Positions 1-34,509 of a stretch of 34,509 nt of DNA are shown here, piece after piece. Each line of letters starts with the position of its first letter. The first letter of the stretch is position 1. A program made the translations under genes and the position numbers. Origin of the DNA: Candidatus Gastranaerophilales bacterium (GTDB lineage: Bacteria > Cyanobacteriota > Vampirovibrionia > Gastranaerophilales > Gastranaerophilaceae); contig CALUTP010000012.1 of the NCBI GenBank assembly GCA_944323725.1, positions 1-34,509 on the forward strand, read 5' to 3'. The notes below the pieces were generated by a model. It did no database searches. It was given only the letters and a program-made list of their open reading frames with translations, and was not told the DNA's origin.

Positions 1-74
1 AAAATTCGCTAAAAATCGAACCGAGTAAATTCTCTTAAATCGGCGAAGGCCTGCACAGTGCGGTGAATTTGGTA
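1..74. other. Left edge, nothing recognised
   Basis: I see no complete gene here. It lies downstream of the ssrA terminator. The minus strand is open in one frame through the edge, but there is no start or recognisable motif. ssrA 3' flanks are common integration sites, yet no copy of the ssrA 3' end is repeated in these bases. Confidence 0.3.
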
Positions 75-101
75 TTAAAAAAGAGGCTATCACAAGCCTC
101 T
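75..101 (-). terminator. Rho-independent terminator of ssrA
   Basis: On the minus strand AGAGGCT, a 6-nt loop and AGCCTCT form a 7-bp stem that is followed directly by a run of T. It begins about 10 nt after the CCA end of tmRNA, so it ends the ssrA transcript. Confidence 0.85.
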
Positions 102-110
102 GAATTTTAA

Positions 111-507
111 TGGTGGAGACGAGGGGAATCGAACCCCTGTCCAAAATGGATAAAGACAAACTTCTACGAGTGTAGATTTTCATTTTCTCGACTAATTCAG
201 GAAAAAATCACTACCCTATAAATTAGTCCTAGGTTTTATTTAAGGGAAACTCTAAACCCCTAATGGTTATCTTGATACGCCTACCATTATCAACGTACTG
301 CGTCTTGCATAATGGACCCATATCACCGGCAAGCTGGGCAATATGAGTAGCTAATGACCGACTAAGCAGCTAAAGCATATGCTCTAGAGAAGTCAGCTTT
401 AATTACGTTGTTAGCATTTAATTTAGTTTGCTCGTTGATAACCGAGAACAGCGCTCGGACTCGCAGTCTGCATTCACCGAACATCCTGTCTAATCCAAAA
501 CGTCCCC
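111..507 (-). ncRNA. ssrA: tmRNA (ssrA), one-piece
   Basis: Transfer-messenger RNA rescues stalled ribosomes and adds a degradation tag. The 5' end GGGGACG pairs with the 3' CGTCTCC to give a 7-bp acceptor stem with a G-U at the third pair, the alanine identity element, followed by A and an encoded CCA. The T arm GGTTCGATTCC is intact near 120-140. The tag reading frame (complement of 362-415) encodes ANNVIKADFSRAYALAA and then TAG. The ANN start resembles cyanobacterial tags and the ALAA end is the usual protease signal. The molecule is about 397 nt, in the normal range, and is not a permuted two-piece form. A promoter lies about 30 nt upstream and a terminator follows. Confidence 0.97.
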
Positions 508-536
508 ATATTCTTATTTCAAAGTCCCGTTACTCC

Positions 537-564
537 ATTATAAAACATTTTATTGAAATATCAA
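537..564 (-). promoter_or_regulatory. Sigma70-type promoter of ssrA
   Basis: TTGATA and TATAAT are separated by 16 nt on the minus strand. The predicted start lies about 25 nt before the mature 5' end, which fits a precursor trimmed by RNase P. Confidence 0.75.
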
Positions 565-655
565 CCCTGAATTTTTTGGGATTTCATTTTAATTTAATAT
601 ATAAAAATTTATTCTTTTCAAAATTATGAATATTTTCATATATAATAACTTGATT

Positions 656-3600
656 TTAGTTATTTATAAGCAATCGATCCAGACAAGCTTTTGACGAATA
701 CTTCCATTCACGATAAGTTACTCTATTAACTTTAAAACCGGAACGCTCGATTATTGACTGCTTTTTCATATTCGAAATAGTCAAGCGCTCATTATCCTCG
801 ACACCATCGACTTCAATTACAAATTTATCATCGACTAATAAATCGGCACTTAATCCAGCTATATCAACACCAGCTCGAACTTTATGACCGAGTTCTCGAA
901 TACTTTGGGCAATTTCCCTTTCTAGTTTATTTTTGTAAATATTTTCATCAATATCTGGATTATTTAAAGCCTGTTGCTTATTTTGATATTCTTCAATATA
1001 TGCCATATAATCTCTAAATAGACCTTCCTGAAGTTCCTTAGGATCCCTTGATACAAAATTTATAACTTTATATCTTGCTCGAGTAATAGCTACATTAAAC
1101 AAATTAGGCTTTTGTAAAAATGTAAGACTTTGAGGAAAACTATTAGGTGCAAATGCCCAAGACATAAGAATAATATCACGTTCATCACCTTGAAATGTAT
1201 GCGCAGTACCTATTTCTATTTGATGTTTCCTCACCATATGATCTGAAAGCACCTTTGAAACAGACACTTTTAACTGTTCTACCTGAGCTCTGAAAGGTGA
1301 AATTATACCAATAGAAACTGGATTATCCGGATTTTTACGTTCATCTTCTACGACAATATCATATAATCTTTTAACAAGAGCTTCTATTTCAGGCAAATTA
1401 CGGGTTGCATCAAAATCAACTCTTCCATCAGGAACCATAACCGTTTCAAGAACTTTACCATCACCTACATCTTTTTTCATCACACGCATTCTTCCTCCAT
1501 AGAATTCTCTGTTAGAAAATTCAATAATAGGTGGAAGACTTCTAAAATGTTCATCAAGCATTACAGAATTCATTGAATAATAATCAGCTAAATCAAACAT
1601 GGAATTTGTTCTAAAACGCCACATTAATTGATATTTATCAGGTATTCCGTACTGACTTAAAAAAGATTGCTCTTTAGCTTTTTCCAAGAAAGAAAGATGA
1701 GGTAACTGCTTATCATCACCTACGATTACAGCTTTCTTAGCTCTGAATAGTATCGGAAAACAACTTGCAATATCACATTGAGAAGCTTCATCAATTATTG
1801 CCACATCAAACATTCCAGGTTTAAGTGGTAATGAACCTGAAATTGCATACGTTGTAACACACCAGCATGGAAAGGCTTCCAATAATGGTTTAAAATCTTC
1901 ATTTTCAAGGATTCTATTTTGCAAATTCTTTTTACGTTCAACAAGTGATTTTGCATGGACAATAAGTCTTTGGCGTTTAATTTGATCACGCAAAAGTCCT
2001 TTTAAAGATTCTCTTCTTCTGCCTTTTAAAATATTTATTGCTAGAGGTTTTTGTTTTTTCTTCATTTGACGAATTTGTTCAGAAAGAACATGTAAATTTC
2101 CAGTCTTTTGAATATCAGATTCAATTTTTCTCAAACGCCAGATTAAATTTGCAACACCTAGTTCAGATTTTAAAATTCCAAGATTTTCATAATCAACTTC
2201 AAAATTTTTTAACTTAAGAATTTTTTTAAGCTGGCTGACACTTCCATAGTTAGCAATATTTGCAAAGAAGCCTGTTTTTTCCATATTATTTTCCAGTGTA
2301 TTAATTATATTTGAAATTGCATCTATTTCAGATTTTTTAAGTGTTGTTTTTATAAACTGAGCATTTCCAATTGCTTGTTCTTGCTGTTCAACATCAATAG
2401 ATAAATTATGCCAATCATTTTCCAATTTAATAATCTGTTCACACTTATTTTCCATCTGCTTAAGTAAATCAAGATGCTGTCTCATATCATCTACACCAGC
2501 AAATAAACTATCTTCAAAATCACTATCTATATCAATCTTGCCAGAAAGAAGATCCTGAAGCTGATAACTAAGCTGTTTTTGATAATTTAAACGTCCTGCA
2601 CGAAGAGCTAAAAATGGCGCTCCTAAATCATTTAACCTATCAGCTACCACATCAACTGCTTTATCCATACGTGACGCAACAAGAACTGTTTTTCCATTAG
2701 CTATTAAGTGAGCAACAAGATTTACAATTGTCTGAGATTTACCAGTTCCTGGAGGGCCTTGAACTGCAATAAATTTATTATTATCAATATTTTTTATAAC
2801 ACGCTCCTGTGAATCACTTAATGACAGAGGGGTAATAGGATAAAAATCTGAAATAGTTTTCATATCCTTAATTGGAACTGATTTTTCTTTTGAAAGATTA
2901 AATTCTTCATTAATAATATTCAAAGCTGTCTCACGATAAGTACCACTCGGTCTTTCTGCAATTTGAGTAAGCTCATGAAGTACTCCTGCAGTAACAGAAG
3001 GTCTTTTTGTAAGAATTATTGCACTTTGCGTTGTTAAATTTATTTTTTCTAATTTTTTTACCTGTTTTTGCTTATGTTCTTCTTCTTCAATAATTTCATC
3101 TACATTATCAGCATTAATTTTTTCTTCATAGAATTCTTTTGCTAAATCTTTTGAAATATTATCTTCATCAACATTATTCTTACTATCAAGAGTAATATCA
3201 ATTTCTGGGATAATAGACTTCAAAGTAGTTAAAAATATCTCAAGACTTTCATGCGTAATTGGAATAGAAGGAACAACCTCTAATAATCCCTCAAGAAGCT
3301 GCTCAACTTCATCGTCATCATCACTTTTTTTCATCAAAGCCGTCAAAGCACCTGTATTAAGAGAAAGCACTTCATCCTGAGGAATACAATTAATATTAAC
3401 TCCATTCCTTTCAAGACGACAAGGAAGATATAAAAGCGGAGTTAAAAATTCATTTTGTTTGCGTGTCTTTGAACTTTTACCTACAAGAAATAAATATCCA
3501 TAAATAAGATATTTATCTTTTTGACTCATCTCTGATTGAATCATAAGCTCAGTAAGCTTACTATCACTTCCATCTAGTCTTAGATATTCTTCATTATTAG

Positions 3601-3778
3601 TTAAAAGTTCCTCTTCCCCTTTTAGAAAAATCCATTTATTATCTTTATCCCCCTTAAGATTTCTAAAAGTAGAACTTTTTACCTCTTCACGTACACAATC
3701 ATGAAGATATTGACTTAATTTCTTAATAAAACTATTGTTAAATGCTGAATTAATCGCTTTTGTTGCTTCCTGTAACAT
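656..3778 (-). CDS. SF1 DNA/RNA helicase with C-terminal PD-(D/E)XK/DUF559-like nuclease domain
   Basis: A 1040-aa superfamily 1 helicase of the Dna2/Upf1 (UvrD-like AAA) type. Walker A GPPGTGKS is at residues 341-348, Walker B with DEAS near 663-666, then GDDKQLPHL, the motif V-like TAHTFQGDERD and the motif VI-like NVAITRAR. An acidic and helical insertion occupies roughly 200-260. The last ~95 residues contain ADLL and FVIEVDG in a pattern like Vsr/DUF559 nucleases, so the protein may both unwind and cut nucleic acid. It starts at an ATG preceded by AAAAGGAAT. It stands alone, beside ssrA and divergent from cca. Proteins of this architecture occur in defence islands, but its role here is not shown. 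Helicase assignment is firm; nuclease activity is inferred from sequence pattern only. Confidence 0.85.
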   Translation of the reverse strand: MLQEATKAINSAFNNSFIKKLSQYLHDCVREEVKSSTFRNLKGDKDNKWIFLKGEEELLTNNEEYLRLDGSDSKLTELMIQSEMSQKDKYLIYGYLFLVGKSSKTRKQNEFLTPLLYLPCRLERNGVNINCIPQDEVLSLNTGALTALMKKSDDDDEVEQLLEGLLEVVPSIPITHESLEIFLTTLKSIIPEIDITLDSKNNVDEDNISKDLAKEFYEEKINADNVDEIIEEEEHKQKQVKKLEKINLTTQSAIILTKRPSVTAGVLHELTQIAERPSGTYRETALNIINEEFNLSKEKSVPIKDMKTISDFYPITPLSLSDSQERVIKNIDNNKFIAVQGPPGTGKSQTIVNLVAHLIANGKTVLVASRMDKAVDVVADRLNDLGAPFLALRAGRLNYQKQLSYQLQDLLSGKIDIDSDFEDSLFAGVDDMRQHLDLLKQMENKCEQIIKLENDWHNLSIDVEQQEQAIGNAQFIKTTLKKSEIDAISNIINTLENNMEKTGFFANIANYGSVSQLKKILKLKNFEVDYENLGILKSELGVANLIWRLRKIESDIQKTGNLHVLSEQIRQMKKKQKPLAINILKGRRRESLKGLLRDQIKRQRLIVHAKSLVERKKNLQNRILENEDFKPLLEAFPCWCVTTYAISGSLPLKPGMFDVAIIDEASQCDIASCFPILFRAKKAVIVGDDKQLPHLSFLEKAKEQSFLSQYGIPDKYQLMWRFRTNSMFDLADYYSMNSVMLDEHFRSLPPIIEFSNREFYGGRMRVMKKDVGDGKVLETVMVPDGRVDFDATRNLPEIEALVKRLYDIVVEDERKNPDNPVSIGIISPFRAQVEQLKVSVSKVLSDHMVRKHQIEIGTAHTFQGDERDIILMSWAFAPNSFPQSLTFLQKPNLFNVAITRARYKVINFVSRDPKELQEGLFRDYMAYIEEYQNKQQALNNPDIDENIYKNKLEREIAQSIRELGHKVRAGVDIAGLSADLLVDDKFVIEVDGVEDNERLTISNMKKQSIIERSGFKVNRVTYREWKYSSKACLDRLLINN

Positions 3779-3807
3779 GATATATTCCTTTTTATTCCAT
3801 TTTAAGC

Positions 3808-3813
3808 TAAAAT
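3808..3813 (+). promoter_or_regulatory. -10 box of cca, leaderless layout
   Basis: TAAAAT ends 7 nt before the cca ATG, and no Shine-Dalgarno can fit between them. The -35 region is weak. A start at or next to the A of ATG is predicted. Confidence 0.4.
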
Positions 3814-3820
3814 AGGCAAT

Positions 3821-4912
3821 ATGGACATCATTAAAATAAATGATACTTCAAATAAATTATACTACATAGGCGGTGTCGTTAGAGACGAAATTCTAGGCAT
3901 AAAAAGTTTCGACATTGATTTGACCTACGCAGGCAACGCTATTGAATATGCCAAAACTCTTGAAAATGCAGAAATTCTTCAAATTAATGAGCCATTTGGT
4001 ACAGTAAGAATAAAAATTAATGGGAAAGAAATTGATATAGCCTCTACTAGAAAAGAAACTTATGAAAAAAAAGGACATTTGCCACAAGTAAGTGAAATTG
4101 GCTGTTCATTAAAAGATGACGTGCTCCGTAGAGATTTTACAATTAATACCCTTGCTAAATCTGTAAATACTGGAGAAATAATAGACTATACCGGAGGATT
4201 AGAGGATATTAGAAATAAAAAATTGAAAGTTTTACACAATAACAGTTTTATTGATGATCCAACAAGAATTTTAAGAGGTTTAAAATTTTCTACCCGCTTT
4301 AACTTTGAACTTGATGAGCATACAAAAATACTTCAGGAACAATATCTTGAAAATATAAACTATGATATGTGCTATAAAAGAATCAAAAAAGAATTAATTG
4401 AAACCTTTAATCTAAATTCTCAAAAAGCATTTGAAAAATTTATCAAAGAAAAAATTTACAAATTAATAACAACAAATAATATTCAAATACCAAAAATAAA
4501 TATAGAACAATTAATCAAAAAATACAAAATAGATGATCCTTGGATTATCTATATAGGGGTACTAAAAGATTTATCAAGACTACCTTTGACAAAATCTGAA
4601 CAAAAAATCCTATCTGATCTCAATAATATTAAAAATCCTAAAACAGACTTTGAAATTTACAAAGCATTTGAAAACGTATCAATAAAAACTGTTATTTTAT
4701 ACGCAATTTTAAAAGATTATGATAAAGCTGTCAGATACTTAGACTTTTTGCAAAATATAAAGCTTACAATTACTGGGAAAGATTTACAAAATGCCGGACT
4801 TATGCCATCTCCAAAATATAAAGAAATATTTGACACAATTCTCAAGCAAAAAATTGCCACACCCAATATTACTAAAGAAGACGAATTAAATATGGCAAAA
4901 TCTTTATTTTGA
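3821..4912 (+). CDS. cca: tRNA nucleotidyltransferase / poly(A) polymerase family
   Basis: A class II nucleotidyltransferase that builds or repairs the CCA end of tRNA (or adds poly(A)). The signature YYIGGVVRDEILG sits at residues 15-27 and the catalytic DIDLT follows, then RRDFTINTLA, and DDPTRILRGLKFSTRF for RNA binding. At 363 aa it lacks the HD phosphohydrolase domain of the E. coli enzyme. CCA-adding and poly(A) polymerase activity cannot be told apart here by eye. No Shine-Dalgarno precedes the ATG, and a TAAAAT box ends 7 nt upstream, so the mRNA may be leaderless. Its 3' end overlaps the converging small HTH gene by 9 bp. Confidence 0.9.
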   Translation: MDIIKINDTSNKLYYIGGVVRDEILGIKSFDIDLTYAGNAIEYAKTLENAEILQINEPFGTVRIKINGKEIDIASTRKETYEKKGHLPQVSEIGCSLKDDVLRRDFTINTLAKSVNTGEIIDYTGGLEDIRNKKLKVLHNNSFIDDPTRILRGLKFSTRFNFELDEHTKILQEQYLENINYDMCYKRIKKELIETFNLNSQKAFEKFIKEKIYKLITTNNIQIPKINIEQLIKKYKIDDPWIIYIGVLKDLSRLPLTKSEQKILSDLNNIKNPKTDFEIYKAFENVSIKTVILYAILKDYDKAVRYLDFLQNIKLTITGKDLQNAGLMPSPKYKEIFDTILKQKIATPNITKEDELNMAKSLF

Positions 4913-5128
4913 TTTGTTTTTAGGTATAAATTCCAAATCATACCCGAGAATTTCAGCAATAATATAAGCTTCCTCAAGCCTTAATGAGTTAATTTTTAGT
5001 TTACTTGATAAACTGGCAAGAGTATATTTCTTGCCAGTTTTGTCTGTCATAATTTCAGCAAGCTTTGTAAGTGTTAACCCATTTAAAGACAAAAGTGAAT
5101 GTATTATTCTTCTAACATTTTTATCCAT
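4904..5128 (-). CDS. Small XRE-like helix-turn-helix protein
   Basis: A 74-aa protein consisting of one helix-turn-helix fold: the LNGLTLTKLAEIM and ASLSSKLK segments match the pattern of lambda-repressor-like domains, followed by EEAYIIAEILGYDLEFIP. It probably binds DNA, but no target can be named. I chose the ATG at 5128 (a TTG lies immediately upstream). TATAAT ends 7 nt before it and there is no ribosome binding site, which suggests a leaderless mRNA. It converges on and overlaps cca by 9 bp. Confidence 0.75.
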   Translation of the reverse strand: MDKNVRRIIHSLLSLNGLTLTKLAEIMTDKTGKKYTLASLSSKLKINSLRLEEAYIIAEILGYDLEFIPKNKSK

Positions 5129-5135
5129 CAATAAA

Positions 5136-5141
5136 ATTATA
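5136..5141 (-). promoter_or_regulatory. -10 box of the small HTH gene
   Basis: A perfect TATAAT on the minus strand, 7 nt from the ATG at 5128. A TTAGAC lies 16 nt further upstream. It overlaps the opposite-facing promoter at 5148-5176, so the two may compete for polymerase. Confidence 0.5.
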
Positions 5142-5147
5142 ATTAAT

Positions 5148-5176
5148 TTGACAAAAAGTCTAAAATATATTATATT
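5148..5176 (+). promoter_or_regulatory. Strong sigma70-type promoter for a candidate small RNA
   Basis: TTGACA, 17 nt, TATATT. No coding region follows on this strand; the next signal is the terminator at 5274-5308. Confidence 0.7.
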
Positions 5177-5182
5177 TATTGT

Positions 5183-5308
5183 GAAATATCATTAATTGTA
5201 ATGATATTTTATTAATACAATTACGGATATTTTATTTGTCTTACAACTTGAAAATAAGTTTACAAACAGACAAAAAGCCGTTCATAATAAAGAACGGCTT
5301 TATTTTTA
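5183..5308 (+). ncRNA. Candidate intergenic small RNA (~126 nt)
   Basis: A promoter 7 nt upstream and a terminator at the end frame a stretch with no protein start. At the predicted 5' end an 11-bp perfect hairpin (5184-5194 with 5199-5209) has a 4-nt loop. A middle element pairs TTTGTCT with AGACAAA around an inner AACTT/AAGTT stem. The third hairpin is the terminator. I do not recognise the family. The terminator may also serve fabF on the other strand, so shared use is possible. Confidence 0.5.
5274..5308. terminator. Bidirectional rho-independent terminator
   Basis: A 10-bp stem (AAAGCCGTTC with GAACGGCTTT) and an 8-nt loop, with T runs leaving in both directions. On the minus strand it ends the fatty-acid operon 20 nt after fabF; on the plus strand it ends the candidate small RNA. 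Confidence 0.85.
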
Positions 5309-5327
5309 TCTATACATATACAAAATA

Positions 5328-6581
5328 CTACACAACTTCTTTAAGAACAATGGTAGCATTTTGACCACCAAATCCGAAAGAATTTGATAAAGCAGCATGC
5401 ACCTCAGCTTTTCTAGCCTTATGAGGAACATAATCTAAATCAGCAACTTTTTCATCTTGATTATCAAGATTAATAGTTGGTGGTACTAGGTTTTCATTAA
5501 TTGCCTTAACACAAGTGATAGCTTCAACAGCACCAGTAGCACCAAGCAGATGACCATGCATACTCTTAGTTGAGCTTACCATAAGTTTAGGATTCTTTTT
5601 CTTATCGCCAAATACACCTGCGATAGCATGAGACTCAGCGATATCACCTAAACCTGTACTTGTACCATGAGCATTAATATAATCAATATCTTCAGGCTTC
5701 AAACCAGCATCCTCAAGAGCAAACTGCATAGAATGACTTGCGCCTTTACCTTCAGGACAAGGAGCTACAACATCATAAGCATCAGCTGTCTGACCATAAC
5801 CGGCAATTTCAGCATAAATATGAGCACCACGTTTTTTTGCATGTTCATATTCTTCTAATACAAGAACTCCAGCACCCTCTGACATTACAAAGCCATCTCT
5901 GTCAACATCCCAAGGACGGGAAGCTTTTTGAGGATCATCATTGCGTTTTGAAAGTGTTCTAGCACTAGAAAATGCACCAATACCTACATCACAAATAGTA
6001 GCTTCACAACCACCTGCAACCATAATATCTGCATCACCATATTGAATAGCTCTAAAAGCATCTCCTATAGAATGAGTACCTGTTGCGCAAGCTGATACCA
6101 CAACTTTATTAAGTCCTTTAAAACCATATTTCATAGAAATTCTGCCTGATGCCATATTAACAATCATCATCGGAATTGTAAATGGAGAACATTTATTAGG
6201 CCCCTTTTCCAAAATACGAACATGGTTTTCTTCAAAAGTTCTAAAACCACCTGCTGCAGAACTAACAACGACACCTATTTTATAAGGGTCAACATCGTTT
6301 ACTTCTTCTAATTTAGCATCTTTAACAGCTTCTTCAGCAGCAATCATAGCAAACTGAATAAATCTGTCCATTTTTTTTGCTTCTTTTGGGTCAAGATATT
6401 CTTCTGGATTAAAATTCTTAACTTCACCAGAAATCTTAACAACATGTTTGCTAACATCAATTAATTCGGAAGTGCTTATACCGCTTTTTCCTTCAACAAG
6501 ACTGTGCCATAATTTATCAACACCTACACCAAAAGGTGATACTGCACCTAATCCTGTGATTACTACTCTTCTTTTAGTCAT
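5328..6581 (-). CDS. fabF: 3-oxoacyl-ACP synthase II
   Basis: Condenses malonyl-ACP with a growing acyl-ACP in type II fatty acid synthesis. At 417 aa the length is normal. The catalytic triad is visible: Cys165 in SACATGTHS, His305 in NAHGTST and His342 in KSMHGHLLG. It is the last gene of the operon, 116 nt after acpP, the usual partner. The start is an ATG preceded by a purine-rich site (GGTAAAGAG). A hairpin lies in the acpP-fabF gap and a strong terminator follows. Confidence 0.97.
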   Translation of the reverse strand: MTKRRVVITGLGAVSPFGVGVDKLWHSLVEGKSGISTSELIDVSKHVVKISGEVKNFNPEEYLDPKEAKKMDRFIQFAMIAAEEAVKDAKLEEVNDVDPYKIGVVVSSAAGGFRTFEENHVRILEKGPNKCSPFTIPMMIVNMASGRISMKYGFKGLNKVVVSACATGTHSIGDAFRAIQYGDADIMVAGGCEATICDVGIGAFSSARTLSKRNDDPQKASRPWDVDRDGFVMSEGAGVLVLEEYEHAKKRGAHIYAEIAGYGQTADAYDVVAPCPEGKGASHSMQFALEDAGLKPEDIDYINAHGTSTGLGDIAESHAIAGVFGDKKKNPKLMVSSTKSMHGHLLGATGAVEAITCVKAINENLVPPTINLDNQDEKVADLDYVPHKARKAEVHAALSNSFGFGGQNATIVLKEVV

Positions 6582-6611
6582 CTCTTTACCTTTTTATCCT
6601 CTTAAAATTTA

Positions 6612-6644
6612 CGAGGGGAAAAAAGTATTCAATTTTCACCCTCG
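6612..6644 (-). promoter_or_regulatory. Hairpin between acpP and fabF
   Basis: CGAGGG pairs with CCCTCG and the stem is extended by GAAAA/TTTTC pairs with small mismatches. No T run follows on the minus strand, so it is more likely an mRNA processing or stabilising hairpin than a terminator. Confidence 0.45.
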
Positions 6645-6697
6645 CAATTTAAAAATATCCAGCTTTACACTAAGCTCGATTACACAGCTTATTAAAA

Positions 6698-6928
6698 TTA
6701 AGAGTGTGAATCAATGTAGTCAACTGCATCTTTAACTGTTTGAATTTTTTCAGCTTCTTCATCAGGAATTTCACAACCAAATTCTTCTTCAAAAGCCATA
6801 ACCAATTCAACTGTATCTAATGAATCAGCACCCAAATCAGCTGTAAAACTTGCTTCTGGAGTAACTAAAGCTTCATCAACGCTTAATTGATCTACAACAA
6901 CTTTTTTTACTTTTTCAAATGTACTCAT
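6698..6928 (-). CDS. acpP: Acyl carrier protein
   Basis: The 76-aa carrier that holds acyl chains on 4'-phosphopantetheine. The attachment serine is Ser36 in GADSLDTVE, and the protein is acidic and helical as expected. GAGGTAAAG precedes the ATG. It has its own promoter in the 139-nt gap after fabG, in line with the high ACP level that cells need, and is followed by fabF. Confidence 0.98.
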
Positions 6929-6978
6929 CTTCTTTACCTCATTTAATTAATTGTATTACTATTTACTTTGTCTTTAAT

Positions 6979-7007
6979 ATTATATCCAGCACATAAAATT
7001 TTTGCAA
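6979..7007 (-). promoter_or_regulatory. Internal promoter upstream of acpP
   Basis: TTGCAA, 17 nt, TATAAT on the minus strand, giving a leader of about 44 nt before acpP. A weak AT-only hairpin at 7027-7043 lies between fabG and this promoter. Confidence 0.7.
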
Positions 7008-7067
7008 GGAATTTACATTAGTGCTTGATTTTTGTTAAAAATCTTAATCTTGAAAAACATGGCTTTA

Positions 7068-7793
7068 TTATATAATCAGTCCGCCATCGACTTCCAAAAC
7101 TTGACCTGTTACATATTGAGCATCAACAGCTAAAAATTTCACAGCTTTTGCAATATCTTCAGGTTCACCAAGACGTTTAAGCGGAATGAAATCTGTGAAT
7201 TTAGAAGTATCTAAATCTTTTGTCATATCAGTATTGATAAATCCCGGAGCAATTGCATTAACTCTAATACCACGAGAGCCTAGTTCTTTTGCCAGAGTTT
7301 TAGTCAAACCTATTAATCCAGCCTTAGCTGCAGAATAATTAGCCTGACCAGCATTTCCTGAAACACCTACTACACTTGACATATTAACAATTGCACCACT
7401 TCTTTGTTTCATCATAACTTTTACAACCGGTTGTGAAACATAAAATGCACTTGAAAGATTTGTATTAATTACAGCATCCCAATTTTCAGCACTCATTCGC
7501 ATAAATAAGCCATCTCTTGTGATACCTGCGTTATTTACCAAAACATCAATTCTTCCAAATTTTGCAAGAACTTCTTCAACACCTTTAGCTGCTGCTTCTT
7601 GATTTGATACATCGAACTTAAAGGCTTCCGCATTTACACCCAATGCTTTTAATTCTTCAACGGTTTTATTCGCAGCTTCAACATTACCTGCATAATTTAC
7701 AGCTATATCATAACCAGCTTTTGCCAGTTCAATTGCACAAGCTTTACCGATTCCGCGAGATGCGCCTGTTACTAATGCTAATTTTTCAGACAT
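7068..7793 (-). CDS. fabG: 3-oxoacyl-ACP reductase
   Basis: NADPH-dependent reductase of the first reductive step in fatty acid elongation, a short-chain dehydrogenase of 241 aa. TGASRGIGKA near the N terminus binds the cofactor, NNAG follows, and the catalytic Ser140, Tyr153 and Lys157 are present (MSS, YSAAK). The C terminus GGLII is typical. It overlaps fabD by 16 bp, and its Shine-Dalgarno (AGAGGAG) lies inside fabD, so translation is probably coupled. Confidence 0.96.
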   Translation of the reverse strand: MSEKLALVTGASRGIGKACAIELAKAGYDIAVNYAGNVEAANKTVEELKALGVNAEAFKFDVSNQEAAAKGVEEVLAKFGRIDVLVNNAGITRDGLFMRMSAENWDAVINTNLSSAFYVSQPVVKVMMKQRSGAIVNMSSVVGVSGNAGQANYSAAKAGLIGLTKTLAKELGSRGIRVNAIAPGFINTDMTKDLDTSKFTDFIPLKRLGEPEDIAKAVKFLAVDAQYVTGQVLEVDGGLII

Positions 7794-8731
7794 AATAACT
7801 CCTCTTTTAAACTCTCAACTGTTGCATCTAATGATGCTTTATCAAATACATTAAATACTTTAGATTCCGGTGCAATTTTTTTATTCAACCCAGCAAGAAC
7901 TTTGCCAGGTCCAATTTCCACGAAAATTTCAACACCATCAGCTACCATTTTTTGAATAGTTTGTGTCCAATGCACTGATGAATAAATTTGTTTTGGCATT
8001 TTAGATCTAAAATCATTTGCTGAAATAGTAGCTTGTGCATCTACATTTGTAATCACAGGAACAGATGCGTCATTTAACTGTAAATTTGAGACAAATGATT
8101 CAAATTCTTTACCAGCAGACTCCATAAATTTTGAATGGAAAGCACCAGATACCGGAAGAGGAACAACTCTTCTTGCACCTTTTGCAATTAATAATTCCCC
8201 AGCTTTTGCAACAGCACTCTCATCGCCTGTAATGACAACCTGAGCAGGAGAATTATAGTTTGCAACATCTACATATCCTACTTCGGATGCCTCTTTTAAA
8301 GCTTCTTTCAAAGCCTCTTCTGAAGCGTTTAATACAGCAGACATTGCACCACCTTTTGTAGCTCCCATTAAATCTGCTCTTTTTTGAATAGCTTTTAGAG
8401 TATTTTCTAATGACATTACACCAGAAGCATACATTGCACAGTATTCACCTAAACTGTGCCCTGCAACATATTCCGGAATTACATCACAGTTATCTCTCAA
8501 AGCTTCTAAGGCAGCTATTGACATTGTAACAATAGAAGGTTGTGTATTCACTGTCTGTTTCAAAGCTTCTTCAGGCCCTTCAAAACACATGGTCGTAATA
8601 CTCTTACCTAAAACTTTATCAGCAGTATCAAAAACCTGTTTTGCACTTTCGCTCATTTCATACAAGTCTTTACCCATGCCTACAGCTTGAGATCCTTGTC
8701 CAGGAAAAAGAAAAGCTATTTTTTTCGTCAT
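7778..8731 (-). CDS. fabD: Malonyl-CoA:ACP transacylase
   Basis: Loads malonyl groups on ACP. PGQGSQ near the N terminus and the nucleophile Ser93 in AGHSLGEYCAM are present; the catalytic His falls in the SGAFHS segment. The length of 317 aa is normal. AAAGGAG precedes the ATG. The gene lies 10 nt after the 66-aa ORF and overlaps fabG by 16 bp. Confidence 0.96.
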   Translation of the reverse strand: MTKKIAFLFPGQGSQAVGMGKDLYEMSESAKQVFDTADKVLGKSITTMCFEGPEEALKQTVNTQPSIVTMSIAALEALRDNCDVIPEYVAGHSLGEYCAMYASGVMSLENTLKAIQKRADLMGATKGGAMSAVLNASEEALKEALKEASEVGYVDVANYNSPAQVVITGDESAVAKAGELLIAKGARRVVPLPVSGAFHSKFMESAGKEFESFVSNLQLNDASVPVITNVDAQATISANDFRSKMPKQIYSSVHWTQTIQKMVADGVEIFVEIGPGKVLAGLNKKIAPESKVFNVFDKASLDATVESLKEELLCLKN

Positions 8732-8741
8732 ATATACTCCT

Positions 8742-8942
8742 TTATTTAACTTTATTATTTTGAAACTTGTCAGAGTTTAAATTCAATTTTTCTTTGCAAG
8801 TTTTGCATATTGATTTCATATTAATAGCATCAGAACCTCTTTGGAATTCAATATGAGAAATCCGACCAAAAGTGTGTCCGGTTTTGCCTTTCAGTTTAAG
8901 ATCCATCCTAACAGAATTTTTTAAAAGCGATACTGATATCAT
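8742..8942 (-). CDS. Small protein between fabH and fabD, unknown function
   Basis: A 66-aa basic protein that I do not recognise. It opens with a stretch matching a beta-rich fold (SVSLLKNSVRMDLKLKG) and has one CKTCKEKL motif near residues 47-54 and a lysine/asparagine-rich end. Its ATG directly follows the TAG of fabH, and the fabH C-terminal codons contain AGAAGGAA about 8 nt before it, an excellent Shine-Dalgarno, so it is very likely translated. A single CxxC could bind metal only as a dimer or with a partner. Its place in the operon suggests a link with lipid synthesis, but nothing in the sequence names one. Confidence 0.65.
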   Translation of the reverse strand: MISVSLLKNSVRMDLKLKGKTGHTFGRISHIEFQRGSDAINMKSICKTCKEKLNLNSDKFQNNKVK

Positions 8943-9953
8943 CTAACAAATTCCTTCTCTAAGTCTTACAATAGCACCACCCCAAGTCATACCTGCACCA
9001 AAACCACAAAGTACAGCGGTAGTACCTAATTTTACATTACCTTTTTCTACACTTTCAGCTAACGCAATTGGTATTGACGCAGCTGAGGTATTACCATAAT
9101 ATTTGATATTTGTAACAACTTTTTCATCACTATATCCAAGACGTTCTTGTACAGCTTGAATAATACGGATATTTGCTTGATGAGGAATTAAATAATCAAT
9201 ATCATCAGCTTTCATTCCAGCATTTGTAATTAAATCTTCAACATAATGAGGCAGGATTTTGGCAACAAAAGTATAAACTCCTCTGCCGTTCATTCTAATA
9301 CCTTTTGGTTTTTCCTGATACTGCTCGACTAGCGGACAATTCTTACCATCAAAAGATAATTCAATTAAATTACCATAATTACCATCAGCCTTGATATCTA
9401 TTGCAATAATATCATCCACACCATCTTCAGCATTTGTAAGCACCATAGCACCTGCACCATCACCGAAAAGAATTGAAGTCCCTCTATCTGTCCAGTCTAC
9501 CAATCTTGAATTATTATCAGTTGCTACTACAAGAATTTTTTTATACATACCTGAATTAATATAAGCCTTTGCAATACTCATACCATATATTAACCCAGAA
9601 CATGCTGCTGTAATATCAAAAGCAGGAATCTGTTTTTTTATGCCTAATCTTTGGTGAATATGACATGCAATAGCTGGATATAAATCAGGAGGAGCTGATG
9701 ATGCTGCTAATATTAAATCTATATCATCAGGTTCCATTTTAGCTTTTTCAAGTGCCCTTTGAGCTGCTTCAAGTCCTAAATCAATAGCATTTTGTTCGCC
9801 TGAAACAACTCTGCGTTCTTTAATACCGGTTCTTGTATAAATCCACTCATCAGAAGTTTCATATAATTTTGTTAAGTCATCGTTAGTGATAACTGTTTCG
9901 GGTAAACTATATCCAACACCGGCTATGCGTACCGGAATTAATTTATCTGTCAT
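8943..9953 (-). CDS. fabH: 3-oxoacyl-ACP synthase III
   Basis: Starts fatty acid synthesis by condensing acetyl-CoA with malonyl-ACP. The 336-aa protein has Cys118 in ITAACSG, His258 in IPHQANIR and Asn288 in YGNTSAAS, the complete catalytic set. It lies 5 nt downstream of plsX, the classic plsX-fabH order. Its 3' end carries the ribosome binding site for the following small ORF. Confidence 0.97.
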   Translation of the reverse strand: MTDKLIPVRIAGVGYSLPETVITNDDLTKLYETSDEWIYTRTGIKERRVVSGEQNAIDLGLEAAQRALEKAKMEPDDIDLILAASSAPPDLYPAIACHIHQRLGIKKQIPAFDITAACSGLIYGMSIAKAYINSGMYKKILVVATDNNSRLVDWTDRGTSILFGDGAGAMVLTNAEDGVDDIIAIDIKADGNYGNLIELSFDGKNCPLVEQYQEKPKGIRMNGRGVYTFVAKILPHYVEDLITNAGMKADDIDYLIPHQANIRIIQAVQERLGYSDEKVVTNIKYYGNTSAASIPIALAESVEKGNVKLGTTAVLCGFGAGMTWGGAIVRLREGIC

Positions 9954-9958
9954 TATTT

Positions 9959-11017
9959 TTATTCCTCATAAAATTTAGCAATTTTGTCATTTACGCCTGT
10001 TTCCACAGCATATTTAGCAACTTTTACTGCATTTTTAATTGCATAAGCCTTACTTCTGCCATGAGAAATTACCGTAATACCTTTTACACCTAGTAAAAGT
10101 GCACCGCCAAATTCTTCATAATTAATTTTAGTATAAATTCGTTTCATAAACGGCTTAGCTAGAAGTCCGATAATTTTGCCTGCCAAATCAGCTTTGAATT
10201 CTTGTTTTAGCATTCTAAATAGCATAGAAGATGTACCCTCTGTAACTTTTAAGGCTACATTACCTACAAAACCGTCACATACGACTACATCACATACACT
10301 TAAGAAAATTTCTTTACCTTCAATATTACCTACGAAATTTATTTTTTCCTGATGTTCTTCAAGAAGCTTATAAGTCTGCTGAGCCAGTTCGTTCCCCTTA
10401 CCAGCTTCTTCTCCAATATTTAAGACACCTACACGTGGATGTTCTATACCTAAAACATTCTTTGAAAAAGTTGCACCCATAATAGCAAACTGATACAACA
10501 TTTCAGGAGTACAATTACTATTTGCACCACCATCTATAACAACAATAGGTTTTTTAATTGTAGGAAGGGTTACTGCAATAGCTGGTCTATCAATACCAGG
10601 GAGTCTTCCCAACCCAAATAAGCTTGCTGCCATAGCAGCACCTGTAGAACCTGCAGCAACTACAGCTGAAGAACTGCCCTGTGCTACAGCATCAACTGCA
10701 AGAACAATTGAGGATTTTTTCTTTTTACGAATAGCCTGTCCCGGAGCTTCCCCCATTTCTATAATTTCGTTAGCATGGGTAATTTTTATATCCAATTTGC
10801 TTGTATCTATTTTAATTCTTTTAAGGCGTTTTCCACCCTTACCGCAATCTGAATAAAAACCTTCTTGACTGATTTTATCAAGTTCTTGTTCAATTTTATC
10901 TTGTTTGCCAACCAATTCAATAGCTACGCCGTATTCATAGGCACCCCAAACAGCACCTGCTACGATTTCATGCGGAGCATGGTCACCACCCATTGCATCA
11001 ATTGCTATTCTTGTCAT
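9959..11017 (-). CDS. plsX: Phosphate acyltransferase
   Basis: Converts acyl-ACP to acyl-phosphate for glycerol-3-phosphate acylation, joining fatty acid and phospholipid synthesis at the membrane. The N terminus IAIDAMGGDHAP and the inner stretches VVAAGSTGAAMA and VVCDGFVGNVALK are family signatures. At 352 aa it is normal in length. GAGAGGGAAAG precedes the ATG. It follows rpmF after a 69-nt gap that contains a strong hairpin. Confidence 0.97.
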   Translation of the reverse strand: MTRIAIDAMGGDHAPHEIVAGAVWGAYEYGVAIELVGKQDKIEQELDKISQEGFYSDCGKGGKRLKRIKIDTSKLDIKITHANEIIEMGEAPGQAIRKKKKSSIVLAVDAVAQGSSSAVVAAGSTGAAMAASLFGLGRLPGIDRPAIAVTLPTIKKPIVVIDGGANSNCTPEMLYQFAIMGATFSKNVLGIEHPRVGVLNIGEEAGKGNELAQQTYKLLEEHQEKINFVGNIEGKEIFLSVCDVVVCDGFVGNVALKVTEGTSSMLFRMLKQEFKADLAGKIIGLLAKPFMKRIYTKINYEEFGGALLLGVKGITVISHGRSKAYAIKNAVKVAKYAVETGVNDKIAKFYEE

Positions 11018-11052
11018 CTTTCCCTCTCAAAGTCTTATCTAAATATTTTTAA

Positions 11053-11081
11053 ATTCCCGTCATCACTGAGATGACGGGAAT
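11053..11081 (-). promoter_or_regulatory. Perfect 12-bp hairpin between rpmF and plsX
   Basis: ATTCCCGTCATC pairs exactly with GATGACGGGAAT around a 5-nt loop. No clear T run follows in either direction, so I read it as a partial terminator or an RNase processing site that separates ribosomal-protein output from lipid-gene output. Confidence 0.6.
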
Positions 11082-11086
11082 ATCAT

Positions 11087-11431
11087 TTACTCAGCTTTAT
11101 CTTCAGTTTCAGCAGTTTTTTCTTCAGCTTTAGCTTCTTCTTCTACCACTTCAGCTTTTGTTTCTTCTGCTTTTACTTCTTCTACTTTTTCAGCCTTTTT
11201 AGTAACTTTTTTTACCGGTTTTGCAGCTTCTGGAGCCTTAGCTGATAATTCAGCTTTATCTTTTAAGCTTACCGGTTGTCCTTTATATGTACCACAAGCT
11301 GTACATACTGTGTGAGTTAATACTGTTGCACCGCAATTAGGGCATTTTGTAGTTTCTGGTTTTGTTGCTTTCCAGTTACTTCTTCTATGTCCTTGTGCGG
11401 AATGTCCTGTTCTTTTCTTTGGTACTGCCAT
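11087..11431 (-). CDS. rpmF: 50S ribosomal protein L32 with a long acidic C-terminal tail
   Basis: The first ~57 residues are an ordinary L32: MAVPKKRTGHSAQGHRRS and a zinc ribbon with CPNCG and CTACG. The protein then continues for about 55 more residues made almost entirely of Ala, Glu and Lys, turning strongly acidic at the end, which makes 114 aa, nearly double the usual size. The reading frame is continuous and the start has a good AAAGGAAAG site, so this is an extension and not a frameshift. The rpmF-plsX-fabH order with DUF177 upstream is widely conserved. The tail function is unknown. Confidence 0.93.
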   Translation of the reverse strand: MAVPKKRTGHSAQGHRRSNWKATKPETTKCPNCGATVLTHTVCTACGTYKGQPVSLKDKAELSAKAPEAAKPVKKVTKKAEKVEEVKAEETKAEVVEEEAKAEEKTAETEDKAE

Positions 11432-11472
11432 TTTTGTCTTTCCTTTATGTTTTCCTACTACTTATATTTCTA

Positions 11473-11964
11473 TTATTCTTTCCCTTTTATCTGGATATTT
11501 TTAAATACATCCATTCTAGGGTCGGTCAAATCTTCTTCCTTTTGAAAATTATCCCTACTACAATTTATACCACAAACTTTTTTATTTGGTATATTTAATA
11601 TTACAGATTGATACAATAAGTCATAAATATCAATTTTATCAGCTCCATTAAGATCTGTTACAAACTGACCTTCCTTAATTTCGGTTTCTTGCCCATAATC
11701 TTCCATTAGAGCTCGTTTAGCGAAAATTTCATCTATTGAAAACTCGAAATTATACTTATATTCTTTCAAACATAAGTCACATTCTAAATTGAGAATTCCC
11801 TTAACATTTCCACTCACCTCAACGAATTCGCCTAAGTTTTTTAATATCAAGTCTGCTTTTATAGGACCTTCTGAATTAATTTCTTTTATTAAATTTTCAA
11901 AAGAATATTCTAAAATCCCATCTTTTGCATTTTCTATATCTTCAATTGAAATAAAATCTTCCAT
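11473..11964 (-). CDS. YceD/DUF177 family protein
   Basis: A 163-aa protein of the family encoded before rpmF in many bacteria and plant plastids, where it is linked with 23S rRNA accumulation. Diagnostic features are GNVKGILNLECDLCLKEY in the centre, the later CGINC and the DPRMDVFKNI end. I prefer the ATG at 11964; a TTG twelve nt upstream is the alternative, and GAGAAA lies 7 nt before the ATG. It sits between the 87-aa gene and rpmF in the same operon. Confidence 0.85.
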   Translation of the reverse strand: MEDFISIEDIENAKDGILEYSFENLIKEINSEGPIKADLILKNLGEFVEVSGNVKGILNLECDLCLKEYKYNFEFSIDEIFAKRALMEDYGQETEIKEGQFVTDLNGADKIDIYDLLYQSVILNIPNKKVCGINCSRDNFQKEEDLTDPRMDVFKNIQIKGKE

Positions 11965-11996
11965 ATAGTTTCTCAATTCAAATATAAAATAGAGTT

Positions 11997-12260
11997 TTAA
12001 ACGTATTGTTCCTCTTGCAGTGCTACTGAAGCTACCTGATTAGATATGAAACAGACTTTTTTCAAAGGTCCTTGAGTTTCTTTTTCAACTAAAACTGCTG
12101 ATGCTGACTTCATTAATTGTGTAATTTCAGAATATAAATCCTGTGGATTTTCAACATACAAAACCAATGGAGCTGTTGAACCTTTCAAAAATACAAGAAC
12201 TGATGTTCTTTTTTTTATATTTTGAGGGTTAATACTCTGCGGATTAAATTGTTGTGCCAT
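11997..12260 (-). CDS. Conserved-looking 87-aa protein at the head of the lipid operon
   Basis: I do not recognise a named family. The N terminus is rich in Asn, Gln and Pro (FNPQSINPQNIKK), then there is an alternating beta-strand/helix pattern (TSVLVFLKG, LVLYVENPQDLYSEI, CFISNQVASVAL) that suggests a compact alpha-beta domain. There is no signal peptide or membrane segment. AGGAGAAAATT precedes the ATG, with a promoter just upstream. It appears to be the first gene of the operon leading to fabF. Confidence 0.75.
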   Translation of the reverse strand: MAQQFNPQSINPQNIKKRTSVLVFLKGSTAPLVLYVENPQDLYSEITQLMKSASAVLVEKETQGPLKKVCFISNQVASVALQEEQYV

Positions 12261-12289
12261 AATTTTCTCCTATTTTTACAAGTGTAACT

Positions 12290-12318
12290 ATTTTAAACTA
12301 AAAACGAATTTTATGCAA
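12290..12318 (-). promoter_or_regulatory. Probable main promoter of the rpmF-plsX-fab operon
   Basis: TTGCAT, 17 nt, TAAAAT on the minus strand, about 25 nt before the Shine-Dalgarno of the 87-aa gene. Confidence 0.55.
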
Positions 12319-12403
12319 ATTTTTACATTATCTTATGTATATATGTACATTCCCTTCTCTTTTATTGCGGGTAAATAAGCAAAAAATCTATTAAAGAAAG
12401 AGC

Positions 12404-12423
12404 AAAATAAAATAAAATAAAAT
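12404..12423. repeat. AAAAT tandem repeat (4 copies)
   Basis: Four exact AAAAT units upstream of the ompH-like gene. Such A-tracts can bend DNA or act as an UP-like element and can vary in copy number. Confidence 0.6.
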
Positions 12424-12482
12424 AAGATTACTCATAACATATATTATTCAACTGTCATACCACTTGTGGGATTAAAATAAAT

Positions 12483-12498
12483 GTTAATACATATTAAC
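12483..12498. promoter_or_regulatory. Perfect inverted repeat before the OmpH gene
   Basis: GTTAATA and TATTAAC, 7-bp arms around a 2-nt centre, end 32 nt before the ATG of the OmpH-like gene. It is operator-like, but no regulator is known. Confidence 0.35.
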
Positions 12499-12529
12499 TT
12501 ATTAATACCAAATAAGAGAAAGGATTTAT

Positions 12530-12991
12530 ATGAAAAAAAATATCTATATTGCAGTTTTTGTAGCAACTGCTTTTGTACTGGGCTATTCAGTAAATAATAT
12601 CGCAATTTCAGATACTGCACCTAAAGTTGCAGTAATCGATGCCGCAACAATTGTTGCAAATTCATCTGCAGTTAAAGCGCTAAAAGCTGAACAACAGGAA
12701 AAGATAAAGGGCATTCAAGCTACTCTAGATAAAGCAAAAGCTGAAATTTCTAAAGAAACAGACCCTGCAAAAATTGCTGCTATCGAAGAAAAATATAGAA
12801 ACCAAATTAATGATCAAAAAATTGCACTTGACACAGAGTATAACCAGAAATTGACAAAAATTGACAGCGAAATTAGAGCAACTGTTGTAGAAAAAGCACG
12901 AAATTTAAATTACGATTTAGTACTTCCAAAAAATATTGTATTTTTTGGAGGCGATGATATTACAGATGTTATTGCAAAAGATATAAAATAA
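12530..12991 (+). CDS. OmpH/Skp-family periplasmic chaperone-like protein
   Basis: A 153-aa protein with an N-terminal hydrophobic signal or anchor (residues 4-21, no clear lipobox), then the family start KVAVIDAATIV, a long charged coiled coil (about 50-125) and the end NLNYDLVLPKNIVFFGGDDIT, which matches the OmpH strand pattern. In proteobacteria Skp escorts outer membrane proteins through the periplasm, and a similar job is inferred here. It supports a diderm envelope. It starts at an ATG with GAGAAAGGA upstream and is monocistronic, ending at a terminator. Confidence 0.88.
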   Translation: MKKNIYIAVFVATAFVLGYSVNNIAISDTAPKVAVIDAATIVANSSAVKALKAEQQEKIKGIQATLDKAKAEISKETDPAKIAAIEEKYRNQINDQKIALDTEYNQKLTKIDSEIRATVVEKARNLNYDLVLPKNIVFFGGDDITDVIAKDIK

Positions 12992-13018
12992 AAACAGGTT
13001 ATATACCTGTTTTTATTT
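12991..13018. terminator. Bidirectional terminator between ompH-like gene and 512-aa gene
   Basis: AAAACAGGT pairs with ACCTGTTTT (9 bp, 5-nt loop), with T runs on both strands. It overlaps the stop codon of the OmpH-like gene and also serves the converging gene. Confidence 0.85.
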
Positions 13019-13032
13019 AGCAAAAAGAAATA

Positions 13033-14571
13033 TCAAACTGTTACTTTTGTTTTTGCTTTTTTATTTGTCATGTATATATTTATAATAGGCAATAACACAC
13101 CAAGAGCGAGGGCAGAATACCCTAATCCTGCTAGATGAGCTACATTAAGTTTCCATAAATTCTTTTTCGCAAAATCCTTTCCTTTAGCAGTAATTTCAGA
13201 ATGAGTTTTTAAATTTATATCATTTAGCCAATGTTTAAGCCCTTTGCCTTCTTTATTTATATTGAAAAGATGCTCTTGATTTCTGTCAAGGAGATTTGCT
13301 GTACCCTTTGCAGCAAAACCTCCAAGTACAAGCCAGTTTAAGAATCCAAAATAATCTCTTGTTACAGATTCCCTTAACTCAGTATCACTATCTGCTGCGA
13401 GAAATCTGCCTATAATAGTTGAAGCATATACCGTTTTTATTGCATTCCCGCTTGATACCGGACCGGTAAATTGAAGTTTATTGATAAAATCTTTAGGATT
13501 TTTAACTTTCATAACACCAATTGTCATTGCAATCATCCCTGCAGATGCTAAAAGTTTTTTTATAAATAATCCTTTTGAATTTTCACAAGTTTTACTAGAT
13601 TTTTTACGGCTTTTATAATCTACTTCACCAACAAATCCTTTTTTACCTGTTCGTTTTTCAGTAAGTTTTCTATTTATATATTGATTAGTTAATCCTAGTA
13701 CAGAAGCAAGAGAAAGCGCTCCAAAAATCTTAATTTTATTAACTCTTTTAATTTTCGCAATAGCATTATCAATATTCACACTTTTATTTGTAAAAACATC
13801 CTTACCCATATCATAGGTATCTCTTAATATATTTGAAAGAGTTCCTGTCATTTTATTTGAGCTGATATTCACATTAACATTTCTATTAGCACCCAACGCA
13901 TTTGTAATTCGTGATTCCATAATTTTTAAAACACATTTTTTGTCTCCTGAATCAAGATTTTCATCTTTTATAATCTCTGTAAATGTCTTAATAATTCCAT
14001 CTCTATTTTTAAAAGTTTCAGGAGTTTTCATATATTTAGGATTGTTCCACCAATAATCCTTCCAGCCCTTTTCATCAATCCATTCAATATTTTCCCAATT
14101 AATATCTTTAAAAGATACCATCTTTCCGCCATCTTGTGCTGACATATTATCCAAAACTCCAGCTACATATTTTTCTATATTACCTCCACTTTTGTCCCAT
14201 GCACTTTTTAATACACCAATTGAATCATCACTAAACCAGCTTTTTGGATTTATTGCGACTTCTGGCTGAAGTCTTTTTGAAACTAATGAAGAAATTCCTG
14301 CTGCTATAAGTCCTGCTGATAGACAATTTATAAATGTTCCGCTTATTTCTCTGAAAAATGTTTCAAAGCCGGCATCTTTATTACGTTTTTTAGTATCAAT
14401 GTAAGTTCTTGGAGCAACCATTGCTCCTAAATCTATTAACACCGCATTTGCCATTTCATTGGTATCAAGAAATTTTAAAGTACTTGTCAATGCTCCATCT
14501 AATGGGCCCTTAAATACAGGGTGGTAATTGCTTGTAACTTTTGTTTGGTAATTTGTAACTGTTAAATTCAT
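13033..14571 (-). CDS. Large membrane protein of a lineage-specific motif family
   Basis: A 512-aa protein without a recognised domain. Near residues 45-75 it has the pattern APRTYIDTKKRNKDAGFETFF ending in RE, followed by a hydrophobic stretch (FINCLSAGLIAAGI). The same pattern occurs in the two proteins at 16594 and 17132. Further hydrophobic segments lie around residues 280-295, 335-350 and 405-425 and at the C terminus (ALALGVLLPIINIYM). The N terminus is not a cleavable signal. AAGGAAA precedes the ATG. A structured leader and attenuator lie upstream, so its expression is probably regulated in the RNA. Function unknown. Confidence 0.8.
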   Translation of the reverse strand: MNLTVTNYQTKVTSNYHPVFKGPLDGALTSTLKFLDTNEMANAVLIDLGAMVAPRTYIDTKKRNKDAGFETFFREISGTFINCLSAGLIAAGISSLVSKRLQPEVAINPKSWFSDDSIGVLKSAWDKSGGNIEKYVAGVLDNMSAQDGGKMVSFKDINWENIEWIDEKGWKDYWWNNPKYMKTPETFKNRDGIIKTFTEIIKDENLDSGDKKCVLKIMESRITNALGANRNVNVNISSNKMTGTLSNILRDTYDMGKDVFTNKSVNIDNAIAKIKRVNKIKIFGALSLASVLGLTNQYINRKLTEKRTGKKGFVGEVDYKSRKKSSKTCENSKGLFIKKLLASAGMIAMTIGVMKVKNPKDFINKLQFTGPVSSGNAIKTVYASTIIGRFLAADSDTELRESVTRDYFGFLNWLVLGGFAAKGTANLLDRNQEHLFNINKEGKGLKHWLNDINLKTHSEITAKGKDFAKKNLWKLNVAHLAGLGYSALALGVLLPIINIYMTNKKAKTKVTV

Positions 14572-14598
14572 CTGGTTTCCTTAATTTATCTGCACACT

Positions 14599-14628
14599 AA
14601 AAAATCCCTTTATTTAAAACTAAAGGGA
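14599..14628 (-). terminator. Leader terminator/attenuator before the 512-aa gene
   Basis: An 8-bp stem (TCCCTTTA with TAAAGGGA) is followed on the minus strand by six T, in the untranslated leader and 28 nt before the start codon. Its upstream arm can also pair with the loop of the hairpin further upstream. Confidence 0.6.
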
Positions 14629-14652
14629 CTTTTAAAATCTTTTATAAATTTC

Positions 14653-14739
14653 GTTGTAAATTAAAATTTAAACATCAAAATTAATGCAAGTCCCTTTTAG
14701 GTAATTGCATGAGGAGGATGATTTTGATGATTTTACAAC
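14653..14739 (-). ncRNA. Structured 5' leader, riboswitch-like
   Basis: Three nested stems: 653-660 with 732-739 (8 bp), 673-681 with 721-729 (9 bp) and 684-689 with 705-710 (6 bp), all offset by 14000. A 15-nt terminal loop contains CTAAAAGGGAC on the minus strand, which is complementary to the first arm of the following terminator (12 pairs, one bulge). The predicted transcript starts about 10 nt before the first stem. I recognise no known riboswitch consensus. Confidence 0.5.
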
Positions 14740-14757
14740 AAATAAATTCATACCTTT

Positions 14758-14787
14758 ATCATAAATCTAATATAAGAAACTTGTCAA
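14758..14787 (-). promoter_or_regulatory. Promoter of the structured leader and 512-aa gene
   Basis: TTGACA, 18 nt, TATGAT on the minus strand (or 17 nt to TTATGA). The start near 14750 gives a leader of about 180 nt. Confidence 0.55.
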
Positions 14788-14885
14788 TAGATAATTAAGA
14801 TAAAAATATTTATTTTTTATTCGTACTTGAAAAATTTTTTTTATCATTAAAAATAACATATGTAAATAATAAAGGATTTAAATAT

Positions 14886-15653
14886 ATGCATTTACCCAAA
14901 ATAAATTATCCTAATTCATATAGGACTAGAAAAACTTTAGTGATTGCTAAAAAAATACCGTATAAAACTACAAAAGTTTTAACTGATGTTATAAGCAGTA
15001 ACGAAAATAAAATCAAAAAAGCTTTACCAGCTATTATGCTTTTTACAAGTACATATGTACAACATCCACAAACAGCTCAAATATCAAAAGCAAATATCGC
15101 AACTAATAAAGCTATAGGAAATATATTAAAAACTAACATTAAAAAAATAAGGAAAAAAGATATTTCTGTAACTAAAAGTTTAAATAACATTAAACCATTT
15201 AACACTTTTACAAAAAGTTCTAAAAGCTTAACTGCTAAATATAATGGCTCAGCTGAAGAATTAGATTTTTTAATCTCAAAACTTCTAGAAAAAAGCAAGA
15301 CCGGTAAAAAAAATAACCCGCTTTTTGGTAAAGGTAAGGTATTTATAGAAAGTGCAGAACGACATGGAGTGAATCCAAGTCTGCTTGTAGCAATCGCAAT
15401 GCAGGAATCAGGACGCGGAAGTTCATCTGCTGCTCGTAATAAAAATAATATAGGCGGACTGGTAGGAAAACATGGAACAATCAGATTTAAAAGTGTAGAT
15501 GATTGTATTGAATCTATGGCTAAAATCATAGAAAGACATACAAAGAATAATATTGAAAGTATTGAGCAACTAGGAAATTCAGGGAAATACTGCGCGAAAT
15601 CCGCTGCCCCTGAATGGATTAAAAATGTAGTCTTTTATATCAATAAATTATAA
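14886..15653 (+). CDS. Glucosaminidase/lysozyme-like peptidoglycan hydrolase
   Basis: 255 aa. Residues 1-110 are basic and low in complexity, with a weak hydrophobic stretch (PAIMLFTSTYV). The C-terminal ~110 residues resemble the glucosaminidase/FlgJ lysozyme fold: FIESAERHGVNPSLLVAIAMQ, ESGRGSSSAARNKNNIGGL with the likely catalytic Glu in ESG, and a CIESMAKIIERH helix. It probably cuts the glycan strand of the cell wall. No classical signal peptide is evident, so export is uncertain. AAAGGA precedes the ATG. It overlaps the end of the converging Mrp gene by 6 bp. Confidence 0.75.
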   Translation: MHLPKINYPNSYRTRKTLVIAKKIPYKTTKVLTDVISSNENKIKKALPAIMLFTSTYVQHPQTAQISKANIATNKAIGNILKTNIKKIRKKDISVTKSLNNIKPFNTFTKSSKSLTAKYNGSAEELDFLISKLLEKSKTGKKNNPLFGKGKVFIESAERHGVNPSLLVAIAMQESGRGSSSAARNKNNIGGLVGKHGTIRFKSVDDCIESMAKIIERHTKNNIESIEQLGNSGKYCAKSAAPEWIKNVVFYINKL

Positions 15654-16433
15654 TATTTTATTAATTACATTTATCATACTTTTTGTAGTTTCAGACTCAG
15701 GAAATGCTTCTACAAAAGGGGTGCCCTCATCGTCTGCATTTACAACAGAGACTTCCAATGGGATTTTACCTAAAAAATTAACTCCCATTTCTTCTGCCAT
15801 TTTTTGACCTCCACCTGATTTAAATATTTCAACAGTTTTACCGCAATCAGGACATATAAAACCACTCATATTTTCTATAACACCTAAAATGTTCATATTT
15901 AGTTTTTTACAGAAATTAATTGATTTTCTTACATCAACAGTAGCAAGTTTTTGCGGAGTAGTTACTATCACAGCTTTTACATCATCCCCAAGCGCTTGAA
16001 TTACTGAAAGCGGCTCATCCCCTGTACCAGGAGGACAATCTACTATAAAATAATCCAACTCACCCCATTTAACATCTGAAAGCATTTGATTAATAAAATT
16101 AGCCTTTAGCGCCCCTCTCCAAATTATAGGTGCATCTAAATCCTCAATCATAAATCCTACTGAAATAACTTTCAAATTACTATTATAACTAATAGGAAGC
16201 ATATTTTTCCCGTCTGACATCAAAGGACTTCCTTCAAGTCCCAAAAGAGTTGGAACACTCGGGCCATGCACATCAACATCCAGCAATCCTACCTTAAAAC
16301 CCTTTTGAGCAAGTTCTGCAGCCATATTTACTGCAACTGTACTTTTACCTACTCCCCCTTTACCAGATAATACTACTATTTTATTATTAATTTTATTTAT
16401 ATTTTCTTCTTTTATTTCATTTGAATTTTCCAT
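15648..16433 (-). CDS. mrp: Mrp/NBP35-type ATPase, Fe-S cluster carrier
   Basis: A 261-aa deviant-Walker P-loop ATPase: GKGGVGKST at 24-32, LDVDVHGPSVPTLLG next, and PPGTGDEPLS in the centre. The CPDC pair (Cys194, Cys197) that bridges an Fe-S cluster in dimers is conserved. It is thought to carry clusters to apo-proteins in the cytoplasm. The N-terminal domain (DUF59) of longer Mrp proteins is absent. AAGGAG precedes the ATG. Confidence 0.93.
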   Translation of the reverse strand: MENSNEIKEENINKINNKIVVLSGKGGVGKSTVAVNMAAELAQKGFKVGLLDVDVHGPSVPTLLGLEGSPLMSDGKNMLPISYNSNLKVISVGFMIEDLDAPIIWRGALKANFINQMLSDVKWGELDYFIVDCPPGTGDEPLSVIQALGDDVKAVIVTTPQKLATVDVRKSINFCKKLNMNILGVIENMSGFICPDCGKTVEIFKSGGGQKMAEEMGVNFLGKIPLEVSVVNADDEGTPFVEAFPESETTKSMINVINKIL

Positions 16434-16524
16434 TCATTTCTCCTTACTTAAAAAAATAATAACCCCGACATAAAATTTTGTCATTATCTTTTAAAAATAT
16501 TTTTAAATAATTACATTTTTTTAT

Positions 16525-16552
16525 TTTACATTTAAAAAGTTAGTTCTATAAT
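16525..16552 (+). promoter_or_regulatory. Promoter of the motif-protein pair
   Basis: TTTACA, 16 nt, TATAAT on the plus strand, giving a leader of about 35 nt before the ATG at 16594. Confidence 0.6.
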
Positions 16553-16593
16553 AAAAACGGAGAATAAATATTACATAAATACACTTGCTGAAA

Positions 16594-17130
16594 ATGAATA
16601 AAGATTTTACCCGAATATATAAAAATTTATGTAAAAAATTAGGTGAAAACAATGATGCTCTATATGGAGTTCTTACCATTGCTGCATCAAAAGGCATATT
16701 ACGCCCTACTTTCACTATGATGGATAAAAAACAGGATAAAAAATCCCGCCAATATACAGCTTTTCGTGAAGCAACTACTGGAGCAGTAGCATTTGGATCT
16801 TATATTTTAACACATAAAGGTGTAGAAAAATTAATAAAACCTATATGTAAAAAAGCAAATATTCTAGGGAAAGAAAATGAAGTAAAAACCACCTTATCAC
16901 TTATAACAGTCAGCTTGACTGCACTATTTGTCATTCCATTTATATGTAATAAAATTACAAAACCCCTTATGGATGTATTTGTTGGTAAGAAAAACCAGAA
17001 TAAACCTGATATAAAAAAAACAAACATACAGCCAAACTCTTCAGGGACAAGTAAAATGCGTAAAAATTATTACTATAAACCAATTACTAAACCTGTATTT
17101 GTAAATTCAGGAATGAGGATTGGAGGCTGA
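16594..17130 (+). CDS. Membrane protein of the RPxFxMMDK motif family (first of a pair)
   Basis: 178 aa from the ATG at 16594 (TTG at 16585 is the alternative; neither has a good ribosome binding site). Residues about 35-60 read LRPTFTMMDKKQDKKSRQY, then an RE and a hydrophobic segment; a second membrane helix (TVSLTALFVIPFI) precedes KITKPLMDVFVG. The C-terminal ~45 residues are basic and rich in Asn, Tyr and Pro. The protein shares motif and layout with the next gene and with the 512-aa protein at 13033. Its TGA is one nt before the next ATG, so the two are translated together. Function unknown. Confidence 0.78.
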   Translation: MNKDFTRIYKNLCKKLGENNDALYGVLTIAASKGILRPTFTMMDKKQDKKSRQYTAFREATTGAVAFGSYILTHKGVEKLIKPICKKANILGKENEVKTTLSLITVSLTALFVIPFICNKITKPLMDVFVGKKNQNKPDIKKTNIQPNSSGTSKMRKNYYYKPITKPVFVNSGMRIGG

Positions 17131-17131
17131 G

Positions 17132-17731
17132 ATGATAGATAAAGTTGCAAATATTCTAACAAATCCATCCTTTGTTAATGTTGCACAAAATACAAAGGCG
17201 TGTGTAACTATTGAATCTATGTTTAAAGCAACTGGTCGTCCAGCTTTTATTATGATGGATAAAAATGTAGATAAAGATACAAGAAAATACGCAGCGACAA
17301 AAGAAGGACTGTATCAGCTTTTATGTCTTGGCATTTATCTTACAATGATTCCTCTTGTATTTAAGAAATATGGATTTAAACTTTCACAAAAAATTCTTAA
17401 AAAAGAAAAATGTATTCCAGACTTTAAAAATGCAGATGAATATCTTAACTATTTAAAACTTGCATCTATGCCTAAAAAAGAAAGGGCTGAGCATAAATTA
17501 ATGAAAACTTTTTCAGATACTTTAAAAGAATCCCCTGATGCAAAGACAACTCTTAAAGAAAACCTTCTAATGCAGGATAAACCAAATAAATATATAGAAG
17601 CAAAGGGAGCTATTGAATTAAATAACCTTGCAGGAACTGTAATAGGCTTAGCGCTTATAGCATCTGAAATCAGCAACCTTATTTTACATCCAATAATGCG
17701 TTTTATTGGAATAGAAAAAAAAGAAACCTGA
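17132..17731 (+). CDS. Membrane protein of the RPxFxMMDK motif family (second of a pair)
   Basis: 199 aa. GRPAFIMMDKNVDKDTRKY followed by a KE at residues ~35-60 nearly matches the motif of the upstream protein, and a membrane helix (YQLLCLGIYLTMIPLVF) follows. A helical charged middle leads to a second hydrophobic segment near the C terminus (VIGLALIASEISNLIL) and HPIMRFIG, which parallels KPLMDVFVG of its neighbour. GGAGG lies 5 nt before the ATG. The two are probably diverged duplicates. Function unknown. Confidence 0.8.
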   Translation: MIDKVANILTNPSFVNVAQNTKACVTIESMFKATGRPAFIMMDKNVDKDTRKYAATKEGLYQLLCLGIYLTMIPLVFKKYGFKLSQKILKKEKCIPDFKNADEYLNYLKLASMPKKERAEHKLMKTFSDTLKESPDAKTTLKENLLMQDKPNKYIEAKGAIELNNLAGTVIGLALIASEISNLILHPIMRFIGIEKKET

Positions 17732-17774
17732 AAATAAACATTTGAATACAAAAATTTAAAGGAGGGAATATTAT

Positions 17775-18092
17775 ATGAGTATATTTGAAGCAGGAATGAT
17801 GGTATGTTTTGGCGTAAGCTGGCCTGTTGCTGCATATAAGACCTATAAAGCTAAATGTGTGCAGGGTAAAAGTATTTATTTTTCATTATTAATTTTACTC
17901 GGGTACATATGTGGAATTTTACATAAAATTTTTTACAGCATGGATTATGTGTTCATATTATACATTTTGAACACAATGTTTTTACTGCTTGATATGTTTC
18001 TGTGGTTTAAATATAGAAACAATAACCCTTCTGATAGTATTAAACTAGATAAAAATTTTCAAAAAATTCCTATTACAAAACAGCAAAATTAG
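17775..18092 (+). CDS. PQ-loop/SemiSWEET-like small membrane protein
   Basis: 105 aa with three predicted membrane helices (residues 4-20, 35-52, 57-76). The first helix carries GVSWPVAAYKTYKAK and is followed by QGKSIYFSLLILLGYICGI, the usual layout of PQ-loop repeats, with a single triple-helix bundle as in bacterial SemiSWEET. Such proteins dimerise to move small solutes such as sugars; the substrate here is unknown. AAAGGAGGG precedes the ATG. It lies 43 nt after the motif pair and may belong to the same transcript. Confidence 0.65.
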   Translation: MSIFEAGMMVCFGVSWPVAAYKTYKAKCVQGKSIYFSLLILLGYICGILHKIFYSMDYVFILYILNTMFLLLDMFLWFKYRNNNPSDSIKLDKNFQKIPITKQQN

Positions 18093-18101
18093 TAAAAAAT
18101 A

Positions 18102-18605
18102 TTACCATCTATTATAATGAACTCTTGACATATCACTTCTATCAATAAACCGATTTTCATCAGGACTATAACCAAGAGCAATTACAGAAAAAGGTATTCT
18201 GTCTTCTGGCATATTAAAATATTCTCTTACACTATTTACTCTATCTTTATCTGGATAAAAACCCATCCAGCAACCACCCAGACCTTCATAGGCTATTTGT
18301 AAAAGAATATTTTCGGTACAGGCGCCTAAATCTTGCGGGAGATATTTTTTCATATCTTCATTTTGCTGATGACCAACTACAATAATAGTTACAGGCGCAT
18401 TAGCAACCATACCAGACCAAGGACTCATTTTTGATACAGCATCCCGTTTTTCCTGCTCAGTTAATACAAGAAATTCCCAAGGCTGTAAGTTATGTGCAGA
18501 AGGCGCCTGCATACCTGCTTTCAAAATCCTTTCTATTTTATCTGCCTCGACAGGTCTTGATTCAAATCGTCTTATTGAACGTCTTTTAAAAATAATATTA
18601 TCCAT
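18102..18605 (-). CDS. Nitroreductase family protein
   Basis: A 167-aa FMN-dependent oxidoreductase of the compact type. RRSIRRFESRPV at the N terminus binds FMN phosphate, APSAHNLQPWEFLVL is the second flavin contact, and GLGGCWMGF occurs in the C-terminal half. The physiological substrate is not predictable. AGAGGAG lies upstream of the ATG. It converges on the PQ-loop gene with a 9-nt gap. Confidence 0.9.
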   Translation of the reverse strand: MDNIIFKRRSIRRFESRPVEADKIERILKAGMQAPSAHNLQPWEFLVLTEQEKRDAVSKMSPWSGMVANAPVTIIVVGHQQNEDMKKYLPQDLGACTENILLQIAYEGLGGCWMGFYPDKDRVNSVREYFNMPEDRIPFSVIALGYSPDENRFIDRSDMSRVHYNRW

Positions 18606-18661
18606 ATCAAACTCCTCTTATTAACATTGTAATTATATCATAATTTTCAAAAAATATAACT

Positions 18662-19909
18662 ATGAACAAAATTCTAGAACATATACCATCTTTAATTTTA
18701 ACAGAAAACATAATTAATCCTGCAAGAATCTATGAAATAAATAATCGTGAAAATACTTCTGAAAAAACTTTTTATTTAATCACAAGGAATTATAGAGCAG
18801 AAGATAACTTTGCGTTCAATTACTGTTCTCAATTAGATAAAAATTTTGAAATTTTACTTTTTATACCGCAGTTTGAAGAAAAAAACAAGCAATCATTTTT
18901 TGAATCTCAATTAGAAATTACAATCAATACAATTAAAAACAAAAACATAAAATATTATATTATAAGAAGCCAAAATGAACTGGATAAATTTTTTGAAACA
19001 AAAAAAATCGGACAATTAATAATAGATTTCAATCCAATAAAAAAAATAAAACTTCCTGAAAATAAGTTTAAAATAACCGAAATAGATAGTTACAATATAT
19101 GTCCTGCCAGATTTATTTCAGATAAGCAGGAATATAATGCATCAACATTAAGAAGGAAAATTTATAATAACATTGCTGAATTTATTACAGATTTTCCCAT
19201 AGTCAAACATTTTGAAACTGAAGCTGAAATGGTATTAAAAGATTTTATTGAAAATAAATTGTTTGAATATGCAGAATATAAAAATAACCCATTACATGAT
19301 GTGACATCTAATTTATCTAAATATATTAACTGGGGATTTATTTCAGGTCAAAGGATTTTTCTCGAAATATTAAAAGCTCCAGAATCTGATATTAATAAAG
19401 AAACATTCTTTGAAGAACTTGTAATAAGACAATCTTTATCAGACAATTTTTGTTTATACAACAAAAAATATAAAACCCTTGCTGGCATTCCAAAATGGGC
19501 TAAGGAAACTCTAAAAAATCATTCACAAGATATAAGAGCCCATATTTATAATCTTTTTGAATTGGAAAATGCAAAAACATATGATGAATTATGGAATGCT
19601 TCACAAAACCAGCTTAAAAAAGAAGGGAAAATTCATGGCTATATGAGGATGTACTGGGCAAAAAAAATACTCGAATGGACACCTTCTGCTAAAATAGCTT
19701 TAGAATATGCAATCTATTTGAATGATAAATATGCATTTGATGCTCCCTCTGCAAACGGTTATGCTAGTATTCTCTGGTCAATAGGAGGACTACATGACAG
19801 AGCTTTTGCAAATTACCCTGTCACAGGTAAAATCCGCAGAATGACTTATAATGGGGCAAAAACTAAATTTGATGTAAAAGAATATGTGAAAAAATATATC
19901 AGTTTATGA
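18662..19909 (+). CDS. phr: Class II CPD photolyase
   Basis: Repairs UV-induced cyclobutane pyrimidine dimers with blue light and reduced FAD. The 415-aa protein has the antenna-type Rossmann domain up to about 130 and then the FAD-binding region, with the class II signature MRMYWAKKILEW, NDKYAFDAPSANGYASILWS and the end GKIRRMTYNGAKTKFDV. No Shine-Dalgarno is visible before the ATG and no other early start is available. A light-repair enzyme is notable in a likely gut lineage, though it also occurs in free-living relatives. Convergent with the TSCPD gene (6-bp overlap). Confidence 0.9.
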   Translation: MNKILEHIPSLILTENIINPARIYEINNRENTSEKTFYLITRNYRAEDNFAFNYCSQLDKNFEILLFIPQFEEKNKQSFFESQLEITINTIKNKNIKYYIIRSQNELDKFFETKKIGQLIIDFNPIKKIKLPENKFKITEIDSYNICPARFISDKQEYNASTLRRKIYNNIAEFITDFPIVKHFETEAEMVLKDFIENKLFEYAEYKNNPLHDVTSNLSKYINWGFISGQRIFLEILKAPESDINKETFFEELVIRQSLSDNFCLYNKKYKTLAGIPKWAKETLKNHSQDIRAHIYNLFELENAKTYDELWNASQNQLKKEGKIHGYMRMYWAKKILEWTPSAKIALEYAIYLNDKYAFDAPSANGYASILWSIGGLHDRAFANYPVTGKIRRMTYNGAKTKFDVKEYVKKYISL

Positions 19910-20182
19910 ATTTTTCTGAGCCAAAACTTTGCCTGATTTATATTCAATTAAACATTGAGCGAGCTGATCCGGACAACTGGTAGACTTATCCCCGCAAGGA
20001 ATCCCTTTGAATTTTTCAATAACATTATCAATATCCATACCTTTAACTAGATTAGAAATTCCGAGCAAATTTCCCGGACATCCGCCATAAAATTGGACTT
20101 CTGATATTTTATTATCTTCAATTACAACCTGCATTATTTTACAACATGTTCCATTTGTACGGTATTGAACTATTTCTTTCAT
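19904..20182 (-). CDS. TSCPD-domain protein (TIGR03905-like)
   Basis: A 92-aa protein with the TSCPD fold, also found at the end of some adenosylcobalamin-dependent ribonucleotide reductases. GTCCKIMQ, YGGCPGNLLG, IPCGDKSTSCPDQLA and the Cys pattern define it. The cysteines suggest metal binding; the function of the stand-alone form is unknown. AAGGAGAT precedes the ATG. Confidence 0.88.
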   Translation of the reverse strand: MKEIVQYRTNGTCCKIMQVVIEDNKISEVQFYGGCPGNLLGISNLVKGMDIDNVIEKFKGIPCGDKSTSCPDQLAQCLIEYKSGKVLAQKNS

Positions 20183-20225
20183 AAATTATCTCCTTAAATT
20201 AATGTTAACATGAATTATTTAAGTG

Positions 20226-20231
20226 TAAAAT
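20226..20231 (+). promoter_or_regulatory. -10 box of the DegT-like gene, leaderless layout
   Basis: TAAAAT ends 6 nt before the ATG at 20238, with no Shine-Dalgarno. The -35 region is poor. Confidence 0.4.
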
Positions 20232-20237
20232 AAAACC

Positions 20238-21065
20238 ATGACACAAAAACATCTTGTAAAACTAAATCTAGCACGCAATTGTCTTAGATATATTATTCGT
20301 GTATATCAAATAAAAGAAATCCATATGCCATACTACATCTGTCCGGCAGTCTGGCAAGCTGTAAGAAATGAAAATTGTTTTATAAAATTTTATCATATTG
20401 ACAAAAATTTCTACCCTGTAACAAAATTTAAACCAGATGATTTTATACTATATCCAAATTATTTCGGAATATGTGCAAAAAATATCTTAAAACTTAATAA
20501 TCAATATAAAAATTTAATAGTTGATAATGCTCACAATTTTTTCATGCCAGACTTCGGACTTGCGTCATTCAATTCACTAAGAAAAATTTTCAATGTTAAA
20601 GACGGAGCATTTTTAAATATATCAAAATTATCCACTGAAATTTTCCCAAAATCTAATCATTTTTACGAAATAGACAATGAAGAGACCTATGAAAATTTTT
20701 GCAAAAATGAATTAAGACTTAACAAAGAATCCATAAAATTAATATCGGAATATACAGAAAATTTGTTTAAAAATATTAATTTAGAAAAAGAAAAACAAAA
20801 AAGAATAGAAATATTTAATAAAATTCATACAAAACTCAAAAATACAAATAAAATAGAACTCCAACTCTCTACGTTAGATGTTCCTTTTGTCTATCCATAC
20901 CTAACTTATGATAAAAATTTTAATAAAAATCTAGAAAAAGATGGAGTATTACTATTAAGATATTGGGAAGCCTTACCTGAAAGCTTCCCAGAGTATGAAT
21001 TTTATAAATATCTTATACCTATTCCGCTTAATACTAACGTATTGAATTCCAAAAGTATCTTTTAA
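20238..21065 (+). CDS. Degenerate DegT/DnrJ/EryC1-like PLP-fold protein
   Basis: 275 aa. The segment order recalls sugar aminotransferases of the DegT family: ARNCLRYIIRVYQIKEIHMP followed by YYICPAVWQAV, ILYPNYFGICAKN, LIVDNAHNFFMPDFGLA (aspartate of the cofactor-binding region) and FNSLRKIFNVKDGAFL, where a lysine could hold PLP. The C-terminal domain is short and no biosynthetic neighbours are present, so activity and substrate are uncertain. A TAAAAT box 6 nt before the ATG and no Shine-Dalgarno suggest a leaderless mRNA. The 3' end overlaps the converging nitroreductase by 32 bp. Confidence 0.6.
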   Translation: MTQKHLVKLNLARNCLRYIIRVYQIKEIHMPYYICPAVWQAVRNENCFIKFYHIDKNFYPVTKFKPDDFILYPNYFGICAKNILKLNNQYKNLIVDNAHNFFMPDFGLASFNSLRKIFNVKDGAFLNISKLSTEIFPKSNHFYEIDNEETYENFCKNELRLNKESIKLISEYTENLFKNINLEKEKQKRIEIFNKIHTKLKNTNKIELQLSTLDVPFVYPYLTYDKNFNKNLEKDGVLLLRYWEALPESFPEYEFYKYLIPIPLNTNVLNSKSIF

Positions 21066-21921
21066 TTTTATCAAACAAACAGACTTTATGCGGTTCAAAT
21101 CTATCAACTGTAGTAAATTCAAAACTATCAGGTTGAGTCGTCCTTGAATACTTCACATCAGAAGGTCCAAAAAGCATAACATAAGAAACCTTATACCCGT
21201 CAGGAATCCTCATCTGCTCAGCTAGTTCAGGAAAAAGCTGCATACACATCTGACCAAAACCGCACCAGCAAGTCCCTATTCCCATACTTTGAGCATAAAG
21301 TTCAAAATAACTAAGCGCTATTATAGGATCAATATTCACACAAGGAGCATTAATCGGTGCAGAAACGACTACCATATGCGGAGCTCCTCTAAAAATTACA
21401 TCCTCCCCTGCTATGAGTTGATCTTTATAATGTGAAAATTTCCCAGCAATTTTATCTACAGGAGTCTTAGTTAAAATTTTAACCAATTTTTCATTAATAT
21501 ATTTTCTTATTTTATCCATTATGGAAATATCTTCAATAAATGCAAAATGCATTTTATGAAAATTACAACCTGTAGGTGTCCAGTTAAGCATATTTTTTAG
21601 TTTATCAAATTTTTCTTTTGGTAAATTTTCCTGCTTATAATTTCGAATACTTCTTCTTGATTTGATAAGATTTAAAACTTCATCTGGATTATAGTCCATA
21701 ATTTTATCTGAATTTTCAGGATTTTTATTCAAAATAGAAATAGCTCCCATAGGACAAACTGCAAGACAGTGCTGACATTTAATACATCTTTCTTCACCAC
21801 CTTGAGCAAATTTAGGCACTTCGCCATCGCCAAATTCAAGTGATTCAGAAATACAATCATCAATACATAGACCGCAATGAATACATTTTTCTCTATCTAT
21901 AACTAAATTTTTTTCACACAT
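21034..21921 (-). CDS. Nitroreductase with N-terminal 2[4Fe-4S] ferredoxin domain
   Basis: 295 aa. The first ~60 residues hold two CxxCxxCxxxC motifs (CIHCGLCIDDC, CIKCQHCLAVCP) for two 4Fe-4S clusters. The rest is a nitroreductase: RRSIRNYKQENLP, TPTGCNFHKMHFAF and GIGTCWCGFGQM. Electrons from the clusters probably reduce the FMN, a layout common in anaerobes. The substrate is unknown. AAGGAG precedes the ATG. Confidence 0.9.
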   Translation of the reverse strand: MCEKNLVIDREKCIHCGLCIDDCISESLEFGDGEVPKFAQGGEERCIKCQHCLAVCPMGAISILNKNPENSDKIMDYNPDEVLNLIKSRRSIRNYKQENLPKEKFDKLKNMLNWTPTGCNFHKMHFAFIEDISIMDKIRKYINEKLVKILTKTPVDKIAGKFSHYKDQLIAGEDVIFRGAPHMVVVSAPINAPCVNIDPIIALSYFELYAQSMGIGTCWCGFGQMCMQLFPELAEQMRIPDGYKVSYVMLFGPSDVKYSRTTQPDSFEFTTVDRFEPHKVCLFDKIKRYFWNSIR

Positions 21922-21995
21922 AACAAAATTTCTCCTTGTAAAAATTTTACTAAAATATTATCATGTACTCAATACAAAAAATAAAGGAGCACAAA

Positions 21996-22442
21996 ATGGA
22001 TTATTTGAATATAACAATTCCGGGAATTGATTCAGAAGGTAATGAAAAAGACTATTCATTAAAAGATTTTACAGGACAAAAAATAGTATTGTATTTTTAC
22101 CCAAAAGATAACACCTCAGGCTGCACTCAAGAAGCTTGTGATTTTAGAGATAATATGAACAGAATAACACCACATGCTGTAGTAATAGGAGTAAGCCCTG
22201 ACAGCATTACAAGTCATAAAAGATTTCAAGAAAAACAGGGGTTAAATTTTACCCTTCTTTCAGATTCTGAGCATAAACTGGCAGAAATTTTCGGTGCTTG
22301 GGGTGAAAAATCCATGTACGGAAAAAAATATATGGGTATAATCCGCTCAACATTTATACTCGATGAAAAAGGTACAATAATAAAAGAATGGCGCAAAGTA
22401 AAAGTTAAAGGTCACGTAGATGAAATTCTAAAATCATTATAA
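21996..22442 (+). CDS. bcp: Thioredoxin-dependent peroxiredoxin (Bcp/PrxQ)
   Basis: Reduces peroxides using thioredoxin. With the ATG at 21996 (AAAGGAG 8 nt upstream) the protein has 148 aa, the normal size; the in-frame ATG at 21963 would add 11 residues and lacks a site. Peroxidatic Cys43 and resolving Cys48 sit in TSGCTQEACDF, the two-Cys arrangement of Bcp. It is first in a close set with the secreted protein and the EndoQ-like gene (gaps 19 and 20 nt). Confidence 0.93.
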   Translation: MDYLNITIPGIDSEGNEKDYSLKDFTGQKIVLYFYPKDNTSGCTQEACDFRDNMNRITPHAVVIGVSPDSITSHKRFQEKQGLNFTLLSDSEHKLAEIFGAWGEKSMYGKKYMGIIRSTFILDEKGTIIKEWRKVKVKGHVDEILKSL

Positions 22443-22461
22443 GGAAAACTATATTAAACAT

Positions 22462-23013
22462 ATGCGAAAAATTATTACTATATTGCTTCTGTTAATGTGT
22501 ACAATCCCAGCATTTGCAGAAGAGGAAATCTATCTTGATAAACAAATAACCCCTCAAAATATCTATTCAAAAATGAATAGTAACCCTTATGCTTCTCATT
22601 CAACTTCCTTTACGCATGAAAAAACATTCGGAAATTTTACACTGGGTACAAAATCAGATAATTCCTTCTCACCTGATACCTATACGCATTCTAGTACTTT
22701 TTTCACTAAATATCGAAAAAATAAATTTTCATTCGATACCTCATATAAAAATCAGGGATTTGCTTCATTAAATAAACCAATTAACGGAGTATTTTCATTC
22801 ACTCCTGAGTACAAATTGAATAATCATATTACCCTGCAAAATGTTTATTCAACCAGTTTTTTAGATAAAAATAAGAAAAATGAGTTAATATTTAGTATAA
22901 AACCTTTCAAAGATGATAGAATGAATTTCGACATCGGTGCTGGCCAAATTTATTCTGATAACACCTCCCCCATACGTTCACAACTTAATTTTTCAACAAA
23001 ATTTAAATTTTAA
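22462..23013 (+). CDS. Secreted, probably outer-membrane beta-strand protein
   Basis: 183 aa. Residues 1-19 form a clear signal peptide with AFA before the predicted cut. The rest is rich in Ser, Thr, Asn, Phe and Tyr and alternates polar and non-polar residues in short runs (TFGNFTLGTKS, SFTPEYKLNNHITLQN, MNFDIGAGQIY). It ends with phenylalanine (STKFKF), as outer membrane barrels do. I do not recognise the family. It may be a small barrel or a surface beta protein. AAGGAAAA lies 13 nt upstream. Confidence 0.7.
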   Translation: MRKIITILLLLMCTIPAFAEEEIYLDKQITPQNIYSKMNSNPYASHSTSFTHEKTFGNFTLGTKSDNSFSPDTYTHSSTFFTKYRKNKFSFDTSYKNQGFASLNKPINGVFSFTPEYKLNNHITLQNVYSTSFLDKNKKNELIFSIKPFKDDRMNFDIGAGQIYSDNTSPIRSQLNFSTKFKF

Positions 23014-23033
23014 AAATTATTATAGGTAAAAAT

Positions 23034-24287
23034 ATGCTATTTTATGCAGATCTACATATCCACTCAAAATATTCCCGAGCTACAAGTAAAGATTCCACAC
23101 TTGAGCAACATGCAATATGGGCACAAAAAAAAGGATTAAGTGTAATCTCTACAGGAGATTTTACTCATCCAGACTGGTTTAATGAAATAAAAGAAAAGCT
23201 TATAGAAGATGGTAATGGCGCCTTTAGATTAAAACCTGAAATAGAAAAAACAATCCTGAAAAATAATAGACCTGTAAGATTTATTTTATCTGTAGAAATT
23301 TCAACTATTTATAAAAAAGGAGATAAAACAAGAAAAGTTCACCACATAGTATTTGTTCCGGATATAAAATCAGCAACAAAGTTACGCAAAAAACTTGGAC
23401 ATATCGGTAATATAAATTCCGACGGGCGACCAATAATAGGACTCGATTCAAGAAATCTTCTTGAAATAACACTTGAATCAAATGAAAATTCCTTTATAAT
23501 TCCTGCTCACATATGGACTCCATGGTTTTCAGTTCTAGGTTCAAAATCAGGATTTAACTCTATAGAAGAATGTTATGAAGATTTATCAGATTATATTTTT
23601 GCAGTAGAAACCGGACTTTCATCTGATCCAGAGATGAACTGGCGAGTATCTAAACTGGATAGGTATAGACTTGTATCTAATTCTGATGCACATTCTCCAT
23701 CAAAACTTGCAAGAGAAGCAACTGTATTTGATGCAACTCCGGATTATTATGGAATCTTAAATTCACTTAAAAAAGGAAACGGCTATATAGGAACAGTCGA
23801 ATTTTTTCCAGAAGAAGGCAAATATCATGAAGATGGTCATAGAAAATGCAATATATGCCTTACTCCAGAAGAAACTAGAAAACTTGAAGGAATATGTCCA
23901 GTATGTGGAAAACCTCTTACAATAGGAGTTTTAAACAGAGTATGCGAACTAGCTGATAGAAATATTAATAATAAATTTAAACCTCATACAGCAGGAAAAG
24001 TATATAGTCTAATACCCCTTGCTGAAATACTTTCAGAAATAATGCAAGTAGGAGTCACTACAAAAACTGTTACAAATGAATATGAAAGATTAATAAATAA
24101 ATTTGGCTCAGAATTTTCAATTCTGAGAGAAATTCCTATAGAATATATTACAAAAGATTTTCCACTTCTAGGAGAAGGAATTTCCAGACTTAGAGCAGGT
24201 GCTGTTGTAAAACATTCAGGTTTTGATGGCGAATATGGGATTATAAAACTTTTTAGACAAAATGAACTTATAAAAAAGAAAAAATAA
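23034..24287 (+). CDS. Endonuclease Q-like PHP-domain nuclease (TIGR00375 family)
   Basis: A 417-aa protein of the family with archaeal and Bacillus Endonuclease Q, which nicks DNA 5' of deaminated bases and abasic sites. The PHP metal motif DLHIHSKYS is at residues 6-14, with STGDFTHPDWF, AHIWTPWFS and SNSDAHSPSKL following. A zinc-binding insert (CNICLTPEE, CPVCGKPLT) and the RVCELADR end complete the match. A role in repair of uracil- or hypoxanthine-containing DNA is inferred from the family. The site before the ATG is weak (TAGGTAAAAAT). Confidence 0.85.
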   Translation: MLFYADLHIHSKYSRATSKDSTLEQHAIWAQKKGLSVISTGDFTHPDWFNEIKEKLIEDGNGAFRLKPEIEKTILKNNRPVRFILSVEISTIYKKGDKTRKVHHIVFVPDIKSATKLRKKLGHIGNINSDGRPIIGLDSRNLLEITLESNENSFIIPAHIWTPWFSVLGSKSGFNSIEECYEDLSDYIFAVETGLSSDPEMNWRVSKLDRYRLVSNSDAHSPSKLAREATVFDATPDYYGILNSLKKGNGYIGTVEFFPEEGKYHEDGHRKCNICLTPEETRKLEGICPVCGKPLTIGVLNRVCELADRNINNKFKPHTAGKVYSLIPLAEILSEIMQVGVTTKTVTNEYERLINKFGSEFSILREIPIEYITKDFPLLGEGISRLRAGAVVKHSGFDGEYGIIKLFRQNELIKKKK

Positions 24288-24349
24288 AAATTAAAATTTC
24301 TAAAAAATTAATATATAAAGCAAAAATTTATTTTTATAATTGTTATATA

Positions 24350-24358
24350 TGATATAAT
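24350..24358 (+). promoter_or_regulatory. Extended -10 promoter of the aldose epimerase gene
   Basis: TGATATAAT is an extended -10 box and lies 11 nt before AAGGGGG and the ATG at 24378. The -35 region is AT-rich without a good match. Confidence 0.5.
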
Positions 24359-24377
24359 TCTTGAAAAGGGGGAAATT

Positions 24378-25586
24378 ATGCCAATAGATTTTCATGCTGG
24401 GTTTTGGATTAATAACCCTAATAAAATTATCAATCACAGAGTTATTAATAATCCAATAATCAATACCTCTCCTGCTAATGATAGATTTGAAAAACAAGTC
24501 CAAATTAAATTAGAAAACATTGATAAAGCATATGATGGAATAAAAATAGAAAAAAGATCTTTTGGTAAACTAAAAAAAACAAATGATGAAGCAATATTAT
24601 ATACAATAACTAATAAAAACGGTGCAAGCGTTGACCTATCAACATTCGGAGCGGCAATTATCTCAATAAAGGTTCCAGATAAAAATGGGAAAATAATAGA
24701 TGTAACACAGGGATATAATTCGGTTACTCCTTATGAAGAATCCCCAATAGGTCATGCTGGAGGGACAATAGGCCCTTGCGCTAATAAAATTAATCAAGGA
24801 AACTTTAAAATAAATGGTAAAGAATATAAACTGGAATGCAACAAAGATAATGGACAAACACATTCTCATGGCGGTTCTGCCGGTTTTGATACAAAAAATT
24901 GGAAACCAGAAATTTTAAAAGATGGCGTAAAATTCAGCTATACCAAAAAGGATATGGAAGGTGGTTATCCTGCAGAAGTAAAAGCTTCTGTAACTTATAA
25001 ATTCGATAATGATAATAATTTACATATAATTTATCAAGCAAAAACAGATAATGATACCATATTAAACCTTACTAATCATTCATACTTTAATCTGGATGGC
25101 TCAGAAAATACTCAAGAAGGTGCTGTAAAAAGTCATCTGGTAAAATTTCCAAACTCTTCAAAGTATACAGTAGTCAATGAACTCGCAATCCCAACCGGAG
25201 AAATTGCTCCTGTCAAAAATACTAAATTTGATTTTCAAGAATATAAAAAATTATCTGAAATGAACTCATCAGGATATGATCAAAATTATTGTATTGACAA
25301 TTACGATGGGAAAACACTTATTAAAGCTGCAGAAATAAAATCTGAAAAAACAGGTGTTAAAATGGAAGTCTATACAAACCTTCCAGGATTTCAATTTTAT
25401 ACAGCAAATAATCTTGGAAAAACTTTCCAACCCGTCGGTAAAAATGGTAAGAGATATGAAAAATATTCAGCATTATGTATAGAACCGCAATTTTTCCCAA
25501 ATGCAATAAATACTTTCCCAGAAAAACCAATACTTAAAAAAGGTGAGACTTATAATCGTGAAATAATATATTCATTTAGTAATTGA
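24378..25586 (+). CDS. galM: Aldose 1-epimerase (galactose mutarotase family)
   Basis: Interconverts alpha and beta anomers of sugars such as galactose. The 402-aa protein has an N-terminal extension of about 60 Asn/Ile-rich residues of unknown use, then the beta-sandwich: GAAIISIKVPDKNGK, GGTIGPCANKI, His164 in THSHGG, His234 in NHSYFNLDG and catalytic-base Glu369 in CIEPQFFPNA. The gene has its own promoter and stands alone, without other Leloir genes nearby. AAGGGGG gives a strong ribosome binding site. Confidence 0.88.
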   Translation: MPIDFHAGFWINNPNKIINHRVINNPIINTSPANDRFEKQVQIKLENIDKAYDGIKIEKRSFGKLKKTNDEAILYTITNKNGASVDLSTFGAAIISIKVPDKNGKIIDVTQGYNSVTPYEESPIGHAGGTIGPCANKINQGNFKINGKEYKLECNKDNGQTHSHGGSAGFDTKNWKPEILKDGVKFSYTKKDMEGGYPAEVKASVTYKFDNDNNLHIIYQAKTDNDTILNLTNHSYFNLDGSENTQEGAVKSHLVKFPNSSKYTVVNELAIPTGEIAPVKNTKFDFQEYKKLSEMNSSGYDQNYCIDNYDGKTLIKAAEIKSEKTGVKMEVYTNLPGFQFYTANNLGKTFQPVGKNGKRYEKYSALCIEPQFFPNAINTFPEKPILKKGETYNREIIYSFSN

Positions 25587-25603
25587 TTATAATGACAAAA
25601 AAC

Positions 25604-26356
25604 TTATTCTAATAAAATTTTGTCGCCTGTGCAAATTTCTTTAATCAAATTATTTTTTGATAAAATAATTTTTGATTTTAAATCACAACAATGACAAGGT
25701 GCTATATATTTAATTTGTTCTTTATTAAAATAATCCCCGATTAATTCTATTTCTTTATTTGAACAATTTAATAGATGCATTCCACCAATAATGCCATATA
25801 TCTTATTTATTCCTGTAACTTTTTTAGCATAATTTATAATATTTATAATTCCGGAATGTGAACAGCCTGTTATAATAAACAGTCCATTAGAAGAAATATA
25901 AACCAAAGCAGAGTCATCAATATCATTAGATGTATTGTTTTCAATTTCACCTAAAAATATTAATTTGTCAGTAATATTATAAGCTTTTGAAGTTAAATTT
26001 AAAATAAATCTATTTTCCAAATCTTTTTTTGAAACAGGACAACTATAAGCAATTCCATTAGATTCAAATTTTTCATCAAAAATATTAGGATGTGCCGTAA
26101 TTTTTATAAATTTATTTTTAGGATAAAAAAATTGAAGCCCTCCAGTATGGTCATTATGTCCATGTGATAGGACAACGTCAGTTATATCATCCAGATTAAT
26201 CTTTAAAACCTCTGCATTTTTTAAAAAAACCTTACTATATCCCATGTCAAAAAGAATTTTTCTATCATCAAGTTCTATAAATAAAGAAAAAGCGGGTTCT
26301 GCTAACAAATAATTATCGATTCTAGAATTATTTTCAACTAATACAGTAATTTCCAT
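25604..26356 (-). CDS. MBL-fold metallohydrolase
   Basis: A 250-aa metallo-beta-lactamase-fold enzyme with SHGHNDHTGG as the first metal motif, IITGCSHSG and GGMHLL later and CHCCD near the end. The layout resembles the branch annotated near dihydropterin/RFA-P-synthase-like hydrolases; the substrate cannot be read from sequence. The ATG lies 6 nt after an extended -10 box, and no Shine-Dalgarno fits, so the mRNA is probably leaderless. It also overlaps the end of a possible 40-aa ORF. Confidence 0.85.
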   Translation of the reverse strand: MEITVLVENNSRIDNYLLAEPAFSLFIELDDRKILFDMGYSKVFLKNAEVLKINLDDITDVVLSHGHNDHTGGLQFFYPKNKFIKITAHPNIFDEKFESNGIAYSCPVSKKDLENRFILNLTSKAYNITDKLIFLGEIENNTSNDIDDSALVYISSNGLFIITGCSHSGIINIINYAKKVTGINKIYGIIGGMHLLNCSNKEIELIGDYFNKEQIKYIAPCHCCDLKSKIILSKNNLIKEICTGDKILLE

Positions 26357-26460
26357 AAATTAATTATAGCAAAACCAAAATTAACAAAAGAAAATTTTTC
26401 ATCTGACAATTCAACCATTAAATCTGTCATTTGTTGTACAACTTCTGCTAATATTTCCAT
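26338..26460 (-). CDS. Possible 40-aa ORF, unknown
   Basis: ATG to TAG, starting 13 nt after the stop of the 107-aa membrane protein and running 19 bp into the MBL gene. The product begins MEILAEVVQQMTDLMVELSD, a likely amphipathic helix, and then turns hydrophobic. There is no clear ribosome binding site. It may be a small gene, a remnant or chance. Confidence 0.25.
   Translation of the reverse strand: MEILAEVVQQMTDLMVELSDEKFSFVNFGFAIINLWKLLY
26363..26368 (-). promoter_or_regulatory. Extended -10 box of the MBL gene
   Basis: TGCTATAAT on the minus strand (TATAAT at these positions) ends 6 nt before the ATG at 26356, the clearest leaderless layout in the window. Confidence 0.55.
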
Positions 26461-26473
26461 AATTTCATCTGTA

Positions 26474-26797
26474 TCAAGTCAATGAAAAACATAACATTAT
26501 AATTGCATCATAAGTAAACGCTAATAACAATGTTAATTTTCTACTATTTATATTAGTTTTTAATTCTATTGCTATTTTGTTTAATGTAAAATATGGAAAA
26601 AATTTTTCAAAAGCGTTAAATAACATGTACAAAATGATAATTTTTACAAGTATACTTAAAAATATTAAACAAATTGGAATAAAACTATTTTCTGCGATAC
26701 TAAAAATTACAAAAAATATAAACAGAACTAAATATATACATAAACAAAGTAATATATTTAAAATATTTAAATATAAATAAAAATCATCTTTTTTCAT
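26474..26797 (-). CDS. Small multi-pass membrane protein near the putative effector
   Basis: A 107-aa very hydrophobic protein with three or four predicted membrane helices (residues 8-32, 36-60, 85-105) and a short polar loop (LNKIAIELKTNINSRK). AAAGGATTT precedes the ATG. I do not recognise it. Its place after another membrane protein and a putative toxin gene suggests an extra immunity or accessory protein, but this is context only. Confidence 0.6.
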   Translation of the reverse strand: MKKDDFYLYLNILNILLCLCIYLVLFIFFVIFSIAENSFIPICLIFLSILVKIIILYMLFNAFEKFFPYFTLNKIAIELKTNINSRKLTLLLAFTYDAIIMLCFSLT

Positions 26798-26918
26798 ATA
26801 TACAAATCCTTTTAATTTATTTTAGTTTATACCTACATTTCACAATTGTAAAGTATGGATTTAATTTTCCTGTTTCCTGTGCTGAATATCCCATTTGTAC
26901 TTTCCAGTTATAAATATT

Positions 26919-27395
26919 TTAGTTTACATTTCTACCTTTTATCTTATCCTCTATGTACCAGTAGATATATAATACTATATAACTGCCCAGCAATCCAGCA
27001 AATAATGAAAAAATATATAGAGTTATGATACCCTCTAATAGTCCCCAAAAATCAGATTCTGCACAATTAGATAAAATAAAACATTCAATTATAAATGGGA
27101 TTGGACTTAATATTGCCACCAACAATTTTACTTTTAGGGAATGTCTTAATCCATACAAAAAATCCTGTATATATTTGTCTTTTGCAAATCCTGCAAACCA
27201 ATTATAAAAATTTGATAATATAAATAATCTTCCAACCGATATTATTATTGCTAAGATAAAATAATTATATTTTTCTAAAAATGCGGCTGCCATTAACAAA
27301 AAAAATACATATATTGCCGGATCTGCTAACAAAAAATTAACAATATAAAGCATTAACATGTTTCGGTTAAATAAAACTCTGACTATTTTTTTCAT
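26919..27395 (-). CDS. Membrane protein, putative immunity protein for the upstream effector
   Basis: 158 aa from the ATG at 27395 (GGAG 12 nt upstream; TTG at 27413 is the alternative). At least four membrane helices: YIVNFLLADPAIYVFFLLMA, YFILAIIISVGRLFILS, LVAILSPIPFIIECFIL and LYIFSLFAGLLGSYIVLY. The start overlaps the end of the effector gene by 29 bp, so translation is coupled, as is usual for toxin-immunity pairs. Some colicin-M-type bacteriocins are neutralised by four-helix membrane proteins, which would fit. After its TAA the frame stays open for 33 more codons to 26817. Function is inferred. Confidence 0.6.
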   Translation of the reverse strand: MKKIVRVLFNRNMLMLYIVNFLLADPAIYVFFLLMAAAFLEKYNYFILAIIISVGRLFILSNFYNWFAGFAKDKYIQDFLYGLRHSLKVKLLVAILSPIPFIIECFILSNCAESDFWGLLEGIITLYIFSLFAGLLGSYIVLYIYWYIEDKIKGRNVN

Positions 27396-28362
27396 TGTTA
27401 TTTTGCACTCCAAATTTTATTGGTATTATAACATAATAGTTTTTGGCAAACGGTGTATACTGCATTACGGCCATAACATTGTTATAGAAAGTTACCTCAG
27501 GTGTCTTTAAATATTCTTTAATATGCAAATTATAGTCATATTTATCAAATAAAATTCCTTTGAATTCTCCGTTTTCTATTCGGGGATTTAGGATTGTACC
27601 ATGTCCTATTGAATAATTTAAGTTTTTATCTTCGCTAAATCCTATGCCTATCTGATTTGTTGTAAATTTTTTCGATTTTTTATCATATTTTGACATTATT
27701 TGAGTACGCAACTCCGGCGAATTGGATAATCGTTTGCTAAATCCGCTATTTTTATCATATATAACACCATGCCAGTCTTTTGGTATTGACAAGCCCTTTG
27801 AATTTTGTATATTTAATTGGTTGTTAACATATTCGACTGCTTCGGGTTGAAAAACATTAAACTCAGGATGTTCCGGTAAATTTTCAAACCCTGATAAAGC
27901 TATATTCATCAACTCTCTGGCATCAGGTCTATTTGCATTTTTTTCAGCATTAAACTTTGCAAAAGGATTACTTGTTTCTAATTGTGAGAAATTTGTCAGT
28001 TTCATGCTAGTCGAATCAATATTCTTTATTTCAGAATTTTCTATATTGAAATTGTCAACATTTGATGCTCCTCCAGTTGCCACACCATCCATTTTGTAAT
28101 TATTACTACCAACCCCATCAGGCTTGGAACGATAATGCGCTTTTACCTCCGTTCCGTCATCACGGGTGTATGCATGAACATAAACTACGTCAGGATTACC
28201 GGTAAGTTCGCTTTCTCTTGGAATACCTAAATTTGTCATTTGATAATTTATTGCTTTTTCATTTGAGGCAAATTCTTTACTTGTCATATTTCCAATATCT
28301 TCTGCTGTGTAAAGTCTATTGTCGTTTGTAATTACGTTAATAAAATTTCTTAAACTTGCCAT
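27367..28362 (-). CDS. Putative secreted effector/toxin with colicin-M-like C terminus
   Basis: 331 aa, no signal peptide or membrane segment. Residues ~60-85 have VVYVHAYTRDDGTEVKAHYR, a tag-like motif I associate with many uncharacterised surface or phage-linked proteins. The middle is polar. The C-terminal ~90 residues read IGHGTILN, ENGEFKGILFDKYDYNLH and NYYVIIPIKF. Asp273, Tyr275 and Asp276 copy the spacing of the catalytic D-x-Y-D of colicin M, which cleaves lipid II; a His at 280 may follow, but the later His-Arg pair is not matched. AAGGAG precedes the ATG. The gene has a strong promoter with operators and a membrane-protein partner. The toxin reading is a hypothesis. Confidence 0.5.
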   Translation of the reverse strand: MASLRNFINVITNDNRLYTAEDIGNMTSKEFASNEKAINYQMTNLGIPRESELTGNPDVVYVHAYTRDDGTEVKAHYRSKPDGVGSNNYKMDGVATGGASNVDNFNIENSEIKNIDSTSMKLTNFSQLETSNPFAKFNAEKNANRPDARELMNIALSGFENLPEHPEFNVFQPEAVEYVNNQLNIQNSKGLSIPKDWHGVIYDKNSGFSKRLSNSPELRTQIMSKYDKKSKKFTTNQIGIGFSEDKNLNYSIGHGTILNPRIENGEFKGILFDKYDYNLHIKEYLKTPEVTFYNNVMAVMQYTPFAKNYYVIIPIKFGVQNNNEKNSQSFI

Positions 28363-28402
28363 TTATATTTCTCCTTAGTGTGGTACAAAAAAACATTATT
28401 TA

Positions 28403-28416
28403 TCAATATATGTTGA
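28403..28416. promoter_or_regulatory. Operator-like inverted repeat 2
   Basis: TCAA, 6 nt, TTGA, with the right half TGTTGA identical to that of repeat 1. It lies just downstream of the predicted start site of the effector transcript. Confidence 0.4.
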
Positions 28417-28425
28417 ATAATATAT

Positions 28426-28454
28426 AATATAATCTTATTTTTAATATTTGTCAA
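28426..28454 (-). promoter_or_regulatory. Promoter of the effector operon
   Basis: TTGACA, 17 nt, TATATT on the minus strand, close to consensus. The -35 box lies inside operator-like repeat 1. Confidence 0.7.
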
Positions 28455-28463
28455 CAGTGTTGA
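28451..28463. promoter_or_regulatory. Operator-like inverted repeat 1
   Basis: TCAACA, one base, TGTTGA: a perfect 13-nt palindrome covering the -35 box of the effector promoter and lying in the regulator's upstream region. It probably binds the XRE protein encoded at 28505. Confidence 0.5.
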
Positions 28464-28504
28464 TTTATTGTCTTGTTTTTGTTATCATTCTTTTGAGGTG
28501 GATA

Positions 28505-28888
28505 ATGGATAAACATACACAACTTATTAAATTCGGGACTGTTTTAAAGCAAAGACGTCTGGCTTTGAAATTAAGTTTAAGAGAGTTAGAAAAACTATCA
28601 AGTGTTAGTGCAGCTTTAATAACCAAACTTGAAAACGGTAAAATGGCTAATTTCCCGAAAGCTATTACTATTAAACAGCTTAGTGATGCTTTAAAATTTA
28701 ATGATGAATTGTTTGTGCTGGCGGATATTTTGTTTGAACATAAAAAACCAAATATTCCGGACAAAACATTTGAAGACGAATTAAGAGAACTGCTGGCGAC
28801 TAAAACAACTCTTAATTCTGAAAATATTACTCAGGTTATTTATTTTATTTCGGGACTCGAAAAATTGCAAAAAATCGAAAATTTATAA
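28505..28888 (+). CDS. XRE-family transcriptional regulator
   Basis: 127 aa from the ATG at 28505 (GAGGTGG 5 nt upstream; an in-frame start 19 codons earlier would lie over the operator). The N-terminal lambda-repressor-type helix-turn-helix is clear: FGTVLKQRRLALKLSLRELE, VSAALITKLENGK and ITIKQLSDALKF. The C-terminal half is helical and acidic and may dimerise. It is divergent from the effector operon, with two inverted repeats between them, so it probably represses that operon and itself. Confidence 0.88.
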   Translation: MDKHTQLIKFGTVLKQRRLALKLSLRELEKLSSVSAALITKLENGKMANFPKAITIKQLSDALKFNDELFVLADILFEHKKPNIPDKTFEDELRELLATKTTLNSENITQVIYFISGLEKLQKIENL

Positions 28889-28921
28889 GTGTTTTCCGAC
28901 TTAAATGTCAAACTTGCGATA

Positions 28922-29012
28922 CTTTTTCTCAAAATCCCTGATACATAACATGATTATTTATTGAAATTAAATACATTTTTCTCAAACTCCCCTGTCACTT
29001 TTTCTCAAACTT
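28922..29012 (+). repeat. Three copies of a TTTTTCTCAAA repeat
   Basis: Near-identical units at 28922-28934, 28975-28989 and 28997-29012 share (C)A(C)TTTTTCTCAAA(CT), and GTCAC flanks the last copy on both sides. They lie in a gene-free stretch of about 300 bp (28889-29189) at the border of the methylase block. They could be transposon-end repeats (IS21 elements carry such sets) or protein binding sites; no transposase is present. Confidence 0.5.
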
Positions 29013-29030
29013 GGTGTCACTTTACAACAA

Positions 29031-29057
29031 AAAAAACCGATTTTGTTCGGTCTTTTT
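29031..29057 (+). terminator. Rho-independent terminator
   Basis: ACCGA pairs with TCGGT around 6 nt, with A and T tracts on both sides. It closes the XRE transcript or insulates the methylase block. Confidence 0.65.
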
Positions 29058-29062
29058 AAATG

Positions 29063-29107
29063 GTGGTGCTAGTAGTCCAGATAGCATTATTCTCCTATAG
29101 CTACCAC
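29063..29107. other. Imperfect hairpin upstream of the methylase
   Basis: GTGGTGCTAGTAG at 29063-29075 is nearly complementary to CTATAGCTACCAC at 29095-29107, with one bulge and one mismatch. It looks at first like a tRNA end, but there is no T arm or anticodon arm. A second, perfect 7-bp hairpin (GATACTG/CAGTATC, 4-nt loop) follows at 29119-29136. Confidence 0.4.
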
Positions 29108-29144
29108 TATTCTATCACGATACTGTTTTCAGTATCTTAATAAC

Positions 29145-29173
29145 TTGACATGGGCATTTATATATAATAAAAT
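29145..29173 (+). promoter_or_regulatory. Promoter of the methylase-GHKL-receiver operon
   Basis: TTGACA, 17 nt, TAAAAT. A perfect TATAAT at 29163-29168 also occurs but would give a 12-nt spacer. The start site would be close to the ribosome binding site. Confidence 0.5.
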
Positions 29174-29189
29174 TGAAGGGAGGTTAAAT

Positions 29190-30464
29190 ATGCCTAAAAA
29201 ATCAGTATACAGAAGTAATTTAAACTTTTTAGATTTATTTGCTGGTTGTGGTGGACTTTCCGAAGGATTTATACGTGCGGGTTTTTCTCCTGTTGCACAC
29301 ATTGAGATGGATCAGGCTGCATCAAATTCCCTAAAAACCAGAATGTGCTATCACTGGCTAAAAGAACACAATAAACTTATGTTGTATTATGACTATCTAA
29401 ATAAGAAAATTTCAAGAAATGATTTATATTCTTTGGTTCCTTCTGAAGTAATTGATTCTGTTATCAATGAAGAAATTGCAGAGAATACTTTGGAGAATCT
29501 GTTTAACGATATTGATAAAAAATTAAATAAACAAAAATTGTCCCTTATCATCGGCGGACCTCCTTGTCAGGCGTATTCATTAATTGGACGTTCCTGTGAA
29601 AAAGAAAATATGCTTAATGACAAGAGAAACTATTTATATAAATATTATGCCGAATTTTTAAAACACTACGAGCCTGAGCATTTTGTTTTCGAAAATGTTA
29701 CGGGACTACTTTCTGCAAAAGATCCCGATGGTAAGCGGCACTTGGATAATATGTTAAATTTATTTAAAGATGTCGGTTATGAATGCACTCTTTATGTATT
29801 AAATGCAAAAGAATATGGTGTACCACAAAACAGGAAACGTGTAATTATCTTGGGAAATAAAAAAGACTGCAAAAAAATAGATCTTAACATCCCTAAGCAA
29901 CCATGTAAATCTACAATAAATGAATTATTTGAGGATTTACCTAAAATAAAGGCAGGAGAAGAGTCATGCAAATACATAAAAAAATCAAACAAATTATTAA
30001 CAAATTTAAAAATACGTGACTCTAAAACGCCATTAACATTTCAAATGGCACGCCCAAATACTCAGCAAGATTTATCTATATACAAACTTGCTGTAAAAAA
30101 ATGGGAAAATGAAACAGGCAGATTAAATTATAATGATATTCCTTTAGGGTTACAGACGCACAAAAATAAAAATTCTTTCACTGACAGATTTAAAGTTGTT
30201 GCGGGAAATCTTACTTACTCACATACCGTCGTTGCTCATGTTGCAAAAGACGGTCATTATTATATTCATCCGGATATTGAACAAAACCGGTCTTTGACAC
30301 CTCGAGAGGTTGCACGCATACAGACTTTTCCAGATGATTTCTACTTTGAGGGAATAAAAGATGCAGTTTGCAGAACTTCTGCATATAAGCAAATAGGTAA
30401 TGCCGTTCCTGTTGTTTTGGCAGAAAAAATTGCACAATATATAAAGGATAGTTTGATTGGTTGA
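29190..30464 (+). CDS. dcm: C5 cytosine DNA methyltransferase (Dcm family)
   Basis: 424 aa. Motif I LDLFAGCGGLSEGF is at residues 14-27, the catalytic Cys126 lies in GGPPCQAYS (motif IV), ENV at 168-170 (motif VI), GVPQNRKRVIILG (motif VIII) and LTPREVARIQTFP with AYKQIGNAVP (motifs IX-X). All catalytic motifs are intact. The region between about 215 and 310 should read the target sequence, which cannot be predicted. The ATG at 29190 has GGGAGG upstream; an in-frame TTG at 29145 would sit inside the promoter. It overlaps the next gene by 8 bp. Together with vsr it suggests modification with mismatch repair or restriction. Confidence 0.95.
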   Translation: MPKKSVYRSNLNFLDLFAGCGGLSEGFIRAGFSPVAHIEMDQAASNSLKTRMCYHWLKEHNKLMLYYDYLNKKISRNDLYSLVPSEVIDSVINEEIAENTLENLFNDIDKKLNKQKLSLIIGGPPCQAYSLIGRSCEKENMLNDKRNYLYKYYAEFLKHYEPEHFVFENVTGLLSAKDPDGKRHLDNMLNLFKDVGYECTLYVLNAKEYGVPQNRKRVIILGNKKDCKKIDLNIPKQPCKSTINELFEDLPKIKAGEESCKYIKKSNKLLTNLKIRDSKTPLTFQMARPNTQQDLSIYKLAVKKWENETGRLNYNDIPLGLQTHKNKNSFTDRFKVVAGNLTYSHTVVAHVAKDGHYYIHPDIEQNRSLTPREVARIQTFPDDFYFEGIKDAVCRTSAYKQIGNAVPVVLAEKIAQYIKDSLIG

Positions 30465-32616
30465 AAATAATTTATATAAAATACGTCCAGCAGGACGTCA
30501 TCTGTTTACAATAGGTAAGGATTTAATAAAAGATCCTCAGGCTGCAATTATTGAGTTGGTAAAAAATGCTTATGATGCAGATTCTCCTTCTGTTGATATA
30601 TATTTTGAAATCTCGGAAAGCAAAGATAAATTACTTATAAAAATAAAAGATTTTGGTCATGGTATGACAAAGGATGATGTATTAAAAAAATGGCTTGTTC
30701 CCTCAACTGATAACAAAGAAAAACAAAAGAAAAGTCCAAATGGTCGCATAATGCAGGGGAAAAAGGGAGTTGGTCGTTATGCAGTATCATTAATTGGAAA
30801 TGATTTGTTGATGGATACAGTAGACCAAAATGGAAACAAATCACAAATATACATAAATTGGGATGACTTTAACAAGTACGAATATTTAGATGAAGTCAAT
30901 ATACTTGTTGATTTTTCAAAAGTTTCTGAACACTCCGGAACAGAACTTATAACAACCGGAGATATAGAACACTTACAATATTGGGTAAAGCAAGACAGGA
31001 CTGGTAATTTTGTTAATATCAATGCATTAATAAAAGAATTAAAGAAAATGCTTTCTCCAAATAAAGATTCTAATGATATTTTTGAAATCACTTTGTATCT
31101 TAAAAATTTTGATGCAGAGAAAGAAAAAACAATTCCGATTAAGCCTTTTCCTTTTTTTGATGTTTATGACTATAGGATTTTTGGTAAATTTACAAAAGAT
31201 GGAAAAGGTATTTTTAAATATCAGAATTATAAATCTGGAAAATTGGTAGAGGAAGATATAATTTTAAATGAAGATGTAAAATGCGGGAACGTAGAATTTG
31301 ATATTAAAGTATATGATCGGGAAACAGATTCTTTACGAAATCTTATTGGGCGGGGGTTAACCAATGAAAATGGAGCTTATCTCAATGTTCAGGAAACAAA
31401 AACTATTTTAGACGCAGCTTCCGGTATAAGTGTATACAGAAATGGTTTTAGGATAAGACCTTTAGGTGATCCCGGGTTTGATTGGCTACATTTGGATACA
31501 CAACGTGTACAAAATCCTTCTTTTATCATTGGTAATAATCAGGTTATAGGTGTTATAAATATTGAAAGTGAAGATAAATCTGGGCTGGAAGAAAAAAGTG
31601 CACGTGACGGATTGAAAGAAAATGAAGCTTATAACAATCTTGTAGATATTACAAATGCTGTTTTAAATAATTTAGAAAGAAAACGTTTTGACTATAAACG
31701 ATTCATTGATAAGCAAAAGACTAAAACAACAAAAAATACAGAAACTTTATTAGATTATACAAATACCGAAAAAGAAATCGAGCAGGTATTGCGTAATGAC
31801 AATATATCTAAAGAAACAACAAAGAAAGTTTTAAACGTAATTTCAAAAACAAAAAAAGAAAAAGAGCAGCAATACAATATTATATCAGAATATATCGCTA
31901 AATATGAAGGTCAGGCAACTCTTGGGAAAATAATGGATATCGTTCTACATGAAGCCAGAAAACCTTTAAATTTCTTTTCTAATCAAATTAAAAATACAGA
32001 ATACTGGGCGAATGAATTAAAAGAAAATTATACAGAAGAGAATTTAAATAATTTATTAGATATTTTATCAGACTATAAACTAAATACGAAATTATTAACA
32101 GATTTATTTCGAAGGTTAGATCCTCTTTCATCTAAAAACAGAGGCTCTAAAAAAGAAATAAATATAAAAAAGGTTATAAATCAATCTGTAAATATATTTC
32201 AAAATGAAATCAAAAATACGAATATTAAATTAATTATTGATTGCAAACCGGATATAGTATATTTTGCTTGGGAACAAGATTTAGTTGTTATTATTACAAA
32301 TCTGATTGAAAATAGTATATACTGGATTAAAAAAAATAATTCTTTAAATAAAATTATAGATATATCTGTTCAAAAGAAAGATACTGGCTTTGAAATGGAT
32401 ATCATTGATACAGGAGAAGAAATTCCTGAATCTGCAATAGAAAGCGGATCGATATTTGAACCGGGATATACATCCAAGCCAAAAGGCAACGGTAGCGGCT
32501 TAGGTTTAGCGTTAGCAGGTGAAGCGGCCTCAAGAAATAATATAGTTTTAAAAGCCGTTAGTCATAAACATGGTGCACATTTTAAATTAGAAACAAAGGA
32601 ATTGATTAATGATTAG
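30457..32616 (+). CDS. Dual GHKL ATPase: MORC/Hsp90-like N terminus plus histidine-kinase-like C terminus
   Basis: 719 aa. Module 1 (about 1-230): ELVKNAYDAD with Glu33 and Asn37, DFGHGM at 65-70 and GKKGVGRYAV at 101-110, the N, G1 and G2 boxes of MutL/MORC/Hsp90 ATPases. Module 2 (about 480-719): DIVLHEARKPL with possible phospho-His498, Asn619 in NLIENS, DTGEEI at 651-656 and GNGSGLGLALA at 677-687, as in sensor kinases. A charged coiled region (about 400-480) separates them. There is no membrane segment, so it acts in the cytoplasm. The TTG start at 30457 has AAGGA inside dcm. The next gene, a receiver protein, overlaps by 8 bp and is the likely phosphate acceptor. Confidence 0.85.
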   Translation: MVENNLYKIRPAGRHLFTIGKDLIKDPQAAIIELVKNAYDADSPSVDIYFEISESKDKLLIKIKDFGHGMTKDDVLKKWLVPSTDNKEKQKKSPNGRIMQGKKGVGRYAVSLIGNDLLMDTVDQNGNKSQIYINWDDFNKYEYLDEVNILVDFSKVSEHSGTELITTGDIEHLQYWVKQDRTGNFVNINALIKELKKMLSPNKDSNDIFEITLYLKNFDAEKEKTIPIKPFPFFDVYDYRIFGKFTKDGKGIFKYQNYKSGKLVEEDIILNEDVKCGNVEFDIKVYDRETDSLRNLIGRGLTNENGAYLNVQETKTILDAASGISVYRNGFRIRPLGDPGFDWLHLDTQRVQNPSFIIGNNQVIGVINIESEDKSGLEEKSARDGLKENEAYNNLVDITNAVLNNLERKRFDYKRFIDKQKTKTTKNTETLLDYTNTEKEIEQVLRNDNISKETTKKVLNVISKTKKEKEQQYNIISEYIAKYEGQATLGKIMDIVLHEARKPLNFFSNQIKNTEYWANELKENYTEENLNNLLDILSDYKLNTKLLTDLFRRLDPLSSKNRGSKKEINIKKVINQSVNIFQNEIKNTNIKLIIDCKPDIVYFAWEQDLVVIITNLIENSIYWIKKNNSLNKIIDISVQKKDTGFEMDIIDTGEEIPESAIESGSIFEPGYTSKPKGNGSGLGLALAGEAASRNNIVLKAVSHKHGAHFKLETKELIND

Positions 32617-33673
32617 TTTTAAAATCTTGCATTTAGAAGATGAACAGGAAAATATTACAAATTTTCAAAGAACAATAACCCGTTATAACAAGCAACATAG
32701 TTACAATATTCAGTATGAGGCTGTTTTAACACTAGAAGATTTCAATCAGAAAAATATAAATGAATATGATGCAACAATTATAGATATAAAGCTTAATGGT
32801 AATCCGGATGAAGGTTATACCGTTCTTAATAATATGCAAAAAGCACTAGAAAGAATCCCGTCTGTGATATATACAGGTACAGATTCACAGAATGATAATA
32901 AATATGCTTTAAAAACTTTTACAAAAGGGGATGATAATGTTGATGAGGAAATTCTGGATTTTTTGGTTAGTATATACAAAACCGGTCTTATGAATCTTTT
33001 AGGCGGGAAAGGGCAAATAGAGCAGATTTTATCTGATATTTATAACAGTAATATCAGGTACAATATGGAAGAATGGTTAAATTTAGCTGCCCAAGATTCT
33101 TCTAAGACTGAGACTGCGTTACTTCGTTTTATAAGCCACTGTTTGGAAGATATGTTACATACAGACTGTGAACAAACATATTCTGTTGAAATGTATATTT
33201 CGCCACTATTAAATGAAGAATTATCTCCTGGTCTTATTATACAAGACAATTATGATAATAAATTTATAGTAATAACTCCTGCATGCGACTTAGCACTACA
33301 TAATGGCACCAGAAAAGCTGATTCAATACAACTTTGCTGTATTGAAAATATTACAAAACATTTTCCGGGTACATCACAATCTGCAAAAAATAGGCGTAAA
33401 TGTGCTTTAGAAAATAAAAATAATATGTTCCATTGCTTACCAAAATGTAAAATATTTGAAGGTGGTTTAATTAATTTTCAGGGATTAAAAATGATTGAGA
33501 TAGCAGAACTTGAGAATGGAAATTATAAATCTGTTGCAAAAATTGCTTCTCCATATTTGAAAAATATACTTGCAAGATTTTCTAATTACTATGCAAGACA
33601 AGGTCAACCTGATATTTCATGGGATATAGATGCAATAGAACAGGAACTTGCAGGGCAATCAGGAATTAATTAA
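32609..33673 (+). CDS. Receiver-domain protein with uncharacterised C-terminal domain
   Basis: 354 aa. Residues 4-125 form a response-regulator receiver: acidic pocket Glu10-Asp11-Glu12, phospho-acceptor Asp59 in IIDIKLNGNP, Thr89 in YTGT and Lys106. No DNA-binding domain follows. The rest contains a helical link and then VITPACDLALHNG, FHCLPKCKIFEGG and SPYLKNILARFSNYYARQGQP. I have seen this T-x-x-CDL plus SPY-xx-Lxx-RF pattern in uncharacterised bacterial proteins but know no function. It is probably the output of the kinase-like partner upstream. AAAGGAA precedes the ATG; the start overlaps the upstream stop by 8 bp. It converges on vsr with a 15-bp overlap. Confidence 0.8.
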   Translation: MISFKILHLEDEQENITNFQRTITRYNKQHSYNIQYEAVLTLEDFNQKNINEYDATIIDIKLNGNPDEGYTVLNNMQKALERIPSVIYTGTDSQNDNKYALKTFTKGDDNVDEEILDFLVSIYKTGLMNLLGGKGQIEQILSDIYNSNIRYNMEEWLNLAAQDSSKTETALLRFISHCLEDMLHTDCEQTYSVEMYISPLLNEELSPGLIIQDNYDNKFIVITPACDLALHNGTRKADSIQLCCIENITKHFPGTSQSAKNRRKCALENKNNMFHCLPKCKIFEGGLINFQGLKMIEIAELENGNYKSVAKIASPYLKNILARFSNYYARQGQPDISWDIDAIEQELAGQSGIN

Positions 33674-34072
33674 TTTAGATTCTATTATGTTAATGCAATG
33701 ATTTATATCTTTTTTTATTTCGTCATCCCAGAATCTTAATATTGTCCAACCTTGAGACATTAATATTTCATTGACTTTTTTATCACGTTCGATATTACCA
33801 CCAATTTTTTTGATCCAAAATTCGGAATTCGTACCTATTCGTTTACTCTGATTTTCCCAGTCATATCCATGCCAAAATTTACTGTCGCAAAAGATTGCAA
33901 TTTTGTTTTTTTTGAAAACAATGTCCGGTTTTCCATATACATCTTTACAGTTTTTTCTGTATCTATATCCTTTTGCCCATAAAGCTTTTCTAAGGATTAC
34001 TTCTATTTTTGTATCCTTATTTTTAATAGATTTCATGTTTTTGCTACGTTGTTCTTTTGTTAATACATCCAT
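33659..34072 (-). CDS. vsr: Vsr-family very-short-patch repair endonuclease
   Basis: 137 aa. MDVLTKEQRSKNMKSIKNKD leads the usual start, then RKNCKDVYGKPDIVFKKNKI with the catalytic Asp, FCDSKFWHGYDW with the catalytic His and NIERDKKVNEILMSQGWTIL with RFWDDEI. Vsr nicks 5' of T in T:G mismatches that arise from methylcytosine deamination and usually accompanies a Dcm enzyme. The usual GCFWHGH is here SKFWHGY, a small departure. TATAAT ends 6 nt before the ATG and no Shine-Dalgarno fits, so it is probably leaderless. It is transcribed toward the operon, separately from dcm. Confidence 0.92.
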   Translation of the reverse strand: MDVLTKEQRSKNMKSIKNKDTKIEVILRKALWAKGYRYRKNCKDVYGKPDIVFKKNKIAIFCDSKFWHGYDWENQSKRIGTNSEFWIKKIGGNIERDKKVNEILMSQGWTILRFWDDEIKKDINHCINIIESKLINS

Positions 34073-34078
34073 AATGTT

Positions 34079-34084
34079 ATTATA
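34079..34084 (-). promoter_or_regulatory. -10 box of vsr, leaderless layout
   Basis: A perfect TATAAT on the minus strand, 6 nt from the vsr ATG. The -35 is weak. Confidence 0.45.
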
Positions 34085-34123
34085 TTCTAAAAACTCTATA
34101 AAAACTTGAAAAAAATAAAAAAA

Positions 34124-34213
34124 GTGCTAAAATACAGATACGCCAAAATGCCTTAAAAGCAGATAGGGAAAGAAGTTCAGCCCAAAGTTCGAAAGAAAAA
34201 ATGGGAATTTTAA
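34124..34213 (+). pseudogene. Possible degenerate integrase C-terminal tail
   Basis: One frame reads LKYRYAKMP, a stop, then KQIGKEVQPKVRKKKWEF and a stop. The YAKM tyrosine context and a basic tail ending in WEF recall the end of tyrosine recombinases. The rest of the gene is absent. This is the only recognisable content of the stretch 34085-34383 besides the repeats at 34200-34240, and the match is by eye only. Confidence 0.25.
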
Positions 34214-34240
34214 AACACGCTAATGGGAAGTTAATGGGAA
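34200..34240 (+). repeat. Three AATGGGAA direct repeats
   Basis: Exact copies start at 34200, 34222 and 34233. They sit next to the possible integrase tail and could be recombinase arm-type sites, or chance. Confidence 0.4.
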
Positions 34241-34383
34241 TTTGTGGATTTTACCCTAAAATCCGCTCACTGCAATAATAAATGACAATTAAAATAATTA
34301 TCCGATAAATGATAATTTATGTATTTATTGAAATTCATAAAAAATGGCGGGTATATATAAATAGGGGTTTCCGGATTATCCAG

Positions 34384-34509
34384 TTAAAGCATTATTAATT
34401 GTTCCTGTTCTTTCCAGTTTAAAGTCTTTATATTAAACAGTTTTGTTACGGTTAGTTCACGTGGTTGTGTACCGTTTAATATAGCTTCAATAATTCGGGG
34501 AGAGAGAAA
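34384..34509 (-). CDS. Serine recombinase, C-terminal fragment (runs off the window)
   Basis: The last 41 residues of a gene that enters from beyond the right edge. LSPRIIEAILNGTQP, ELTVTKLF and LNWKEQEQL match the conserved end of resolvase/invertase-type site-specific recombinases of the zinc-ribbon class (usual form APxIVEAIL-G-QP--LT). The stop is TAA at 34384. Its presence next to the methylase-Vsr block suggests a mobile element. The catalytic domain is outside the window. Confidence 0.7.
   Translation of the reverse strand, partial: FLSPRIIEAILNGTQPRELTVTKLFNIKTLNWKEQEQLIML

Follow-up and report, generated by a model that had tools for sequence, protein, structure and literature searches.

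On the minus strand of the window, by which we mean the whole stretch of 34,509 nucleotides that was analysed, a gene encoding a 512-aa membrane protein (14571-13033) is preceded by the Shine-Dalgarno sequence AAGGA (14582-14578). Unless stated otherwise, all features of the leader and its gene given below are on this strand. The layout of the locus is a promoter, a leader ORF, 36 nt, an intrinsic terminator, the ribosome-binding site and the 512-aa gene. A promoter scan gave the -35 hexamer TTGACA (14787-14782) and the -10 hexamer TATGAT (14763-14758), which are separated by a spacer of 18 nt. This pair has 11 of 12 matches and is the joint best of the 3.5-kb region scanned, and a TTGAC-type promoter is also found upstream in 81 of 85 leaders of the same kind. 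The terminator (14631-14602, with a U-tract at 14604-14599) ends about 28-30 nt upstream of the ATG at 14571.

The original prediction, made from the letters of the DNA, had proposed that a cis-acting minus-strand leader governs an intrinsic terminator located ahead of the 512-aa gene, and both the promoter and the terminator were confirmed. Transcription from the opposite strand had been named as an observation that would speak against it. On the plus strand there is a short ORF with an AGGAGG..ATG motif; however, this motif is merely the complement of serine codons, and the candidate opposite-strand gene was rejected.

The 512-aa protein had no relative in searches of Pfam, NCBIfam and PDB sequences, and its structural model, which was of fair quality (pLDDT 80), gave no convincing fold match in Foldseek. 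The family and fold searches revealed no evident tie of the protein to serine or cysteine. Many members of the family share an F[KRN]G motif near the N-terminus. Two tandem paralogs in the same genome (L172, G000:C22:42648-45633) are without such a leader. In other parts of the window, a tmRNA gene lies at 111-507 on the minus strand (Rfam RF00023), and the region 29145-34072, judged by eye, encodes a DNA cytosine methyltransferase, a GHKL-type ATPase, a receiver-like protein and a Vsr-like endonuclease; it looks like a modification/defence island.

Leader ORF and its codon run

The leader ORF, which was absent from the original prediction, has 27 codons (14751..14668) and its translation is MNLFVVKSSKSSSSCNYLKGTCINFDV, ending at a stop codon. 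It contains the putative sensor codons UCA UCC UCC UCA UGC (S11-S14 and C15, 14721-14707) and two more serine codons, S8 and S9 (14730-14725). The window leader and 16 further leaders have a gap of 6 nt between the -10 hexamer and the leader ATG; others have a longer 5' end. Such a short gap suggests that the leader ORF is leaderless, in which case transcription would start at about 14751, the A of its ATG.

Similar ORFs precede the orthologs of the 512-aa gene. The orthologs were taken from related genomes and GTDB representatives, and the named records among them include Candidatus Gastranaerophilales, Melainabacteria and Candidatus Scatousia. A leader ORF was found before 78 of the 80 GTDB orthologs, which come from genomes of Gastranaerophilales/Melainabacteria, relatives of the cyanobacteria that live in the gut, and the run of serine or cysteine codons was clear in 76. 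Two of the 80 orthologs (L133 and L164) had no leader ORF, and two further picks were weaker. When 91 leaders were scored (the 80 orthologs, the window and ten loci of the first set, with some duplicates), leader and terminator were found in 85. The run shared its frame with the upstream ATG in 63 of the 64 leaders with a strict run; the corresponding values for the other frames were 0 and 8.

The choice of serine codons in the leaders differs from that in the genes behind them. TCC made up 218 of the 451 serine codons of Ser-type leaders vs 91 of 1767 in the downstream genes, and it accounted for 12 of 315 in twelve genes of the window. AGY showed the opposite bias, with 25 of 451 in the leaders vs 642 of 1767 in the downstream genes. 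Expressed as percentages, 94% of the leader serine codons were UCN and 48% were UCC, compared with 5% UCC in the genes behind. One tRNA-Ser gene was found in the genome for each of the anticodons GGA, TGA and GCT. When Bacillus subtilis is starved for serine, which is one of the first amino acids to run out, its ribosomes slow down on the four UCN codons and on Cys codons but not on AGY (PMC3862929). The codon choice of the leaders fits this slowing pattern.

To define the distribution of the leader, model R1 was applied at E <= 1e-4. Among 99 genomes it found no more than one leader in each, almost always at the 512-aa gene, and a serine-leader regulon was therefore rejected. Thus, we infer the signal from the codons, not from a regulon. 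The window leader was the only full model match in its own genome, and the lower matches that were inspected there had no convincing Ser/Cys-run leader. A weak partial match of 40 bits was seen away from the known leaders (L198, G035:C2:60099-60174).

Complementary segments and nested stems

The RNA between the codon run and the gene can be divided into the segments of an attenuator. Segment 1 (ATGCAA, 14710-14705) is the 5' arm of a putative protector hairpin, and in the window's own fold a second such arm, CATCAAAAT, lies at 14729-14721. Segment 2 (AAAGGGACTT, 14697-14688) comes just after the run, contains GGGACTT and is the 5' strand of the antiterminator. Segment 3 (AAGTCCCTTT, 14631-14622) is both the 5' arm of the terminator and the 3' strand of the antiterminator. 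Segment 4 (AAAGGGATTT, 14611-14602) is the 3' arm of the terminator, and its end overlaps the U-tract.

The complementarity between segments 2 and 3 is kept across the family. In 78 leaders its median p value against dinucleotide shuffles was 0.015, and p was below 0.05 in 69 of them. Forty-eight Ser-type leaders were aligned independently of the 2:3 structure; here 98.2% of the base-pair cells of the 2:3 helix were paired, double changes occurred in 5 of 8 pairs, and none of 500 shuffles reached as high a value. Controls in which the helix was slid along the alignment gave 15-59% paired. In the terminator helix 3:4, each of the 9 pairs showed double changes. Segments 2, 3 and 4 vary as triples: CGGGACTT/AAGTCCCG/CGGGACTT, CGGAACTT/AAGTTCCG/CGGAACTT, CGAGACTT/AAGTCTCG/CGAGATTT, CAGGACT/AGTCCTG/CAGGACT and CAGAGCTT/GAGCTCTG/CAGAGCTT, besides AAAGGGACTT/AAGTCCCTTT/AAAGGGATTT in the window. 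Segment 2 is translated in two frames, as S-G-L-E or as G-T-C, which indicates that the RNA, not the peptide, is conserved there. Hairpin 1:2 was complementary at p<0.05 in 36 of 78 leaders, and no covariation was seen in it.

Downstream of segment 2 lies a block, TTTTGATGT (14680-14672), that was identified from consensus columns. In 52 of 78 leaders, vs 7% of shuffled copies, segment 2 is followed by a block whose consensus is TTTTGATGTGTAGTTTTT, and in about half of the leaders carrying it the conserved TTTTGATGTGTAG block is located beyond the stop codon. It resembles a polymerase pause site, perhaps that of the E. coli his leader, and it may serve in pausing here as well.

The minimum free energy fold of 14752-14594 consists of three nested stems, all of which overlap the leader ORF, and the terminator. 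The stems are an outer one of 8 bp (GTTGTAAA/TTTACAAC, 14739-14732/14660-14653), one of 9 bp (CATCAAAAT/ATTTTGATG, 14729-14721/14681-14673) and one of 6 bp (ATGCAA/TTGCAT, 14710-14705/14689-14684). The original prediction had described these stems, and they are real: the fold energy is -37.3 kcal/mol, far below that of shuffled sequences (-21.0 kcal/mol, sd 3.5; z -4.7), and 0 of 200 shuffles were as stable. The same prediction had noticed that the terminal loop is complementary to the first arm of the terminator, and this complementarity is perfect over 10 nt, AAAGGGACTT at 14697-14688 and AAGTCCCTTT at 14631-14622. That such pairing would prevent termination is borne out by the 2:3 complementarity, which covaries and is exclusive with the terminator.

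Proposed mechanism and rival explanations

We are confident, on comparative grounds, that the leader is a ribosome-mediated transcription attenuator of the trp/his type, which would be switched on by serine shortage. This type of attenuation is read from the leader ORF, the codon run, the codon bias, the covarying segments 2/3/4, the terminator and the promoter, since these are shown by comparison of sequences. The sensing of charged tRNA and the switching on under shortage are what we infer beyond them. In the proposed mechanism, RNA polymerase would start at the leader ATG and a ribosome would follow it. When charged serine tRNA is ample, the ribosome would clear the UCN run, which would be read above all by the single-gene tRNA-Ser(GGA), expected for UCC, and also by tRNA-Ser(UGA) and tRNA-Cys. 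After the run has been cleared, segment 2 would be covered or refolded into hairpin 1:2, so that the 3:4 terminator would form and transcription would stop before the 512-aa gene. When serine is short, or cysteine in the Cys-type relatives, the ribosome would stall in the run and cover segment 1. Segment 2 could then capture segment 3 as it emerges, the terminator would not form, and the membrane protein would be made.

Folding calculations in which a ribosome masked the run and segment 4 was not yet made gave a mean pairing probability P(2:3) of 0.93, and it was above 0.5 in 73 of 74 leaders. The mean was 0.28 without a ribosome and 0.00 with a ribosome over segment 2. In the window, P(2:3) was 0.89 in the stalled state, 0.03 without a ribosome and 0.79 with a ribosome at the stop codon. 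The calculations thus support the idea that stalling would favour 2:3. The position of the stop codon divides the leaders into two groups. In 37 short-ORF leaders the stop is close behind segment 2, and P(2:3) was 0.00 when a ribosome occupied the stop. In the other 37 of 74, including the window, about 20 nt separate segment 2 from the stop, and the mean P(2:3) with a ribosome on that stop was 0.60. Since the distant stop codon leaves 2:3 possible, fed-state termination in these leaders must depend on ribosome release or timing. This is the weakest mechanical point of the proposal.

The original prediction had interpreted the same region as a riboswitch, in which the nested stems would bind a small molecule and the loop-terminator pseudoknot would serve as expression platform. 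The stable nested fold (z -4.7) and the loop-terminator complementarity agree with such an aptamer; however, what appears to do the sensing is a leader ORF that is conserved as a translated one, with an in-frame Ser/Cys run (63/64). A codon insertion that is missing in the alignment of the relatives takes part in the 9-bp stem of the window. Covariation in homologous leaders had been suggested as a check, and its absence as a refutation: segments 2:3 and 3:4 covary, but the outer 8-bp stem is weakly supported, with p<0.05 in 20 of 78 leaders. Among the conserved bases of the leader alignments, no ligand-binding core was found beyond the promoter, the codon run, the complementary segments and the pause-like block. 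As had been anticipated, the element belongs to no known family, for no family reached its gathering score at the locus in an Rfam search, and the T-box model gave no match there. We consider an aptamer very unlikely. The nested stems resemble the 'protector' conformation that an attenuator adopts when it is not translated. The UCCUCC run is complementary to GGAGG, and it might act as an anti-Shine-Dalgarno element that sequesters the ribosome-binding site, so that the serine reading is incidental. Against this, the runs mix UCA, UCC, UCG and UCU yet stay serine, UGY runs occupy the same place in orthologs, the in-frame ATG is kept, and what precedes the gene is a terminator, not a hidden ribosome-binding site. 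This explanation can hardly be correct.

Two other explanations accept the ORF and assign it a different role. One is that the leader peptide arrests its own ribosome as a nascent chain, or that it senses a general slowing of translation (by a metabolite, an antibiotic or a metal bound to the Cys run), and that the same 2:3/3:4 switch responds. Leaders of the ErmC and hflX types are known (PMC2965389, PMC8632094), and the peptide beyond the run is similar within lineages (MNLFTVKSN..GTCMNFGV). However, the peptide ends vary strongly between lineages (SGLE, GTC..V, FYGYLC, RT) while the run persists, and one arrest peptide is hard to reconcile with an exchange between cysteine and serine. The enrichment of the rare TCC is better explained by decoding than by peptide identity, and the Cys form precedes cysteine-synthesis genes. 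We regard arrest or slowdown as improbable, though less so than the other alternatives. In the other explanation, the ORF would code for a microprotein with a function of its own, and the terminator would do no more than fix the ratio between short and long transcripts. Leader peptides can act in trans, as is reported for peTrpL (PMC7298713), but the leader peptides here vary widely in length and sequence, and the constraint is on RNA pairing and codon choice. There is very little to recommend this explanation over amino acid-dependent attenuation.

Cysteine-type relatives and known systems

Loose promoter-ATG-run patterns gave mostly noise, but they yielded two Cys-run leaders with a terminator before genes for a cystathionine-lyase-like protein and cysteine synthase (L173 in G041:C67 and L174 in G036:C1). 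Their leaders, MRTLFVKNLICCCCKFSC in G041 and MIYKFFENLKCCCCKFLSKRTYL in G036, have the same architecture as the window leader and were not over threshold in Rfam. Since a cysteine sensor is expected before cystathionine lyase and cysteine synthase, these two are likely to be cysteine attenuators. Distant lyase homologs at nine other places, of which the L250 locus was read directly, had no clear leader. The Cys-run pattern TGYTGYTGYTGYAAR had many matches, and apart from the known leaders the inspected ones were other frames of coding genes.

When the leaders are labelled as Cys or Ser on a tree of 82 orthologs of the 512-aa protein, one change suffices, and the branch is strongly supported, by a quick method and with an uncertain root. 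The Cys form also occurs in another family of the order, which makes cysteine the more likely ancestral state; the ancestral signal was probably cysteine shortage. An ortholog adjoining the Ser clade (L019, G031:C139) has a mixed leader, CCCCNSSGGCCS (MYKLSNTKVSCCCCNSSGGCCSNFCV), which is a possible intermediate of the switch from Cys to Ser. A more distant ortholog (L026, G066:C129) has a possible leader ending in ..QFCCLRFCNKFK, with a terminator arm that resembles the leader segment, which suggests that the switch is older than the family. Taken together, we think it fairly likely that a serine-dedicated attenuator was derived once from a cysteine attenuator by a swap of the sensor codons, with the rest kept, and that rare UCC codons let serine exhaustion act as a growth signal for a membrane protein of Melainabacteria. 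If this is true, serine sensing is built into a dedicated switch, and the approximately 80 aligned leaders document how a sensor has changed its amino acid. The leader would also give a first lead on when this clade-specific, uncharacterised membrane protein is made.

The literature searched describes leader-peptide attenuators for several amino acids, with cysteine ones in Actinobacteria and Rhodobacterales. A serine-codon attenuator, or any attenuator in Melainabacteria, was not found in it; subscription journals were mostly outside this search, so that absence is no proof. Like the trp, his, leu, thr and phe attenuators, the window leader has a short leader ORF with a regulatory codon run, the 2:3/3:4 alternatives with a putative 1:2 hairpin, a pause-like site after segment 2 and an intrinsic terminator before the gene. 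Unlike these classical attenuators, the sensor codons are serine here and cysteine in relatives, the controlled gene encodes an uncharacterised membrane protein and is no biosynthetic operon, the window leader ORF is probably leaderless, and the clade is outside those covered in the literature searched. The serC leader (Rfam RF00517) is a cis element linked to serine metabolism, but it has a different structure and is located before serC in Alphaproteobacteria.

Other known systems also share properties with the leader. The uORFC-8-2 motif before cysS in Rhodobacterales, for which ribosome-mediated attenuation was proposed, has a terminator and a short ORF with tandem Cys codons (PMC8632094). 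It has two Cys codons and belongs to Alphaproteobacteria, whereas runs of 3-4 Cys codons, or runs of Ser codons, are found here before a different gene in Melainabacteria. Mycobacterium and other Actinobacteria have leader ORFs with a Cys run, which are leaderless in mycobacteria; no conserved terminator was found there, and control is reported as translational or possibly Rho-dependent (PMC1262725; Canestrari 2020 via PMC13236596). Unlike them, the leaders here have an intrinsic terminator and a covarying antiterminator. In the sinR sensor of B. subtilis, serine shortage is likewise read by slow UCN, not AGY, and Cys codons are slow too; however, those codons are inside the regulated gene and lower its protein, with no attenuator (PMC3862929), whereas the codons here belong to a dedicated leader and are expected to increase transcription. 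The kind of regulation is therefore a known one, and its serine sensor, its clade and the switch of the sensor appear to be new.
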